From assembly GCF_000423585.1 (NCBI RefSeq), contig NZ_KE384056.1, forward strand, positions 45,845 through 109,844: a DNA stretch of 64,000 bases, in the 5' to 3' direction. Under the pieces are notes generated by a model. The model was not told the DNA's origin. It was given only the letters and a program-made list of their open reading frames with translations, and did not search any database. The stretch is from Salinimicrobium xinjiangense DSM 19287 (GTDB taxonomy: Bacteria > Bacteroidota > Bacteroidia > Flavobacteriales > Flavobacteriaceae). The position numbers and the translations under genes are program-made. Below are positions 1 to 64,000 of the stretch, piece by piece; the first letter of the stretch is position 1; every line of letters begins with the position of its first letter.

Positions 1-840
1 TTACTAAGCGCAAGACTTGCAATACCACAGGCATCATTTGATCCATTATCGATATCGGCTGCTGTGATAGTGGCTGCACCTGAAGCATCCAGTTGAACCG
101 TAATATCCTGTGCAATAGCTGCCGGAGCTACATTGTCTTCTACAGTTACAGTTGCCGTAGCTGTTGAAACATTATTATTGTTGTCTGTAACGGTAAGTGT
201 GACTGTATTGGCTCCTATGTTGGTACAGTTGAAGCTGGTTACATCCAGTTCAAGATTGGCAATCCCGCAGGCCTCATTAGATCCGTTGTCGATATCGGCA
301 GGTGTAATAGTAGCCGCACCTGAAGCATCGAGTTGAACAGTGATATCCTGTGCAATAGCTGCCGGAGCTACATTATCTTCTACAGTTACAGTTGCCGTAG
401 CTGTTGAAACATTATTATTGTTGTCTGTAACGGTAAGTGTGACTGTATTGGCTCCTATGTTGGTACAGTCGAAGCTGGTTATATCCAGTTCACGATTGGC
501 AATCCCGCAGGCGTCATTAGATCCGTTGTCGATATCGGCTGCTGTGATAGTGGCCGCACCTGATGCATCCAGTTGAACCGTAATATCCTGTGCAATAGCT
601 GCCGGAACCACATTATCTTCTACAGTTACTACCAGGTCGTAAGAACTTGTTTCCCCATTTGTATCAGTTACTGTAAGTGTTACTGGATTATCCCCCAAAT
701 CTTCACAGGTGAAACTGTCTTTTGATAAATTGAAAGACTCCAGACCACAATCTGCGGTACTTCCATCATCAACATCTGCGGTTGAAATAGTAGCATTTCC
801 TTCAGTGTCCAATTGAACACTAATATCTTTACCTGCTGCC
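1..840 (-). repeat. Tandem 240-bp HYR-encoding DNA repeats
   Basis: Units begin at 121, 361 and 601, exactly 240 bp (80 codons) apart, and a further partial unit runs off the left edge. The units at 121-360 and 361-600 differ at only a modest number of positions, while 601-840 is clearly diverged. All units stay in frame. Confidence 0.85.
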
Positions 841-2498
841 ACTGGAGGTACACATTCCTGATAAGTAATCCTCAGTAAGGAAGCATTTGTATCAAAGGTT
901 TTAATCTGGGCACTTTCATTAAAATATTGTGAATACAGTCCTATTTGGAAATAATCCTCAGACAATAAATTCTGGACGTGTGAGGAGGCATCAAGTACTA
1001 CATATGGATATTGTCCTGCATCAGAATAAACGGCATTACCAAGATATCCACCATTGACCATAGAATAAAAGGATTGTGAATTATTAGAATAAGGTCCCGG
1101 GCTACTTGATAGGTTGATATTGGTTGTTATTCCACCCATATATCCTCCGGAAACATTGGCGCTAAACTCCACACTGTTTATAATACCCGTATCCGGGATA
1201 GTATTTGTATTATAATTTATCCACCCACGGTAATAATCCCGGTAACTTCTAGTAACTGTTTTTGAATAATAAGAATACCAGCCATAACGGCAGTCATTTG
1301 AGGTAACTTGGGAGTAATACGCATAATTTAGAGCAACTCTCGCTGCTGTATTGTTATATGCATAATAATTGTCATCAACATTAGTAGAGCTGGATCCACA
1401 ATAAGAATTTCTACTTACCCGGGTGTATCTATATTTATTGATCATGTAACCAGAAGAAGCACCATTTAGAACTATGGTTGGATCAACTATTACAGGAAAA
1501 TTTCTCTCCTGCAGCCATTCCTGTGAAATTCTCGTATTTATCTGGTACTTATTACTGCTAAGTTGGATGAGATCAAAACCTGAAGTCCGCTCATCAGTAG
1601 TAACTGCACGGTTATTTGCTTCATATATATCCGGAAATGGCACTTCAAGATAGATTTCCTTGTTTGCTTTCAATATGACCAGGCCTTTTAGTTCTTCATC
1701 AAAATCTATTGACCAGTTTTCCGGCAGTACCACTTCTTCAGAAAAAAGCAGGTATTCTGCATCTTCCGGAATGAGAGGTTTTTCTTCTAATATGATGTTG
1801 TGCTTCAATTTATCAGCCTGAACCACATATTCATTATGCACATCAGGAAGAACATTTTTATAAACAATTTTATTTTGACTTACCTGGAGGTCGGGACTTT
1901 TAAATTTTTCGGATTTTATTAATTCACCACCTACACCAGACCAGTTCATGCGGAGGTTTTCTCCCAATAATAGCTTTCCTTCTTCCGTTACAATTTTTAC
2001 CCCTTTCTGGGAAATATCAGCCGGAAACCAGGACTTTAGATTATTTGTCTGGTTGGTATAAGCATAGGAGTTACCCTCTGCAGGTACTATTTTGGTGTTT
2101 ATATCTTCCCATTCATTGTCACCATTAATATAATGTACAGACTTAGGGGACAAAACGGCATCAATTGTTTTTCCATCTTTGCGTAAGTAATGCTTTGTGG
2201 TGCGGTCGCGTTTAGAAAGAATTTCACTTGCGGGATCAACTGAAAAAGGGTTAATTACTGAAAGTTCAGAACTTAAGTTTGGAGGTTCGTTTAGAGCAAG
2301 TTCAAACCCTGCCTCTTTAATTTCTGGTGTTTCACCAAGTTCTTTGGGAGAAATACTGAGGCTGTTCTCTTTTACTTCTATTGCTGAATTTTTCTCCTGA
2401 CTTTGATAAAGGGGAGGTGTTTTGGAATTATCTTTTTTTGTGCAACTAATGAATAATAAGATTGTGCTGAGAAAGATAAAATGAGTAATGCTTTTCAT
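1..2498 (-). CDS. HYR-repeat surface lipoprotein, C-terminus cut by window edge
   Basis: Open from an ATG at 2498 to the window edge without a stop (more than 830 codons). The N-terminus is a lipoprotein-type signal ending in FISC, followed by charged residues. About 500 residues of unrecognised secreted sequence follow, with a very Tyr/Asn/Ser-rich stretch encoded around 1200-1450. From about 840 leftwards the protein becomes tandem 80-residue Ig-like repeats of the HYR type (pattern VTLTVTDNNNNVSTATATV, then VEDNVAPAAIAQDITVQLD). Proteins of this kind in flavobacteria are exported to the cell surface, often by the type IX system through a C-terminal domain, which here would lie outside the window. 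Role as adhesin is inferred only from the repeats. Confidence 0.85.
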   Translation of the reverse strand, partial: MKSITHFIFLSTILLFISCTKKDNSKTPPLYQSQEKNSAIEVKENSLSISPKELGETPEIKEAGFELALNEPPNLSSELSVINPFSVDPASEILSKRDRTTKHYLRKDGKTIDAVLSPKSVHYINGDNEWEDINTKIVPAEGNSYAYTNQTNNLKSWFPADISQKGVKIVTEEGKLLLGENLRMNWSGVGGELIKSEKFKSPDLQVSQNKIVYKNVLPDVHNEYVVQADKLKHNIILEEKPLIPEDAEYLLFSEEVVLPENWSIDFDEELKGLVILKANKEIYLEVPFPDIYEANNRAVTTDERTSGFDLIQLSSNKYQINTRISQEWLQERNFPVIVDPTIVLNGASSGYMINKYRYTRVSRNSYCGSSSTNVDDNYYAYNNTAARVALNYAYYSQVTSNDCRYGWYSYYSKTVTRSYRDYYRGWINYNTNTIPDTGIINSVEFSANVSGGYMGGITTNINLSSSPGPYSNNSQSFYSMVNGGYLGNAVYSDAGQYPYVVLDASSHVQNLLSEDYFQIGLYSQYFNESAQIKTFDTNASLLRITYQECVPPVAAGKDISVQLDTEGNATISTADVDDGSTADCGLESFNLSKDSFTCEDLGDNPVTLTVTDTNGETSSYDLVVTVEDNVVPAAIAQDITVQLDASGAATITAADIDNGSNDACGIANRELDITSFDCTNIGANTVTLTVTDNNNNVSTATATVTVEDNVAPAAIAQDITVQLDASGAATITPADIDNGSNEACGIANLELDVTSFNCTNIGANTVTLTVTDNNNNVSTATATVTVEDNVAPAAIAQDITVQLDASGAATITAADIDNGSNDACGIASLALS

Positions 2499-2702
2499 GC
2501 CATTCGGTGTTGGTTAGGTAATAAGTTTTTTGGGAGACTTAATAGAAGCTAAAAATATCTTTAATAAGAGTGAGGGAAAATACCTCATTTGCAGTATTTT
2601 GGCTCTTTTGAATTGCTGTTAATCCTCTTTTTTAGCCAATTATCGAAAACCTCTGCTCACCTGGTGATAAAGTCACCAATTTCTTTTTCTAATCTTAAAG
2701 AA

Positions 2703-2731
2703 TTGATAATTTGAAAATAATTGTATAGTTT
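2703..2731 (+). promoter_or_regulatory. Possible Bacteroidota-type promoter before the LuxR gene
   Basis: TTG at 2703-2705, an 18-nt spacer, then TATAGTTT at 2724-2731, close to the TTG/TAnnTTTG consensus. It lies so near the ATG at 2739 that the transcript would be almost leaderless, so the assignment is tentative. Confidence 0.3.
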
Positions 2732-2738
2732 TTTAATT

Positions 2739-3524
2739 ATGAAGCATAAGAAAATAGCTGAATTTTGGAGGAAAAATTATTCTCCCCGTGTAGAAAAATA
2801 TGAGGAGTTCCCACTTTCGAATTACTTCAGAAAAATGGCCGCAATCTTTGCCCCAGGGGAGTCTTATTTCTACATTTTGAATATGAATGACTTACAGCTG
2901 GATTACCTTTCGCCAGAAGTTACCAACTTTTACAAAGGTGAAACTGAAGATATTTGTATGGAGAGGCTACTCAAAAATGCAGACCCGGATGATATACCTG
3001 TTCTTGAGAGAAAAGAAGCAGTGATTAAAGATTTTATTGTAAATTTTGTAGATCAGGAGAAAATCCTGAATTATAAAGTCTCCTATTCCTATAATTTAAT
3101 TGATGATTATGGGAGATATCGAACTATGTTGATGCAGGCTACCTTCATATCACTTTCTGAAGGTGGTATTCCCAGACATGTCTTAAGTGTTCATTCTGAT
3201 ATTTCCCATATAAGTCCCAAAGCAACCGAAAATGTCTCCTTTATAGATCTTACCGGCTCTAATTCTTACTTTAATGTTGATACCCGGCATGGAGAATTTA
3301 AGACTCTTTACGCATTAGGCCCTGAAGATGTTCCGCCATATTCTAAAAGAGAAAAGGAAATTATAAAATTGTTATCTCAGGGAATGGAGTCGGGGGAGAT
3401 TGCTGAAAAATTACATATTTCCACCAACACAGTTGCAACTCACCGAAGAAATATTTTACGTAAAGGAAAATTCAAAAATACAGCCCATCTGGTAGGAGAG
3501 TATTTTAAGTGTGGTTTTTCTTAA
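2739..3524 (+). CDS. LuxR-family transcriptional regulator with PAS-like N-terminus
   Basis: 261 residues from the ATG at 2739; an in-frame TTG at 2721 is less likely and sits inside a promoter-like element. The C-terminal ~60 residues are a LuxR/GerE helix-turn-helix (SKREKEIIKLLSQGMESGE, AEKLHISTNTVATHRRNI). The first ~180 residues resemble the PAS-like sensor part of Bacteroidota LuxR regulators (LDYLSPEVTNFY, then a region resembling an H-x-E/D contact). It probably binds DNA after sensing an unknown cytoplasmic signal. It is divergent from the surface lipoprotein gene and might control it; that is only a guess from position. Confidence 0.8.
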   Translation: MKHKKIAEFWRKNYSPRVEKYEEFPLSNYFRKMAAIFAPGESYFYILNMNDLQLDYLSPEVTNFYKGETEDICMERLLKNADPDDIPVLERKEAVIKDFIVNFVDQEKILNYKVSYSYNLIDDYGRYRTMLMQATFISLSEGGIPRHVLSVHSDISHISPKATENVSFIDLTGSNSYFNVDTRHGEFKTLYALGPEDVPPYSKREKEIIKLLSQGMESGEIAEKLHISTNTVATHRRNILRKGKFKNTAHLVGEYFKCGFS

Positions 3525-3818
3525 TTTTTTTCTCTCATTACCATGATTTAAGGATAAAACCTCTCCGAGTTCCTATACTTTCTTTTCGCCGGTAATTCTA
3601 CCTCAACTACAGTCGGAGGATAGCAGGTACTTATAATCAACCTTACGGAGCGGGATATTCCTCAAAATAAAATTCTGAATCTTAGTTTTCCGGCAGTACA
3701 TTATTTAACGTTTTCTTTAAGACTATAATATAATCCAACCTTAGTTTAATGAATTAAACTGGCGGAAGCGGAATACCTCCACCGTACCGCCTTTTATTTA
3801 CGACTAATATTTACTGTA

Positions 3819-4028
3819 ATGACTGTTGAGGAATTCAGAGATTTGCCAGACCACACCCAGGAGCGAATATTATTCAACGAGGCGAGACTTGTCAATTTCA
3901 GGATTGAAAATGGCAGCATTATTTCTCTTTATTCAATGTACTCTTTCTTTATGGAATTGCAGCTGGACATGAGGAAGGACCATTGTAAAAAGATCTTCAT
4001 GGGTAAGAACAAATCAAGAAGTTTTTAG
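3819..4028 (+). CDS. Small hypothetical protein (69 aa)
   Basis: ATG at 3819, stop at 4028. The pattern MTVEEFRDLP, an aromatic LYSMYSFFMELQLD strand and a basic tail resemble a family of 65-75-residue flavobacterial proteins of unknown function that begin with M-x-x-x-EF-x-x-L. No signal peptide or membrane helix. It stands alone, with no operon partner. An imperfect hairpin rich in GCGG/CCGC at about 3761-3792 lies just upstream. Function unknown. Confidence 0.5.
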   Translation: MTVEEFRDLPDHTQERILFNEARLVNFRIENGSIISLYSMYSFFMELQLDMRKDHCKKIFMGKNKSRSF

Positions 4029-4705
4029 GCCAGCCTAAAAACCCTCTCTTTGGTATACGTAAAAGATATTTTAGGTGTGAGGTTGCAAAAAGGTATTCCT
4101 TTAGCACTCCGCTTCCATTTCCTCCCTCTTATTACAAGTATGCCAACTGGTTTTGATACCGGAGCCACAGCTTGGGTCCTTCCTCGTCCTGTTTGGGGAA
4201 CCTGTCGTACAAATTAGGATGTTCAAAAATGTGTTCTAAATGAATAGATCGGACTAAAATTCCGACGTCATACGATTGCCGGGATTTTTTGTTAATTATA
4301 GTTTGGAGAGGATGTTTATAAGAAAAAAACTTTGGGTTTCTAAAAATCAATCTGTGCACCCGATTTTAACTGCACTAACCGCTTATCTTCAACCGAAGAA
4401 TAGTCATTTCCCACCAGAGCTGCAACGGCTTAAAATTTAGCTGCTAACAGTAATTCCAAATTGCATGGCTTCAATTCTGCCAATGTAGAAAAAAGGGTAG
4501 AGGATCTTTCGGAAGCTTTTGGGATGCCTATTTAACACAATTATTTCTGCTATTGGTTTCAAGTGGGAATCCTTGACTTTAGCCGCCTTTAAACATGGTA
4601 TAATCCTGGCAATAGAAGAATAAAAAGTAAAATATTAGATTTGAGAAAAATTTTAAGTCGGTTCTGGTATAAATATTGCGTCCACAAAATAAATTTAAAT
4701 AAGTC
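4029..4705. other. Intergenic stretch, probably decayed sequence
   Basis: No convincing gene. A 75-codon frame on the minus strand (4132-4359) has no recognisable motif. On the minus strand near 4380-4440 a short coding-like reading (GNDYSSVEDKRL) in another frame hints at a decayed gene. The TAAATATT motif at about 4670 may serve the gene at 4706. Confidence 0.4.
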
Positions 4706-4924
4706 ATGGGAAGACCTGCCACTAAACCAACAGATCTTAGAGATGGTTATTATATTGAAGTCAAAAATAAAAATCAAAAAACTGGTATAAAGATCCGAAG
4801 AGATACCAGAAGCCAGTTGCAACTGGCCATTGATGAATATAAGGGAATTAAGGAAGTGGTCATACTTGGAAAACAAGAAAATGGCAAAATGAAAGATGTT
4901 CCGGAACTTAAGAAAGCACAATAG
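4706..4924 (+). CDS. Small conserved basic protein (72 aa)
   Basis: Starts MGRPATKPTDLRDGYYIEV and continues with a basic KIRRDTRSQ segment and an acidic-hydrophobic half (AIDEYKGIKEVVILGK). It resembles short flavobacterial proteins beginning MGRP-x-x-KPT-x-L-x-DG-x-Y-x-E, which have no known function. It is soluble by sequence, with no signal or membrane segment. No neighbour on the same strand, so no operon clue. A longer minus-strand frame overlaps it (4589-4921) but is low-complexity and hydrophobic and is taken as a shadow. Confidence 0.6.
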   Translation: MGRPATKPTDLRDGYYIEVKNKNQKTGIKIRRDTRSQLQLAIDEYKGIKEVVILGKQENGKMKDVPELKKAQ

Positions 4925-5274
4925 AACTTTCTATAGCAAATCATGAAATTTTTTTAAGGATAGTATCTCTACCAGCTCCTTTATTTCTCCTCCTGAACCT
5001 CGAAATATCTCATCATACCTCTGATGATTCCAGCGTTGACATTTAGACTCTGCAAATGTCGAATGAGGTGTTTTTCTATGCACTTTTTCCACTGGTTTTG
5101 TCATCTTAAAATAAAAAACCCGGTAAACACCAAATCCTGTGCGAGTGAACATCTAAGGATATAAACGACGTTAAGGAGTTGCATTTATATTTATATATTT
5201 TTCGGTGGACCTTCGTCCACCGCCCGCGTGCGCTAAAGCTTTAGCGGAGGCGCAAGCTATCCGAAGATTAAAGA
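4925..5274. other. Intergenic region with small hairpins
   Basis: Contains a perfect hairpin GGTGGAC/GTCCACC at 5204-5221 and a second GC-rich one just after it. A 57-73-codon minus-strand frame ending at 4931 is open but shows no known motif; it could be a tiny gene convergent with the 4706 gene, but I do not support it. Confidence 0.35.
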
Positions 5275-5502
5275 CATTGTTGTCCGGAAAAAGAATCTAG
5301 ACCGCTCCGCTTCTAGAATCTAGAACCAAGACTTTTTTATAAGATACTGAAATTCAATGTTGTGAAAATTTCTTTTCATTGGTAGAATATTTTGAAAATT
5401 CAAAGAACTAAAAACCACCCTCTCAGACTGATAGATAAGAATCTCTTATCAGCATTAGCGGGCTTTTTCAGAGGTTTCTTCTTTTTTCATCGGACAACAA
5501 TG
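5275..5502. mobile_element. MITE-like non-autonomous element, copy 1 (228 bp)
   Basis: Bounded by perfect 12-bp inverted ends CATTGTTGTCCG (5275-5286) and CGGACAACAATG (5491-5502); with one small gap the inverted match extends to about 22 bp (AAAAAGAA on the inner side). The 9 bases GATTAAAGA occur directly outside both ends, as expected of a target-site duplication. No open frame of note inside. The same element, about 90% identical by eye, recurs at 44244-44466. The parental insertion sequence is not in the window and I do not name a family. Confidence 0.85.
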
Positions 5503-5548
5503 GATTAAAGATAGAAATTTCTATTTGTAAAACGTATTCAAATAAAAA

Positions 5549-5586
5549 GCCCTCCTTCGTCCCGAGTGCTCGGGACTTTGGAGGGC
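5549..5586 (-). terminator. Intrinsic terminator reading leftwards
   Basis: GCCCTCC (5549-5555) pairs with GGAGGGC (5580-5586) with an inner GTCCCGAG/CGGGAC stem. On the minus strand the stem is followed by TTTTTATT. It sits 5 bp from an ssrA 3'-end copy, the relation expected of an original ssrA terminator. Confidence 0.65.
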
Positions 5587-5590
5587 GTAG

Positions 5591-5607
5591 GTGGAGTCGG
5601 AGGGGTT
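5591..5607 (-). repeat. ssrA 3'-end copy A (attL-like)
   Basis: GTGGAGTCGGAGGGGTT is identical over 17 bp to 21380-21396, i.e. the last bases of tmRNA (T-arm side and acceptor strand) plus one base. The match stops abruptly on the right, as for an attachment-site core next to inserted DNA. Confidence 0.6.
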
Positions 5608-5684
5608 GGCTGCGCCTTCCCTTAATGAATCCAGTCCTGCAATTACAACTGCCCATCCCTGCGGTCTGGGTGCTTTAAAACACA

Positions 5685-5715
5685 AAATCCTGCTCGAGTG
5701 AACTCGGCAGGATTT
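5685..5715 (-). terminator. Hairpin before ssrA 3'-end copy B
   Basis: AAATCCTGC (5685-5693) pairs with GCAGGATTT (5707-5715). Read on the minus strand the stem runs into TTTTGTGTTTT. It repeats the order seen at ssrA itself: terminator, short spacer, then the ssrA 3' end. Confidence 0.45.
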
Positions 5716-5750
5716 ATAAGTTTTAAATCACAACGCAGTTGTGAATGATC

Positions 5751-5764
5751 GTGGAGTCGGAGGG
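5751..5764 (-). repeat. ssrA 3'-end copy B (attL-like, left end of island)
   Basis: GTGGAGTCGGAGGG is identical over 14 bp to 21380-21393 and diverges immediately to the right. It is the nearest candidate left boundary for the island whose integrase lies beside ssrA. Confidence 0.6.
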
Positions 5765-5821
5765 AACGACCAAAAATTAATTATTGCAGCATTTACAGTA
5801 CCTCTCAAAGATCGTATTTTT

Positions 5822-5836
5822 TTGGTCACCGATTTG
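5822..5836 (+). repeat. Island-end direct repeat, left copy
   Basis: TTGGTCACCGATTTG matches 21258-21272 in 14 of 15 positions and the same orientation, about 60 bp inside the left att copy. It may be an integrase arm site; AT-rich surroundings make chance possible. Confidence 0.4.
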
Positions 5837-6119
5837 GTCTCGCTTTAACAAAAAATTTAATATTTTATTCTTTTCTCTAAACCGAAATAAAATCCTTAAA
5901 CTTTTTTTGATACCAATTAAGTACAAGAAAAAAATTAATGAGGATAAACTTGACCAAAATACGAATTGATGGTTATCGAGTCCCCTCTGCCCTAATTTAA
6001 CCACCGGACGAACCTCCATGTCTGGAGTATTAAAAACCCTGTAATTTGTTTATTTACAGGTGTTTTTTTAGGTTTAGTTCTGGAGAGAAATGCATGACAA
6101 TTTCTTCTATAACTGCCGC

Positions 6120-8756
6120 TTAAAAACGCAATCTTGTATAAAAAAGTAAATACCTCGGTACCGAAGTAAAGACTGAGTATGTACTTGAATAGTTATTGAT
6201 ATTCTCAAAAATAAAATTCTGATTATTCAAAATATTCTGAATTTGCCCACCGAACATCCAATTTTTATTTGAAGGTTGATACTCAATTTGAATTTTGTTG
6301 GTGTTGAAGAACTCCGAATCCACGAAATCCCCTGTTTGAGTAAAGGAGGCTTGCAATTTTTTAAAGTTGAACAGGGTGGTTATTTCAAAATGAAACCTAG
6401 AATTCCTTACTTCCTCGATACCAATTTGACTTCTATAAGATGACAATTGGGCTAAAAAATTTAAATTAAAGGAATTATTGAAATATGTCGTACCGGTGGC
6501 ATCGTAGGTATTTACTGTGCTCGTGGTGACAATATCCGAGTTATTGATTTCTGTTGGATTTTTTGTTGATTGAAGTCCATAACCGAGTTTGAAGGAAGTT
6601 TTAAGAGGATCTACATAGGTTGTAATCCCCGTCTGAAATAGAAAAAGTTCACGCCCTGGCACAATTTTTCTTTGCGTAAAAATAAAATCTTCAGTAACGA
6701 CATCTGCAAATGAAAATTCATTCCTAAATCTTATATAGGAAAATCTATTAGAAAACAATATTCGCTTTTTTACATTGGAGAACGTGTGAGAAAGAAAGAA
6801 TTGGTGATTCCTTAACAATTCTACCTTCTTTGCTCCTAAGTTGAGGCTTCGATAGCTTTTTAAAAAGTAATTATCATTAAAGTATATTAATCTGGGAATT
6901 TCTGTAGCGTATGAATAACTTAAGCGGTAAGTACCTGTTTTTGTCTTTGCCCAACGTAAACTAGCTTCCGGGTTTGGTAGAATAAATGTTTCGGAAAATC
7001 TGTCTTGCTCATACTTCATGACTTTCGTATTAACATCGGCAATAAAAAATAAATTCTTAAGAAGCTCCTGTTTAAACTTTAATTGGAAATAAGACATGAT
7101 ATATTCAGCCATGTTATTTCCCGATAAGATATCCAGGCGGTCATATCCTTCAGGTAAAACGGCTCTTCCTTTACTTTGGATGTTTTCTGCTAAGTGTTCA
7201 ACTCCTCCTATCAACGAATATGCGGTTTTATTCTTTTTAAAAACAAATGATGCGTTTAATCCCTGATAATCCAAGGAAGAGTTGTTTCCCGTCACTACCT
7301 CTGTGTTCTCAACATCTACAGTTTTCAACGGTATGGATATTGGCCTTACATGAAAATCCTCTTGTAAGTTTTTGCTCCCTAAATAAATATCAAAGAGAAA
7401 GGCTCCACTTCTGATCTTTTGAGAATACTGAATCTTAGCTTCCAATTTTTTCTCTGAACTCTCTACCAGCTGATTAATGCTTAATTTATTATATACCAGC
7501 CTATTTAAGTTTTGTCCACGGTCCTTCGCAACTGAAGCCTCAAAGTTAATTTTGGAATTATGTGAAGGAGTAAAATTAATTTCTAGATCATTTGTCAAAT
7601 TTCGGTCATTTATGGTAAAACTATTTTTTTCCGTGAAAGTCAGGTTTTCTGGTTCCACAAATAGAGTATGTATAGTGGAATAATCTTTTTTTAATATATC
7701 TGAATAGAAATAAAGAGCATTTTTAACCATCAATGAGTTGGAAAATTTTCTGTTGATCAATAAACTGTTCCCAAAAGAAGTGTTTAAGTTGTAGAACTCT
7801 TCTTCTAATGGTACTGTAGCTCCCTCTAGGTAAACAACTGGCGAAATGTCAATATGATAATCCCGATCAAAATCATTAAACTCACTTACATTGATCGTTT
7901 CTCCCGATAATTGTCCTTTAGCATTTTTACCCGTGTTGTTTCCAAAACCTAAATTGAGAAACTTCACTTTAGGACTTATTAAGCCTGCATTTATATCGGC
8001 TCGGAAACGGTTTTCTATTCCGGCTCCCAACTCTGCTCTTCCGAAAAGAATGGATTTCTTTGAGTCTTTCAGCTTTAGATTCAATGCAACCTTTTCAGAG
8101 TCTAGAAATTGTTTTAAAACTTCATTTTCGTCATAATTGCTTAAAATCTCAATTTTGTCGATGACAGAAACATCAAGATTTTGGGAGATCACTTTATAAC
8201 GATTATCAGCTAAATCATCACCTTCGATCAATATTTTTTGTATGGGTTTGCCCATAGCTTTTATATTGCCATTTTGATCTACCTCTATTCCAGGCAACTT
8301 TTTCAACATATCCTCCACCGTTTTTTCACTTCCGTCTTGAAATGCAGAGACCCTAAAGGAAATAGTATCCCTGTTGATTTCAATCTTTTCCTCTGCTTCT
8401 AAGACGACAGTGGAAAGTTGTTCTATATTTTGCTCCAGAGAAAAATCTTGTTTATAAACCGAATGTGAGTCCTCAAGTGGTATGACAATTGTTTTCCGTT
8501 TATAACCCAGGCTGTTCACTTCTATGGAAATATTTCTTTTGTTTTCTGTTTTTACAATAACTTCATACTTTCCGTCCTGATCGCTGTAGGCGTAACCAAG
8601 AATTTTTTCACCGTCTGAAGCTACCACCGATGCTCCGGCTATTGGCTCCTGTTCTACCTCTGTAGAAATATTTCCGGAAATTGTTACAGATTGTCCTCGT
8701 AGAGAAAAAACAACAAAACTAAACAACCACAAAAAAAGAAATTCACGTTTTCCCAA
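6120..8756 (-). CDS. TonB-dependent receptor-like outer-membrane protein
   Basis: 878 residues from a TTG at 8756 (no nearby ATG), 4 bp after the stop of the GLPGLI gene, so translated with it. Signal peptide (residues ~1-22, ending LRGQS), a CarboxypepD_reg-like Ig domain (~23-115, with AGASVVASDGEKILGYAYSD), a plug-like domain (~120-230: DTISFRVSAF, VEDMLKKLPGIEVDQNGNIK, KILIEGDDL) and a long beta-barrel with alternating aromatic strands ending in TRLRF, a typical BAM recognition end. It should take up or export a ligand across the outer membrane. Pairing with a GLPGLI protein and a small secreted peptide gene suggests a peptide ligand, an inference. Confidence 0.85.
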   Translation of the reverse strand: MGKREFLFLWLFSFVVFSLRGQSVTISGNISTEVEQEPIAGASVVASDGEKILGYAYSDQDGKYEVIVKTENKRNISIEVNSLGYKRKTIVIPLEDSHSVYKQDFSLEQNIEQLSTVVLEAEEKIEINRDTISFRVSAFQDGSEKTVEDMLKKLPGIEVDQNGNIKAMGKPIQKILIEGDDLADNRYKVISQNLDVSVIDKIEILSNYDENEVLKQFLDSEKVALNLKLKDSKKSILFGRAELGAGIENRFRADINAGLISPKVKFLNLGFGNNTGKNAKGQLSGETINVSEFNDFDRDYHIDISPVVYLEGATVPLEEEFYNLNTSFGNSLLINRKFSNSLMVKNALYFYSDILKKDYSTIHTLFVEPENLTFTEKNSFTINDRNLTNDLEINFTPSHNSKINFEASVAKDRGQNLNRLVYNKLSINQLVESSEKKLEAKIQYSQKIRSGAFLFDIYLGSKNLQEDFHVRPISIPLKTVDVENTEVVTGNNSSLDYQGLNASFVFKKNKTAYSLIGGVEHLAENIQSKGRAVLPEGYDRLDILSGNNMAEYIMSYFQLKFKQELLKNLFFIADVNTKVMKYEQDRFSETFILPNPEASLRWAKTKTGTYRLSYSYATEIPRLIYFNDNYFLKSYRSLNLGAKKVELLRNHQFFLSHTFSNVKKRILFSNRFSYIRFRNEFSFADVVTEDFIFTQRKIVPGRELFLFQTGITTYVDPLKTSFKLGYGLQSTKNPTEINNSDIVTTSTVNTYDATGTTYFNNSFNLNFLAQLSSYRSQIGIEEVRNSRFHFEITTLFNFKKLQASFTQTGDFVDSEFFNTNKIQIEYQPSNKNWMFGGQIQNILNNQNFIFENINNYSSTYSVFTSVPRYLLFYTRLRF

Positions 8757-8760
8757 AGAG

Positions 8761-9561
8761 TTACATATCTTTTGGAATAATGAAAGCTTCGATATACGTA
8801 TCAGACAAATCCTGCTTAAGTCCGGAAGAATTTCCCTTTATTCCTGCGCCTTCTGATACCATTCTTCCTCCAATAATAGCTTCTTTATAAGCTTCAATGG
8901 TAGCATTTCTGTAGGTTCTAAAATCCAACCATTTTTTATCTTGGGGCTTGTCTATAGGCGTCATTAAATGCCCAAAGTTACTTGGGTAATTCAATGATTT
9001 AAAATACCAGTAAATCTCTTTTTGGGTATCATATGCTTCAAGTATTAACCCTGGTAAACCTTGTAACTTCCACGGGCCAAATGGCAGAGGAACCTCTGTA
9101 GTGAACCAAGCGGTATAGTCCCTACCTCTAAATGAACCTGTAGCTTTTTTTGCCATATAATTTCCTATTAATTTTGTATTCTCATGGATCGTCCAGTCAA
9201 TACTTGGAATATCTTCCTTTACATAGGTAAACCCGATATCTCTGGAGAGTAGTTGGTCTTTCTCCAGATCATGGTAATAACGAAAACCTTCCTTATTTGT
9301 CACAAAGTTTCCATAAGTTTTTGCGCCATTTCCATGATCATACATTTCCATTCTATTTTGAGCTCCCCCTTCTAAGGAATCTTGACGAGTAACATAAAGC
9401 GAATTTTTAGAGTTAAATAATAAAATGGCATTGTAATCTGCACCTACCGGGCCTCCCATTCCCATACTTTGTAATTCGCCATACCTTACAATACCAGTAT
9501 GAGATTGAGCATAACCTGATAGCGTTGTAAGTAATGTGGTCAGTATAATTAAAATCTTCAT
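8761..9561 (-). CDS. GLPGLI family secreted protein
   Basis: 266 residues with a clear signal peptide (MKILIILTTLLTTLSGYAQS) and the family signature KLQGLPGLILEAYD near residue 165. GLPGLI proteins are periplasmic or surface proteins of Bacteroidota of unknown function, repeatedly found next to TonB-dependent outer-membrane proteins, exactly as here (receptor gene 4 bp downstream). Other family-like parts are the early G-x-V-x-Y strand and a Trp-rich YWYFKSLNYPS segment. The ATG at 9561 is preceded by the poly-U tail of a strong hairpin, so its expression may depend on read-through from the peptide gene. No catalytic motif is visible. Confidence 0.85.
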   Translation of the reverse strand: MKILIILTTLLTTLSGYAQSHTGIVRYGELQSMGMGGPVGADYNAILLFNSKNSLYVTRQDSLEGGAQNRMEMYDHGNGAKTYGNFVTNKEGFRYYHDLEKDQLLSRDIGFTYVKEDIPSIDWTIHENTKLIGNYMAKKATGSFRGRDYTAWFTTEVPLPFGPWKLQGLPGLILEAYDTQKEIYWYFKSLNYPSNFGHLMTPIDKPQDKKWLDFRTYRNATIEAYKEAIIGGRMVSEGAGIKGNSSGLKQDLSDTYIEAFIIPKDM

Positions 9562-9590
9562 ATATAATTTAAAATCAATTTTTTTTAAAA

Positions 9591-9623
9591 AAAAGAAGAG
9601 ATAGAGTTTCTACCTCTTCTTTT
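9591..9623 (-). terminator. Intrinsic terminator/attenuator between peptide and GLPGLI genes
   Basis: A 15-bp stem (9591-9605 with 9609-9623, one G-U type mismatch) with a 3-nt loop, followed on the minus strand by a run of about 8 U. It would let the upstream peptide be made in excess over the receptor genes. Confidence 0.7.
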
Positions 9624-9638
9624 CCTTTGTTAGAAAAT

Positions 9639-9833
9639 TTAGTCGCATGAATCTTGATACTGTTGTACAAGATCGGCGGCATAATCACAATTTACTGTCC
9701 CTTCATAATCTGTACGACCATCACCGTCGCAATCATACCTAACTGTACAATTTGAATCTAAGAAATGCTCTTCAGCAGAGAATTCTCCTAAAGATTCTGG
9801 TGATCCGAAGGAAGTTAAACCGGAAAATAGCAT
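9639..9833 (-). CDS. Small Cys/Asp-rich putative secreted peptide with Ca-binding-like loop
   Basis: 64 codons from the ATG at 9833. The mature part has four Cys and the loop DCDGDGRTD, which fits the D-x-D-G-D-G-x-x-D pattern of dockerin/thrombospondin-3-like calcium loops. The N-terminus MLFSGLTSFGSPES lacks the basic residues of a normal signal peptide, but a second ATG at 9850 (MNKLL) lies 17 nt upstream, and one extra T in the TTTT run at 9834-9837 would join both into a standard signal. So either a base is missing here or the short start is used. It heads the peptide-GLPGLI-receptor set with its own -7 box. I do not recognise a family. Confidence 0.5.
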   Translation of the reverse strand: MLFSGLTSFGSPESLGEFSAEEHFLDSNCTVRYDCDGDGRTDYEGTVNCDYAADLVQQYQDSCD

Positions 9834-9876
9834 AAAAGTAATTTGTTCATAATAAAATGATTTAAATTAATAATCT

Positions 9877-9884
9877 CAAATATA
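9877..9884 (-). promoter_or_regulatory. -7 box for the peptide-GLPGLI-receptor set
   Basis: TATATTTG on the minus strand, a perfect TAnnTTTG match 27-34 bases before the upstream ATG at 9850. No good -33 TTG at the usual distance. Confidence 0.4.
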
Positions 9885-9945
9885 TAATCTCAAATTTTTT
9901 GATCTCGACTAAAACACCGTACAATTTGTACGGGTATTCGTTTGA

Positions 9946-10615
9946 TTATCTAGATAATTTGATTTTGACTATGCCACCGGAAAATTCAGACCCAAACCTT
10001 GCTGAGGGAGTTGTCATTACTTCCACCTTATCAATGTTCTTCAGGCTTAGGGCCTGAAGAATGGAATAGAGGATTCTAAACCATTTTTATAGACTTTAGT
10101 GCTCAGGCTGTTATTAATCAACAGCCCATTTTACTCGTCTTAACTAGAGTGGGCACATCATTTAAAGCTTCCGTCGGTTCAGCATTTTTTAGATAATTTG
10201 AAGAACGAACTTTGTAAGTTGTTTTATTAACTTCGGTTATCATACTCTTGTCACCTAAGACCATTACCTCTTCCAATTGTTTTTCATCTTCTTCGTCAAG
10301 AGAAATGGTTATTGATTCAGTTTGTGCTTTTTTCTCACTCTTCTTGGTTTTTGCTTTGAGGCCGAAAAAGGTGACCTTGAGATAAACCAGAGAGTCTTTC
10401 ATTTCCTTTTGAACTGGAAGTAACCGTTGGAATTGGTCACAGCAGAGGATAATCTTTTTTCAGTGTCATTGAGTAATTCCACAACAGCCGCTTCTAAAAT
10501 TTTCCTTTTACTTAAAACCGTTATGTTTAGATCGGAATTGTTCGATGGCTTCTACTGAGAAAACCCCCAATTGACATATCAAAAACAAAACGGCAAAGAG
10601 AATGGATTGCAGGGG
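9946..10615 (-). pseudogene. Decayed TonB-dependent receptor (N-terminal part)
   Basis: Reading the minus strand with frame changes gives a signal-like segment (SILFAVLFLICQLGVFS, ~10600-10550), a CarboxypepD_reg domain (ITVLSKRKILEAAVVELLND then SNGYFQF, ~10540-10405; YLKVTFFG, ~10390), a plug region (LEEVMVLGDKSMITEVNKTTY, EALNDVPTL) and, further left, KVYKNGLESSIPFF and LKNIDKVEVMTTPSARFGSE. At least four frameshifts are needed, each explained by one missing base, and the barrel is absent after a stop at 9946. It is a relative of the intact receptor downstream, probably an older copy of the same set. The 94-codon frame 10118-10402 is only a fragment of it. Confidence 0.7.
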
Positions 10616-10869
10616 AAGATTACGGCACGAGCCCCCTGGTGATAGAGCTAAGAGAAAAGAATGGAAATAGGTTTTTAAACTTGGAGGTCCAAAAGATCTA
10701 AAAAATTGGGTTTTGAATTACTGAATTTGATCCGGAATGACAAATTAAAATCCGCTAAAGAAGTAAGTTCTTTCGGGAGGAGGGTGTGCTTCAACAACCG
10801 TAATTTGGCTTTGTCCGGTTGATGAATGGATCCATGCCTGTTCGAGGTCAGCCGTTTATGAAATACGGA

Positions 10870-11595
10870 ATGAGCATTAGCACATGCATTATAAATTGTG
10901 AAAAGTCTGTAAGGCTGAAAATTACAAAACTCCTGAAGGAATATGGAGAATTTTCTTGTTTAGGCAATTCGGAGACCTATGATCAATCTTTTGATTTTAT
11001 CCTAAAAACCACTCCGGATGTCATCCTTATAGATCTTAATGAACGAATAAATTTTTGTCATTCTCCCGTGCAACTTATCCGGGAACTATATCAATATCTT
11101 GATTACTCTCCCTTTTTAATTGCCATTTCTGACTCCAGGGATAAAGCATATGAAGCAATTAAGTTAGGTTGTTCTGATTACCTGCTCACTCCTATGACAG
11201 ATTTGGACCTCAGAAAAAGTTTATTTAGGATTAAAAAAAGGGTTAGAAATTCTAGTGAAGGCAAAATTTGCCTAAGGTCATATTCAGATTATCAGTTTCT
11301 GGACCTGAACGAAATTCTTTTTCTTAAGGCGGATGGTAACACCACTGATTTTATAATGTTAGAGAAAAAGAAGATTACTGCCTTTAAGCCAATTAAAAAT
11401 TTTGAATCTATTCTACCGAGGAATTTCTTGAGAGTACATAAAAGTTACATCATAAATACTGATTTACTTCTGCGCATAAATTTTGCAAAATTAAGATTGA
11501 CTTTACCTGAAGAACATGTTATTCCTTTTTCAAGAGCTCATAAAAGTCAACTGACTTTGTTAAAGGAAACCTTTTTTAGTCTTGAGGCGGTTTAG
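10870..11595 (+). CDS. LytTR-family response regulator
   Basis: 241 residues from the ATG at 10870, chosen because receiver domains begin within a few residues of the first strand (CIINCEKS); upstream in-frame ATGs at 10822, 10834 and 10858 would add an unlikely leader. Receiver domain residues ~1-120 with the phospho-acceptor-like DVILIDLNE, but the acidic pair of the first loop (normally DD/DE) is NCE here, so phosphorylation may be weak. LytTR DNA-binding domain ~135-240 (FLKADGNTTDF, NFLRVHKSYIIN). It stands between the decayed receptor and the lipoprotein/kinase genes; no LytS-type kinase is adjacent. Confidence 0.8.
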   Translation: MSISTCIINCEKSVRLKITKLLKEYGEFSCLGNSETYDQSFDFILKTTPDVILIDLNERINFCHSPVQLIRELYQYLDYSPFLIAISDSRDKAYEAIKLGCSDYLLTPMTDLDLRKSLFRIKKRVRNSSEGKICLRSYSDYQFLDLNEILFLKADGNTTDFIMLEKKKITAFKPIKNFESILPRNFLRVHKSYIINTDLLLRINFAKLRLTLPEEHVIPFSRAHKSQLTLLKETFFSLEAV

Positions 11596-11842
11596 ATAAA
11601 ACCGCACCGTTAATCCTCAAAATAATACCGTTTGAGCCTGATTGAGGCCAGTTCAGGAGTTAGCCCCTATTGCCGGGTAAGAAGACCTCATTAACACCAT
11701 ACATTTGAACTGTTAACAGAGCTTTAAGAGCTGACAAGAATTCCTCTTTCAGCTACTCGAATTCGAATTTTTTCATTGTGAACAAAAATGGTCAGGTCTA
11801 CCTGATTATGAAATTTTTATTAATCGAAATCAAATGTAAAAA

Positions 11843-12010
11843 ATGAAAAAAATCAAATTCCTATTGTTCAGTCTTCCTTTATTAACTTTTCTTGCTTCTT
11901 GTGAACCTGAAGAAATACCAACTGAAATTTCCATCCAAGAAGTTACACCTAGTGAAATTTATGCTGATTCGGGTGAAGAAGGAGCTCCTATTGATGACAA
12001 AAAGGATTAA
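11843..12010 (+). CDS. Small lipoprotein (55 aa) before the sensor kinase
   Basis: ATG at 11843, TAA at 12008-12010. An N-terminal lysine pair and hydrophobic core end in the lipobox LASC; the mature part is only ~36 residues, very acidic (EPEEIPTEISIQEVTPSE, then GEEGAPIDDKKD). A rho-independent terminator follows directly and the kinase gene begins 50 bp further. Acidic short lipoproteins before TPR-type kinases occur in flavobacteria, but I know no function. It could be an accessory or a ligand of the kinase, a guess from position. Confidence 0.65.
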   Translation: MKKIKFLLFSLPLLTFLASCEPEEIPTEISIQEVTPSEIYADSGEEGAPIDDKKD

Positions 12011-12026
12011 TGATTAGATCCTTTTG

Positions 12027-12050
12027 AAAAGGCCCTATACGGGCCTTTTT
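12027..12050 (+). terminator. Intrinsic terminator after the small lipoprotein gene
   Basis: AAAAGGCCC, loop TATAC, GGGCCTTTTT. It argues that kinase translation begins after it, not at the TTG at 12024 inside it. Confidence 0.8.
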
Positions 12051-12054
12051 CTTT

Positions 12055-12062
12055 TATATTTG
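12055..12062 (+). promoter_or_regulatory. -7-like box at the kinase start
   Basis: TATATTTG, a perfect TAnnTTTG match, but it overlaps the best candidate start codon (TTG at 12060), and no -33 TTG lies at the right spacing. Either the promoter or the start is misassigned. Confidence 0.3.
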
Positions 12063-14090
12063 TTTTTAAATCTTTTTAAAATTAAAAGTTATATTCTCCT
12101 TTTTTCCGCTTTTCTTTTGCTCCACCTCTCAAGCTGTACTGAGAGAAAGTCTTCCTATAATACGGATATAAAACAGGAGTTGGCGAAATCTGAAAAGTTA
12201 AAGGAGAAAATTTTTTCTGATCCTTCCAAGAGTGATTCTGTACTGAACGAAATCTTGTCGCTTAGTCAAGACTCTATTAAATCCAAAGTTTTATATGATA
12301 TTTCCTATAATTTTTATTCTAAAAGGGATTCTCTGAATTTTCGGTTGTGGAATAAAATAACCCTCCACCATTCCCTAAACTCCGGAGACACTGCGCGTGT
12401 TGCAGAAAGTTATTGGGACCTTGCAAATTTTTTTTATAAAGAAAAGATCCTGGACAGTTCGTACTATTACTATAATGTGGCCTTTGATTTATATGAGCAA
12501 GTAAATGATGACTACCACGCTGCGAGAATGTTGATTAATCTGGCCACTATTCAAAAGGATATAAAGGATTACCAGACCAGTGAGATTACTGCGATTCGGG
12601 CGTTGTCCAAATTACGCCCGTTGAAAAAGAAATATCAGCTGTACTTGACCTATAATATATTAGGAATAACAAACAATCATCTTGAGCAATATAATGAAGC
12701 CTTAAACTTTCACGAAAAAGCTTTACAAGTAGCTGAGGATTTGGGTGATGGAACGTTAAAAGCGCTGACTTTGAATAATATCGGAGTTGTCTATAAAAAC
12801 CTGGAGCAATATCCTGAAGCAATTAGAAGCTATAAAGCAGCTCAAGGAGTAGACAGTCTACAAAAAAAATATCCGGAACTTCATGCAATGTTAATAGATA
12901 ATCTGGCATATGCTCGATTTATGAGCAAGGACTATGTAAATGTTGAAAAGGACCTTCTTAGGTCTCTTGCCTTAAGAAAAGAAATTGATCATTTCTCCGG
13001 TATTGCCACGAGTTATCTTCATTTGGGAGATTACTACTTAAATTTTTCGGATACTTCAAGGGCATATCAGAACTATGTTGAGAGCAGGGAAATTGCTATT
13101 GACAAGAAATTGAATGAGGAATTTCTTGAGTCAACTTTAGCTTTAGCCAAAATAGGGGGAGGAAGATCGCAGGAGTTTTATAATGATTACATTGAGAAAT
13201 CAACCGAATTTTTGCAGGAAGAAAGAGCGGTAAAGAACCGATTTGCTAAGATTCGCTTTCAGACTGATGAGCTGATTGCGGAAACCAAGCGCCTTACACA
13301 ACAAAGGGTTTGGATTACAGTGGTTTCTGTACTGGTAATTATGTTCTTGTTGCTACTCTATTATTTGAGGGTACAACAGACTAAAAATAGGGCATTAGTT
13401 TATGAGCGGGAACAAAGGATCGCCAATGAAGAAATATATAAGTTAATGCTAAAGCAGCAGTCGAAGTTAGAAGAAGGCAGGCAACAGGAAAGGGAAAGAA
13501 TTTCTTCAGACTTGCATGACGGTGTGCTGGGCAGGCTATATGGTACGCGTTTAAGTTTAGAATTTCTCAATATAGAAATGTCCCAGGAAGAATTGAATAA
13601 ATTCAGCGCTCTTACAACTGAACTTCAAAAAATCGAGAAAGAGGTCCGGGAAATTTCACACGATTTAGTTTCAGAAAATTTTTTCAAGGATTCAAGTTTT
13701 GTTAATTTAATGGAAAACCTCCTGGAGGAAAGAAATAAGCTTGGGATTACAACTTTTAATTTTCAAAATTCTCCGGGCATCAGATGGGAAGACTTGAATG
13801 AAGAGGTGAAGTTAGACTTATACCGGATTGTCCAGGAAGGGACACAGAACATCGTAAAGCATTCCGGCGCAAAAGAAGCCTGGATTGCCCTTTGGGAGGA
13901 AGACTCTAAAATAATGTTGATCATTAGAGACAATGGGAGTGGGTTTTCTAAGGGTGAGGAGAAAAATGGTATAGGTTTAAAAAATACTAGGTCAAGAATT
14001 AAAAAATGGAATGGAGAACTTTTTATAACTGCTTCACCAGGACAAGGAACAGAGATAAGAATCGAGTTACTGATTGAAAATGGAGTATAA
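12060..14090 (+). CDS. TPR-containing sensor histidine kinase (HisKA_3)
   Basis: About 676 residues. No in-frame ATG precedes the signal peptide, so a TTG at 12060 is proposed; a TTG at 12024 lies inside the preceding terminator. Lipoprotein signal ending LSSC, then 6-7 tetratricopeptide repeats (e.g. LTLNNIGVVYKNLEQYPEAI), a membrane helix encoded around 13310-13370 (VVSVLVIMFLLLLYYL), a coiled linker, the HisKA_3 phospho-acceptor DLHDGV (13509-13526) and a HATPase domain (QEGTQNIVKHSGA, IRDNGSGF, NGIGLKNTRSRI). The TPR part is therefore outside the cytoplasm and probably senses a protein or peptide. The cognate regulator begins 1 bp after its stop. Confidence 0.85.
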   Translation: MFLNLFKIKSYILLFSAFLLLHLSSCTERKSSYNTDIKQELAKSEKLKEKIFSDPSKSDSVLNEILSLSQDSIKSKVLYDISYNFYSKRDSLNFRLWNKITLHHSLNSGDTARVAESYWDLANFFYKEKILDSSYYYYNVAFDLYEQVNDDYHAARMLINLATIQKDIKDYQTSEITAIRALSKLRPLKKKYQLYLTYNILGITNNHLEQYNEALNFHEKALQVAEDLGDGTLKALTLNNIGVVYKNLEQYPEAIRSYKAAQGVDSLQKKYPELHAMLIDNLAYARFMSKDYVNVEKDLLRSLALRKEIDHFSGIATSYLHLGDYYLNFSDTSRAYQNYVESREIAIDKKLNEEFLESTLALAKIGGGRSQEFYNDYIEKSTEFLQEERAVKNRFAKIRFQTDELIAETKRLTQQRVWITVVSVLVIMFLLLLYYLRVQQTKNRALVYEREQRIANEEIYKLMLKQQSKLEEGRQQERERISSDLHDGVLGRLYGTRLSLEFLNIEMSQEELNKFSALTTELQKIEKEVREISHDLVSENFFKDSSFVNLMENLLEERNKLGITTFNFQNSPGIRWEDLNEEVKLDLYRIVQEGTQNIVKHSGAKEAWIALWEEDSKIMLIIRDNGSGFSKGEEKNGIGLKNTRSRIKKWNGELFITASPGQGTEIRIELLIENGV

Positions 14091-14091
14091 A

Positions 14092-14762
14092 ATGAAAGCT
14101 TTTAATGTAGTTATTGTCGACGATCACCCTTTAATAACTGATTCTTATAAGACAGCTATAGAAAAGATATTTTCTTCCGGAGATATTATAACTAACGTCA
14201 CCATTCATAACAATCTGGATTCTGCTTTAGACGATTTCAAAAACTCCACTGTCTTTTCTGAAGCAGATCTAATTTTTTTGGATATCCAATTACCCCCCTC
14301 TAAAGATGACAAAGTATTTTCAGGTGAAGATTTAGGCGTTAAGATCAGGAAGAATGAGCTTTCTGCCAAAATAGTAATTTCTACCTCTTTAAATGATAAT
14401 TTCAGAATCCATGGATTATTAAAGAGTATTAATCCTGAAGGTTTCCTGATAAAGAACGATATCAATAAAACTGAGTTGTTAATTGCCATTGACAAGGTTA
14501 TACATACACCTCCTTACTACAGCCATACGGTTCTTCAGTTAATGCGTGATCAAGTAAGTTCGGATATTGTTTTGGATGCAAATGACAGGAAGATATTATT
14601 CGAGCTTTCCATAGGCACAAAACTTAAGGATTGCAAAAGGTAATCCCATTGTCCTTAAGCGGAATCGAAAAGAAGCGGCGCAATCTTAAAATTCTTTTCG
14701 GCGTTGAAGAAGAAGGGGATCGTTCCCTTGTACTTAAGGCCAGAGAAAAGGGTTTTCTGTAA
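14092..14762 (+). pseudogene. NarL/FixJ-type response regulator, frameshifted in its DNA-binding domain
   Basis: Starts with ATG at 14092 (MKAFNVVIVDDHP), 1 bp after the kinase stop; an upstream in-frame TTG at 14074 overlaps the kinase. The receiver domain is complete (IVDDHP, LIFLDIQLP, then VISTS). The current frame stops at 14643 after KLKDCKR. Adding one base in GATTG near 14629-14632 (to GATTTG) restores the usual helix-turn-helix: KVIPLSLSGIEK, NLKILFGVEEEGD, ending KAREKGFL at a stop in 14760-14762. So the gene is either a recent loss-of-function allele or carries a sequencing error. If real, the regulator cannot bind DNA normally. Confidence 0.8.
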
Positions 14763-14950
14763 GAAGCTTAAGGACTTTTTTCACCTGGAATTTCCAGATT
14801 TTGAGGCTAGAGATGAGTCTCTTAATTTAAATATATTCCTGAATATCATATTTCTAAGTGCAAGTCATGCGCAGCAGTCTTCAACGTGTATTTTGTATTG
14901 CATTTCGACTGCTTAATCTGTGATCTTCCATACCTGGATATAATTTCATG

Positions 14951-14979
14951 AAAAACACTTACTATAAGTAAGGGTTTTT
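14951..14979 (+). terminator. Intrinsic terminator after the kinase/regulator pair
   Basis: AAAAACACTTACT pairs with AGTAAGGGTTTTT over a 3-nt loop with one mismatch; U-run on both strands. It insulates the ubiquitin-like operon from the upstream genes. Confidence 0.7.
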
Positions 14980-15004
14980 CGTTTCCTCAGCAACTATTCT
15001 GACA

Positions 15005-15012
15005 TACTTTTG
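15005..15012 (+). promoter_or_regulatory. -7 box of the ubiquitin-like operon
   Basis: TACTTTTG fits TAnnTTTG exactly, right after a terminator and 34 bp before the first start codon. The -33 element is weak. Confidence 0.45.
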
Positions 15013-15046
15013 GGCTCAAATATCATATGCTAAAATCCATAAGAAG

Positions 15047-15298
15047 ATGAATAAAAAATGGAAGTTTAAAATAGAAGAAGAAACCCACGACTGGGATAAA
15101 CAATTAATAACAGGAGCAGAAGTTAGACAAGTTGGGCCGGGAATTCCTGATAACATGGATCTTTTTTTGAAGCGGCAGGGACGGCCCGGCCAGCTTGTAA
15201 AGAATGATGATAAAATAGACTTGGACGAAAAGGGAATAGAAAAGTTTTATTCTCAGGAATCAAGTTCGGAAGCTGGAATTTATGGCTCTATTATTTGA
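15047..15298 (+). CDS. Ubiquitin-like protein (multiubiquitin family, single domain)
   Basis: 83 residues. The order of strands and motifs matches the bacterial multiubiquitin beta-grasp domain: WKFKIEEETHDWDKQLITG at the start, the conserved G-x-P-x-x-MDLFLKR turn, and the terminal DDKIDLDEKGIEKFYSQ. Only one domain is present, whereas many relatives carry two or more. The tail ESSSEAGIYGSII has no Gly-Gly end, so a mature C-terminus would need trimming, plausibly by the JAB domain or DUF6527 protein of the same operon. Its last 17 bp overlap the E2 gene, so translation is coupled. Family assignment rests on visible motifs and on the operon. Confidence 0.8.
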   Translation: MNKKWKFKIEEETHDWDKQLITGAEVRQVGPGIPDNMDLFLKRQGRPGQLVKNDDKIDLDEKGIEKFYSQESSSEAGIYGSII

Positions 15299-15686
15299 GG
15301 ATGATTACGAACTACTGAAGAGTTCGGGTTTGGTCATAGAAGAGGATGAAGCTAAAAGGTTTTTAGTAATCAAGAATTATCCTGTTCAGCCGGATTTGTA
15401 TCTCGTCGGGGGGCAGCCAATCACTGAGCTTGAGGTTCTATTAATTATCCCTCCGAATTACAATACGAGTGGGGGAGATATGTTTTGGACTTATCCCCGT
15501 ATTTCAAGAGCTAATGGAATGATCATTCCTAATTATGGAGGTGATCCGCGAATTCACGCCGGAAAATCTTTTGACAGATGGTCGAGACATTTCAAACCCG
15601 GATCCTGGAGGCCGAAAATTGACAATGTCCAGAAGATTCTCAGTAGAGTAGAATGGGCTCTGAGGAACCCTCAGGTAACCGGATAG
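15282..15686 (+). CDS. E2-like protein (prokaryotic E2 family E), no cysteine
   Basis: 134 residues from an ATG that overlaps the Ubl stop. The centre carries the UBC-fold signature of the bacterial family: VLLIIPPNYN, GGDMFWTYPRI, then HAGKSFDRWSRHF and a final helix (NVQKILSRVEWALRNP). In ubiquitin pathways an E2 accepts the Ubl on a cysteine; this sequence contains no cysteine at all, so it cannot form a thioester. It might hold or position the Ubl, or use Ser/Asp/His chemistry. The gene sits between the Ubl and E1 genes with overlaps at both ends, so it is made together with them and is unlikely to be dead. Confidence 0.8.
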   Translation: MALLFEDDYELLKSSGLVIEEDEAKRFLVIKNYPVQPDLYLVGGQPITELEVLLIIPPNYNTSGGDMFWTYPRISRANGMIIPNYGGDPRIHAGKSFDRWSRHFKPGSWRPKIDNVQKILSRVEWALRNPQVTG

Positions 15687-17137
15687 ATATGGATCGAATA
15701 GCTTTATTAGGATCTCATCAAAACCAGCTTACTTCATGGCTATCATCCCATCCGGAGGGTCACGAACGCGGAGCAATCATTTTTTTTAGGAGGTTAGGAC
15801 GGAAGGTAGTCGGACTTCCGCATTCCGAGAGGTTCGTTTCTTTTGATATAGAACTTATGGATGACGATTGGATCCTGGATAGTTCGGAAGTTCACTTGCG
15901 CATTAACATGCGCAAACTACCTGAAATGTACTTCAGATGTGAAACAGAAAATTTAGTATTAGGTTTTGTTCATAGTCACCCGAGTGGTGTATTGCATTTT
16001 TCCCGAAAGGACGACATTAATGAAGAAAATCTTATCCATGGACTGGCCGGGTGTAATGGAATTCATTCGATTCTTGTTTCAATCATTTACTGCGATGGTA
16101 CCTGGAGAGGGAGAATAAGGACAGGGAAAGAACCGAATGAGGCTAAGCCGGTGCGACATATTTCAGTTCTCAGCGATAAGCTCGAACTGCACCACATAAC
16201 GGAATCAAAAGATTCTCCAGAATCTTTATTGCGCCAGGAAGCAGCCTTTGGAAAGCCTTTCAACGCTAAAATGGGCTCACTTCGGGCTGCTGTTGTGGGT
16301 CTCGGAGGTACGGGTTCCCCGGTAGCTACTATGCTGGCGAGGTGTGGTATAGGAGAGTTGGTCCTAATAGACGGTGATGATTTTGAAGAAACGAATATGA
16401 ATCGCGTACGGGGCTATAAATCTTCGGATGTGGGACATAAGAAAGCTGAGTCATTGAAGAAATTCATTGATGATCTTGGATTGGGAATAAAGGTGATTGC
16501 TTTTCCGGAATTTGTAGGGGATTCTGGGGAAGCGATCGATTCCCTTTCCAGTGCTGACGTAGTTTTCGGGTGCACAGATGATGTTGCAGGAAGGGATTTG
16601 CTGAACCATTGTATATATTATTATGGTCTTATCTTGATAGATTCCGGCCTTACCGGGTTTATACAGGAGGGAGAAGATGGAACCCCTCACTTGCGAGATC
16701 ACAGGGGGAGAGTGAGCTGTATTTTGCCTGAAATAGGCGCATGTCTAAGGTGTCAAGGGATTGTAACCGATATGAAGCTAAAATATGAACAGGCAATAAA
16801 AGACCGGCCGGAATTGGCAGACCTTTATCCGGAAACTTTAAAAAGGGAGCATTACCTGATTGGAGGTGGGAATTCTGCTCCGGGAGTCGGTCCATTTACT
16901 TCCATGACTGCTGATAATGCCTTGGCTACTTTTATGAATTTAATAAAACCTTACCGAAGGCTTCCGAGCGATCTAAGACAGGACAACATTTGGGTAGATT
17001 TTGTTCATATGAGTATTCATAGTAATGAGCCTGCGGAAAATCCTGATTGTATTTACTGCAGGAAAAAGTTCCTAACCTTAAAAGAGGAAAACTACCGATT
17101 GGATATGGCAAAACTCGGTAAAATCTCAAATGTTTAA
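15653..17137 (+). CDS. JAB isopeptidase - E1 (ThiF) fusion protein
   Basis: 494 residues if started at ATG 15653, overlapping the E2 end; an ATG at 15689 is possible. N-terminal JAB/JAMM domain with the full zinc-protease set: E38 (HERGAIIFF), H107-S-H109-P, S117 and D120. C-terminal E1-like adenylating domain: Rossmann loop GLGGTGS (216-222), LIDGDDFEETNMNR (238-251), GCTDD (306-310), and two CxxC pairs (C364/C367, C466/C469) that should bind structural zinc. It would trim or deconjugate the Ubl and activate its C-terminus with ATP. No separate E3 gene is present. The stop overlaps the next start by 8 bp. Confidence 0.85.
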   Translation: MGSEEPSGNRIDMDRIALLGSHQNQLTSWLSSHPEGHERGAIIFFRRLGRKVVGLPHSERFVSFDIELMDDDWILDSSEVHLRINMRKLPEMYFRCETENLVLGFVHSHPSGVLHFSRKDDINEENLIHGLAGCNGIHSILVSIIYCDGTWRGRIRTGKEPNEAKPVRHISVLSDKLELHHITESKDSPESLLRQEAAFGKPFNAKMGSLRAAVVGLGGTGSPVATMLARCGIGELVLIDGDDFEETNMNRVRGYKSSDVGHKKAESLKKFIDDLGLGIKVIAFPEFVGDSGEAIDSLSSADVVFGCTDDVAGRDLLNHCIYYYGLILIDSGLTGFIQEGEDGTPHLRDHRGRVSCILPEIGACLRCQGIVTDMKLKYEQAIKDRPELADLYPETLKREHYLIGGGNSAPGVGPFTSMTADNALATFMNLIKPYRRLPSDLRQDNIWVDFVHMSIHSNEPAENPDCIYCRKKFLTLKEENYRLDMAKLGKISNV

Positions 17138-17558
17138 AGGTTTATTTAAAAAATTAAGGTGTGTATTTGGAAGAAACTCTTCACGGAGAAATGATGCAAA
17201 ACCGCCTCATTTTGGCAGCGTAGTAGTAAGCACAAAAGCACCCGCGAACGATGAAATTGAAGAACGAGTATTAATTCAGGTAAAATACCAAGGTAAACCC
17301 TACTGGTGTCTCTTTAAATGTCCTTGTGGTTGCAGAAGAGTTATTAGTCTTTCCTTGCAGGAAAATCACGAACCTCACTGGGAATTAAAAGTTACGGAAT
17401 CCGGGATACCGAGTTTATCTCCATCTGTTTGGCAAACCGTTGGATGTTTGAGTCACTTCTGGATTGAAGAAGGATTTGTTAGATGGTGTACTAATACCGG
17501 ACAGAAGCCTTGGATTGCAGAACCTGAATATTACTCAAAGCCTCGAAAAAATTTGTAA
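17130..17558 (+). CDS. DUF6527 protein of the ubiquitin-like operon
   Basis: 142 residues; ATG at 17130 lies inside the last codons of the E1 gene. Features typical of DUF6527: a strand ending in LFKCPCGCRRVI (CPCGC at 64-68), PHWEL, and the signature GCLSHFWIEEGFVRWC (105-120). The Cys/His pattern suggests a small zinc-binding or hydrolase-like fold. The N-terminus is basic (KKLRCVFGRNSSRR). The family is a constant partner of multiubiquitin/E2/E1 operons and is thought to act in Ubl processing or ligation; the exact reaction is not deducible here. An overlapping 98-codon frame (17464-17760) is taken as a shadow. Confidence 0.8.
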   Translation: MFKGLFKKLRCVFGRNSSRRNDAKPPHFGSVVVSTKAPANDEIEERVLIQVKYQGKPYWCLFKCPCGCRRVISLSLQENHEPHWELKVTESGIPSLSPSVWQTVGCLSHFWIEEGFVRWCTNTGQKPWIAEPEYYSKPRKNL

Positions 17559-18037
17559 CAGGCAAAAGAAAATACTTCTTTTAAATTTTAGAAATAATAG
17601 TTTTCCATGGGAGTTAAAAGATTTTAGTAGCGCACTGAATGGAAGTTATTCAGGAGTTTTAATGGAGGTCATTTTTTTTGGGGTGAAGAGTCAAATACCT
17701 ATTTGGGAGGTTCAGTTTCTCTTATATTATACCAAAACCTTTTCTCCTAGTGCGATTTAAAAAAATCTTAGTAGGCTCTCAACCTCACTCAACCTATAAG
17801 GTGCGACTAATCAAAAATTTTTTGGATAGTTAGGGAAATTATCAAATAATTTGAATATATGATACTTCTTCCAACTAATACGACACAGTAAATAATTTCG
17901 GATTTATTTATCCGTTAATTTCCGAAGAGTTATTTTAATTAATAATTCCTGAATCGTTTATCCTTAGCACACTCAATGAATTTTATTAGCCATATACAGT
18001 TCTTTCTTCGTCCTAATAATAACCTAACTTTTACCTT
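17559..18037. other. AT-rich intergenic gap inside the island
   Basis: No supported gene, RNA or repeat. A frame continuing from inside the DUF6527 gene to 17760 has no motifs. The region separates the ubiquitin-like operon from the gene at 18038 and should hold that gene's promoter, but no clear TAnnTTTG box stands out. Confidence 0.4.
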
Positions 18038-19351
18038 ATGAAATTTTTTTACAGCTTATTGTTTGTAGCATTACCTGCAATTTCCTATTGTCAAACTTAT
18101 ACAGATTTAGGCGACTCTGGTTCAACTAGCTTGAGTTACCAAAGCCCCATTCAAAAGTACATTTCAGATTTCGACGAGAAGGAAAAATTTAATGATAATA
18201 TGTTGGATATTTTCTTTGCAAGGAAGGTGGGAAAAGCCTTTACAGGAACAAACGATTTATTTCTTCAAAAATTCTTTGCTAATTTCAATACAACTGAAGA
18301 ATCTGTCAGTGTGGGATTTAATTTTGATGACAGATGGGGAAATCCGTTACGCCAATTAGATTGGGTGTATACAGGAGGATTTAAACTTCAGGGAAGTAAG
18401 ACTTCTTCCATTTTTTATAAAAGTAGTAATGAGGGTGATAGTTTTAAAGGTAATAACATAGGTGCCTTTTTTAAAGTAAGTTTTATTGGCAATGGCACCT
18501 TAAACTACAAGAGTAGCGAGAAAAAACAACGAAGTTTGGCTATAGACAAATACAGAGAATTAATTTATCCAAAATATGAAAAAAAGGTTCAAACTTATAA
18601 TAATTTCGAATATGCGAATATTAAGGAATATAATCAATCTCTCTCAAAATTTGATCAAGAAATAACATCGATTAAGGATCAATTGAAGAAAAAACATAGA
18701 GAAATTTATCAGGAAATTGCAGAGGATGAGATAAAATATATCCAAGAAAACAATATGTACAGATTCATATACGATTGGTGGGCTTCTGGAGATCTTTATC
18801 TTCCCTTTGGAGATAAGGAATATTTAGTGACTCCTATAGTAAACAATGAACCAACTTCTAGAAAATTGTATAATTTCGAAATGAATTTTTCATTAAATGG
18901 ATTTATAGGATGGTCAGCAGGTGTTTCTTTATTTGGCAAATTAAATTACCGAGCCGGAGGGACTAACAATATATTATTAGATGAACTGACCAAAAAAACA
19001 TTTCAAACGGGAATCATTGATGAAAATAATAATGTAATAATAAGCCGTCCAATACAGGCATATGAAGCAGATTATAATTATTTTATACGACAATCCATAA
19101 AACCGGAATTAATATTCTTTGTTGAATTGGGAGATTTTGGTTCCCTTGGTTTTAGTCCTGCAATAGAATATAATTTTGGTTCTCCTTATAAAGCAACAAA
19201 TTGGAAATTAGGTATCCCTTTTAGTTTAAAGGATAAGGAGGGAAAGCCAAGTGTGAATTTTGAGGTCCAATGGCAAGAAAGAAGTGGTTTTTCTGCAACA
19301 CATCATTATGTAGGTATAACAACCAGCTTCCTCTTTGGAAGTCTACTATGA
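18038..19351 (+). CDS. Unrecognised secreted, probably outer-membrane beta-barrel protein
   Basis: 437 residues with a signal peptide (cleavage after SYCQ, residue ~19). Many alternating aromatic strands (SVSVGFNFDDRWGN, LDWVYTGGFKLQG, FSLNGFIGWSAGVSLFGKL) and a hydrophobic end (HYVGITTSFLFGSLL) suggest a beta-barrel. Between residues ~165 and 240 lies a charged helical, coiled-coil-like insertion (FDQEITSIKDQLKKKHREIY). I recognise no family. It stands alone about 480 bp after the ubiquitin-like operon, on the same strand; a functional link is not shown. Confidence 0.7.
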   Translation: MKFFYSLLFVALPAISYCQTYTDLGDSGSTSLSYQSPIQKYISDFDEKEKFNDNMLDIFFARKVGKAFTGTNDLFLQKFFANFNTTEESVSVGFNFDDRWGNPLRQLDWVYTGGFKLQGSKTSSIFYKSSNEGDSFKGNNIGAFFKVSFIGNGTLNYKSSEKKQRSLAIDKYRELIYPKYEKKVQTYNNFEYANIKEYNQSLSKFDQEITSIKDQLKKKHREIYQEIAEDEIKYIQENNMYRFIYDWWASGDLYLPFGDKEYLVTPIVNNEPTSRKLYNFEMNFSLNGFIGWSAGVSLFGKLNYRAGGTNNILLDELTKKTFQTGIIDENNNVIISRPIQAYEADYNYFIRQSIKPELIFFVELGDFGSLGFSPAIEYNFGSPYKATNWKLGIPFSLKDKEGKPSVNFEVQWQERSGFSATHHYVGITTSFLFGSLL

Positions 19352-19869
19352 AGAGTATAATATGAAATTTAATTTCCTCTAGGCCTAATTTAAAAATTCA
19401 ATATTATTATTCGACTGCACAACAATTGAGCAGCCTATAGGGGGAATTCCTATTAGCTGAACCGTCTCTAATATTAAAATTCTCTATATAAAACCAAGGG
19501 GGAGAATAGCAAGAGGATGACACGCTGCGCGATGTCATACGTTCTTCCCCCCTTTGTTGATAAGGCTTTGCATATTTTACTTTTAAAGATTATTACTAAT
19601 TTTGCGGCAAATGCTTTGGGAACCCTTGTCAATAGGGGATCATTTGCGGCAACCATTACTAATTTTCCTTAGACCTGCCTCACAAAATAGTATTAGTTCG
19701 GTAGATTTGGGCTTGCAGCACTTCGCTGTGCTTCGTTCGCTTTACCTTTGATTTTAATCTGTGTCATTCACGATGAAAACTTTTGGCACCCATTTTAAAA
19801 GCTGTAGGGCTACTTTTTTTACTGTCCGGTCTGTCCTCCCGAAGGATAAGTCTACTTCAAAAAAATATT
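19352..19869. other. Intergenic gap between the barrel protein and the integrase
   Basis: No supported gene. Contains an inverted repeat ATGACA/TGTCAT around 19518-19539. A 60-codon minus-strand frame (19474-19656) lacks an identifiable domain and is not annotated. Confidence 0.4.
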
Positions 19870-21129
19870 CTACTCCTCTTTCTGTTTTTCAGAAATAGAT
19901 TTCATTTTTTCTTTTTTTGCCAGCTTGATCTTTAGCGCCTGCATGTCATCACTTATTTTTCTGTCCACAATTTTCGCATAATGTTGGGTTGTCCTCAGAT
20001 CTTTATGCCCGAGCATCTTACTCACGGATTCAATTGGAACTCCATTAGTTAGTGTTATGGTAGTGGCAAAGGTATGGCGGGTTAGGTGAGTGGTGAGCAG
20101 TTTATTAATACCGCACATCATGGCAATTTCCTTTAAGAAGGCATTCGATTTCTGATTGCTGAGAACTGGGAGGATGCAATCTCTCTTTCGTACCTCCGGG
20201 TGGTCCTGATATCGTTCAATGATTTCTTCGGCAACAGGTAATAGAGGAATGCTACTCAAAGATTTTGTTTTCGTTCTTTTAATGCGAATCCATTTACCAC
20301 CGTCTATACCTTTGGTAATATCGGCGCTGCTCAGTTTTTTAACATCAGAATATGCCAGTCCGGTGTAACAACTAAAAACAAACATGTCTCGCACCAGTTT
20401 TAACCGATCCATGTGAAGATCCTTATTGATCAGTTTCTGTACTTCTTCTTCATTAAGAAATTCCCTTTCCACCGTTTCAAACTGAACTTTATAATTGTAG
20501 AATGGATCCCGGTCCATCCATTGATTGGCTAAAGCAATTCGAATAATCTTTTTGAAGTTGTTGACGTACTTCAAAGCAGAGTTATGATTGCATTCTCTTT
20601 TGGTTTTCAAGAAATACTCAAACTTCGAAATGAACTGATAGCTGATATCATTCAAAGGATAATCGTTGGCCTTATATTCTTCCTCAATGAATTGCTCAAC
20701 ATGATTAAAACACGTCCAGTATCTTTTAGCAGTGCTCTTAGAAATATTCTTTCCTGAAAGCCGGTCCATTTGCTCATTATGCTCCTTAAATACCTTCAGG
20801 GTCATTTTTGGTTTCGGCTTATTTTCCCCTTTAAATTCTTCAAGAATACTTTTTAGAGTTATCTCCAAATCTTTTTCGACGAGGCCCTGGTGTATTTTCC
20901 TGATTTTATTCCTGAGGACATTAATATAATCATTGAGTTCAGTAGCTTCCGTGCTTTTCCCTAAAGCTCTTTCAGATTTCGAACTCCATTTCCCGAAGTC
21001 AATTTTTCGGCTAATACTAATGTCAGATCGCTTGTTATTCACTGTAATCCGCATATAAACATCACCGTCTGAGGTCTTCTTACTTCTACTTTTTCTAACG
21101 AAGAATGTGAGCTGATACTGAGTGTGCAT
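19870..21129 (-). CDS. Tyrosine recombinase (Bacteroidota-type integrase) of the island
   Basis: 419 residues: N-terminal arm-binding-like domain (FVRKSRSKKTSDGDVYMRITVN), a SAM-like core-binding domain (~105-205) and a C-terminal catalytic domain with FSCYTGLAYSDVKKL, the beta-hairpin lysine (RTKTKSLSSIPLLP), HLTRHTFATT, LGHKDLRTTQHYAKI with the nucleophile Tyr. The usual first arginine in TGLR is replaced by Ala (TGLAYSD), as is common in integrases of Bacteroidota transposons and islands. It points away from ssrA, and its 5' flank carries inverted repeats. It should drive integration at and excision from the ssrA 3' end. Confidence 0.9.
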   Translation of the reverse strand: MHTQYQLTFFVRKSRSKKTSDGDVYMRITVNNKRSDISISRKIDFGKWSSKSERALGKSTEATELNDYINVLRNKIRKIHQGLVEKDLEITLKSILEEFKGENKPKPKMTLKVFKEHNEQMDRLSGKNISKSTAKRYWTCFNHVEQFIEEEYKANDYPLNDISYQFISKFEYFLKTKRECNHNSALKYVNNFKKIIRIALANQWMDRDPFYNYKVQFETVEREFLNEEEVQKLINKDLHMDRLKLVRDMFVFSCYTGLAYSDVKKLSSADITKGIDGGKWIRIKRTKTKSLSSIPLLPVAEEIIERYQDHPEVRKRDCILPVLSNQKSNAFLKEIAMMCGINKLLTTHLTRHTFATTITLTNGVPIESVSKMLGHKDLRTTQHYAKIVDRKISDDMQALKIKLAKKEKMKSISEKQKEE

Positions 21130-21233
21130 TTTTTTGGTCTTTAAATTCGGTTTTAAAGTACTAAAAAAGCATATACGATTTAAAACTTTAATAGTTTGTA
21201 AGGAATTGGTATACAGGGATTTTATCCGTTTCT

Positions 21234-21291
21234 AGTGTGCAATTTTTGAAGAAAAAATTGGTCACCGAATTGCACACTGTTAATGTGCAAT
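21234..21291. repeat. Nested inverted repeats upstream of the integrase
   Basis: AGTGTGCAATT (21234-21244) is inverted at 21268-21278, and ATTGCACA (21269-21276) is inverted again at 21284-21291. Three related GTGCAATT sites this near the att end look like integrase arm or excisionase sites. Confidence 0.5.
21258..21272 (+). repeat. Island-end direct repeat, right copy
   Basis: TTGGTCACCGAATTG, 14 of 15 identical to 5822-5836, about 110 bp inside the right end. It overlaps the inverted repeat cluster. Confidence 0.4.
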
Positions 21292-21322
21292 TATTCGATA
21301 TTAAACGAATTTAAGAAAAATG

Positions 21323-21357
21323 AAAAACCCCGTAAATCCTAGGATTTCGGGGTTTTT
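21323..21357 (-). terminator. ssrA: Terminator of ssrA (works on both strands)
   Basis: AAAAACCCCG/CGGGGTTTTT stem with an inner AAATCC/GGATTT part. It begins 24 bp past the tmRNA 3' end. If the island model holds, this terminator was brought in with the island. Confidence 0.8.
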
Positions 21358-21380
21358 GATTGAGTTTGGTACTCATAAAG

Positions 21381-21777
21381 TGGAGTCGGAGGGGTTCGAA
21401 CCCTCGTCCAAACAAGCAATTCAGAAGCTTTCTACACGTTTAGTTTTCGCTTGTTTTTCGATGCAAAGCCGGCCGAAAACCACCAACTTTACACTTATCC
21501 TCAATTAGATTTCGAAACTGCATCAAGGCCCTGCAGTCTCTATATTTACTTTATCGGTGCCTCTAATGTGAATGCCGTAAATCAAGGCCTTCACGAGACA
21601 TCTTGGCTCCCTACCTTGTAGGGACTAGAGTAATCCTACTATAATTCAGATTATGCTGCCAAGGCGTAGTTATTCTCGCCGTTTAAAAAGTGTGAAAAAT
21701 GAGATTTACGAGCTATTTCCCAGCGCTCGACGTGCTTACAACTCAATTAGACTCGCTGTCAAAACCAAGTCGACCCC
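21381..21777 (-). ncRNA. ssrA: tmRNA (transfer-messenger RNA)
   Basis: About 397 nt. The 5' acceptor strand GGGGTCG (21777-21771) pairs with CGACTCC near the 3' end; the T-arm reads GAGGGTTCGAACCCCTC; discriminator A at 21381; CCA is not encoded. The tag frame at 21680-21651 reads GGC GAG AAT AAC TAC GCC TTG GCA GCA TAA, i.e. tag residues GENNYALAA with the resume codon GGC, the form usual in Bacteroidota. It rescues stalled ribosomes with SmpB and marks the proteins for proteolysis. The 3' end is used as the island's integration site. Confidence 0.95.
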
Positions 21778-21852
21778 AATATGTAAAGAACTTCTGCAAT
21801 ATTATTGCATTTTTCATGCCAATCATTGATGGCACAAAGCTAAGAATTTATA

Positions 21853-21912
21853 TCAATTAACAATTAACAATTACCAATGAACAATAAACAATAAACAATT
21901 AACCAATAACTG
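21853..21912. repeat. Heptamer-period array (AACAATT type)
   Basis: Reads as consecutive 7-mers AACAATT, AACAATT, ACCAATG, AACAATA, AACAATA, AACAATT, AACCAAT. It lies in the ~307-bp gap between ssrA and the gene at 22085, which otherwise holds only the promoters. Confidence 0.7.
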
Positions 21913-22041
21913 AAAACCTTGGCGCGGATTCACAATACGTGACCATCCCTTTTTGCAATATGGAATATTCAATATTCCTTGAAAAAGTTTTGATTACTGG
22001 CTCTTGTAGCAAAGCGGTCTTAAGTCTGTTTTTAAAATTCT

Positions 22042-22049
22042 TATCTTTG
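22042..22049 (+). promoter_or_regulatory. -7 box of the 22085 operon
   Basis: TATCTTTG, a perfect TAnnTTTG, 35 bp before the start codon. The -33 region has only a T-run (CTGTTTTT). Confidence 0.45.
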
Positions 22050-22084
22050 AAATTATCCAAACAATTTCAAAAGCCATTCCAAAA

Positions 22085-23302
22085 ATGATAAAATTTGCCC
22101 TCATCAAAGAGCGAAAGACGCCGCCCGATCGACGTGTAGTATTTTCTCCTGAAAAGCTTAAAGAAGCTGTAGAAAAATTTCCGGAGGCCCGGTTCCAGGT
22201 GGAAAGTTCAGGCATCAGGATCTTTACAGATGAGGAGTACAGGCAGGCAGGTTTTGAGGTTTCCGAAGATATTTCAGGTTGTGATGTGATGCTTGGCGTA
22301 AAAGAAGTTCCGCTGCCTTATTTAATTCCGGATAAAAAGTACTTCTTTTTCTCTCATACTATTAAAAAGCAGCCTTACAATAGAGATTTACTGCGGGAGA
22401 TCCTCAAGAACAATATCGAACTATACGACCATGAGGTGATCATTAATGAAACTGGCGGCCGACTCATTGGCTTCGGAAGGTATGCCGGCCTGGTGGGCGC
22501 GTATAACGGCTTCCGGGGAATAGGTCTCAAAAATGGCATTTTTGAGCTCCCTAAAGCTGAAAGCCTGCCCGATCTCAATGCCATGTTGGCAGAACTTGAC
22601 AAAGTTTCAATTCCGCCGCTCAAGATCGTGCTCACCGGAAGCGGAAAAGTTGCCTATGGCGCCAGAGAGATCCTGGATCACCTGCAAGTAGAAAATGTAG
22701 GGGTAGAAGAGTTCCTTGAGAATGATTTCGAAAGGCCGGTCTACTGTCACGTCGATGTGCTTGACTATAATAAACGCAAGGACGGCAGCAAGGGTTCCAA
22801 TTCTGAGTTTTACAAGCATCCGGAGCTCTATGAGTCCGATTTCAGACGCTTTACCCGTGCAGCCGATTTCTTTATTGCGGGTCATTTTTACGGGGAGGGT
22901 GCCCCAGTGTTTTTTACTGCTGAAGATGCAAAGTCGCCTGATTTCAGGATCAAATATATAGCAGATATTTCCTGCGATATCGCCGGACCTGTTGCCAGTA
23001 CTATACGTCCATCCACCATAGCCGAACCTTTTTACGGTTATGAGCCGCAGGAAAAGCGGGAGGTTGATTTTAGAGAAAAAGAGTCAATACTGGTGATGGC
23101 CGTAGATAATCTCCCCTGCGAATTGCCTAAAGATGCAAGTGAGGGCTTTGGAGAAATGTTTTTGGAAAATGTATTGCCGGCTTTTTTTAATGGAGACAGG
23201 AATGGAATTCTGGAGCGGGCACGTATGACCAAAAATGGAAAACTTACGGCTCGTTTTGAATATTTAAGTGATTATGTAAAAGGAGAAGAAATAGGAATAT
23301 GA
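22085..23302 (+). CDS. Alanine dehydrogenase / saccharopine dehydrogenase-like NAD(P)-dependent oxidoreductase
   Basis: 405 residues. The N-terminal AlaDH/PNT-type domain is clear (MIKFALIKERKTPPDRRVVFSPEKL; GCDVMLGVKEVP; YFFFSHTIKKQPYN; GRYAGLVGAYNGFRGI). The NAD-binding half has VLTGSGKVAYGAREIL near residue 180 and a Cys/Asp-rich DISCDIAGPVASTIRPS segment characteristic of saccharopine-type (lysine-forming) enzymes. The reaction is probably reductive amination or lysine/saccharopine interconversion; the substrate cannot be fixed from sequence alone. Cytoplasmic. Its stop overlaps the ATG of the next gene by 4 bp, so both are co-translated. Confidence 0.75.
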   Translation: MIKFALIKERKTPPDRRVVFSPEKLKEAVEKFPEARFQVESSGIRIFTDEEYRQAGFEVSEDISGCDVMLGVKEVPLPYLIPDKKYFFFSHTIKKQPYNRDLLREILKNNIELYDHEVIINETGGRLIGFGRYAGLVGAYNGFRGIGLKNGIFELPKAESLPDLNAMLAELDKVSIPPLKIVLTGSGKVAYGAREILDHLQVENVGVEEFLENDFERPVYCHVDVLDYNKRKDGSKGSNSEFYKHPELYESDFRRFTRAADFFIAGHFYGEGAPVFFTAEDAKSPDFRIKYIADISCDIAGPVASTIRPSTIAEPFYGYEPQEKREVDFREKESILVMAVDNLPCELPKDASEGFGEMFLENVLPAFFNGDRNGILERARMTKNGKLTARFEYLSDYVKGEEIGI

Positions 23303-24126
23303 AAACATTACTTATGAATTTTATGATCCTGCTGTTTACTGCGGTTCCGGTAGAAGCACAGCTATCGGTAATGAGCTATAATATCAAATATGCCAATGAG
23401 AATGATGGCGAAAACAGCTGGTCACAGAGAAAAGATCATCTTGCCGGTCAGCTTAAATTCTACGAGCCCGATATATTTGGTGTTCAGGAGGCTTTGCATA
23501 GTCAGCTGGAATTCTTAAAAGATGAGCTCACAGGCTATGAATACTTCGGAAAAGCTCGTGATGACGGGGCTCAAAAAGGGGAGTTTAGCGCAATATTTTT
23601 TAAGACTGAAAAATTTAAACTTCTCGAGCAGGGAACCTTCTGGCTTTCCTCTACACCCGATAAACCCGGAAAGGGTTGGGATGCAGATTATCCGCGGGTA
23701 TGTACCTATGGCAGATTTGCAGAAAAGGAAACCGATAAGGAATTTTGGGTTTTCAATACCCATTTTGATCATGTTGGCAAAGAAGCCAGGAAAGAAAGCA
23801 CACAGCTCATCCATCAAAAAATTGTAGAATTGAACAGGGAAGGAGATCCGGTGATATTAATGGGTGATCTAAACCTGGAGCCCGATACCCCTGAAATTGA
23901 ATTTCTCGCAGCTCATTACCGAGACTCTAAAGAGGAAGCTGGCCTGGTATTCGGACCCGAAGGAACCTTTAATGCCTACGACTTTCATTCTCCCGTGTCC
24001 CGCCGCATCGACTATATATTTACTACTAATATTAAGGTGTTGAAGTATGCAGTTCTCAGCGATTCAAAAGACCTGAAATATCCTTCAGATCATCTGCCGG
24101 TGCTTGTGCAGCTGGAGTTGCCATAA
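23299..24126 (+). CDS. Secreted endonuclease/exonuclease/phosphatase (EEP) family protein
   Basis: 275 residues with a signal peptide (MKTLLMNFMILLFTAVPVEAQ). The EEP fold motifs are present: LSVMSYNIKYANEND (metal/Asn), DIFGVQEALHSQ (catalytic Glu), NTHFDHVG (His), VILMGDLNLEP (Asp-Asn) and the final SDHLPV (Asp-His). Such Bacteroidota proteins may act on phospholipid heads, nucleic acids or sugar phosphates outside the cell; the substrate is unknown. The ATG overlaps the stop of the dehydrogenase gene (ATGA). A bidirectional terminator follows and separates it from the convergent channel gene. Confidence 0.88.
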   Translation: MKTLLMNFMILLFTAVPVEAQLSVMSYNIKYANENDGENSWSQRKDHLAGQLKFYEPDIFGVQEALHSQLEFLKDELTGYEYFGKARDDGAQKGEFSAIFFKTEKFKLLEQGTFWLSSTPDKPGKGWDADYPRVCTYGRFAEKETDKEFWVFNTHFDHVGKEARKESTQLIHQKIVELNREGDPVILMGDLNLEPDTPEIEFLAAHYRDSKEEAGLVFGPEGTFNAYDFHSPVSRRIDYIFTTNIKVLKYAVLSDSKDLKYPSDHLPVLVQLELP

Positions 24127-24144
24127 AGCTTCAAATGATAACAT

Positions 24145-24173
24145 GAAAAAAGCCACGCAATTGCGTGGCTTTA
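24145..24173. terminator. Bidirectional terminator between convergent genes
   Basis: AAAGCCACGCAA/TTGCGTGGCTTT perfect 12-bp stem with A- and T-rich flanks. Confidence 0.85.
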
Positions 24174-24194
24174 TATATTAAACCGATCCTGATC

Positions 24195-25625
24195 TTAGGT
24201 AGGATTAATTGGTTCATTCGGTCCGGCTCCCGCAGGTCCATTCCTGTCTGAGTCTCTTGACGAATCTCCCTTGTTAGGATTTCGACCTTCATTGCCCCCG
24301 GGTTTTGGAGGATTAGGCCTACCGGGATTATTTCCTGTAGTACCTCCCGGTGTGTTGGGAGTACTTGCATTTCCGGCTCCGGTTCCTTTAGGTGGGAAAT
24401 TCTTCCCGGTGTTGCGAACATCGGGATTGTCCCGGTTTGGATCCCGGGCTTCAGAAGCTTCTTTTCGGAATTTCTGAATGATATCCCTAAAGTGCTCCCC
24501 GGCTGCTTCCCTGCCACCAAGTCCGTAGCTCAGGGCTACAGCTACTGCTATGGCACCAAGAATTAACCCGAAGGCAAGTTCCACAATTTCATTTGCGATT
24601 CCCATGGTGCGTAAAGCAATGGCAATGAATAGCGCAAGCGAAGCCCATCTAATTACTCCGGCAATAAAATGGTTCTTGCTGGAGCGGGTCATGGTATTGT
24701 ATATTAATAAGGAGATGTAATTACCTACAGCAAGGATCACGAGACCAAATAAGATCTGACCTGTTATTTCGAGGATCTGATGCAAAATTTCGGTTAATCT
24801 TGAGAGTCCGAGGATCTCTACCGCGGTTATAATTCCGAAGAAGACAAGGAAGAAATAGATAAGATTAGCTACCAGTTTGGACAGGGATTGTCCGGCTCCT
24901 ATCATATTGTCGATCTGGATCTTTTCGGCAGTGCGGTCAAGCCCCATACTTTTGAACAGGTCTTCCAGGAAATTGGCAAGATATTTACCTCCCCAAACAA
25001 AAACAATTATGATAAGAGCGGCAATAACTATTTCTCCGATAAGTTCGGTGAATCCGTAAAGGATATCATTGGCCGGTTCAGAAATTGCATCCAGGCGCAA
25101 AGTGTTGAATGCCTGAATAAGAAAGGGAATAAATATGATAATGAACACAAGTTTGCGCAGAATGTTAACCAACCGGTCTGTGTCTTTAAAGCCTGTTTTG
25201 TCTACCATGCGGTCAATTAGTCCGCCACCGATATGCACCAGGTTTGCAACAAATTTTGCCAGCACATATCCAATAAATCCTATAAGCAGGGCTCCTATTA
25301 AATTAGGTATGAATAGCAGGAATTCATTGAGCATGTTTTCAAGGGGTGCCAGGACTTCGCTAATCCCCAGTACCTCCAGGGCGATCAACAGAACGATGAT
25401 CATGATCAAATAATAGAAAATATTACCGACAAAGACATTGGTGTCGTCAATATTATCCCCTCCAAAAATTCGTTCATCCCAGGAGGTTCTTCGCAGCAGT
25501 TTTACTACCATGGCTTTGATCGCTTTGGCAATAAGCCAGCCTATTAACAGTACCAGCAGAGCGCCTAAGAGATTAGGTAGAAAATAGGCAATACGATCCC
25601 CTATGTTTTCCAATTGTGTTTCCAT
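24195..25625 (-). CDS. MscS-like mechanosensitive channel family protein with Gly/Pro/Asn-rich tail
   Basis: 476 residues. Repeated conserved membrane-helix modules of the mechanosensitive channel type (IAYFLPNLLGALLVLLIGWLIA; LLFIPNLIGALLIGFIGYVLA) and 9-10 hydrophobic helices in all. A glycine-rich helix (AVAVALSYGLGGREAAGEHF) near residue 375 resembles the MscS pore end. The last ~85 residues are a low-complexity cytoplasmic tail (GNASTPNTPGGTTGNNPGRP). Located in the inner membrane; should release solutes on osmotic downshock, although the typical MscS beta domain is absent. Single gene, convergent with the EEP gene. Confidence 0.8.
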   Translation of the reverse strand: METQLENIGDRIAYFLPNLLGALLVLLIGWLIAKAIKAMVVKLLRRTSWDERIFGGDNIDDTNVFVGNIFYYLIMIIVLLIALEVLGISEVLAPLENMLNEFLLFIPNLIGALLIGFIGYVLAKFVANLVHIGGGLIDRMVDKTGFKDTDRLVNILRKLVFIIIFIPFLIQAFNTLRLDAISEPANDILYGFTELIGEIVIAALIIIVFVWGGKYLANFLEDLFKSMGLDRTAEKIQIDNMIGAGQSLSKLVANLIYFFLVFFGIITAVEILGLSRLTEILHQILEITGQILFGLVILAVGNYISLLIYNTMTRSSKNHFIAGVIRWASLALFIAIALRTMGIANEIVELAFGLILGAIAVAVALSYGLGGREAAGEHFRDIIQKFRKEASEARDPNRDNPDVRNTGKNFPPKGTGAGNASTPNTPGGTTGNNPGRPNPPKPGGNEGRNPNKGDSSRDSDRNGPAGAGPNEPINPT

Positions 25626-25933
25626 AATTTATTGTTTTTTTAAGATAGTTAGTACTTGAAGGTAGGTTAAAAAGGGCTTATGCCACAGATACTTAACATG
25701 AGTTTAAAAAAATTTTCAGGTTGTTGTTAATATTTTTTTAGATAAAAACGTTCAGGGAAAAATTGCTGATATGAGGAGTAGCAAGGGCTGAAAGAAAATG
25801 CCGGATTTCAGAAAAAATCTCAATTTTTTTTTCAACAGTCCTTAGTTAATAAGAAAGCATTGTCCGCTCTTTTTTTACTCAGGAATTAAAATAACTTTAC
25901 TCCTCTTTCAAGTTAAAACAAAAACAAACGGCC
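25626..25933. other. Divergent promoter region between the MscS and nrdJ genes
   Basis: AT-rich, no gene. TAACTTTA at 25892-25899 is a near -7 box for nrdJ. No cobalamin riboswitch (B12 box) is visible, although the downstream enzyme needs B12. Confidence 0.4.
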
Positions 25934-28489
25934 ATGGTTGAAGAATTATTTAGCACCCAGACTTATACCTACGATGAGGTACTGCAAGCATGTTTAAAAT
26001 ATTTTAAAAATGACGAGCTCGCAGCCACTACCTGGATAAATAAGTATGCAGTAAAAGACAAAAACGGAAAATTTTTAGAATTAACCCCAGATGATATGCA
26101 CAAGCGTATGGCGAAGGAATTTGCCCGTATGGAGGCAAAATATGCCGATCGTGCAGTGGGGAAAGAAAACCTGTCCGAGTACGGAAAGTCACGGGAATTT
26201 TTGAGTGAAGAGAGAATTTTTCAACTTTTTAAAGATTTCAAATACAGCATTCCTCAGGGTAGTGTCATGGCGGCCCTTGGGAATGATCAAATGATAGCAT
26301 CACTTTCGAATTGTGTGGTTGTGCCTCCGGTTTATGATTCCTATGGCGGAATTCTTCATACAGACCAGCAGCTGGTTCAATTGTTCAAGAGACGTTGTGG
26401 AGTAGGAGTGGACCTTTCCGGTCTTCGCCCTAAGAATGCTCAGGTTTCCAACGCTGCGGGAACCACTACAGGAGCAGTTTCCTTTATGGAGCGTTTTTCA
26501 AACACCACAAGAGAAGTAGCGCAAAACGGACGTCGTGGAGCTTTAATGCTAACAATTGATGTTTCCCACCCCGATGTGGAAGACTTCATAACCATTAAGC
26601 AAGACCTTAAAAAAGTAACCGGTGCTAATATTTCCCTGAGACTTACAGATGAATTCATGCAGGCCGTTACAGAGGATTCCGATTTTACATTGCGTTGGCC
26701 AATTGACAGCCCCAATCCAAAGTACACCAAAAAAGTCCGTGCTAAAGAATTGTGGAATACAATAATCAAATGTGCACATAACACAGCCGAACCCGGATTG
26801 ATCTTCTGGGATAAGCAGCACACTTATTCGACTTCTTCTTTCTACCCCGGATTCAAAAATAGTTCTACGAACCCATGTTCGGAGATCGCCATGCAGGGAG
26901 GAGATTCCTGCCGTTTGATCGCAGTAAACCTTTACAATTTCGTTGACAATCCATTTACTGAAAATGCTTCTTTCAACCATGACAAATTCTATAAAGTGAT
27001 CTATGAAACTCAGCGTTTGATGGATGACCTTGTAGACCTTGAACTTGAAGCGGTTGAAAAGATCCTTGCAAAGATCGATCAGGATGAGGAGCCAGATTTC
27101 ATTAAGAAGAATGAGATTGATACCTGGAAGTTACTTGCCGAAAATGGTAAAAATGGTAGACGTACAGGTCTTGGCTTTACTGCTCTTGCCGATGCAGTTG
27201 CAGCACTGGGAGTAAAATTCGATACAGATGAAGCGCTTGAGGTGGTCGATAAGATCATGCAAACAAAATTAAGAGGGGAGTTTGACAGTAGTGTGGACAT
27301 GGCGATCACAAGAGAGCCATTCAAGGTGTTTGACCCTGCTATTGAGGAGCAATCAGATTTTGTTCAAATGATGAAGAAAGAGTTTCCTGAACTTTACAGC
27401 CGCATGATGCAGCATGGAAGAAGAAATATATCTATCAGTACCGTAGCCCCAACCGGTAGTTTGAGTATGCTGGCCCAAACCTCTTCGGGAATAGAGCCTG
27501 TGTTCATGCTCTCCTATAAGAGGAGAAGAAAAGTCAATGCTTCCACTTCTAAGGCAAAAGTTGCTTTCGTAGATGATACCGGAGATGCTTTTGAAGAATT
27601 TACGGTGTATCACCCAAAGGTGAAGACGTGGATGGATGCAACAGGAAAAGAAGCCATTGAGCAGAGTCCTTACGCAGGTGCGACAGCTTCAGAGATCAAC
27701 TGGCAAAAGCGTGTGGAAATGCAGGCCCTGGTTCAAAAATATACTACACATTCCATTAGTTCTACAATTAACCTTGCTTCAGATGTGAGTCAGGAGAAAG
27801 TAAGCGATATCTATATTGAGTCATGGAAGAAAGGACTTAAAGGAATTACAGTTTACCGTGATGGTTCCCGTAGCGGAATTCTTGTTTCTTCAGATGACAA
27901 AGGGAAGAAGGAAACCATCAAAGATGATGTTTTTGCTGAAACTTATGCTCCAAAACGACCTAAGAAGCTGGAGTCAAAGATCATCCGTTTTAACAACGAA
28001 AGAGAAAAATGGCTTGCTGTAGTTGGCGTTTTGAATAATCGCCCGTATGAGATCTTCACAGGAAAAATGGAAGATGTTTTCAACCTGCCAACATGGGTTG
28101 AAAAAGGTTGGGTTATCAAGAACAGGGATGAAGATGGCAAATCAAGGTATGATTTCCAATTCTGTGACAAACATGGATACAAAGTAACTATTGAAGGTCT
28201 TTCAAGGTCCTTTAACGAGGAATACTGGAATTACGCGAAACTGATCTCTGGTGTTCTTCGCCACGGAATGCCTATTCCTTATGTGGTAGATCTTATCGAA
28301 AACCTGAACCTGCTTGACGAAAGCATCAACACCTGGAAAGCAGGAGTTGTTCGCGCCCTGAAGCAGTTTGTGCCAGATGGCACTCCGGCTGCCGATAAAA
28401 AATGTGAGGAGTGTGGCGATCCTGAAGGAATACATTTCTCGGAAGGATGCCTGGTTTGTAAGAGCTGTGGCTACTCTAAATGTGGTTAA
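25934..28489 (+). CDS. nrdJ: Adenosylcobalamin-dependent (class II) ribonucleotide reductase
   Basis: 851 residues from ATG 25934. It reduces ribonucleotides to deoxyribonucleotides using a B12-derived thiyl radical, without oxygen dependence. Visible motifs: first redox Cys in ASLSNCVVVPP, KRRCGVGVDLSGLRP, the active-site loop NPCSEIAMQGG (Asn, Cys radical, Glu), the PTGS-type phosphate loop (VAPTGSLSMLAQTSSG), and the C-terminal swinging/zinc tail CEECGDPEG ... CLVCKSCGYSKCG. The length is normal for the flavobacterial enzyme. Monocistronic; ends at an intrinsic terminator (28518). Confidence 0.93.
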   Translation: MVEELFSTQTYTYDEVLQACLKYFKNDELAATTWINKYAVKDKNGKFLELTPDDMHKRMAKEFARMEAKYADRAVGKENLSEYGKSREFLSEERIFQLFKDFKYSIPQGSVMAALGNDQMIASLSNCVVVPPVYDSYGGILHTDQQLVQLFKRRCGVGVDLSGLRPKNAQVSNAAGTTTGAVSFMERFSNTTREVAQNGRRGALMLTIDVSHPDVEDFITIKQDLKKVTGANISLRLTDEFMQAVTEDSDFTLRWPIDSPNPKYTKKVRAKELWNTIIKCAHNTAEPGLIFWDKQHTYSTSSFYPGFKNSSTNPCSEIAMQGGDSCRLIAVNLYNFVDNPFTENASFNHDKFYKVIYETQRLMDDLVDLELEAVEKILAKIDQDEEPDFIKKNEIDTWKLLAENGKNGRRTGLGFTALADAVAALGVKFDTDEALEVVDKIMQTKLRGEFDSSVDMAITREPFKVFDPAIEEQSDFVQMMKKEFPELYSRMMQHGRRNISISTVAPTGSLSMLAQTSSGIEPVFMLSYKRRRKVNASTSKAKVAFVDDTGDAFEEFTVYHPKVKTWMDATGKEAIEQSPYAGATASEINWQKRVEMQALVQKYTTHSISSTINLASDVSQEKVSDIYIESWKKGLKGITVYRDGSRSGILVSSDDKGKKETIKDDVFAETYAPKRPKKLESKIIRFNNEREKWLAVVGVLNNRPYEIFTGKMEDVFNLPTWVEKGWVIKNRDEDGKSRYDFQFCDKHGYKVTIEGLSRSFNEEYWNYAKLISGVLRHGMPIPYVVDLIENLNLLDESINTWKAGVVRALKQFVPDGTPAADKKCEECGDPEGIHFSEGCLVCKSCGYSKCG

Positions 28490-28511
28490 AAATTAATTTT
28501 GTCCCCCGGTA

Positions 28512-29125
28512 GATTGGAAACCCCGCTTCTGAAAAGAGCGGGGTTTTTGTTTGAGTTGACTTGACCCTGTAAGCGGCTTAGAGCCCTGACAGTGGTTCTC
28601 CTTGGACCGTAAATCAGACAGATCAACCCTGTCAGCTGCTTAAGCTCTACAGTGGTTAACTTTGGAACGTAAATAAGACAGATCAACCCTGTCAGCGGCT
28701 TAGAGCCCTGACAGCGGTTTGGAGGAGACGTTCAAGTCTATGCCGAACCTGCAAGGTCTTTTTTTGACTTTGTGGTTTTTTTTAGCCACCGATGCACGGA
28801 ACCCTGTCAGCTGCTTATGCTCATTACAGTGGTTAACTTTGGATCGTAAATCAGACAGATCAACCCTGTCAGCGGTTATAACCCTGACAGCGGTTCTTTT
28901 TAGCCGAAAGTAACGCATAACCTCGCTGCGTAAGGTCAGCGACCTTGCGCATGCCTAAAGTAAGAAAGAAGTAAAAAGTTCCTGAAGTCTCTGACTTCAG
29001 GTTACAATTATTGAACTTGACAGTAGCTACTTATCAAAAGGCGTTACAAGGTCGGGAGACGTTGTTAAGCATCCTGCTTCTAGACGGACTGTGGTTAGCT
29101 CAAAGTCGTGAGACTTTGTGCAGCG
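28512..29125. repeat. Long direct repeat, left copy (flanks the MazEF module)
   Basis: About 610 bp that recurs in the same order at 29888-30506: terminator hairpin (CCCCGCTTCTGAAA...), GCGGCTTAGAGCCCTGACAG, ATGCCGAACCTGCAAGGTCT-type segment, AGCCACCGATGCAC, CAGACAGATCAACCCTGTCAG, AGCCGAAAGTAACGCATAAC, a CCTGAAGTCTCTGACTTCAGG hairpin and AAAGTCGTGAGACTTTGTGC. Inside, the motif CTGTCAG...CTGACAG forms small hairpins and a ~60-bp subunit is tandemly repeated. No gene is supported. Confidence 0.8.
28518..28548 (+). terminator. Terminator of nrdJ
   Basis: AAACCCCGCT/AGCGGGGTTTTT around a 9-nt loop. Confidence 0.85.
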
Positions 29126-29305
29126 TTTTTCAAATCTTTTAGGGATTTAGAACCCTGACAGTGGTTTTTACCACGAATAAACAATAGTTTTCTGATGATG
29201 TGGATGAGCTATCTTTTTATATCAATTATTGAAGTTAGGTTTTCGGTAATTAAATTTTAAAAATTTAAATCATATTTATGGTGTATATTTATAAAAACTA
29301 TTTAT

Positions 29306-29548
29306 ATGGGAACTTTCACCTCATCGTTGCCTCAGGATCTTCTGGATAAATTAAGTTCTGAAGCAAAAAAACGTGGAGTGGCAAAGAACAGCCTTATCGA
29401 AAAAGCTTTGCGAATTTACCTGGATCAATTGAACCGGGCAGATTATGCACGTTCCTACTCTAAAGCAGGTAAAGACGAAGAGATCATGGCTATAGCAGAA
29501 GAAGGCATGGAAACTTACTTGCAGGACCTCAAAAATCTTGAGGAGTGA
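29306..29548 (+). CDS. Ribbon-helix-helix antitoxin (MazE/CopG-like)
   Basis: 80 residues. The N-terminal half is a ribbon-helix-helix DNA-binding domain (TFTSSLPQDLLDKLSSEAKK, then KNSLIEKALRIYLDQL); the acidic C-terminal half (DEEIMAIAEEGMETYLQDLK) is the usual toxin-binding tail. The last 4 bases overlap the GTG start of the toxin gene, so both proteins are made in coupled fashion, and the pair should repress its own promoter. The module lies between two ~610-bp direct repeats. Confidence 0.88.
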   Translation: MGTFTSSLPQDLLDKLSSEAKKRGVAKNSLIEKALRIYLDQLNRADYARSYSKAGKDEEIMAIAEEGMETYLQDLKNLEE

Positions 29549-29877
29549 AGCAGGGCGAAATCTGGGATGTGTACCTTGATCCTGTCTCAGGAAGTGAGCA
29601 GGAAGGAAGAAGGCCATGTGTTATAATAAGCGGAAATCTTCTTAATCAGCATCTTCAGGTTGTAATCATTTGTCCTTTAACAACCAAGATCAAGAGGTAC
29701 AAGGGAAATTTACTGCTAAATCCTGATTCGGAGAATGGGCTAGAGCAAGAATCTGAAGTTCTCACTTTTCATGTCCGGTCTGTTTCAAAAGAGCGTCTGG
29801 ATAGGAGAATTGGAAAGATAAATTCTCAACAGGTAGATTATATTAAAGGAACTTTGGACGATATTTTAAGGTATTAA
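29545..29877 (+). CDS. MazF/PemK-type endoribonuclease toxin
   Basis: 110 residues from GTG 29545, overlapping the antitoxin stop. PemK-fold motifs: KQGEIWDVYLDPVSGSEQEG, RRPCVIISG with the conserved Arg, CPLTTKIKRYKGN with the catalytic Thr, and the end strand VRSVSKERLDRRIGKI. MazF toxins cut mRNA at short sites and stop growth when the antitoxin is degraded. Length and spacing are normal, all motifs are intact, so the module should be active. It ends just before a repeat copy of a terminator (29893). Confidence 0.9.
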   Translation: MKQGEIWDVYLDPVSGSEQEGRRPCVIISGNLLNQHLQVVIICPLTTKIKRYKGNLLLNPDSENGLEQESEVLTFHVRSVSKERLDRRIGKINSQQVDYIKGTLDDILRY

Positions 29878-29887
29878 CAATTAACAG

Positions 29888-30506
29888 AATTGAACCCCGC
29901 TTCTGAAAGTAAGCGGGATTTTTGTTTTGAGTTGGCTTAACCCTATCAGCGGCTTAGAGCCCTGACAGCGGTTTGGAGGAGATGTGGAAGTCTATGTCGA
30001 ACCTGCAAAGTCTTTTTATGACCTTGTGGTTTTTTTTAGCCACCGATGCACATATAATTTTTGGACCCTGTCAGCTGCTTATGCTCATTACAGTGGTTCA
30101 CCTTGGAGTAAATCAGACAGATCAACCCTGTCAGCGGTTACAAACCCTGACAGCGGTTTGGGGGAGATGTTGAAGTCTATGCCGAATCTCGTATGTTTGG
30201 CCATCAAGCTTTAGCCACCGATGCACGGATATTTTTTTACAGCCCTGTCAGCGGCTTAAAGCCCTGATAGTGGTTCTTTTTTAGCCGAAAGTAACGCATA
30301 ACCTCGCTGCTTAAGGTCAGAGACCTTGCGCATGTCTAAAGTAAGAAAGAAGTAAAAGGATCCTGAAGTCTCTGACTTCAGGTTACAATTATTGAACTTG
30401 ACAGTAGCTACTTATCAAAAGGGGTTACAACGTCAGGAGACGTTGTTGAGCATCCAGCTTCTACACGGGCTGTGTTTAGCTCAAAGTCGTGAGACTTTGT
30501 GCAGCG
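29888..30506. repeat. Long direct repeat, right copy
   Basis: Imperfect copy of 28512-29125 in the same orientation, with internal rearrangement (an extra ATGCCGAA... subunit around 30170). Highest similarity is in the last ~230 bp (from AGCCGAAAGTAACGCATAAC on). Confidence 0.8.
29893..29923 (+). terminator. Terminator after the toxin gene
   Basis: CCCGCTT/AAGCGGG stem then ATTTTTG. It is the counterpart of the nrdJ terminator in the left repeat copy. Confidence 0.7.
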
Positions 30507-30589
30507 GTTAAGAGGGTTCTTTTCTGGTGGTTGATTTGTCTGCGAACCCTTTAAGGGTTTCAAACCCTGAAAGGGTTCTTCAAAATAAA

Positions 30590-30622
30590 AGACCTACAAG
30601 GTTTGGGAAACCTTGCAGGTCT
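30590..30622. terminator. Hairpin at the end of kdsA
   Basis: AGACCTACAAGGTTT pairs with AAACCTTGCAGGTCT (one mismatch). It lies ~50 bp past the kdsA stop and ends the repeat-rich stretch; A-run on the left serves as U-run for the minus strand. Confidence 0.6.
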
Positions 30623-30669
30623 AAGCTGTTTCGATGGCGCGGATTTGCAATCCATGCCGAGGTCAAAAC

Positions 30670-31488
30670 TTAAAAAGAATTGATCGTCTTTTTTATTGCT
30701 GTTAAATTGCTTAGCAGCCTCTCCAGATACTGTATATCCAGCATATTTGCGCCATCGCTCTTGGCATTTGCAGGATCGAAATGGGTTTCGATGAAAATTC
30801 CATCGGCTCCTGTGGCAATTCCGGCCCGGGCGATGGTCTCGATCATATCAGGTCTTCCGCCGGTGACTCCGCTGCTTTGATTTGGCTGTTGAAGAGAATG
30901 AGTAACGTCCAGAACAGTAGGTGCAAACTGGCGCATGGTAGGAATTCCGCGGAAATCCACGATCATATCCTGATAGCCAAACATGGTTCCCCTATCGGTT
31001 ACCATTACCTGTTCGTTATTACAATCCGTCACTTTGGTCACTGCATGTTTCATGCTTTCGGGGCTCATAAACTGACCTTTTTTGAGGTTGACTACCTTTC
31101 CTGTTTCGGCTGCAGCGACCACCAGGTCTGTTTGCCGTACCAGGAAAGCCGGAATTTGCAGTACATCAACATATTCCGCAGCCTTAGTGGCATCCTCTCT
31201 CTCATGAATGTCTGTCACGGTAGGTATCTCAAAAGTTTCAGAAACCTTCCGAAGTATTTTGAGGGCTTTTTCATCACCTATTCCGGTGAAGCTGTCAATC
31301 CGGCTACGGTTGGCTTTTTTAAATGAACCTTTAAAAATATATGGGATCTCCAGCTTATCGGTGATCTTTAAAACAGTTTCGGCAATACGTAAGGCCATGT
31401 CTTCTCCTTCAATGGCGCAGGGGCCTGCGAGTAAGAAAAAATTTCCTGAGGCCGCATGTTTTATCTGTGGTATCTTATTGAGTTGCAT
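30670..31488 (-). CDS. kdsA: 3-deoxy-8-phosphooctulonate (KDO-8-P) synthase
   Basis: 272 residues. Condenses phosphoenolpyruvate with arabinose-5-phosphate, the first committed step to the KDO of lipopolysaccharide. Motifs: FLLAGPCAIEGED, IFKGSFKKANRSR, VTDIHER, LQIPAFLVRQTD, NLKKGQFMSPE, VTDRGTMFGYQD, DVTHSLQQP, FIETHFDP. The Cys in AGPC points to the metal-dependent subclass, since the metal-independent type has Asn there. Cytoplasmic. Single gene with a hairpin beyond its end. Confidence 0.93.
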   Translation of the reverse strand: MQLNKIPQIKHAASGNFFLLAGPCAIEGEDMALRIAETVLKITDKLEIPYIFKGSFKKANRSRIDSFTGIGDEKALKILRKVSETFEIPTVTDIHEREDATKAAEYVDVLQIPAFLVRQTDLVVAAAETGKVVNLKKGQFMSPESMKHAVTKVTDCNNEQVMVTDRGTMFGYQDMIVDFRGIPTMRQFAPTVLDVTHSLQQPNQSSGVTGGRPDMIETIARAGIATGADGIFIETHFDPANAKSDGANMLDIQYLERLLSNLTAIKKTINSF

Positions 31489-31549
31489 AAAATAAATTTA
31501 CTGCAAAGATACCTTTTTTGAAACTTTATTAGGGGAAGGCTTTTTTTAG

Positions 31550-32143
31550 CTATTGATCATTTTCCTTGTTTTCTGGATGTTCTGGGTCTTCCTCCTCGAT
31601 CCCCATGGGAGGTTGTATTTCATAACCCATTGCCCTGATGATCCTGTTATTATCATAATAGAAATGAACCTCACTTACTTTGGAATCCTTAAACTTTTGG
31701 GCAACATGGTAGGGAAAGCTGATGGTCTCCCCATTTGGATATCTAAGGGTGTTATTACCCCAGTGGAGGATCCAGTTGCCTTTTCTGGGACCCTCGGGTA
31801 CTGATACAGCCAACCACGCACCGTCCTTGGAAAGAATGGGAGTAGCAGTCTCCCTGCCTTTTTTCCAGTAGTTGATTGTTTGCTCCAGGCTCAAGCTATC
31901 ATAACTGCCAAGATTATAAAAGTGGGCTCCATCGTGTACGTTTTTCCTTAATGTCTCCCAATTTCCGGTTTCATATGCCCTCACGGTTTCCTGTGCTGTT
32001 TCCATGGCTTCTTCCTTATTGTCAAACTCAAGGCTTACATTTCCGTCTACCTGTGCCAATCCGGGGTGCCAACATAAAAGGATTCCGATCATTACAATTA
32101 ACACCTTCCAACATTTTGCTTTCTTTTCTTCTGCTCTTTCCAT
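31550..32143 (-). CDS. Secreted SnoaL/NTF2-like hypothetical protein
   Basis: 197 residues from ATG 32143. A basic stretch and hydrophobic segment (VLIVMIGILLCWHPGLAQ) form a signal peptide. The rest matches the layout of small NTF2-like folds: helix EEAMETAQETVRAYETGNWE, HDGAHFYN, SLEQTINYWKKG, then beta-strands with Trp (GAWLAVSV, NWILHWGN) and VSEVHFYYDNNRIIRAMGYE. The C-terminal ~20 residues are acidic and disordered. No catalytic residue is evident; such proteins are binding or enzyme scaffolds of unknown substrate. It is on the same strand as kdsA but 60 bp away, with no sign of a shared role. Confidence 0.7.
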   Translation of the reverse strand: MERAEEKKAKCWKVLIVMIGILLCWHPGLAQVDGNVSLEFDNKEEAMETAQETVRAYETGNWETLRKNVHDGAHFYNLGSYDSLSLEQTINYWKKGRETATPILSKDGAWLAVSVPEGPRKGNWILHWGNNTLRYPNGETISFPYHVAQKFKDSKVSEVHFYYDNNRIIRAMGYEIQPPMGIEEEDPEHPENKENDQ

Positions 32144-32407
32144 GACTATATATTTAAGGTGATATTCATTTGATAATGAATTACTTAAAGTTACTTAAAG
32201 AGATTGGGAAAAGAAAAGTTAGCATCATAAAATATGATGAGTCTCAGTTTTAATCAAAAAATCAGACTTATGGGAGAGAACTAAAACACCGGGGCAAGGC
32301 CGGGAATGCTTATAAATTAATTAAGAAATTGATAGTCAAAACATTAGCATGAAAATAAAATTATCCATAATTCGAAAAAGCGCTGTTTTTTATGGAAAAA
32401 ATAAATG

Positions 32408-32415
32408 TACCTTTG
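32408..32415 (+). promoter_or_regulatory. -7 box of typA
   Basis: TACCTTTG, a perfect TAnnTTTG, 25 bp before the start codon; T-rich -33 region without TTG. Confidence 0.5.
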
Positions 32416-32440
32416 CAGCCTTTAAAAATCAGGCGTTTAT

Positions 32441-34240
32441 ATGACAGCTATTAAAAATATCGCGATTATCGCACACGTTGACCACGGGAAAACTACTTTG
32501 GTAGATAAGATCATGTATCATTGTCACCTCTTCCGGGAAAACGAAAATACCGGGGACTTGATTCTGGACAGTAATGACCAGGAACGGGAACGTGGGATCA
32601 CCATTACCTCAAAGAACGTATCGGTTAAATACAAGGATACAAAGATCAACATTATCGATACTCCGGGTCACGCCGACTTTGGAGGAGAGGTGGAAAGGGT
32701 ATTGAATATGGCCGATGGCGTACTTCTATTAGTTGATGCCTTTGAAGGACCTATGCCACAAACACGTTTTGTTCTTCAAAAGGCAATTAATCTTGGACTT
32801 AAACCTTGTGTGGTAATTAACAAGGTTGATAAACCAAATTGTACTCCCGAAGAAGTTCACGAAAAGGTTTTTGACCTTATGTTTGAACTTGGTGCCGAAG
32901 AATGGCAGCTTGATTTTCCTTCTGTTTATGGTTCTGCTTTAAACAATTGGATGAGTACAGATCCAAATGTGCAAACAGACAGTATTGAGCCTTTGCTTGA
33001 TATGGTTATAGAGCATATTCCTTCTCCAAAAGTAGAGACCGGAAGCCCTCAAATGTTGATCACTTCTCTGGATTTTTCTTCCTTTACGGGAAGGATTGCA
33101 ATTGGCCGTCTTCAGCGAGGAACTTTAAAAGAAGGCATGCAGGTGTCTCTGGTTAAACGTGACGGATCAATAAAAAAGACGAAGATAAAAGAGCTTTTTA
33201 CTTTTGAAGGACTTGGTCGTGCAAAGGTAAAGGAAGTAGTAGCCGGTGACATTTGTGCACTGGTGGGGCTTGAAGGTTTCGAGATTGGTGACACTGTTGC
33301 CGATATTGAAACTCCTGAAGGATTAAGAACAATTGCCATTGATGAGCCAACAATGAGCATGTTGTTCACTATAAATGATTCTCCTTTTTTCGGTAAAGAC
33401 GGAAAATTCGTTACCTCAAGACATATTAAGGAGCGTCTTATGAGAGAGCTGGAAAGAAACCTGGCTCTTCGAGTAGAAGAAACTAACAGTGCAGATAAAT
33501 TCCTGGTTTATGGCCGTGGGATCATGCACCTTTCTGTTTTGATCGAAACGATGAGAAGGGAAGGTTATGAACTGCAGATAGGTCAGCCACAGGTGATCAT
33601 TCGTGAAATTGACGGTGTGAAATGTGAGCCGGTGGAAGAGTTGACAATTGACCTGCCGGAAGTTGTTTCAGGAAAGGCAGTTGAAATGGTGACGGTTCGA
33701 AAAGGAGAGCTTCTTAGCATGGAAACAAAAGGGGAGCGAATGACCATTCAGTTCCTTATACCTTCCCGCGGAATTATAGGTTTGAGAAATCAGCTGTTAA
33801 CTGCTACTGCAGGGGAGGCAATCATGGCGCACCGCTTTAAGGAATACCAGCCTTTGAAAGGTGGAATTCCTGAAAGACAGAACGGATCCCTGATATCAAT
33901 GGAAAAAGGAAAAGCTATTCCATATTCTATTGACAAGTTACAGGACAGGGGACGTTTCTTCGTTGAGCCGGGAGAGGATATATATGAAGGTCAGGTGATT
34001 GGCGAAAACTCCCGCCAGGATGATATGGTAGTGAATATCACCAAAACCAAGAAGTTATCTAACGTACGCTCCTCGGGAGCAGATGACAAGGCGAAGATCG
34101 TTCCGGCAATTAAATTCTCTCTGGAAGAGGCGCTGGAATATATTCAGAAGGATGAATATGTAGAGGTAACTCCTAAACACATTCGTCTAAGAAAGATCTA
34201 CCTTACCGAAAATGACCGTAAGAGGAATAAGATCATTTAA
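32441..34240 (+). CDS. typA: Translational GTPase TypA/BipA
   Basis: 599 residues, full family length. G1 [14 protein letters not shown], switch with [29 protein letters not shown]. Domain II, the EF-G-like domain III ([20 protein letters not shown]) and the BipA-specific C-terminal part ([29 protein letters not shown]) all follow in order. It binds ribosomes and helps 50S assembly and translation under stress or cold. Monocistronic between its own -7 box and a strong terminator. Confidence 0.95.
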
Positions 34241-34259
34241 TTGAATAATAATTTATTAT

Positions 34260-34301
34260 AAGAGCTGTCAAAAATTGTATTTTTGGCAGCTCTTATTTTT
34301 T
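34260..34301 (+). terminator. Terminator of typA
   Basis: 16-bp stem AAGAGCTGTCAAAAAT/ATTTTTGGCAGCTCTT (one mismatch) followed by ATTTTTT. Confidence 0.9.
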
Positions 34302-34353
34302 AAACTATTGGGGTTTGTATCCCATCCTGAATCTTAAATTTAAAATTAGAATT

Positions 34354-34599
34354 ATGGAAATTCTCGGAATATCATATATTGAATGGTTTGGATATCTCGC
34401 ATCCTTTTTTGTGCTGCTGTCTTTCCTGATGCGAAATATTACGACCTTAAGATATGTCAACACATTAGGTTGTATGTTCTTTGTGATCTACGGCGTACTG
34501 CTGAATTCCTGGCCAATTATAATCACCAATGCGGCAATTATTCTGGTCAATATCTATTATCTGTTCGTCAATTGGAAAAAATCCGGAAGCCAGACTTAG
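34354..34599 (+). CDS. Small membrane protein, YgjV-like
   Basis: 81 residues from the ATG at 34354 (MEILGISYIEWFGYLAS); an in-frame TTG 39 bp upstream would only add a basic leader and overlaps no ribosome site. Three predicted membrane helices: WFGYLASFFVLLSFLM, TLGCMFFVIYGVLLN and IIITNAAIILVNIYYLF. The pattern (G-Y-x-A-S, LR-x-x-N-x-x-G, W/P-x-x-x-x-N) resembles the YgjV inner-membrane family and related short flavobacterial proteins. Function unknown. A heptamer-period array begins at its stop codon. Confidence 0.7.
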   Translation: MEILGISYIEWFGYLASFFVLLSFLMRNITTLRYVNTLGCMFFVIYGVLLNSWPIIITNAAIILVNIYYLFVNWKKSGSQT

Positions 34600-34676
34600 G
34601 AAGTACGAAGGCAGAAGTACGATTTTAGAAGTACGAATGTAGAATTACCAGGTACTAATTTAGAAATACGAATTAC
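34600..34676. repeat. Heptamer-period array (GAAGTAC type)
   Basis: About eleven 7-mers: GAAGTAC, GAAGGCA, GAAGTAC, GATTTTA, GAAGTAC, GAATGTA, GAATTAC, CAGGTAC, TAATTTA, GAAATAC, GAATTAC. Units vary but the 7-nt register holds throughout. Confidence 0.7.
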
Positions 34677-34681
34677 TATTG

Positions 34682-34716
34682 CCTCCCAAAAATGGCATTT
34701 TTGGGAGGTTTTTTTT
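34682..34716 (+). terminator. Strong intrinsic terminator
   Basis: CCTCCCAAAAATG/CATTTTTGGGAGG with a 1-nt centre and eight following T. Confidence 0.85.
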
Positions 34717-35278
34717 GCTGTTAATTTTATACCTCTTTGCGAACACATGCAGTTAGCGAAGCAATCTCCTGATGAGTAGCAGTCTTACCCTTTTTCCTAA
34801 AAATAAAGAGCATAACTTTAAAATTGGCAGATTGCTTCAGTCGCCTCCCGGCTTCTACCATTGACGTTTTTCTTTAGAAATTTATTTTCTCCCTTCGGTC
34901 GTTAAAAATTCGCTTTTTTCATAATTGTTCATTTTTTTGCTTGTCCAAAAAAACGAACCAAAAAAAGGACACTTTTTTGATAGGTGTTTCCGATTTTGCT
35001 CCCGCAAATCGGAACCGTTCTCCCCGGCTAAATTTTCTCCAAGGCTTCAAAAATTTTTAACGCCGGGGAAGCACTACACTTACAAAAAAGATACTCTGAA
35101 GGGAATATTGTATTATACAAGGAACAGACGTCATTTCCTACGCTAGAAATTTTTTTCAGAGGTCTCGCAATAACGGTAATAAAACAAGAGAGAAGACTGA
35201 TGGTCAGGGAAGAAAAAAATCCTTCAGGATGACAATTGTTTAAAAGTTGGAATTTGGTGCTTGAGATTTGGTGCTTGG
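34717..35278. other. Intergenic interspersed-repeat remnant
   Basis: No real gene. Parts such as GCGAACACATGCAGTTAGCG followed by AAGCAATCTC, and GTCTCGCAATAACGG near 35163, look like the imperfect ends of a common interspersed repeat of this bacterial group. A 73-codon frame (34925-35146) is basic, motif-free and not supported. The last ~30 bp (TTGGAAT, TTGGTGC, TTGAGAT, TTGGTGC) are again a 7-nt-period array. Confidence 0.45.
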
Positions 35279-35962
35279 TTATACCGTTTTTTGAATTACT
35301 TCAAATACTTTTTGTCCGTCGCACTTTAAGGTTTTGGATGGGTATTTTAGAAGCAGGGCGTAATCATGGGTAGCCATAAGAATTGTCTTTCCGTTTTTAC
35401 TGATCTGTTGCAATACCTCCATGATCTCTACAGAAGTCTGCGGATCAAGATTTCCGGTTGGCTCATCGGCAAGGATGAGTTCGGGATCGTTTAATAATGC
35501 CCGCGCAATGGCAATACGTTGTTGTTCTCCTCCCGAAAGCTGATAGGGATTCTTAAATCCTTTGGTGCCCATTCCGACTTTTTTCAATACTTCTTCGATC
35601 TTGGCGTCCATAGCTGCCTTGTCTTTCCAGCCGGTTGCCCTGAGGACGAAAAGCAGGTTCTCATTGACATTGCGGTCGTTGAGAAGTTTAAAATCCTGGA
35701 ACACCACACCGAGCTTCCGGCGTAGAAAGGGGATGTCTTTTTCTCTTAAAGTCCGTAGATCGTATTCTACAATATGGCCTTCTCCTTCGGTTAGCGGAAG
35801 ATCTCCGTAGAGGGTTTTCATAAAGCTACTCTTCCCGGTTCCAGTTTTACCAATGAGGTAAACAAATTCTCCTTTTTCAATCTCAATATTAACGTCAGAA
35901 AGAATTAATGTCTCCCTTTGATAAATGGCAGCATCTTTTAGGTGAAGAACAATGTCGGACAT
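35279..35962 (-). CDS. ftsE: Cell-division ABC transporter ATP-binding protein FtsE
   Basis: 227 residues, the normal length. Walker [11 protein letters not shown]-loop VFQDFKLL, signature [15 protein letters not shown], Walker [13 protein letters not shown], His switch MATHDYALL. The Q-loop DFKLL and compact length are FtsE-like. With FtsX it forms a membrane complex that links division to septal peptidoglycan hydrolases. No ftsX lies next to it; the FtsX-like permease at 47826 is of the LolC/E kind and need not be its partner. Confidence 0.88.
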
Positions 35963-36127
35963 GTAAATTTTAAGTTTTGAGAGGTAAAAGTAAGAAAGAG
36001 AACGTAATTATTATGATTCGTGTTGCATTTCTTCTACCGAATTTTTCAGTAGAAAATTTTAGGTTTCATTTAACGCCTGTATATAATTTATCCTGCAGGA
36101 TGCGCGTTATTACCAAAGAGTTTCTTA

Positions 36128-36135
36128 TATCTTTG
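36128..36135 (+). promoter_or_regulatory. -7 box of the TPR/outer-membrane pair
   Basis: TATCTTTG, perfect TAnnTTTG, 25 bp before the ATG at 36161. Confidence 0.45.
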
Positions 36136-36160
36136 AATCATCAACAAACAATACCTACGA

Positions 36161-39100
36161 ATGAAACAATACAAAACCTGCTTATTTGTTGGTTTCTTTT
36201 TTCTGTTCTTTTCCGGATTCTCTCAACAATCTGCCATTCAGACCAATGAACTGGCCGATTATCACCGGGCATTGGAACTTTACAACAATCAGCAATATCT
36301 TGCCGCTCAGACTTTATTTGATGAAGTAAAGGACAAAGTGGATGACGAAAGAATCCAGGCGAATTCTGCCTATTATATAGCAAATGCTGCAATTCGTCTC
36401 AATCAACCCGGAGCAGATAAGCTCATGGAAGATTTTGTGCAACGTTATCCTACCAGTACAAAAACAAATGCCGCCTTCCTGGATGTGGCCGATTATTACT
36501 TTGAGACGGGAAAGTATTCCCTGGCGCGTAAGTGGTATGATACTGTAGACCAGAGAAACCTGAGCAAAGCCGAAAAAGAAAGATTTAATTTCAATAATGG
36601 TTATGCTTACTTCCGTGCAAATCAACCCGAAGAAGCTAAAGAATACTTCAATAAAGTAACAGATTCGAAAAAGTACGGTTCGCAGGCGAAATATTACCTG
36701 GGCTTTATGGCTTATGAAGGGGATGATTATGAGCAGGCAAATGCACTTTTTGAGGAGGTACAGGACAACCAGCGCTATGAAGAAGACCTTTCCTATTTCC
36801 AGGCCGATATGAACTTCAAGCAGGGAAATTTTGAGAAGGCCATTGAATTAGGACTGGAACAATTACCTCGGGCAGATCGTCGGGATAAGTCTGAACTCAA
36901 TAAGATCATTGGAGAAAGCTATTTTAATCTTGGTCAGTACGAAAAAGCCATTCCTTATTTAAAGGAATATCAGGGGCAAAGAGGGAAGTGGAACAATACC
37001 GACTATTATCAGTTGGGTTACGCCTATTTTCAGCAGGGAGATTATGAGGCTGCAATTTCAGAATTCAATAAGATCATTGACGGGACCAATGCAGTGGCTC
37101 AAAACGCCTACTACCATTTGGCGCAGTCATATCTAAAGACAGATAAAAAACAGCAGGCGCTGAATGCATTTAAAAATGCCAGTGAAATGGATTTCAATGA
37201 GGAGATCAAAGCCGATGCAGCACTTAATTATGCAAAACTGAGCTATGAGATTGGAAATAACTATGCGAGTACACCACAGGTTTTATTAAATTACCTGGAG
37301 GCTTACCCGAATTCTCCTGCAAAAGAAGAGATCAACGGGTTACTTATCAATTCCTTTATAACCTCCAAAAATTATGAAGAAGCGATGCGACTGCTTAAAG
37401 GCAACCGCAACTTCCAGAATAATGTAGTTTACCAGCAGGTAGCCCTTTACAGGGGAATAGAATTATTTAATGAAGGGAATTACCGGGAGGCAAATGAATA
37501 TTTTGACATGGCTCTTAGTGAAAGACGAGATCCAAAGATCACTGCCCTGGCCACTTTCTGGAAAGCCGAAAGTGATTTTAATCTTCGTAATTACAGGGAT
37601 GCGCTGTTAGGATACCGTGAATTTAGCGGCATGAGTGGAGCCAGAGGCGTTTCGGAAATGGAGAACCTGGATTACAACATTGGCTATGCGTATTTCAAAC
37701 AAAAGGATTATGGTCGTGCCATTGAATTTTTTAAACGTTATGCAAATGATTCCGGTAAAGATCGTTCAAGAAGGAACGATGCGTACGTGAGACTTGGTGA
37801 CAGTCATTTTGTTAACAGCAGCTACTGGCCTGCCATGGAAGCTTATAATGCGGCCATTGAACTCAATGGTTCCCAAAATGATTACGCCTCCTTTCAAAAA
37901 GCCATAAGCTACGGATTTGTACAGCGTAACGATACTAAAATTTCTGAACTCAATGAATTCCTTCGGAAGTTTCCACGTTCTTCATACAGAGATGACGCAG
38001 CCTATGAACTGGGAAATACCTATGTAGCTATGAACAACACCTCTAAGGGTATGGAAGCTTATAACCGGCTTATAAGAGATGTGCCCGGAAGCCCATTTGT
38101 GCCCCAGGCCTTATTAAAACAGGGATTGATCTACTATAACAATGATCAGGGAAATCAGGCTCTTGATAAGCTGAAAAAAGTGGTAGCCGATTATCCAAAT
38201 TCTGCTGAAGCTGTGCAGGCCGTAAGTACTGCCAGATTGATCTATGTGGATCTGGGAAGGACAGATGAATATGCCAACTGGGTGAAGAACCTGGATTTTG
38301 TTGAAGTAACTGATGCCGATCTTGATAATACCACTTTTGAAGCTGCAGAAAAGCAGTATAAGGAAAATAATACTTCAGCAGCTATTACTGCCTTAGAGAA
38401 ATACCTTAATTCTTTTCCCAACGGGATACATGCGGTACAGGCGAACTTTTACCTGGGGCAGTTGTATTTTAGGGAAGGAAATAAGCAGAAAAGTATTCCG
38501 CATTACAAGTATGTGATTGGCAGATCCTCTTCGGAATATCTGGAGCAGGCATTGGCGCGACTTTCTGAAGTATATCTAGAAAACAGGAATTATTTTGAGG
38601 CCATTCCGTTGCTTAAGCGTCTGGAGGTAGAGGCATCGTACCCTCAAAATACCATTTTTGCCCAGTCAAACCTCATGAAGTCATACCTGGAAGGGGAAAA
38701 ATATACTGAAGCAGTAACCTATGCAGAGAAGGTGCTTGCCAATCCCGATGCCGAGATGAGTGCCAAAAATGATGCCCAGGTGATCATTGCCAGAGCAGCG
38801 ATGCGCACAGGAAATGAGGACCGTGCCAAACGTGCCTATGCCGAAGTACAAAAAACTGCAAAGGGAGAATTAGCTGCCGAAGCCCTGTATTACGACGCTT
38901 ATTTCAAACATAAGGCGGGTAACTATCAGGCTTCAAATGATGCAGTACAAAGATTAGCTAAAGACTATTCGGGTTATAAACTATACGGAGCAAAAGGTCT
39001 TGTACTTATGGCTAAAAACTTTTACCAGCTGGGAGATGCTTATCAGGCTACCTACATCCTTGACAATGTGATCAAAAATTTCACGCAGTTCCCCGATGTG

Positions 39101-39181
39101 GTGCAGGAAGCGAAACAGGAACTCAGCCGAATTAAAGCCCAGGAAGCAAAAACCAATGCTTCTGTAGAAACAAACAATTAA
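36161..39181 (+). CDS. Large periplasmic tetratricopeptide-repeat protein
   Basis: 1006 residues with a signal peptide (ending FSGFSQQ). Nearly the whole chain is degenerate TPR/Sel1-like helical pairs (e.g. YHRALELYNNQQYLAAQTLF; AIPYLKEYQGQRGKWNNTDY; EAYNAAIELNGSQNDYAS), more than 20 repeats. Such proteins scaffold envelope complexes. The next gene, 20 bp downstream, encodes an outer-membrane barrel protein, a pairing I believe is conserved in flavobacteria, so the two probably act together at the outer membrane. I do not assign it to BamD or to the gliding/type IX components. Confidence 0.85.
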   Translation: MKQYKTCLFVGFFFLFFSGFSQQSAIQTNELADYHRALELYNNQQYLAAQTLFDEVKDKVDDERIQANSAYYIANAAIRLNQPGADKLMEDFVQRYPTSTKTNAAFLDVADYYFETGKYSLARKWYDTVDQRNLSKAEKERFNFNNGYAYFRANQPEEAKEYFNKVTDSKKYGSQAKYYLGFMAYEGDDYEQANALFEEVQDNQRYEEDLSYFQADMNFKQGNFEKAIELGLEQLPRADRRDKSELNKIIGESYFNLGQYEKAIPYLKEYQGQRGKWNNTDYYQLGYAYFQQGDYEAAISEFNKIIDGTNAVAQNAYYHLAQSYLKTDKKQQALNAFKNASEMDFNEEIKADAALNYAKLSYEIGNNYASTPQVLLNYLEAYPNSPAKEEINGLLINSFITSKNYEEAMRLLKGNRNFQNNVVYQQVALYRGIELFNEGNYREANEYFDMALSERRDPKITALATFWKAESDFNLRNYRDALLGYREFSGMSGARGVSEMENLDYNIGYAYFKQKDYGRAIEFFKRYANDSGKDRSRRNDAYVRLGDSHFVNSSYWPAMEAYNAAIELNGSQNDYASFQKAISYGFVQRNDTKISELNEFLRKFPRSSYRDDAAYELGNTYVAMNNTSKGMEAYNRLIRDVPGSPFVPQALLKQGLIYYNNDQGNQALDKLKKVVADYPNSAEAVQAVSTARLIYVDLGRTDEYANWVKNLDFVEVTDADLDNTTFEAAEKQYKENNTSAAITALEKYLNSFPNGIHAVQANFYLGQLYFREGNKQKSIPHYKYVIGRSSSEYLEQALARLSEVYLENRNYFEAIPLLKRLEVEASYPQNTIFAQSNLMKSYLEGEKYTEAVTYAEKVLANPDAEMSAKNDAQVIIARAAMRTGNEDRAKRAYAEVQKTAKGELAAEALYYDAYFKHKAGNYQASNDAVQRLAKDYSGYKLYGAKGLVLMAKNFYQLGDAYQATYILDNVIKNFTQFPDVVQEAKQELSRIKAQEAKTNASVETNN

Positions 39182-39201
39182 AGATACATAATAGCCTTCC
39201 C

Positions 39202-40920
39202 ATGAAAATCAATTCATTAAGTGTATTTATTCTATGTTTATTTTTTACAGCTTTTTCATTTGCCCAGGATCTGGGCAGTGAAACTGTAGAAGTAGTAAAA
39301 CCCTATACTCCCAGTGTTAGTGACGCTCCCAAGATCAAGGAAACTCCAAAGATCACAGACTCTGTGAACCTGGAGAAAAGACCTGTGCAGTACAGTATTT
39401 TTTCTTTTCCGGTAGCCTCAACCTTTTCGCCTGCAAAAGGAAGAGCAACTACAGTGGAACGTCAAAGGCCACCAAAACTTTTTGATAATTATATCACCCT
39501 TGGATTTGGAACCTACACCAGTGCCCTGGCGGAGTTTTACAGTAATTTTGAAGTGAATCGGACAGATAACTTCGGAATATTCCTTAACCACAATTCGGCC
39601 CAGGGAGGGATCGACGGAGTGATCTATGATGATCATTATTATGATACCGATCTAAAACTGAATTATTCCTCCCGTAACAGGGATCTTATCTGGAATATTG
39701 ATTTTGGAGCAGAACACCAGCAATACAACTGGTACGGGTTGGAACCCACACTTGCTTCCGAAATTCCGGATTTTGAGCCCCAGCATAATTTTTATAGCGT
39801 TTACACCGGGGGAGAAGTAAACTGGGACAAATCTTTTTTCGACAGGGCCGAAGCCAGGTACCGGTTTTTTGGAGATGATCAGGGTTCAGCAGAGCACAGG
39901 ATAAGAGTAAAACCTACTTTGGAATTACCCATAGGAGGAGAGCTATTTAAAACTGATCTTATTTTTGATTATGTCAACGGAAGCTTTGATCGCAATTATT
40001 TTGAGGAGGAGAATATAAATTATAGTATAATGAATGCCGGCTTGCAATCAAGTTTACTCGTTTTAAGAGATGACCTTACACTTAATCTAGGAGCAGCTAT
40101 CTTTTACAGCTACGATTCAGAAAATAGTGACGGCGGAGTATATGTTTATCCCCAGGTCACTGCCAGTTACCGAATGGCCGGAGATTACTTTATAGGATAT
40201 GCAGGTTTGGAAGGAGAGCTAAGGCAAAACAGCTATTATGAATTAGCTCAACAAAATCCTTTTGTGTCACCAACTCTTGACATCAAACCAACAGACAGGC
40301 AGTATGATGCCTATGTGGGAGCAAAAGGCAAGCTTTCAAACAGTATAGGTTACAATGTGAGAACAAACTATACGGCTGAAGATTTTAAACCTTTATTCAG
40401 GGCCAATCCTAATACCCGGGAAGGCGAAGATTATATGTATGGAAATTCATTTGATGTGGTGTATGATATAGTGAATACGATCTCAGCGTTTGGAGAACTG
40501 AATTTTGATGTACGCCGAAATCTCAATTTAAGGCTTAATGCATCCTATTTCGTCTATGATACAGATGAGCAGCAGGAAGCCTGGAATCTTCCCGAATATG
40601 AAGCCAATGCTATGATGGATTGGCAAATTACCCCAAAATGGTCAGCAGGGGCCAATCTTTTCCTCGTAGGAGAACGTAAAGAGGCAGTTATGGGTTACAA
40701 TGAAGCAGGAGAAGGAGAATACACGGTTTCCGGTATTTCTGATCTGGACGCCTATCTTGATCTGAATGCTAAACTCGGCTATAGATTCAATGACAGGCTT
40801 TCCATTTTCGCAAGAGGACACAATCTCCTGGGAGATAACTATGAAAAATGGCGAAATTATCCGGTCCTGGGGCTTCAGGTAATGGCTGGAGCGACCTATA
40901 AGTTTGACTTTGGAAGATAA
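39202..40920 (+). CDS. Outer-membrane beta-barrel protein (TonB-receptor-like) paired with the TPR protein
   Basis: 572 residues. Signal peptide (ending FSFAQD), then a Pro/Lys linker (VVKPYTPSVSDAPKIKETPK) and a barrel of many amphipathic aromatic strands (LKLNYSSRNRDLIWNIDFGA; RLNASYFVYDTDEQ), with YEKWRNYPVLGLQVMAGATY near the end and a terminal KFDFGR. No plug domain is visible, so it is not a full TonB-dependent receptor. Starts 20 bp after the TPR gene, so co-transcribed, and a clear terminator follows at 40936. Ligand or role unknown. Confidence 0.8.
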   Translation: MKINSLSVFILCLFFTAFSFAQDLGSETVEVVKPYTPSVSDAPKIKETPKITDSVNLEKRPVQYSIFSFPVASTFSPAKGRATTVERQRPPKLFDNYITLGFGTYTSALAEFYSNFEVNRTDNFGIFLNHNSAQGGIDGVIYDDHYYDTDLKLNYSSRNRDLIWNIDFGAEHQQYNWYGLEPTLASEIPDFEPQHNFYSVYTGGEVNWDKSFFDRAEARYRFFGDDQGSAEHRIRVKPTLELPIGGELFKTDLIFDYVNGSFDRNYFEEENINYSIMNAGLQSSLLVLRDDLTLNLGAAIFYSYDSENSDGGVYVYPQVTASYRMAGDYFIGYAGLEGELRQNSYYELAQQNPFVSPTLDIKPTDRQYDAYVGAKGKLSNSIGYNVRTNYTAEDFKPLFRANPNTREGEDYMYGNSFDVVYDIVNTISAFGELNFDVRRNLNLRLNASYFVYDTDEQQEAWNLPEYEANAMMDWQITPKWSAGANLFLVGERKEAVMGYNEAGEGEYTVSGISDLDAYLDLNAKLGYRFNDRLSIFARGHNLLGDNYEKWRNYPVLGLQVMAGATYKFDFGR

Positions 40921-40935
40921 ATTTAGTTTTTTTTT

Positions 40936-40962
40936 GAAAACCGGCTTTTGGCCGGTTTTCTT
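40936..40962 (+). terminator. Terminator of the TPR/outer-membrane operon
   Basis: GAAAACCGGC, TTTT loop, GCCGGTTTTC. Confidence 0.85.
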
Positions 40963-41130
40963 GTTTTGGGCCGGTTCGGCAAAGGTTAATTCATCCTTAA
41001 CAATTACATAACATTGAAATAAAAAAGGATTATTAGAGAAGTATGTAATATTGCAGCTCGAAAAAATTGATAAGAAAACCGTATTTTTTCGCAGATTTTA
41101 AAAATTATCACTGATTTTTTTATTTTAAAA

Positions 41131-42270
41131 ATGGCAAAAAGTAAAAAGTTTACCCGCACAAAAAGGAACAGGCCTTATTTAAATGTCCTGGATTTTATGG
41201 TACAGGAAAAGACCTTCCTCGCCATTGTTATTATAGGTCTGGTACTGGCCGGAATTTTGAGCGGATACGGGCAGGCAGGAATGTGGCTCGGCTTCTTTTT
41301 CGCTGCTTACGCGACTGTAGCGAATGACAGTATACAATCCCTGGGGACTTTTATTGAAAGTAATAAAGAGAGAAAATGGTGGGTGATGTGGATCTTCATT
41401 GGAACCATATTTCTCGCGGTAGTTACCTTCAGCTGGATCTATTTCGATGGGGATGTGACCTATCAACGCCTTCTGAAACCTGACGGGACCACAAAATATC
41501 CCCACCCCGAGAACTTTAGCTTTTTCCAGATCATTGCTCCTTTAGTTCTTCTCATTCTTACCAGGTTAAGAATGCCGGTATCCACTACATTTTTAATTTT
41601 AAGTGTTTTTAGTGCCGATACCTCGGGAATTACTTCGGTAGTATTTAAGTCCTGGACGGGTTATATTATGGCCTTTGTACTTTCTTTTCTTGTATGGTAT
41701 CTCTCCTATAATACGATCAAGAAATATTTTAAAAGCCGTAAGTTTAATAAAAGCTGGAGCGTAGTACAGTGGATTGTGAGTGGTACTCTTTGGGGAGTAT
41801 GGGTGATGCAGGATGGAGCTAATATCGCTGTTTTCCTTCCCCGTCAACTTGATCTTTTTCAATTTCTTGTGTTTTCTCTAACTATTTTTGCAGGTTTGGG
41901 ACTCTTATTTTACCTAAGAGGAGATAAGATCCAGCAGGTGGTGAGTGAAAAGGCAAGGATCTCAGATGTCAGGGCTGCAACTCTTGTAGATGCTACCTAT
42001 GTAATTCTGTTGATCTATAAATTATTCATTAGTACAGTGCCTATGTCAACAACCTGGGTATTCCTGGGGGTTATTGGAGGTAGAGAAATTGCCGTGAGTC
42101 TTGCACGTACTAAAAAAGGTAAAAAGCATCGTAAGAAAGCGGGTAGAATGATCTTTAAAGACTTCTCCTATGCAATGATCGGATTGTTCATTTCCATCGC
42201 CCTTGCTGCAGGAGCCAATGCCGATATCCGTGAAACAATAGGTGATGCCATCATAGGGTGGTTTTCATAA
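41131..42270 (+). CDS. Pit-like inorganic phosphate transporter family membrane protein
   Basis: 379 residues, about 8-9 membrane helices. Two inverted-repeat signatures of the PiT (PF01384) family are recognisable: the ANDSIQSLGTF motif (residues ~65, like GANDVANAFG) and WGVWVMQDGANIAVFLPR (~230), each followed by a P-x-STT motif (MPVSTTFLILSVFS and VPMSTTWVFLGVIGGRE). The long first basic segment (KKFTRTKRNRPY) and the helix spacing differ from classical Pit proteins, so the ion could be other than phosphate. Inner membrane. Own terminator at 42292. Confidence 0.75.
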   Translation: MAKSKKFTRTKRNRPYLNVLDFMVQEKTFLAIVIIGLVLAGILSGYGQAGMWLGFFFAAYATVANDSIQSLGTFIESNKERKWWVMWIFIGTIFLAVVTFSWIYFDGDVTYQRLLKPDGTTKYPHPENFSFFQIIAPLVLLILTRLRMPVSTTFLILSVFSADTSGITSVVFKSWTGYIMAFVLSFLVWYLSYNTIKKYFKSRKFNKSWSVVQWIVSGTLWGVWVMQDGANIAVFLPRQLDLFQFLVFSLTIFAGLGLLFYLRGDKIQQVVSEKARISDVRAATLVDATYVILLIYKLFISTVPMSTTWVFLGVIGGREIAVSLARTKKGKKHRKKAGRMIFKDFSYAMIGLFISIALAAGANADIRETIGDAIIGWFS

Positions 42271-42291
42271 ACAGTAAGTACAATAATTAAG

Positions 42292-42319
42292 AAATGCGCT
42301 CCGGTTTGGAGCGCATTTT
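42292..42319 (+). terminator. Terminator after the Pit-like gene
   Basis: AAATGCGCTCC, GGTTT loop, GGAGCGCATTTT. Confidence 0.85.
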
Positions 42320-42343
42320 CTATTTTTACCCAAATTTAAAATA

Positions 42344-43984
42344 ATGAAGACAAAAATTTTCTTTTTGCTCCTTGCCTGCGGAATATTCTTCGCCTGTGAC
42401 AATAAAGAATCGGCAGATTTACTTGTGATAAATGCCAAAGTGTATACTGTAGATGATGATTTTTCTACGGCAGAAGCATTTGCAGTAAAGGATGGCCGCT
42501 TTGTAGCTGTAGGTACTATGGCAGAACTTCAGGAAAGATTTGAAGCTGATTCAACTATAGATGCCGGCGGAAAGGCGGTAGTTCCGGGTCTTATTGATGC
42601 GCATGCACATTTTTACAGAATGGGTTTGCAGCAGCGAAGGGTAGATCTTATGGGCACCAAAAGTTTTGATGAGGTGGTTTCACGTATTGTGGATTTCCAG
42701 AAAGAAAATAATGATGATTTTATCACCGGAAGAGGATGGGATCAGAATGATTGGGAGGTAAAGGAATTTCCGGTGAAGGATACTTTAGATAAACTCTTCC
42801 CTGATACCCCTGTCGCTATTACCAGGGTTGACGGGCATGCCCTGCTTGTTAATCAGGCTGCTCTAGATATTGCCGGAATTACTGTAGATACTCCGGCTGA
42901 AGGTGGAGAAATAGAAGTAAAAGACGGCAAATTGACCGGTATCCTTATAGACAATCCTATGGATCTCGTACTTAGTGCTGTCCCCGAACCTACACGTGAA
43001 GAACAAATTCAGGCGCTACTGGATGCTCAAAAGATTGTCTTTGGATATGGACTCACAACTATTAACGACGCCGGACTTGATCGCAGCACGATCGAATTGA
43101 TCGACAGTCTGCAGCAAAATGGGGATCTTGAGGTGCGGCTTTATGCCATGATCAGTAACACCAAAGAGAACCTGGATTATTACCTTAATCGAAGTCCTTA
43201 TAAGACAGATAAACTTAACGTTCGCTCTGTAAAATTTTATGGTGACGGGGCTCTGGGTTCCCGGGGAGCCGCTTTAAAAGATCCTTACGCCGACAGGCAT
43301 GGACATTATGGTGCATTACTTTCACCAATTAAAGAATTCCGTGAAACTGCTGCGAGAATAGCTGCATCAGATTATCAAATGAATACCCACGCCATTGGAG
43401 ATTCCGCTAATGTGCTTGTTCTAAGAACTTATGATTCCCTGATTGGGAAAGGGGAGGATCGTCGTTGGAAAGTAGAGCATTCTCAGGTTATTGGACAGGA
43501 GGATTTCAAATATTTTAGCAGGAACATCATTCCTTCAGTGCAGCCTACCCACGCTACAAGTGATATGTACTGGGCAGGAGATCGTTTAGGCGAAGAGAGG
43601 GAAAAAGGTGCCTATGCCTTTAAACAATTACTGGATGAAGCCGGAGTAATTGCCTTGGGAACAGATTTTCCTATTGAAGAAGTAAATCCTTTTATGACAT
43701 TTTACGCTGCGGTCGCAAGAAAGGATCTTGAGAATTATCCTGAAGGCGGATATATGCCCGAGCAAGCCTTATCAAGAGAAGAAACTCTTAGGGGAATGAC
43801 AATCTGGGCCGCCTACAGTAACTTTGAAGAAAAGGAGAAGGGTAGTATAGAAAACGGCAAGTTCGCCGATTTCGTGATCCTGGAGCAGGATATCATGGAA
43901 ATCCCTGAATCAGAACTCCCTAACATGAAAGCAAATGCGACTTATTTAGGAGGGAAAAAAGTGTTCAGTGATGTAAGAAAGTAA
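42344..43984 (+). CDS. Lipoprotein amidohydrolase (YtcJ-like, amidohydrolase_3)
   Basis: 546 residues. Lipoprotein signal with lipobox FFAC (Cys ~18), so anchored in the envelope. Metal-dependent amidohydrolase motifs: LIDAHAHFYRMG (HxH), ARG-like GRGWDQNDWE, VKFYGDGALGSRGA (carboxylated-Lys equivalent region), MNTHAIGDSAN (His), EHSQVIGQEDF (His), LGTDFPIEEVNPF (Asp). C-terminal beta domain NGKFADFVILEQDI. This group (YtcJ/NfdA) hydrolyses N-substituted formamides or related amides; the true substrate is not predictable. Single gene. Confidence 0.88.
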   Translation: MKTKIFFLLLACGIFFACDNKESADLLVINAKVYTVDDDFSTAEAFAVKDGRFVAVGTMAELQERFEADSTIDAGGKAVVPGLIDAHAHFYRMGLQQRRVDLMGTKSFDEVVSRIVDFQKENNDDFITGRGWDQNDWEVKEFPVKDTLDKLFPDTPVAITRVDGHALLVNQAALDIAGITVDTPAEGGEIEVKDGKLTGILIDNPMDLVLSAVPEPTREEQIQALLDAQKIVFGYGLTTINDAGLDRSTIELIDSLQQNGDLEVRLYAMISNTKENLDYYLNRSPYKTDKLNVRSVKFYGDGALGSRGAALKDPYADRHGHYGALLSPIKEFRETAARIAASDYQMNTHAIGDSANVLVLRTYDSLIGKGEDRRWKVEHSQVIGQEDFKYFSRNIIPSVQPTHATSDMYWAGDRLGEEREKGAYAFKQLLDEAGVIALGTDFPIEEVNPFMTFYAAVARKDLENYPEGGYMPEQALSREETLRGMTIWAAYSNFEEKEKGSIENGKFADFVILEQDIMEIPESELPNMKANATYLGGKKVFSDVRK

Positions 43985-44035
43985 GAAGTTAGAAGTACGA
44001 AATTAGCAGTGCTTAACCTGATGAATTTATATACA

Positions 44036-44068
44036 AAAACCCTTTAAAGATAAACTTTAGAGGGTTTT
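44036..44068. terminator. Terminator after the amidohydrolase gene
   Basis: AAAACCCTTTAAAG/CTTTAGAGGGTTTT stem with one mismatch, U-run on both strands. Confidence 0.75.
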
Positions 44069-44080
44069 GTAATCTAATAA

Positions 44081-44118
44081 AACCTTAAACCTTAAACCTT
44101 GAACCTTAAACCTTGAAC
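44081..44118. repeat. Heptamer-period array (AACCTTA/AACCTTG)
   Basis: AACCTTA, AACCTTA, AACCTTG, AACCTTA, AACCTTG, AACC in strict 7-nt register. Confidence 0.8.
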
Positions 44119-44243
44119 CAGTAGGCAATATTCAAAGTCCCGGCAGGGGAGATATATTGGTATTCCTGCTTTTTAAGGTGGGAAAATATGAATTGATCAT
44201 AAAGCAAACAACCTGCAACGTGTAACAACTTTGAATCTTGAAC

Positions 44244-44466
44244 CATTGTTGTCCGGAAAAAGAATCTAGACCGCTCCGCTTTTAGAATCTAGAACCAAGA
44301 CTTTTGAATAAGATACTGAAATTCAATGTTGTGAAAATATATTTTCATTGGTAGAATATTTAAAATTTAAAGAACTAAATCACCCCCTTAGATTGATAGA
44401 TAAAATCTCTGATCAGCATTAGCGGGCTTTTTCAGAGGTTCCTTCTTTTTTCATCGGACAACAATG
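44244..44466. mobile_element. MITE-like non-autonomous element, copy 2 (223 bp)
   Basis: Same inverted ends as copy 1: CATTGTTGTCCG at 44244-44255 and CGGACAACAATG at 44455-44466, with the interior collinear to 5275-5502 apart from small indels. It sits inside a 7-nt-period array; the 16 bases ACTTTGAATCTTGAAC lie directly outside both ends, but periodicity of the target makes the true duplication length ambiguous (2 or 16). Confidence 0.85.
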
Positions 44467-44509
44467 ACTTTGAATCTTGAACTTTGAACCTTGAATAAAT
44501 AAATCCGTT
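44467..44509. repeat. Heptamer-period array interrupted by MITE copy 2
   Basis: ACTTTGA, ATCTTGA, ACTTTGA, ACCTTGA, ATAAATA; its left continuation (AACTTTG, AATCTTG) is at 44228-44243 on the other side of the MITE. Confidence 0.7.
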
Positions 44510-44514
44510 AGGAT

Positions 44515-45288
44515 TTATTTCCCTCCATTTGCCTTTAGATCGAGTTTACACTGATCGTCAAAGTCGAGGATTTGCTGGCCGTTCTCAAGAAAACTGAATG
44601 GAGAAGTACCGAATTCTATTTCGGCATTCATAAGGCAACCTTCCACATCGCAGTGTGCTTTTTTCTTGGAATCACTGTCCTCATGAGGGGATTGTGCCGG
44701 GGTGCCATTATTGACAAGGCCGAATAGATGTCCAAATTCGTGATGTAAGGCAGTCGTCTGAATTTCTCCTCTGGTTCCGGAATTCGACATATCCCGGATC
44801 TCTTTATCAAAAATGACCATAGAAGTATTGCGGTAAGCCTTACCAATAACACGACGTTGTTCATCGCTGTCTGTGCTTTTTTCGTCTGCAAAGAAAATAA
44901 AGGTGCCAAGTTTCTCCCCGTTGGAAAAGACAGTTCTTTCAGATTTTTCTAGCTCAACTATTTCTTCTATCGCATAGGTTCCCATATTTGGGGAAGGGAT
45001 CGCCCTGGTAATTATGGAAATGCCATTGGGTTTATTGATGTATTTGTTCAGGAAAGTTTTAAGGCTGCCAATTGCTTCAGAAGTTGGTTCAAATCCCGTG
45101 ACATACACTACTTCAACTTGAAGAGAGGTGAATTTTTCGTCACTAAGATAATCCCTGGCCGATGCTCCAAGTACAAGATCATTTCTATGGGATGTAGGGA
45201 TTTTTTCAGCCTCATCGACCGAACAGCCTGCGAAGAAAATTAAAACAATGAGCCAGCCACAAAATCTATTTACAGAAGATAACGCCAT
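44515..45288 (-). CDS. Lipoprotein zinc metalloprotease (zincin)
   Basis: 257 residues. Signal with lipobox FAGC (Cys ~22). The catalytic core is HHEFGHLFGLVNNG (HExxHxxG with a third ligand region) at residues ~182-195, and CDVEGCLMNAEIE about 30 residues on is the Met-turn of metzincin-like enzymes, probably with a disulfide. Extracytoplasmic, outer-membrane-anchored peptidase of unknown substrate. It follows the methyltransferase gene by 5 bp on the same strand, so they are co-transcribed, though their roles do not obviously connect. Confidence 0.8.
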   Translation of the reverse strand: MALSSVNRFCGWLIVLIFFAGCSVDEAEKIPTSHRNDLVLGASARDYLSDEKFTSLQVEVVYVTGFEPTSEAIGSLKTFLNKYINKPNGISIITRAIPSPNMGTYAIEEIVELEKSERTVFSNGEKLGTFIFFADEKSTDSDEQRRVIGKAYRNTSMVIFDKEIRDMSNSGTRGEIQTTALHHEFGHLFGLVNNGTPAQSPHEDSDSKKKAHCDVEGCLMNAEIEFGTSPFSFLENGQQILDFDDQCKLDLKANGGK

Positions 45289-45293
45289 TAATC

Positions 45294-46022
45294 TTATTTT
45301 AAAGTAAGTTTTGCAAGGTAATCGTAATGAGCACCTTCAAAAATTTGCTCACATTTAAAACCATTCTTTCCTGCTGCTAAATATAAGGAATCAAAATCAA
45401 GATACAACCACTGAAAAGTATCTGAGGTTTCCCCTTTGTAGCTTAGACTAAATGTAAGTTCGCCATAGTATCCTTCTGAAGTATCTATCCAAATTCCCCC
45501 GTCTTCATCTGCGTCAAAAAGGTAAATCAGGTCTGAAGAATCAATCAAAACCTGCCCGTTTGTGTTCAGCAGATTTTTAAACTGCTGAAAAAAAGCATCC
45601 AGAAACCGCATTTTACCAACTATACCGGTACCATTCATTAACAGCAGAATGGTGTCGAATTTTTCGCCGGAAAGCTCTTCGAAGGCAATGTTTCTGGCAT
45701 CAATGACCCCTCTTTTTTTACAGATATCAATTGCTCCGGCTGAAGTGTCTATAGCAGTCACCTTTAGTCCCCGTTCCTCCTGAAGGTAAAGGGAATGACT
45801 CCCTGCTCCGCAGCCTACATCGAGAACTCTCCCCCGGCAGGATTGAAGTGCTTTTTGCTCAAGTTCCGGCATTTCCTCATAGCTTCTAAAGAGGTAAGGC
45901 ACGGGAATGACATCATCATCAAAGTCGGCAGAATGTACAATAATGTCCTCTTCATCACTAGATTCGTAGTATGCAGTAATGGCTTTTCCGAAGATATCGG
46001 GCTGGTTTTTTAACTTGTTCAC
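45294..46022 (-). CDS. Class I SAM-dependent methyltransferase
   Basis: 242 residues if started at GTG 46022 (VNKLKNQPDIFGKAITAYYE). A longer frame exists to 46142, but it would run antisense through the first codons of the gene at 46049, and its extra residues look non-coding. Methyltransferase motifs: GRVLDVGCGAGSHSLYLQE (motif I), VTAIDTSAGAIDICKKRG, FDTILLLMNGTGIVG, LLNTNGQVLIDSSDL. The target is unknown. Divergent from the YkgJ-type gene, with only 26 bp between the starts, so promoters must overlap coding DNA. Confidence 0.8.
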   Translation of the reverse strand: MNKLKNQPDIFGKAITAYYESSDEEDIIVHSADFDDDVIPVPYLFRSYEEMPELEQKALQSCRGRVLDVGCGAGSHSLYLQEERGLKVTAIDTSAGAIDICKKRGVIDARNIAFEELSGEKFDTILLLMNGTGIVGKMRFLDAFFQQFKNLLNTNGQVLIDSSDLIYLFDADEDGGIWIDTSEGYYGELTFSLSYKGETSDTFQWLYLDFDSLYLAAGKNGFKCEQIFEGAHYDYLAKLTLK

Positions 46023-46048
46023 GTCCTGGTTCTGTTTATCTTTGCGGC

Positions 46049-46552
46049 ATGCAGGAAGAGATAGATGGGCTCCCGCAGCGGGCCAAAGATAAACATAAGG
46101 AGAATAAGAAATTTTTCTCCCGGCTGAAAAAGAAACCTCCAAAGCAGCTGGATCTTCAAATGCAGCAATTGCACGAGGAGGAATTCAGTCGCACTGACTG
46201 TCTCACCTGTGCCAACTGCTGTAAAACTACAGGACCACTCTTTACCAATAAAGACATTGAGCGCATTTCCAAACACCTGCGCCAAAAGCCCCAACAGTTC
46301 ATCGATCAATACCTGCGGATCGATGAGGACAATGATTACGTCCTCCAGGAAGTACCCTGCGCCTTTCTGGCACCCGATAATTATTGTCTCATCTACGACG
46401 TAAGGCCCAAAGCCTGCAGCGAATTCCCGCATACAAACAGGAAAGATTTCCATAAAATCTCCAACCTCACCATGAAGAACGTTGCCATTTGTCCGGCAGC
46501 GTATAATATTGTGGAGGAGATGAAACGACTTGCAGGTTTTAAAGGAGTCTAG
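46049..46552 (+). CDS. YkgJ-family zinc/iron-chelating cysteine-cluster protein
   Basis: 167 residues. The Cys cluster CLTCANCCKTTGP (residues ~51-63), PCAFL, CLIYDVRPKACSEFPH and a late ICPAAYN give the eight-Cys pattern of the YkgJ/UPF0153 family, which binds Zn or an Fe-S cluster. The N-terminal ~45 residues are highly charged and helical. Molecular function not established. Divergent from the methyltransferase gene; a heptamer array begins at its stop. Confidence 0.88.
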   Translation: MQEEIDGLPQRAKDKHKENKKFFSRLKKKPPKQLDLQMQQLHEEEFSRTDCLTCANCCKTTGPLFTNKDIERISKHLRQKPQQFIDQYLRIDEDNDYVLQEVPCAFLAPDNYCLIYDVRPKACSEFPHTNRKDFHKISNLTMKNVAICPAAYNIVEEMKRLAGFKGV

Positions 46553-46577
46553 AATCTAGAATCTAGAATCTAGACTC
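46548..46577. repeat. Heptamer-period array (TCTAGAA)
   Basis: Four consecutive TCTAGAA/TCTAGAC units fill almost the whole gap between two convergent stop codons. Confidence 0.85.
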
Positions 46578-46578
46578 T

Positions 46579-47817
46579 CTACTCACCGTAAAGTATATAC
46601 TTATTCCTCACACCCTCAAATTCCTGCAAGCCTTCCTTCCAGGTGCTTCTAATTTCCTTTGCACTCTGGCCTGATTCAATTTGCTGCTGCAGTTTTTTGG
46701 TACCGGCGAGATTGGTGAAGAAAGTGTTGAAAAATTCCCCTTTTTGAGAGGTGTTGTTATAAGCCTCTATTAGCCACTCAAGGTTGAGCTGATCGAGGTG
46801 CTCATGTTCAGACAGGTCTCTTCCGTAGCAGGTTTTTCCAAGGTGCTTCGGATTTTTAGCCCCTTCATTAGATTGTGGCACATAGGAATAATCGAATTTT
46901 TCTCCAGGGAGAAATGGAGAGCCAAAGACCTGGAACTGCTTATTCGTTCCACGACCGGCATTCACATTAGTTCCTTCGAAGAAACAAAGACTTGGATAAA
47001 GATTGATCGATTGGGAATTGGGCAGGTTTGGAGAAGGTTTTACGGGGAGTTCATACTGTATTTCGCGGTTGTAATTTTCCATTTCAATTACTTCCAGATC
47101 TGCCTGAATTCCGTTTTTCAACCATTTCTCGCCGTTGATCATTTTAGCGTATTCCCCAATGGTGAGTCCATGTACAACCGGAACAGGATGCATTCCCACA
47201 AAACTCTGGTGCTGAGGTTCGAGAATTGGACCGTCGATGTAATGTGCGTTGGGATTTGGCCGGTCAAATACCAAAACTTTTATCCCATTTTCGGCAGCTG
47301 CTTCCATGACGTAATGTAAGGTGGAAATATATGTATAGAAGCGGGCACCGACATCCTGCAGGTCAAAAATGAGAATGTCCAGATCTTTCAATTGTGCTGC
47401 AGTTGGTTTTTTGTTGTTGCCGTAAAGAGAGATCACCGGAAGCCCCGTACGTGGATCTTTGCCGTCTTCGACAGCTTCTCCGGCATCGGCAGTGCCACGG
47501 AAACCATGTTCGGGGGCAAAGACTTTTTGAAGGTCTACGTTAAGAGAAAGAAGCGTATCCACCAGGTGGATATGACCTGCTTCAGTAGGAATAATACTGG
47601 TTTGATTTCCCACCAGTCCCACTTTCTTACCTTCCAAAAAGCTTATAAAATAATCGGTTCTTTCTGCGCCGAGTCTGAGATTATCGGTTGCTTCAGCAGT
47701 GCCGGATTTTCTGTTTCCTTCAGCAGGAATATTAGCTGTCCTTTGGGAGTTGTTTCCGCAGGCAGTTACACTGATAAGTAGGAATAAAAATGTACTTTTG
47801 AAAAATCTTAAACTCAT
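46579..47817 (-). CDS. DUF1343 lipoprotein, NamZ-like exo-beta-N-acetylmuramidase
   Basis: 412 residues. Lipobox VTAC (Cys ~20). DUF1343 features: GKKVGLVGNQTSI, FAPEHGFRGTADAGE, LISLYG-type PVISLYGNNKKPT, FDLQDVGARFYTYISTLHYVMEA, VFDRPNP, PSPNLPNSQSINLYPSLCFFEGTNVNAGRGT. The family includes NamZ, which removes MurNAc from the non-reducing end of peptidoglycan fragments, so a role in envelope recycling is likely. Its start is only 8 bp from the divergent permease start. All family motifs appear complete. Confidence 0.88.
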   Translation of the reverse strand: MSLRFFKSTFLFLLISVTACGNNSQRTANIPAEGNRKSGTAEATDNLRLGAERTDYFISFLEGKKVGLVGNQTSIIPTEAGHIHLVDTLLSLNVDLQKVFAPEHGFRGTADAGEAVEDGKDPRTGLPVISLYGNNKKPTAAQLKDLDILIFDLQDVGARFYTYISTLHYVMEAAAENGIKVLVFDRPNPNAHYIDGPILEPQHQSFVGMHPVPVVHGLTIGEYAKMINGEKWLKNGIQADLEVIEMENYNREIQYELPVKPSPNLPNSQSINLYPSLCFFEGTNVNAGRGTNKQFQVFGSPFLPGEKFDYSYVPQSNEGAKNPKHLGKTCYGRDLSEHEHLDQLNLEWLIEAYNNTSQKGEFFNTFFTNLAGTKKLQQQIESGQSAKEIRSTWKEGLQEFEGVRNKYILYGE

Positions 47818-47825
47818 AGCTGCTC

Positions 47826-49061
47826 TTGAATTTGGAATTCTTTATTGCTAAACGTCTTATTAGTGCCAAGCAGCACAAAAGTAGCATATCGGCACCTATA
47901 ATTAAAATAGCAATTGTAGCCATTTCCATTGGAGTGATCATGATGCTGGTAGCTTTTGCTACCGGTATTGGATTGCAGCAAAAGATAAGGGAGAAAATGT
48001 CGGCTTTTACAGGGCATGTTACCATTTCCAGCTATGACAACAACAATTCACAGGTTTCCCTTATGCCTGTTTCCATTAATCAGGATTTTTATCCGGAATT
48101 CGATTCAGTAGACGGTATTGAGCATGTACAGGCTACTGCCTACCTTGGCGGGGTTATAAGAACAGAGACCGATTTTGAAGGAATCATTGTTAAAGGAATC
48201 GGCACCGATTATAATTGGGATTATTTTGAAGAATTTTTGGTGGAGGGGGAGCTGCCCGATGTTTCCGGAAGCCTTAATGATGAGGTTCTTATTTCAAAAT
48301 ATACTGCGAAAAGAATGGGATTGGAAGTAGGGGACAAGGTGCCTACTTATTTTCTGCGGGATGAGACCAGCAGAACTCCGTTAATCCGTGGTTTTGTTGT
48401 CAAAGGGATCTATAATTCCGGATTTCTGGATTTTGATGAACTCTATATGCTGGCAGATATTCGTCACGTTCAGCGTATCAATCGCTGGGAAAAAGATCAG
48501 GTGGGGAATTTTGAGGTCTTTCTGAAAGATTTCAGCAAGGTAGAGGAGAAAGGACAGGAGATCTATGAAAACACTGGTTCTTTCCTGGATACCCGTACCA
48601 TAAAGCAGCAGTATTATTCTATTTTTGAATGGTTATCCTTATTCGATTTCAATATTGCCTTAATTATTGGGATCATGATCCTGGTGGCGGGAATAAATAT
48701 GATTACCGCCTTACTGGTTTTGATCCTCGAACGAACTCAGATGATAGGAATTCTGAAGGCGCTGGGAAGCAGCGACTGGAGTATTAGGAAAATCTTTCTC
48801 TATAACGCCGGATATCTTATTCTCCTCGGACTATTTTGGGGTAATCTCATAGGCCTCGGACTCCTTTTTGCCCAAAAATACCTGAAACTCATTCCTCTTA
48901 ATCCTGAAACTTATTATGTGACTGAAGCACCCGTATACATTGGCTGGGAATACATTCTGGGAGTGAACCTCGGCACCCTGTTGTTGTGTATGCTGATGCT
49001 GCTTATCCCGTCATACATTATCACGCGAATTTCTCCCGTGAGAGCAATGAAGTTCGATTAA
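47826..49061 (+). CDS. FtsX-like ABC transporter permease (LolC/E or MacB type)
   Basis: 411 residues from TTG 47826 (MNLEFFIAKRLIS), the start that aligns with flavobacterial homologues; no ATG fits. Four membrane helices in the FtsX arrangement: one near residues 25-45 (IAIVAISIGVIMMLVAFATG), then a large extracytoplasmic domain (~50-270), then three helices (~275-400: IALIIGIMILVAGINMITAL; YLILLGLFWGNLIGLGLLF; GTLLLCMLMLLIPSYII), ending RISPVRAMKFD. Probably lipoprotein release or efflux; the ATPase partner is not adjacent. Divergent from the NamZ-like gene. Confidence 0.85.
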   Translation: MNLEFFIAKRLISAKQHKSSISAPIIKIAIVAISIGVIMMLVAFATGIGLQQKIREKMSAFTGHVTISSYDNNNSQVSLMPVSINQDFYPEFDSVDGIEHVQATAYLGGVIRTETDFEGIIVKGIGTDYNWDYFEEFLVEGELPDVSGSLNDEVLISKYTAKRMGLEVGDKVPTYFLRDETSRTPLIRGFVVKGIYNSGFLDFDELYMLADIRHVQRINRWEKDQVGNFEVFLKDFSKVEEKGQEIYENTGSFLDTRTIKQQYYSIFEWLSLFDFNIALIIGIMILVAGINMITALLVLILERTQMIGILKALGSSDWSIRKIFLYNAGYLILLGLFWGNLIGLGLLFAQKYLKLIPLNPETYYVTEAPVYIGWEYILGVNLGTLLLCMLMLLIPSYIITRISPVRAMKFD

Positions 49062-49127
49062 GAAGAGGTCTCAAAAATGCCATTTTTGGCACCCCTTTTG
49101 AACCCTTTTAAAAGCTGCTTTTTTTCT

Positions 49128-49135
49128 TACCTTTG
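49128..49135 (+). promoter_or_regulatory. -7 box of the cysteine/cystathionine synthase gene
   Basis: TACCTTTG, perfect TAnnTTTG, 18 bp before the ATG. Confidence 0.5.
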
Positions 49136-49153
49136 CAGCCGAAAAATTGAGAT

Positions 49154-50134
49154 ATGGAATACGCTGAAAATATATTAGGTACCATTGGAAATACACCTCT
49201 TGTCAGGATAAATAAACTGACGGAAGGGATCGACGCCCTGGTGCTTGCCAAATACGAAACCTTTAATCCGGGGAACTCGGTAAAGGATCGAATGGCTGTC
49301 AAAATGATCGAAGATGCCGAAGCTGCAGGTTTATTAAAGCCGGGTGGAACTATAATTGAAGGAACTTCGGGAAACACCGGAATGGGACTTGCACTGGCTG
49401 CGATTGTAAAAGGTTACCGGATGATATGCGTAATGGCCGATAAACAATCCAAGGAGAAAATTGACATTTTACGCGCCGTAGGCAGTGAGGTGGTGGTATG
49501 TCCTACAGATGTAGCGCCAGACGACCCCCAGTCATACTATTCTACCTCAAAAAGGCTTTCCGAAGAAACGCCCAATTCATGGTACGTTAACCAGTACGAT
49601 AATCTTTCCAATACAAAAGCGCATTATGAAAGTACAGGTCCAGAAATCTGGAGACAAACTGATGGTAAAGTGACTCACTTTGTAGTGGGAGTTGGAACGG
49701 GAGGAACTATTTCGGGCGTTGGAAAATACCTGAAGGAACAGAATCCCAATGTGAAAGTTTGGGGGATAGATACTTATGGTTCTGTCTTTAAAAAGTATCA
49801 CGAAACCGGAATTTTTGATGAGAAGGAGATATATCCTTACGTGACCGAAGGTATTGGCGAGGATATTCTGCCTAAGAATGTAGATTTTGGAATTATCGAC
49901 GGATTTACGAAGGTGACCGATAAAGATGCGGCCGTTTATACTCAGAGGCTGGCAAAAGAAGAAGGGATGTTTCTGGGGAATAGTGCAGGAGCTGCGATCA
50001 AAGGATTACTTCAGCTAAAGGAACATTTCAAAAAGGATGATGTGGTCGTGATATTATTCCATGATCACGGCAGCCGTTACGTTGGGAAAATGTTCAACGA
50101 CGACTGGATGCGGAAGATGGGATATATAGAGTAA
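49154..50134 (+). CDS. PLP-dependent cysteine synthase / cystathionine beta-synthase
   Basis: 326 residues, fold type II. GNTPLVRINKL, PGNSVKDRMAV with the PLP lysine, EGTSGNTGMGLA, YNQYDN-type VNQYDNLSNTKAHYEST, the phosphate-binding loop VGVGTGGTISG, and SAGAAIKG. The segment TEGIGEDILPKNVD and the end HDHGSRYVGKMFNDDWM are closer to the catalytic core of cystathionine beta-synthases than to CysK/CysM, but the regulatory CBS domains are absent. So it condenses serine or O-acetylserine with sulfide or homocysteine. Monocistronic. Confidence 0.85.
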   Translation: MEYAENILGTIGNTPLVRINKLTEGIDALVLAKYETFNPGNSVKDRMAVKMIEDAEAAGLLKPGGTIIEGTSGNTGMGLALAAIVKGYRMICVMADKQSKEKIDILRAVGSEVVVCPTDVAPDDPQSYYSTSKRLSEETPNSWYVNQYDNLSNTKAHYESTGPEIWRQTDGKVTHFVVGVGTGGTISGVGKYLKEQNPNVKVWGIDTYGSVFKKYHETGIFDEKEIYPYVTEGIGEDILPKNVDFGIIDGFTKVTDKDAAVYTQRLAKEEGMFLGNSAGAAIKGLLQLKEHFKKDDVVVILFHDHGSRYVGKMFNDDWMRKMGYIE

Positions 50135-50165
50135 GAGACTAGAATCTAGAAACTAGAGACTAGAC
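50135..50165. repeat. Heptamer-period array (AGACTAG/AATCTAG)
   Basis: AGACTAG, AATCTAG, AAACTAG, AGACTAG directly after the stop codon. Confidence 0.75.
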
Positions 50166-50173
50166 GAATGGAT

Positions 50174-50203
50174 AAAAAAAGCTGCCTTCGGGGCGGCTTT
50201 TTT
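50174..50203. terminator. Bidirectional terminator between convergent genes
   Basis: AAAAAAAGCTGCC, TTCG loop, GGGCGGCTTTTTT. Confidence 0.85.
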
Positions 50204-50577
50204 CATTCCTCCATGCGGGGTTTAGGTGTAGGGTCAGTTCTTTGGACCAGCCAAAATATCAATGCCCCTGAAAAATAGAGCAGCATATCTACAACATCTG
50301 CAGTATATCTTGTGGTGACTTCCGGCAGGTAGATCTCGAAGTATACAGAATAAAGAGCGGCAAGAGAAAAGGCCGAAAAAAGTGAAATTCTGAGTTCCTT
50401 CTGTTTTGTCATCCACCGAATAATGAAAAGGCAAATACTTAATACCACGGGAATGCAGAGCAGATCATTCAGATAGGAAGAAAAGAATACGGGCAGCTGT
50501 ACCGGAAGATTCAGCAAGAATAGATTGAGCAGAAATATGCCCGTGCATACGCCGAATAAGATCTTAACTTTTGTCAT
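50203..50577 (-). CDS. Small integral membrane protein (VanZ-like in layout, unassigned)
   Basis: 124 residues from the ATG at 50577, which overlaps the stop of the upstream gene (ATGA), so translation is coupled; a longer frame to 50637 would read through that gene. Four hydrophobic helices (KILFGVCTGIFLLNLFLLNL; LCIPVVLSICLFIIRWM; LFSAFSLAALYSVYFEIYLP; DMLLYFSGALIFWLVQ) with YFEIYLPEVTTRYTAD-x-x-D between helices 3 and 4. That Y-E-P...T-D pattern is seen in several flavobacterial membrane proteins of unknown function. Partner: the 60-residue membrane protein before it. Confidence 0.65.
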   Translation of the reverse strand: MTKVKILFGVCTGIFLLNLFLLNLPVQLPVFFSSYLNDLLCIPVVLSICLFIIRWMTKQKELRISLFSAFSLAALYSVYFEIYLPEVTTRYTADVVDMLLYFSGALIFWLVQRTDPTPKPRMEE

Positions 50578-50756
50578 ACCAGAAAAAGAGCAGTAATAAA
50601 TGCCAGGGCACCACCAATGATCATAACCGCCAACCATACATGAAAGCCGACCTTCTTAAGACCTGCCATTAACTTGCTTTCTTTTTTTTCAGGTTGATCC
50701 CCGTGCTTTTCTGTTGATCTGTCACCTGGTGCGGGTTGTTGAGTATCCATTTTCAT
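50574..50756 (-). CDS. Small single-helix membrane protein (60 aa)
   Basis: ATG at 50756 (or 50750). A hydrophilic N-terminal half (QQPAPGDRSTEKHGDQPEKK) and one C-terminal membrane helix (VWLAVMIIGGALAFITALFLV). Overlap of its stop with the next ATG indicates a two-gene unit. No known domain. Confidence 0.6.
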   Translation of the reverse strand: MKMDTQQPAPGDRSTEKHGDQPEKKESKLMAGLKKVGFHVWLAVMIIGGALAFITALFLV

Positions 50757-50830
50757 TCCTTTGGCAATAAGATAAAATTTTTACTCCAAATCCTGATTAT
50801 GTGCTGTTCGGTTTAACCGGGAATTAAGAA

Positions 50831-51394
50831 TTATTCTTCCCAGCCCCAGGGAGCTGCAGGTGTTTTTACAGGTTGTGTTAAGTCGAATTCGACGCTAAAA
50901 AACCGGTCTGTTCCTAATCTTCTCAGGTTGTAGGTGAAGCCGGTATCTGTTAATGTGATCCACCACACATTAGAAGCTGCCAATGGCAAGAGATCGGCTG
51001 TTTGCTGGTCGGCCGGGAAAACCTGTAAATGAGGCTGTCCATGATTAGATGCAGTGCCGCCATACATTGTAACTTCATCTTCGCTTCCGTCTTTATGTCG
51101 GTGGTCATGCTTTAGTTCCAGTTTTCCATTGGTCTTTGAAAGGACCCAGGTGCGGGAACGGTCATCTCCAACAAAAAAAGGAATCTTGATTTGGTTCTCT
51201 GCACAGGATCGTACATGCATCACCAGCTTTTTGTTTCTGAAGTCATCATTTTCGGGAGCTGCAACTACTTTTCCTTCATAGGCTTGCCCACAATGCTGTT
51301 CAAGTTTTTCCCAAAATTCTGCCAGGGGATTCTGGTTCTGTGCTATGATATTTAAGCTTGAAAAGAGGAGGCTAAGAGAAATTATAATCTTCAT
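50831..51394 (-). CDS. Secreted hypothetical protein
   Basis: 187 residues, signal peptide ending NIIAQNQ. The mature part has two Cys (EQHCGQAYEG, VRSCAENQ) that may pair, DDRSRTWVLSK, a His-rich KHDHRHKDGSED segment and NVWWITLTDTGFTYNLRR, ending APWGWEE. The order resembles a family of short secreted flavobacterial proteins of unknown function. Possibly a lipocalin-like or calycin-like barrel, judging only from strand spacing. Divergent from the SGNH hydrolase gene, 85 bp away. Confidence 0.7.
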   Translation of the reverse strand: MKIIISLSLLFSSLNIIAQNQNPLAEFWEKLEQHCGQAYEGKVVAAPENDDFRNKKLVMHVRSCAENQIKIPFFVGDDRSRTWVLSKTNGKLELKHDHRHKDGSEDEVTMYGGTASNHGQPHLQVFPADQQTADLLPLAASNVWWITLTDTGFTYNLRRLGTDRFFSVEFDLTQPVKTPAAPWGWEE

Positions 51395-51479
51395 TTTTAA
51401 TGATTTTAGGTAAATATAGGAAAGTGGATGGGTAGAGCTGCCGCAGAAAAATATATTTTAGCTTTTTAAAATAGTCATT

Positions 51480-52178
51480 ATGAGAGGATTCTTATTGTCT
51501 TGCCTGTTGTTTACCCTGCTTTTTGGATGTAAAGAAAAAGAAGCAGAGAATATTGTAATAGTTGAAGAAGATCCATTGAGGTATCTTGCTCTGGGGGATT
51601 CATATACTATTGGCGAAAGTGTGGAACCCGAAATGCGATGGCCGGTTCAGCTTACTGAAAAGCTGCGGCTCGGAGGTTTTGAAATCGAAGACCCAAGGAT
51701 CATTGCCACAACCGGATGGACTACCGGGGATTTACTCAGGGCAATGGATGAGCGGCTTAATAACGAAAAATTTGATCTTGTCTCTGTGCTCATTGGGGTT
51801 AACAATCAGTACCAGGGAAAAAGTATCGAAGATTATGAAGAAGATCTCCACGAAATTTTTAAAAGAGCAATCGGGCATTCGAAAAAAGGTGCTGCCGGTG
51901 TGTTTGCTCTGAGTATTCCCGATTACGGTGTGACGCCATTTGGAGCTTCCAGGGAGGAAGAGATAGGTAAGGAGCTGGATGAATTTAATGAGGTGTTTAA
52001 TGATGTCGCAGGGCAGTACAATATTAAGTTTTTTGACATTACTCCAATTTCACGCAGGGCAAGGGAAGAACCCGAATTGATAGCAGAAGATGATCTTCAC
52101 CCGAGTGGCGACATGTACCGGCAATGGGTGGACCTGATCTATCCGAAAGTTGTAGAGATAATAAATACTGAAATTTAA
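51480..52178 (+). CDS. SGNH/GDSL hydrolase lipoprotein
   Basis: 232 residues. Lipobox LFGC (Cys ~17). Block I YLALGDSYTIGESV with the nucleophile Ser, Gly/Thr oxyanion block (ATTGWTTGDL), block III LIGVNNQYQG (Asn) and block V AEDDLHPSG (Asp and His). A lipid-anchored esterase/lipase-like enzyme, substrate unknown, outside the cytoplasmic membrane. Followed by a 78-bp gap and the DUF2851 gene. Confidence 0.9.
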   Translation: MRGFLLSCLLFTLLFGCKEKEAENIVIVEEDPLRYLALGDSYTIGESVEPEMRWPVQLTEKLRLGGFEIEDPRIIATTGWTTGDLLRAMDERLNNEKFDLVSVLIGVNNQYQGKSIEDYEEDLHEIFKRAIGHSKKGAAGVFALSIPDYGVTPFGASREEEIGKELDEFNEVFNDVAGQYNIKFFDITPISRRAREEPELIAEDDLHPSGDMYRQWVDLIYPKVVEIINTEI

Positions 52179-52256
52179 CTTATTTTGTAAGTCTTTTCCT
52201 GCTTAATAAATTACTGTCCCTCAAAAAGATATGTCTAAAATGCATATTTTTAATTT

Positions 52257-53543
52257 ATGCGGGAAGATTACCTACACTACTTGTGGAAATTTCAGAAAAT
52301 AGAACATTGGAGGCTCCAAACCTCTGATGGTTTACCTGTTAAAGTTGTTTCTCCCGGAACTCACAATCTCTTCTCGGGTCCCGATTTTTTTAATGCACGG
52401 CTGCTTATCGGTGGTCAGCAATGGGCGGGGAATCTGGAGATACATCTTCGTTCCTCAGACTGGTATTTGCACGGGCACGAAACTGATCCTGCATACGACA
52501 ATGTGATCCTGCATGTGGTTTGGGAGCACGATGTAGAGGTTTTTAGAAAAGACAATTCTTCCCTGCCTGTAGTAGAAATAAAACATCTGGTACAAAATGG
52601 TGCCCTTGACGCATATAATGAATTGTGTTCAGGTTCTTCTAACAGGTGGATCAATTGTGAAGATGATCTTCCTCAAATTGAGGAATTTCTTTTAGAGAAC
52701 TGGCTGGAGCGGCTGTATCTGGAAAGACTGGAACAAAAAACGGCGCTCATAAATACCCTTTTAGAGAAGTCGGCAGGAGACTGGGAAGCAGTTCTTTTTC
52801 AGCTGCTCGCCAGGAACTTTGGGCTTAACGTCAATGGAGAGGCTTTTATGGGTATAGCAAGGTCCATTCCTTTTGGAGTAATTCGCAAAACCCGGGGAAA
52901 TTTACTGCAGCTTGAATCTTTGCTACTGGGGCAGGGAGGATTTTTAAAAGGGGATCATGAAGAGCCTTATTATCGAAAGCTGCAGGAAGAATATGCCTAT
53001 CTTAAACGTAAATTTGCATTATCGGGCGAGGGAATCCTGCCGTCAAAATATTTCCGGCTTAGACCTGATAATTTTCCGGAGATAAGATTGGTCCAGCTCG
53101 CAGCAGTCTATCATAAAAACGAAAATTTGTTTTCTTCTCTTGAGAAGATTTCAGAAGCTCAGGATATTTATCAGCTTTTCCAGATCCAATTGAACGAATT
53201 TTGGAGTAGTCATTATACTTTTTCCTCCGGTCATCGTCCCAGGAAAAAGAATTTTAGCAGAAAATTCCTTGACCTGTTGATCATTAATACTGTGGTGCCT
53301 GTGAAATTCTCATGGCTAAAAAGTAAGGGCAAAGCAATTGATGGCCTTTTTGAGATCATGGAAAGCATTGCACCCGAAGAGAATCAGATCATTAAAAAAT
53401 TCAGAACTCTGCGTCCCGAAAATTTAAATAACGCGCTGCAGTCCCAGGGATTTTTACAATTGAAGAAAGAGTACTGTGATAAAAATGCCTGTCTTCAATG
53501 TGCTGTGGGATTAAAGATCCTTCAGAAAGAACCACAAATTTAA
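52257..53543 (+). CDS. DUF2851 family protein
   Basis: 428 residues, ATG at 52257 (MREDYLHYLWKFQKI). Typical DUF2851 features: GTHNLFSGPDFFNARLLIGG, WAGNLEIHLRSSDWYLHGH, DNVILHVVWEHD, WLERLYLERLEQK, FQLLARNFGLNVNGEAF, KYFRLRPDNFPEIRLVQLA, and a final Cys cluster (EYCDKNACLQCAVG) likely to bind metal. The H-x-x-x-W motif and acidic residues in the first third suggest a nuclease-like fold, unproven. Cytoplasmic, widespread in Bacteroidota. The PspC-like gene follows by 12 bp, so probably the same transcript. Confidence 0.85.
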   Translation: MREDYLHYLWKFQKIEHWRLQTSDGLPVKVVSPGTHNLFSGPDFFNARLLIGGQQWAGNLEIHLRSSDWYLHGHETDPAYDNVILHVVWEHDVEVFRKDNSSLPVVEIKHLVQNGALDAYNELCSGSSNRWINCEDDLPQIEEFLLENWLERLYLERLEQKTALINTLLEKSAGDWEAVLFQLLARNFGLNVNGEAFMGIARSIPFGVIRKTRGNLLQLESLLLGQGGFLKGDHEEPYYRKLQEEYAYLKRKFALSGEGILPSKYFRLRPDNFPEIRLVQLAAVYHKNENLFSSLEKISEAQDIYQLFQIQLNEFWSSHYTFSSGHRPRKKNFSRKFLDLLIINTVVPVKFSWLKSKGKAIDGLFEIMESIAPEENQIIKKFRTLRPENLNNALQSQGFLQLKKEYCDKNACLQCAVGLKILQKEPQI

Positions 53544-53555
53544 TATCTTTACGGC

Positions 53556-53786
53556 ATGCAAAAATGGGTGAACCAAATTAGAAATTATTTTGAGAGGCAT
53601 GGTTTTTATGTCTCGTCGCGCTTTGCCGATAAGTTGGGAATGAGAGCGAAAAACGTTCGTCTCTTTTTTATTTATCTGTCGTTTGCAACTTTTGGGATAG
53701 GCTTCGCAATTTATCTTACTCTTGCTTTCCTCCTGAAATTCAAAGATATGATCTATTCCAAGCGCACCTCTGTTTTTGATTTATAG
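53556..53786 (+). CDS. PspC-domain membrane protein
   Basis: 76 residues. The PspC signature runs from GFYVSSRFADKLGMRAKNVRL (domain usually starts with a G-V-x-x-G-L-A-x-x-x-x segment) into one membrane helix (FFIYLSFATFGIGFAIYLTLAFLL). Proteins of this kind sit in the inner membrane and may take part in envelope-stress responses; short flavobacterial versions lack any partner Psp genes, as here. Second gene of the DUF2851 transcript. Confidence 0.75.
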   Translation: MQKWVNQIRNYFERHGFYVSSRFADKLGMRAKNVRLFFIYLSFATFGIGFAIYLTLAFLLKFKDMIYSKRTSVFDL

Positions 53787-53921
53787 AGAAGTAGCTTAAA
53801 ACAGAACTTCCTTAGATTAACGTTTTATTTGCTTTTTAACTCCAGATAATTTGAAAACGTTAATATTTTTAGCATCTTGCTTCGCCGAAAATTCCATTTA
53901 ATATTATTTTAAAATGTTTAT

Positions 53922-56006
53922 ATGAGAAAGTCTTTGCTTTCATTCTTTTTTTCTGTTTTTATTCTAACTGCCTATGCACAGGATCTAAAGGTAGACGCTA
54001 ACATTCAAAATCCCTCAAAGGAGATCAATGATGGATTTGTTGAACTGAGTGTTCAGGGCGGAACCCCGCCTTATGAATACAGGTGGTCCAGCCAGGAAAC
54101 TCCTCTTGATTCTCCCCGAGCAGAGGGACTGGTGGAAGGAGTTGAGTATTCTGTAGTTGTTAAAGATGCAACGGGAGCCGAGGTGGAGAAAACCTACAAA
54201 GTACCGGCACAGGCTATCACAGAACATTTTAACGGGACTTTTGCTCCTATTGTTGCCAGTATGGGAAGTATTCTCTTTTGGGATCCTTTCTCTGCTATTG
54301 GCATCTATGATCCTGTAGTTTATGCCGACTTTCGAAGAGTTCCTGCTCCCGAATGGGAAGCAAATGTTGACGGGAAATTTATTCTTTCTGAATGGCTCTT
54401 GCCCGAAGGAACAGAGGTGGAAGAAGGAGATGCGATAGCTATGGTTTCCAAAGATGGAGAGAATATTACTGCCTACGCCAATGCTTCAGGTACTTTAAGA
54501 TACCTGGTGCAGGAAGGGGGAATGATCTATAATTCAGAGAATAAAGAGCACGTTATAGAACAGGGAGCACAGTACCTTGCCGCAATTGATTATGAAAATC
54601 CTGTGGCTCTTACACATCCAAACGGGGACCTGCAACAAAAAGATATTCCGTTCATCGTGATCTGGCTTGTCCTTGGAGCTTTGTTCTTTACATTGCGGAT
54701 GGGCTTTATAAATATTAGAGGTTTTAAACATGCTTTACAACTGGCTAAAGGAAAATATGATGACCCTAATGCCCCGGGACAGGTAACGCATTTCCAGGCG
54801 CTTGCTACTGCGGTTTCCGGAACAGTTGGTCTGGGAAATATCGCCGGGGTGGCCGTGGCTGTTTCCCTGGGAGGGGCAGGTGCTACTTTTTGGATGATCA
54901 TTGCCGGTTTACTTGGAATGTCTTCTAAATTCGTGGAATGTACCCTTGGGGTGAAGTATAGATTTATTAATAGTGAAGGCCGAGTATTTGGTGGGCCTAT
55001 GAATTACCTGCGCTATGGTCTTGAAAAAAGAGGACAAAAGGGATTAGGGAAATTCCTGGCTGTTTTCTTTGCTATTCTAGCAATTGGAGCCTCTTTTGGG
55101 GGTGGAAATATGTTCCAGGCCAACCAGTCTTTTGTAATTCTTGCAGGTGAATTTCCGGTACTTGTTGGGAATGGGTTCCTCTTTGGGATAGTGGTAGCTA
55201 TCCTGGTAGGAATTGTAATTATTGGAGGAATTTCCAGTATTGCTAAGGTAACCGGGAAAATTGTGCCTGTGATGGCCGGAATTTATATACTTGGAGCGCT
55301 TGTAGTAATTGGAGTGAATATCGAAAATATAGGTCCTGCTTTCTCAGCAATTTGGGACGGAGCTTTAAGCCCGAGTGCACTAAAAGGTGGAGTGATAGGG
55401 GTTTTGATCGTTGGATTCCAGAGAGCAGCTTTCTCGAATGAAGCGGGGGTTGGATCGGCAGCTATTGCACACAGTGCGGCGAAAACCCATCATCCGCCTT
55501 CCGAAGGTTTTGTCGCTTTGCTTGAACCTTTCATAGATACGGTAGTAGTGTGTACCCTTACTGCTCTGGTACTTATTTTCACAGGGATGCATGAAGTTGA
55601 AGGAGTTGGAGGAGTTGAACTTACTTCCAGTGCCTTTGGAAGTGTGATCTCCTGGTTCCCCTATGTACTTGCAACTGCAGTTTTCCTTTTCGCATTTTCA
55701 ACCATGATCTCCTGGTCATACTACGGGATGCGAGCCTGGACCTACCTCTTCGGAAAAAGTAAAAAGACTGAAGTTGTCTATAAATCACTATTCCTTTTCT
55801 TTGTAGTAGTTGGTGCCTCTGTAAGTTTAGGAGCTGTATTGGATTTCTCCGATATGATGATCCTGGCGATGTCCTTCCCTAACATTATTGGTCTTTACAT
55901 CATGAGTGGAGAAGTGAAGAAGGATCTCGACGAGTACAGCAGAAAGTTAAAAGCCGGTGAGCTTTTTCGTAAGCCCGAAAAGGAGCGCGTGAAGAAAGCT
56001 TCTTAA
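53922..56006 (+). CDS. Alanine/glycine:cation symporter with SprB-like and lipoyl-like N-terminal domains
   Basis: 694 residues. The C-terminal ~460 residues are a full AGCS transporter ([39 protein letters not shown]). Before it come a cleavable signal peptide (ending TAYAQ), a SprB-like Ig repeat (~25-95: [12 protein letters not shown]), a short hydrophobic stretch (~105-125) and a beta-rich biotinyl/lipoyl-like module (~150-205: [36 protein letters not shown]), but without the modifiable lysine motif. Ordinary AGCS proteins lack all of this. Sodium-driven alanine or glycine uptake is expected; the extra domains would face the periplasm. Confidence 0.88.
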
Positions 56007-56021
56007 GCTTCTGGACATAGC

Positions 56022-56900
56022 ATGAAAAACCTGAGGTCCAATTTTGTTTTCACAAGAAGTCAACAGAATGGGATCTTTATTTTGGTGGCGATCATTATCG
56101 TGCTCCAGCTGATATATTTCTTTATTTCTTTCTCTTCGGAAGCTTCACCCAATCCACGCGAGGAGGAGATAGTGGAGCAAATGCAGAGATCAATAGATTC
56201 TTTGAAATTACTGGCAGCGCAGAAGGATTCTGTGCCTCTTGTACCTTTCAATCCCAATTTTATTTCTGATTATAAAGGTTATATGCTCGGCATGAGTGTG
56301 ACTGAAATTGACAGGTTACATGAATTCCGGAAGCGGGATCTATGGGTCAATTCGGCTGAAGAATTTCAGGCTGTAACGGGAGTCTCCGATTCATTGCTGA
56401 AGATTCTCGCTCCATCTTTCAAATTTCCGGACTTCAGAAGAAATACTTCCGAAGATAATAAGGTGTCAAAAAAGGTATTTTCAACACCTCTTATAAAAGC
56501 CGATCTCAACGCTGCCACAGAAGATGATCTCCGGAAGGTCAATGGCATTGGGGAAAAACTTTCCGCCAGGATCGTAAGCTACAGAAATAGTCTGGGAGGC
56601 TTCAGGGGTAATGCACAGCTTAAAGATGTTTATGGTTTATCACCTGAAGTCATATTAAGACTACTCGAAAATTTTGAGGTGAAAAATTCCGCAGGAGAGA
56701 GGAGCGATATTAATTCGGCTACTGTCTTACAACTAGTGGACTTACCTTACCTCAATTATGAACAGGCACGGGCCATTGTGAAATTCAGGGAGGAAGCAGG
56801 GGAGATTAAAAGTTTTGAAGAACTGCGGCAGATTAAGAATTTTCCCGTTGATAAATTAGACAGAATTGAGCTATATTTGACGATCGACGGGAAAAATTGA
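56022..56900 (+). CDS. Helix-hairpin-helix (ComEA-like) membrane-anchored protein
   Basis: 292 residues. One N-terminal membrane helix (GIFILVAIIIVLQLIYFFISF), then three helix-hairpin-helix units: FRKRDLWVNSAEEFQAVTGV (~100), ADLNAATEDDLRKVNGIGEKL (~165) and SDINSATVLQLVDLPYLNYEQ (~230). Such units bind DNA without sequence preference; ComEA proteins hold incoming DNA in the periplasm, but flavobacterial versions are common also where competence is unknown. It starts 16 bp after the symporter stop, so it may share its transcript. Confidence 0.85.
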   Translation: MKNLRSNFVFTRSQQNGIFILVAIIIVLQLIYFFISFSSEASPNPREEEIVEQMQRSIDSLKLLAAQKDSVPLVPFNPNFISDYKGYMLGMSVTEIDRLHEFRKRDLWVNSAEEFQAVTGVSDSLLKILAPSFKFPDFRRNTSEDNKVSKKVFSTPLIKADLNAATEDDLRKVNGIGEKLSARIVSYRNSLGGFRGNAQLKDVYGLSPEVILRLLENFEVKNSAGERSDINSATVLQLVDLPYLNYEQARAIVKFREEAGEIKSFEELRQIKNFPVDKLDRIELYLTIDGKN

Positions 56901-56960
56901 GTTTTTCGCACCCCCTTTAATTTTAAGGTCAAAAAAAAACAACATTCAGAAATTATTTTT

Positions 56961-58130
56961 ATGAATAGCAGATATTTTACAGAAGAGCACGAATTATTCA
57001 GAAAAAGCTTCCGGGAATTTTTACAGAAGGAAGTGGTGCCACATATTGATAAATGGGAAAAAACGGGAACTATTGAACGTTTCATCTGGGAAAAATTCGG
57101 GGAAATGGGATATTTTGGACTCAACTATCCTGAACAATATGGAGGTCTTGATCTGGATATTTTCTACACCGTAATTTTTCTAGAGGAATTGCAGAAGATC
57201 AATAGTGGTGGATTCGCAGCGGCTATGTGGGCTCATGCTTACCTTGCCATGACCCATGTTGCAAAGGAAGGAGATGAAGCAATTAAAGAAAAATACCTGA
57301 CCGCCAGTATAAGCGGAGAAAAAATTGGTTGTCTTTGTATTTCTGAACCTTCGGGAGGTAGTGATGTGGCAGGAATGCGTACCACTGCAGTTAAGAAAGG
57401 GGACAAATACGTGATCAATGGATCAAAGACATTCATTACTAATGGAGTCTACTCTGACTATTTAGTAGTGGCTGCCAAGACCAATCCCGAGCTGAAGGCT
57501 AAAGGGATGAGTATTTTTATTGTAGATCGTGATACTCCCGGAATATCGGCTACCAAGTTAGACAAGCTGGGCTGGAGGGCATCAGATACTGCCGAGATCG
57601 CGTTTGACAATGTGGAAATTCCTGTCTCTAATCTTATGGGAGAAGAAGGAAAGGGATTTCCTTATATCATGCAGCACTTTGCTTTTGAAAGATTGATCAT
57701 GGGAATAAATGCTCACGCGCGGGCCGAGTTTGCTCTTGATTATACACTACAATATATGAAGGAAAGAGAGGCTTTTGGAACTACCATAGATAAATTCCAG
57801 GCGCTTCGACATACCTATGCCGATATGGCCAGTGAGGTGGAGATGGCAAAGGAATTCAATTATTCCATTGCCGAAAGAATGCACCGCGGTGTATACGTGG
57901 TAAAGGAAGCCAGTATGTCTAAGCTGCTCTCTACTAAAATTGCAGACGAAGTGATCTATAAGTGTCTTCAGTTCCTTGGAGGTTATGGGTACATGGAAGA
58001 TTATCCGTTGGCACGGCTTTTACGTGACAGTAGATTAGGGCCTATTGGAGGAGGAACTTCAGAGATCCTGAGGGAGATCATCGCTAAGATGCTTATAGAC
58101 GGGAAAGAATATAAACCGGCAGCCAAGTAG
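56961..58130 (+). CDS. Acyl-CoA dehydrogenase
   Basis: 389 residues, normal length. N-terminal helical domain (EEHELFRKSFREFLQKEVVPH), FAD-binding middle part (IGCLCISEPSGGSDVAGMRTT; KTFITNGVYSDYLVV), C-terminal helical domain (YMKEREAFGTTIDKFQALRH; FLGGYGYMEDYPLARLLRD; GTSEILREIIAKMLI). Oxidises an acyl-CoA to the enoyl-CoA with FAD and passes electrons to ETF. The chain-length specificity is not clear. Single gene between the HhH gene and a heptamer-repeat gap. Confidence 0.92.
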   Translation: MNSRYFTEEHELFRKSFREFLQKEVVPHIDKWEKTGTIERFIWEKFGEMGYFGLNYPEQYGGLDLDIFYTVIFLEELQKINSGGFAAAMWAHAYLAMTHVAKEGDEAIKEKYLTASISGEKIGCLCISEPSGGSDVAGMRTTAVKKGDKYVINGSKTFITNGVYSDYLVVAAKTNPELKAKGMSIFIVDRDTPGISATKLDKLGWRASDTAEIAFDNVEIPVSNLMGEEGKGFPYIMQHFAFERLIMGINAHARAEFALDYTLQYMKEREAFGTTIDKFQALRHTYADMASEVEMAKEFNYSIAERMHRGVYVVKEASMSKLLSTKIADEVIYKCLQFLGGYGYMEDYPLARLLRDSRLGPIGGGTSEILREIIAKMLIDGKEYKPAAK

Positions 58131-58262
58131 GTTCAAAGTTTAAGGTTTTAGGTTGCGGGTTGCCAGTTGCGGGTTTCAGGTGGTGGTTATGTCCACTGTC
58201 CTCTGACCACTGACCTCTGATCACTGATCAATTGGTGCTTGGAATTTGGTGCTTGGAATTCG
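58130..58262. repeat. Chain of three heptamer-period arrays
   Basis: First GTTCAAA, GTTTAAG, GTTTTAG, GTTGCGG, GTTGCCA, GTTGCGG, GTTTCAG; then CACTGTC, CTCTGAC, CACTGAC, CTCTGAT, CACTGAT; then TTGGTGC, TTGGAAT, TTGGTGC, TTGGAAT. Three unrelated unit types lie next to each other, all with a 7-nt period. They fill the gap before the rpsU promoter. Confidence 0.85.
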
Positions 58263-58296
58263 ATTAGAACTTTTTTCAAAATAAATATTCGAATAA

Positions 58297-58326
58297 TTGT
58301 GGGTTTGCAATAATGGATTATCTTTG
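58297..58326 (+). promoter_or_regulatory. Promoter of rpsU
   Basis: TTG at 58297-58299, 19-nt spacer, TATCTTTG at 58319-58326: a full match to the Bacteroidota TTG/TAnnTTTG form. The start of transcription would be near 58332, giving a leader of about 27 nt. Confidence 0.65.
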
Positions 58327-58340
58327 CACCCTAATTTTTA

Positions 58341-58354
58341 AAGAAAGGAGGTGA
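58341..58354 (+). promoter_or_regulatory. rpsU: Extended Shine-Dalgarno sequence of rpsU
   Basis: AAGAAAGGAGGTGA can pair almost entirely with the 3' end of 16S rRNA and stands 4 nt before the ATG. No other gene in the window has such a site. In Bacteroidota the anti-SD is normally hidden with the help of bS21, so this site should act as an autoregulatory switch for bS21. Confidence 0.85.
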
Positions 58355-58358
58355 CACT

Positions 58359-58553
58359 ATGTTAATTATACCAGTTAAAGACGGAGAAAATATTGATAGA
58401 GCGCTGAAGCGTTTCAAGCGTAAATTTGATCGTACAGGAACAATGCGTCAGTTGAGAGATCGTCAAGCATTCACAAAACCGTCAGTAGAACGTAGGGCTC
58501 AAATCCAAAAAGCTGCTTACATTCAGCATCTAAGAGATCAGGAAGAGATCTAA
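58359..58553 (+). CDS. rpsU: 30S ribosomal protein bS21
   Basis: 64 residues, the standard length: MLIIPVKDGENIDRALKRFK, a basic centre (RKFDRTGTMRQLRDRQ) and the C-terminal helix KAAYIQHLRDQEEI. It binds the 30S platform near the 16S 3' end. The perfect SD before it is exceptional among the genes here and points to control by the ribosome's own bS21 content. Followed by a separate promoter for the recombinase gene, although read-through is possible. Confidence 0.95.
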   Translation: MLIIPVKDGENIDRALKRFKRKFDRTGTMRQLRDRQAFTKPSVERRAQIQKAAYIQHLRDQEEI

Positions 58554-58597
58554 GATCAATTCCTAAGCCTGAGTTCTTAGGTATATAATATTAACTG

Positions 58598-58624
58598 TTG
58601 GTAGACTAAAGTTTAATAACTTTG
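58598..58624 (+). promoter_or_regulatory. Possible promoter of the xer recombinase gene
   Basis: TTG at 58598-58600, 16-nt spacer, TAACTTTG at 58617-58624 (perfect -7 box, spacer slightly short). Confidence 0.45.
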
Positions 58625-58642
58625 TCTGTCAACAGTTTTTTT

Positions 58643-59551
58643 ATGCCCCAAAACCAATTCGACCCTTTCTTCCAGTACCTGGAACTTGAAAAGCAAAATT
58701 CTGCTCATACGATCACTGCATACAAGGCCGATCTTTTAAGTTTTGCTGAATTCATTTCTGCTACTTACGGGCAGGAGGATCTAAAGGAGGTGAATTATCC
58801 GCAGGTGCGCAACTGGATCGTTCATTTGGTAGAACAGGGGTTATCCAACACCAGCATTAACCGTAAGACTTCATCTATTAAGGCGTATTACCGGTTCCTT
58901 CAAAAGTCCAGACAAATTGAAGTCTCTCCCCTGGCGAAACACCGGTCGCTGAAAACCTCCAGAAGTCTGCAGGTTCCCTTTTCTGAGACTGAAGTAGAGA
59001 ATGCACTGCAGCAAATCCCGGCTGAGGGTTTTGAAGCCGTAAGAAATAAACTAATGGTCGAGCTATTCTATTCCACCGGAATAAGGCGCAGTGAATTAAT
59101 CGGGATAAGATTGAAAGATGTGGATCTCTCCACAGGATTACTTAAAGTAAAAGGTAAGGGGAGCAAAGAGAGATTTATTCCTTTACTTGCCGGAGTGACG
59201 GGTACTGTAGAAGCATATCTTCAGGAAAGAAAAGGTGTCGAAAATGAGAATTCCGAAGGATATTTATTTTTGACTTCAGCAGGCGTTAAAATGTATGATT
59301 CCCTTGTCTACAGAACAATTAATAATTACTTTAGAGGTATCTCGAGTAAGTTAAAGAAGAGTCCGCACATCCTGCGGCATTCTTTTGCCACTCACTTGTT
59401 GAACCAGGGTGCTCATATAAATGCTGTTAAAGAACTTCTGGGACATTCCAGTCTTGCTGCCACTCAGGTATACACCCACAACAGCATGGCCGAGCTCAAC
59501 AAGGTCTATAAAAACGCACACCCCCGGAACAATAAGAAGGGATCTGAGTAA
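58643..59551 (+). CDS. xerC: Tyrosine recombinase XerC-like
   Basis: 302 residues from the ATG at 58643 (MPQNQFDPFFQYLELEKQNS); an in-frame TTG at 58622 overlaps the -7 box. Core-binding domain with SAHTITAYKADLLSFAEF and SNTSINRKTSSIKAYYRFL; catalytic residues Arg in FYSTGIRRSELIGI, Lys in VKGKGSKERFIPL, HILRHSFATH, LGHSSLAATQVYTH with the Tyr nucleophile. Chromosome-dimer resolution at dif with XerD is the expected role; whether this copy is XerC or XerD cannot be told from the sequence. Position next to rpsU and hpf is usual in flavobacteria. Confidence 0.88.
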   Translation: MPQNQFDPFFQYLELEKQNSAHTITAYKADLLSFAEFISATYGQEDLKEVNYPQVRNWIVHLVEQGLSNTSINRKTSSIKAYYRFLQKSRQIEVSPLAKHRSLKTSRSLQVPFSETEVENALQQIPAEGFEAVRNKLMVELFYSTGIRRSELIGIRLKDVDLSTGLLKVKGKGSKERFIPLLAGVTGTVEAYLQERKGVENENSEGYLFLTSAGVKMYDSLVYRTINNYFRGISSKLKKSPHILRHSFATHLLNQGAHINAVKELLGHSSLAATQVYTHNSMAELNKVYKNAHPRNNKKGSE

Positions 59552-59575
59552 TTGTCTAATTAAAATTTAAATTTT

Positions 59576-59881
59576 ATGAAAGTCAACGTCCAATCCGTAA
59601 ACTTCCAGGCAGATCAAAAACTGATCAATTTCGTTCAAAAAAAGCTGGACAAGCTTGAAACCCATTTTGACAATGTAACGTTTGCTGAGGTATATCTCAA
59701 AGTGGAAAATACCAGCTTAAAAGAGAATAAAATTTCGGAAATTTTACTGAGTATCCCCGGGGATGAAATTATTTGTAAAAAGAAAGGCAGGAGATTTGAA
59801 ATAGGTGTAGATGAATGTGTTAGTTCCCTGGAGCGGCAACTACAGAAGAGGAAGAGAAAATTTAATGTGCAGGTAGCCTAA
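59576..59881 (+). CDS. hpf: Ribosome hibernation-promoting factor (HPF/RaiA, short form)
   Basis: 101 residues, the short-form length. Begins MKVNVQSVNFQADQKLINFV, continues KKLDKLETHFDNVTFAEVYL and ends with the basic helix SSLERQLQKRKRKFNV. It binds the 30S decoding centre and silences ribosomes in stationary phase. It follows the recombinase gene by 24 bp and a tRNA promoter begins just after its stop. Confidence 0.88.
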   Translation: MKVNVQSVNFQADQKLINFVQKKLDKLETHFDNVTFAEVYLKVENTSLKENKISEILLSIPGDEIICKKKGRRFEIGVDECVSSLERQLQKRKRKFNVQVA

Positions 59882-59901
59882 AAAATATTTTCTCAAATGT
59901 T

Positions 59902-59930
59902 TTGAGAACAGAATTAAATTTATACATTTG
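59902..59930 (+). promoter_or_regulatory. Promoter of the tRNA-tuf cluster
   Basis: TTG at 59902-59904, 18-nt spacer, TACATTTG at 59923-59930, about 50 bp before tRNA-Thr. A good TTG/TAnnTTTG match; probably drives tRNA-Thr, Tyr, Gly, Thr and possibly tuf. Confidence 0.65.
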
Positions 59931-59979
59931 CAGTCCGTTAGAAATAGCGGACTTTTTTTGTGAAAAAAGGCAGTATTAG

Positions 59980-60053
59980 GCCGATGTAGCTCAGCTGGCT
60001 AGAGCAGCTGATTTGTAATCAGCAGGTCGTGGGTTCGAGTCCCTCCATCGGCT
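59980..60053 (+). tRNA. tRNA-Thr (anticodon TGT)
   Basis: Acceptor GCCGATG/CATCGGC, D-arm AGCTCAGCTGGCTAGAGC, anticodon loop with TGT in CTGATTTGTAATCAG, T-arm GTGGGTTCGAGTCCCTC, discriminator T. CCA is not encoded. First of the cluster. Confidence 0.93.
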
Positions 60054-60152
60054 CTGAAATATTGAAGAAAAAACGCGCGGGCGTAGCAAGATGAACAGCG
60101 TTCTGAAGAGCTACAGAGGGACGAGAAGTTTATCCCGAGCGAAAGTCGAGGG

Positions 60153-60182
60153 GAGTCCCTCCATCGGCTCTGAAATATTGAA
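60153..60182 (+). repeat. Duplicated 3' end of tRNA-Thr(TGT)
   Basis: 30 bp identical to 60037-60066, i.e. the last 17 bases of tRNA-Thr and 13 bp beyond it, 116 bp downstream. A third copy of only the flank (CTCTGAAATATTGA) lies near 60290-60305. The 86 bp between the copies contain no gene. It looks like the att scar of a lost insertion. Confidence 0.75.
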
Positions 60183-60318
60183 AGAATATATTTTTTCGAG
60201 TTCTTGAAATTTTGAAAAAAAAGCTTTGTGTGGTAAATTAATTTTCTATTAATTTGCGGCTTCAAAAAAGTAACCATTCGAAGCGATGGTTCTCTGAAAT
60301 ATTGAAAAGGTAAAAATT

Positions 60319-60404
60319 GGGGAGATACTCAAGCGGCCAACGAGGACAGACTGTAAATCTGTTGTTTTTTAACTTCGCAGGTTCGAATCCTGCTCTCCCC
60401 ACCA
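60319..60404 (+). tRNA. tRNA-Tyr (anticodon GTA)
   Basis: Acceptor GGGGAGA/TCTCCCC, anticodon loop CTGTAAA, long variable arm (class II), T-arm GCAGGTTCGAATCCTGC, discriminator A and encoded CCA (60402-60404). Confidence 0.93.
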
Positions 60405-60408
60405 CCAA

Positions 60409-60478
60409 GGTTCAAAGTTTCAGGTTTAAGGTTTCAGGTTTTTTTAACCTTGAACTTTAAACCTGGAACCAGGAACCA
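60409..60478. repeat. Inverted pair of heptamer-period arrays between tRNA genes
   Basis: GTTCAAA, GTTTCAG, GTTTAAG, GTTTCAG, GTTTTTT then AACCTTG, AACTTTA, AACCTGG, AACCAGG, AACC. The two halves are roughly reverse complements, so the transcript could form a long hairpin. Confidence 0.8.
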
Positions 60479-60481
60479 AAT

Positions 60482-60554
60482 GCGGGAGTAGCTCAGTTGG
60501 TAGAGCGTCAGCCTTCCAAGCTGAATGTCGCCGGTTCGAACCCGGTCTCCCGCT
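60482..60554 (+). tRNA. tRNA-Gly (anticodon TCC)
   Basis: Acceptor GCGGGAG/CTCCCGC, anticodon loop CTTCCAA, T-arm GCCGGTTCGAACCCGGT, discriminator T, CCA not encoded. Confidence 0.93.
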
Positions 60555-60723
60555 CTAAGTTTTCTTTAGGGAAAACTTGAGTAAGAAAGAAGAATGCTTC
60601 TTTAAAACTTTAAGATTCTCACGCTACGGCGTGTTTTTCTGCTAGGAAAAAATAAGTATTTGTTCTTAAGACCTAATTAGTTGTCTCCCCAAAAAGAAAG
60701 CTTTGTCGGAGGTGACTTTTTTT

Positions 60724-60795
60724 GCCGACGTAGCTCAGGGGTAGAGCGTTTCCTTGGTAAGGAAGAGGTCACGGGTTCAATTCCCGTCGTTGGCT
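60724..60795 (+). tRNA. tRNA-Thr (anticodon GGT)
   Basis: Acceptor GCCGACG/CGTTGGC (one G-U), anticodon loop TTGGTAA, T-arm ACGGGTTCAATTCCCGT, discriminator T. 59 bp before tuf. Confidence 0.93.
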
Positions 60796-60853
60796 CAGAG
60801 ATTTGTATAAAATTGAACACTAATATATAACTAAGATTAAATAAGTATTAATT

Positions 60854-62041
60854 ATGGCAAAGGCAACTTACGATCGGTCCAAGCCGCACCTAAACATAGG
60901 TACGATTGGACACGTAGATCACGGAAAAACAACTTTAACAGCAGCGATTACTAAAGTAATGGCTGATGCCGGTTATTCAGAAGCTAGATCTTTTGATCAG
61001 ATCGATAATGCTCCGGAAGAAAAAGAAAGAGGTATTACCATCAACTCTTCGCACGTTGAATATTCAACTGAGAGGCGTCACTATGCACACGTTGACTGTC
61101 CAGGTCACGCGGATTACGTGAAGAACATGGTTACTGGTGCTGCTCAAATGGACGGTGCTATTCTTGTGGTTGCGGCTACAGATGGTCCTATGCCACAAAC
61201 ACGTGAGCACATCCTTCTTGGACGCCAGGTTGGTATTCCAAGAATTGTTGTGTTCCTTAACAAAGTTGACCTTGTTGATGATGAGGAGCTTCTTGAGCTA
61301 GTTGAAATGGAAGTAAGAGATCTTCTTTCTTTCTACGAATATGATGGAGATAACGGACCTGTGATTTCAGGATCTGCTCTTGGTGCTCTTAACGGAGATG
61401 AGAAGTGGACAAAGACCGTTCTTGAATTGATGGAAGCTGTTGATAGCTGGATCGAAATGCCGGAACGTGATGTTGATAAGCCATTCCTTATGCCTATCGA
61501 AGATGTATTCTCTATTACTGGTCGTGGTACTGTTGCAACAGGACGTATCGAAACTGGTGTTGCTAACACTGGAGATCCTGTAGAGATCATTGGTATGGGT
61601 GCTGGAAAACTTACTTCTACTATTACAGGAGTTGAAATGTTCCGTAAGATCCTTGACAGAGGTGAGGCCGGTGACAACGTTGGTATCCTTCTAAGAGGTA
61701 TTGAGAAAACCCAGATCTCAAGAGGTATGGTTATTACTAAGCCAGGATCTGTAACTCCACACGCTAAATTCAAAGCTGAGGTTTATATCCTTAAGAAAGA
61801 AGAAGGTGGACGTCACACTCCATTCCACAACAATTACCGTCCACAGTTCTACGTACGTACAACAGACGTTACAGGAACAATTTCTCTTCCGGAAGGAGTA
61901 GAGATGGTAATGCCAGGTGATAACTTAACTATTCACGTTGAATTGATCCAGCCTATCGCTATGAACGTAGGTCTTCGTTTCGCAATCCGTGAGGGTGGTA
62001 GAACCGTAGGTGCTGGTCAGGTAACTGAAATTTTAGACTAA
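60854..62041 (+). CDS. tuf: Elongation factor Tu
   Basis: 395 residues. G1 [10 protein letters not shown], effector region with [36 protein letters not shown]; domains II ([12 protein letters not shown]) and III ([34 protein letters not shown]) complete. Delivers aminoacyl-tRNA to the ribosome. Strong codon bias (GGT, CGT, AAC-rich compared with neighbours) agrees with high expression. Lies in the classic order tRNA-tuf-tRNA-Trp-secE-nusG-rplK-rplA. Confidence 0.98.
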
Positions 62042-62102
62042 TTACTGGTTTATTATAAAGTTGAGGTTTCCCGTCCTGGGCGGGAAACCTTGACTTATAT
62101 TT

Positions 62103-62175
62103 ACGGGTTTAGCTCAGTTGGTAGAGCACTGGTCTCCAAAACCAGGTGTCGGGAGTTCGAGTCTCTCAACCCGTG
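62103..62175 (+). tRNA. tRNA-Trp (anticodon CCA)
   Basis: Acceptor ACGGGTT/AACCCGT, anticodon loop CTCCAAA, T-arm GGGAGTTCGAGTCTCTC, discriminator G. Between tuf and secE, as in most Bacteroidota. Confidence 0.95.
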
Positions 62176-62311
62176 CGCAAGAGTGGTCTTATAAAAACCT
62201 CTTTTTCAAAATATATTGATCAACTACAAGGCCACCGAATTCTTTCCGAAGAAAGGGGGTGAAGACGGAGCCGGCACTTAATTTCAGGTTAAGTGAGAAA
62301 AAAATTATACC

Positions 62312-62509
62312 ATGGCAGGAATAGCAAATTACATTTCGGAGTCCTATAATGAATTGAAGAACCACGTAACCTGGCCAACCTGGGCAGAAGCTCAGAGACT
62401 AACGGTTTTGGTAGCGGTATTTTCTATCATTTTTGCATTGGCTATCTGGGGTGTAGATACTGTGTTCAGTGGGGTGATAGAGCAATATTTTGAGTGGATC
62501 AAATCATAA
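62312..62509 (+). CDS. secE: Preprotein translocase subunit SecE
   Basis: 65 residues, single-helix form. Amphipathic NYISESYNELKNHVTWPTWA and the membrane helix LVAVFSIIFALAIWGVDTVF. Clamps SecY in the translocon. Followed by nusG after 12 bp, the universal order. Confidence 0.93.
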   Translation: MAGIANYISESYNELKNHVTWPTWAEAQRLTVLVAVFSIIFALAIWGVDTVFSGVIEQYFEWIKS

Positions 62510-62521
62510 AAAATTATTGCA

Positions 62522-63073
62522 ATGGCAGAGGTTAAAGATAAAAGCTGGTATGTAGTTCGTGCCGTAAGCGGACAGGAGAATAAAGTTAAGGATTATATTG
62601 AGCGGGAGATCGCTCATGAAGGCCTTGAAGATTTTGTTGAGCAGGTTCTTGTTCCAACAGAAAAAGTGATCCAGATTCGCAATGGGAAGAAAGTAAACAA
62701 AGAACGTGTTTACTTTCCGGGTTATGTAATGATACTTGCCAGTCTTGAAGGTGAGATTCCTCACATTATCAAATCTATTAACGGTGTTATCGGGTTTTTA
62801 GGAGAAACAAAAGGAGGAGATCCTGTGCCTTTAAGAAAATCTGAGGTTAACCGTATGCTTGGTAAAGTGGATGAGCTTTCTGTAAAAGCAGACAATGTTG
62901 CGATTCCATTTACTATTGGAGAAACTATCAAGGTAATTGACGGTCCTTTCAACGGATTTAACGGTACAGTTGAAAAGATCAATGAGGAGAAGCGTAAGCT
63001 TGAAGTGATGGTGAAGATTTTTGGTAGAAAGACACCGCTCGAGTTAAGCTATATGCAGGTAGAAAAAGTATAA
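62522..63073 (+). CDS. nusG: Transcription termination/antitermination protein NusG
   Basis: 183 residues. NGN domain (SWYVVRAVSGQENKVKDYIE; YFPGYVMILASL; GVIGFLGETKGGDPVPL) and C-terminal KOW domain (GETIKVIDGPFNGFNGTVEK; VKIFGRKTPLELSYMQVEKV). Links RNA polymerase with Rho or the ribosome. Typical length for the group, without inserted domains. Confidence 0.96.
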   Translation: MAEVKDKSWYVVRAVSGQENKVKDYIEREIAHEGLEDFVEQVLVPTEKVIQIRNGKKVNKERVYFPGYVMILASLEGEIPHIIKSINGVIGFLGETKGGDPVPLRKSEVNRMLGKVDELSVKADNVAIPFTIGETIKVIDGPFNGFNGTVEKINEEKRKLEVMVKIFGRKTPLELSYMQVEKV

Positions 63074-63149
63074 TAACTGTTACACTATATATTTTTGGGT
63101 AGTTTTAGTATGCTTCCACTAACAAAACTATCATCTTAAAATTAATAAA

Positions 63150-63587
63150 ATGGCAAAAGAAGTAAGTAAGGTTGTTAAGTTACAAGTTCGCGGAGGTGCT
63201 GCTAACCCATCACCACCGGTTGGACCAGCTTTAGGTGCTGCCGGAGTAAATATCATGGAATTCTGTAAGCAGTTCAATGCCAGAACCCAGGATAAGCAGG
63301 GGAAAGTATTGCCTGTTGTGATCACAGTTTTTAAAGATAAGTCTTTTGACTTTGTGATCAAAACTCCACCGGCTGCAGTTCAGATTTTAGAAGCTGCGAA
63401 GGCTAAGAAAGGTTCTGGAGAACCAAACCGTAAGAAAGTAGCTAGTGTTTCTTGGGATCAGGTTAAAGCCATTGCTGAAGATAAAATGCAGGATCTAAAT
63501 GCATTTACTCTGGAATCTGCAATGAAGATGGTGGCTGGTACAGCTAGATCTATGGGAGTTACTGTAAAAGGACAGGCACCTTTTTAA
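63150..63587 (+). CDS. rplK: 50S ribosomal protein uL11
   Basis: 145 residues. [20 protein letters not shown] at the start, [30 protein letters not shown], and the RNA-binding end ([17 protein letters not shown]). Forms the GTPase-associated centre of the 50S subunit. rplA begins 18 bp downstream. Confidence 0.97.
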
Positions 63588-63605
63588 TCCAAAAAGAAAT
63601 TAAAA

Positions 63606-64000
63606 ATGGCAAGATTGACTAAAAAGCAAAAGGAAGCACAGTCTAAAGTTGAAAAAGGTAAAACTTATTCGGTTGCAGAAGCTTCAGCTTTAATAAAAGA
63701 GATTTCTAACGTAAACTTTGATCCATCTGTGGATATCGCCGTTCGTTTGAACGTAGATCCCCGTAAGGCGAATCAAATGGTGCGTGGCGTTGTTACCCTA
63801 CCACATGGTACCGGTAAAGACGTAAAGGTTTTGGCGCTTGTTACTCCAGATAAGGAAGCAGAAGCTAAGGAAGCCGGCGCAGATTACGTTGGTTTAGACG
63901 AGTACCTTGATAAGATCAAAGGTGGCTGGACAGATGTTGATGTGATCATCACTATGCCTAGTGTTATGGGTAAATTAGGACCCCTTGGACGTGTTCTTGG
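63606..64000 (+). CDS. rplA: 50S ribosomal protein uL1, C-terminus cut by window edge
   Basis: 131 codons are visible from ATG 63606 to the edge ([38 protein letters not shown]-type segment; [33 protein letters not shown]). It forms the L1 stalk that moves E-site tRNA and can repress its own operon. Frame is open at the end. Confidence 0.96.

Follow-up and report, generated by a model that had tools for sequence, protein, structure and literature searches.

A one-Ubl Bub operon within an ssrA-associated island of Salinimicrobium xinjiangense

Four neighboring plus-strand genes of Salinimicrobium xinjiangense DSM 19287, at positions 15047-17558 of the window (the whole 64,000-nucleotide stretch of contig NZ_KE384056.1 analyzed here), encode a ubiquitin-like protein (Ubl), an E2, a JAB-E1 fusion and a DUF6527 protein, in that order (Table 1). 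Based on family, structure and gene-order matches, the locus belongs to the Bub operons with a single Ubl. All four reading frames lie where the initial annotation had placed them, and the Bub name that it had suggested is apt: the Citrobacter Bub proteins match, and relatives show the identical gene order. The operon type, which it had given as known from comparative genomics, was already described in 2006, as row 6e of Iyer et al. (PMC1779556). By hmmscan, the Ubl matches PF14452 (Multi_ubiq; 1.9e-8, 34.8 bits, cut-off 24.5), the E2 matches PF14462 (Prok-E2_E; 8.5e-28), the E1 half of the fusion matches PF00899 (ThiF; 3.9e-36) and the last protein matches PF20137 (4.1e-20, 71.9 bits, cut-off 23.6). 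The JAB half falls below the 25-bit cut-off of PF14464 (4.5e-4, 20.5 bits). For the Ubl and the E2, on which the identification hinges, a chance origin of the matches is rejected by hmmscan, by the sequence match of the E2 to Citrobacter BubB (9eae; 5.5e-8) and by the predicted E2 fold. The absence of an E3-like RING gene, stated in the initial annotation, holds for the 12 island proteins that were compared with Pfam. Profile searches of the host genome gave one PF14462 match and one DUF6527 match. PADLOC matched the window E1 with its E1-E2 models and gave no match for the Ubl, the E2 or the DUF6527 protein.

Table 1. Features of the operon and its island, in window coordinates.
Feature	Position	Strand	Basis
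Left attachment-site copy, 17 bp = ssrA 3' end	5591..5607	+	Exact repeat of 21380-21396
Terminator-like hairpin	14948..14982	+	RNA fold -13.3 kcal/mol, z -5.8 vs shuffles
TAnnTTTG box, possible Bacteroidota -7 element	15005..15012	+	Sole box in 150 bp upstream
BubA-like single Ubl, 83 aa, Gly77 + six-residue tail	15047..15298	+	PF14452, structure matches
BubB-like E2, 134 aa, no cysteine, Ser101/His103/Trp109/Asp114 invariant	15282..15686	+	PF14462, 9eae
BubCD-like JAB-E1 fusion	15689..17137 (ORF opens 15653; 15689 likelier start)	+	PF00899, BubCD match
DUF6527 protein, zinc-finger-like Cys/His pattern, 142 aa	17130..17558	+	PF20137
Tyrosine integrase of island	19870..21129	-	PF13102 5.2e-21, PF00589 1.2e-15
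ssrA (tmRNA), integration target	21380..21777	-	ARAGORN
Right attachment-site copy, inside ssrA 3' end	21380..21396	+	Exact repeat of 5591-5607

The Ubl matches the multi-ubiquitin structures 9d59 and 9cd2 (1.6e-12) and, weakly, BubA 9ea8 (E 0.005). The Gly77 column holds Gly in all 69 aligned last-domain rows with a residue there, five further rows being gapped. In the 46 separate Ubls having this Gly, 0-14 residues follow it; in fused forms the E2 comes after the terminal Gly. The E2 resembles its Citrobacter counterpart in fold as well as sequence: the AlphaFold model (pLDDT 95) aligns with 9eae_C, BubB, at E 6.2e-7 and TM 0.78-0.82, with 28% identity over the structural alignment, and 9eae_C is its sole PDB fold match at E 0.001 or better. 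Both proteins carry the motif WSRH. The window E2 is one of 17 Cys-free sequences among 80 aligned E2 stretches, and no column of that alignment has Cys in more than 14 of the 80. In contrast, S101, H103, W109 and D114 are kept in 80/80. Position 98, which is Cys in 11 of 15 members of the clade described below, was considered as a catalytic Cys and rejected, being Asp in the window and Gln in 61 of 65 non-clade sequences. A tblastn search of phage records found no E2 relative.

In the fusion protein, the JAMM residues E38, H107, H109, S117 and D120 of the JAB half are present, and 88-89 of 91 aligned relatives keep them. Citrobacter BubCD is matched over residues 97-439 (2.6e-23). Cys conservation was counted in the columns where the window itself has Cys, which number 11: C307, in a CTD motif, is kept in 91/91, and four zinc-type Cys in 78-83/91. 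The JAB half contributes C96, which is shared by 15/15 clade members but by only 2/76 others, so that a clade-specific Cys role in the E1 is possible. The DUF6527 protein has the pattern C64-x3-C68-x37-C106-x2-H109, which is the metal-binding signature given by Iyer et al. (PMC1779556) except for the order of the last two residues. C64 and P65 are conserved in 94/95 relatives, and W84, P98, S99 and H109 in 92/95. With its structure model (pLDDT 88), Foldseek found no match in the PDB at E 0.001 or better; at the same threshold, a viral structure library gave matches to two small unnamed proteins. A profile search for DUF6527 structures likewise found nothing significant.

To place the operon among its relatives, we used the best 80 of 149 confirmed loci from a scan of named genomes. 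The E2 is present in 78 and DUF6527 in all 80; the two loci with no E2, L087 and L094, are cut by contig ends and do not enter the E1 and E2 counts. The position of the DUF6527 gene varies: it lies more than 1.4 kb past the E1 gene in L091, L104, L105 and L107, and on the opposite strand in L095, L097 and L102. The DUF6527 frame of L033 has only 86 aa. At L032:5995-7836, a single 613-aa open frame appears to fuse JAB-E1 with DUF6527. Among plasmid records, Ubl/E2, ThiF and DUF6527 are annotated in order in 9/11; of the other two, L011 carries no annotation and the DUF6527 gene of L017 is unannotated yet was found by our scan.

An E1 tree puts the window in a clade of at least 15 members (support 100/100, stem 2.07), although the window's own fork within it is weaker (91/63). 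Clade counts are lower bounds, because only the best 80 of 149 loci were used. Ten of the 13 clade members from the genome scan are 57-62% identical to the window in E1, and three are 42-46% identical. The labels on the clade span Pseudomonadota, Bacteroidota, Thermodesulfobacteriota, Bacillota (a metagenome bin) and Balneolota; such scatter on a tree is no proof of transfer, but lateral transfer is likely because the operon sits on an island. Every clade member (15/15) has one Ubl domain and a separate E2. Among the 63 scored loci outside the clade, two domains were counted in 41, one in 18 and none in 4, these being automatic ORF calls in which some of the 18 are artefacts and the zero-domain loci L068, L069, L072 and L095, as well as L064, look like wrong frames. 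The single-Ubl form noted in the initial annotation is therefore real; with 18/63 loci elsewhere also having one domain, it is not unusual, and the idea that it is unique was discarded.

The DUF6527 family reaches beyond Bub. In samples of the phylum, it was found in 25/395 genomes (24 over the cut-off and one below it; a single genus accounts for five of the 25, all weak and partial) and PF14462 in 9/395, so we rejected DUF6527 as Bub-specific. Fourteen loci in 13 genomes (L154-L167) have a short protein gene and a ThiF gene followed by a DUF6527 gene, and the Bub E2 profile is unmatched in all 14. Their short proteins all end in a conserved Ser and have no Gly tail. A Pfam scan of part of this set called the Ubl Multi_ubiq at two loci and found DUF6791 in place of JAB in the single ThiF protein that it covered; by eye, the unscanned members look alike. 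These loci resemble the version of row 6e in which another domain replaces JAB (Iyer et al.; PMC1779556). One further DUF6527 gene, L168:4106-4408, lies inside a phage-like stretch at a locus with no E1 or E2 match.

The initial annotation had the genes overlapping by 17, 34 and 8 bp. The reading frames bear out the first and last of these overlaps, while the 34-bp overlap between E2 and E1 holds only if E1 begins at its first ATG. Of 13 clade relatives, 11 have an E1 Met no more than 4 bases from where E2 ends, beside the protein's conserved beginning; judged by eye, this Met is the counterpart of Met13 in the window frame, at 15689, 2 bp past the E2 stop. For L032 and L038, the sole nearby E1 Met is 13-16 bases upstream. 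Five of the 13 (L031, L037, L039, L041 and L042) resemble the window in having an additional in-frame ATG, 30-33 bases ahead of the E2 end. Because of the 11 relatives with Met near the E2 end, 15689 is the likelier predicted E1 start rather than 15653.

It had also proposed that the operon follows its own -7 box after a terminator. The hairpin is stable, but it is not among the entries of a terminator consensus scan, and the promoter claim is weak because about 0.10 TAnnTTTG boxes are expected by chance per 150 bp. Further upstream, Pfam identified a LytTR regulator, a TPR histidine kinase and a response regulator. The last (14074-14643) ends early, shortly past the receiver region, in an apparently broken frame, and may have no output domain. 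None of these is a Cap-type regulator. In the operon counts of PMC13373217 (EMBO J 2026), CapW or CapH+CapP accompany 219 of the 544 Bub operons reported, and CapK+CapS accompany 59; such a regulator is frequent in Bub operons, is not required and does not define them. Upstream genes in the clade are diverse. In a Pfam scan that took in every clade locus of the genome scan except L035 (12 of 13), we found HTH genes, each adjoining a gene without a Pfam match (L037, L042), an HTH gene with a weak IrrE-type match (L040), a WYL regulator (L041), a HATPase gene (L031), an Lrp/AsnC regulator (L036), a winged-helix gene (L039), a PemK-like toxin gene (L034) and a response regulator (L032); L033 and L038 yielded weak matches at most. 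In L043, the clade Bub operon directly follows a Gabija-like pair of OLD/TOPRIM ATPase and UvrD helicase genes (L043:1120-5089).

The operon had been assigned to an ssrA island, and this is well founded: an integrase gene lies beside ssrA, and 17-bp repeats of the ssrA end stand on both sides. Allowing up to three mismatches, the window contains the repeat five times, twice without mismatch, versus 0.05 expected. The repeats bound an island of about 15.8 kb. Short stretches before the left repeat resemble the ssrA-flanking DNA of a same-genus genome, G011. PF14462 is absent from all 11 other genomes of the genus, two of which are 74-75% complete. An ssrA match was found in nine of the 11; in all nine the DNA flanking ssrA on its other side is preserved, three have related integrase DNA beside ssrA, and three share a stretch 15.9-17.5 kb left of the window start. 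Since the shared stretch is that far left, further foreign DNA lies left of 5591. From there to a point about 17.2 kb outside the window on its left, same-genus relatives do not have this DNA at the corresponding place, and the arrangement looks as if two elements were in tandem at ssrA. In G+C, the two kilobases holding most of the operon (0.41-0.45) stand above the rest of the island (0.31-0.39); with values of 0.38-0.46 in the chromosomal DNA immediately right of ssrA, base composition gives no sign that the operon is foreign to the host. Elsewhere in the window, 11-730 holds three tandem copies of a 240-bp unit.

How might these proteins work together? In the reading that we prefer, at a probability of about 0.7 for the whole, the operon is one-Ubl Bub cargo that combines JAB trimming, ThiF adenylation, a Ser ester on the E2 and an accessory DUF6527 protein. 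The JAB half would cut the six-residue Ubl tail after Gly77, and the ThiF half would adenylate the Gly77 carboxylate. The Ubl would then move to the E2 and, until its transfer to a target, be carried as an oxyester on Ser101, with His103 and Asp114 assisting. Ser101 is proposed as the holder because the E2 has no cysteine; the basis of this step is residue conservation. The JAB might additionally remove tags. The DUF6527 protein may serve the Ubl or the E1 as an accessory zinc protein, perhaps in target choice or deconjugation, a role that is a guess because its fold matched nothing in the PDB. On the trimming step, two Sphingomonas loci are of interest: in L073 and L077 the JAB has lost its JAMM residues and the Ubl ends exactly at Gly, with no tail. 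In L067 the JAB departs from JAMM at the Glu only, and again the Ubl has no tail. This link between JAB and tail is suggestive and goes no further, because L073 and L077 are sisters, hence one event, and 11 of the 44 other separate Gly Ubls are tailless too.

An extension of this scheme is possible but doubtful: the one-Ubl clade may form a Bub subtype of its own that spreads from phylum to phylum, with a Cys-free Ser-ester relay and a JAB maturase, and that has here passed from the usual Cap DNA-damage control to another regulator.

Against the ester relay, Iyer et al. read the Cys-less E2 as catalytically inactive, proposing an inactive E2/RWD fold (PMC1779556). The E2-like protein would then be an RWD-like, Ubl-binding scaffold, and the E1 would give adenylated Ubl directly to targets or only make the Ubl acyl-adenylate. 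The lack of Cys suits this reading, as do the 14 Ubl, ThiF and DUF6527 loci unmatched by the E2 profile. We find it somewhat unlikely, given that Ser, His and Asp are kept in 80/80 within 14 residues, more than a scaffold seems to need, and that a BubCD-BubB complex has been deposited (9eae). It is unlikely, too, that DUF6527 rather than JAB is the processing or deconjugating peptidase. That the protein accompanies Ubl and ThiF in those 14 loci, where one scanned ThiF has no JAB, and that Ser99 and His109 are kept in 92/95 would fit a peptidase; its Cys/His pattern, however, reads as a zinc finger (PMC1779556), and the Ubls of the 14 loci have no tail after Gly, so there would be nothing to trim there. 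Decay of the operon into a non-working island passenger, to which the early end of the adjoining response regulator (14643) and a Ubl tail longer than in the other 14 clade members (six residues versus 0-2) might point, is very unlikely with four open frames and the conserved JAB, E1, E2 and DUF6527 residues retained.

As for physiology, the initial annotation had put the operon down as defense or stress cargo, which we keep as an inference. A stress or phage response is probably its role; according to the EMBO J 2026 report (PMC13373217), phage protection by Bub has yet to be demonstrated.

The closest structural comparison is with Citrobacter BubA, BubB and BubCD (9ea4, 9ea5, 9ea8, 9eae, 9eav), with which the E2 and JAB-E1 are homologous by sequence and the E2 shares its fold. 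The deposited piece of Citrobacter BubA is named 155-229, whereas the window has one Ubl of 83 aa. The CxxC at 364/367 of the window E1 is missing from Citrobacter BubCD in the aligned stretch; a second CxxC lies outside that stretch. Row 6e of Iyer et al. (PMC1779556) shares with the window a Ubl, a Cys-less E2/RWD fold, a JAB-E1 fusion and a metal-binding protein, along with a mobile, patchy distribution and, in one species, a solo Ubl; the list given for the row names no Bacteroidota. The multiubiquitin cassette of the Synechocystis plasmid pSYSX (2016, PMC4963859; L019), for which lateral transfer was proposed in that account, has the same four-gene order and a separate E2. Its Ubl, however, has 152 aa, and an HTH and ImmA/IrrE pair lies upstream, where the window has the histidine kinase and short response regulator.

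The window offers a compact addition to a bacterial ubiquitin-like pathway that is still little understood; every part is small and intact, and all lie on a defined mobile island. With a Cys-free E2 and a single Ubl that has a tail, the operon is a simple system in which to study conjugation without E2 thioesters. Unusual chemistry is reportedly discussed in Bub papers. Ubl, E1, E2 and JAB chemistry also operates in bacterial immunity, in Bil (BilABCD) and in type II CBASS (Cap2/Cap3). Both use Cys-based E2s and differ from the window in gene order and in the DUF6527 gene. Bil in particular has a catalytic-Cys E2 and a JAB apart from the E1, whereas the window has an E2 without Cys and a JAB fused to the E1. 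Taken together, the four genes form a complete set similar to the machinery with which human cells tag proteins with ubiquitin.
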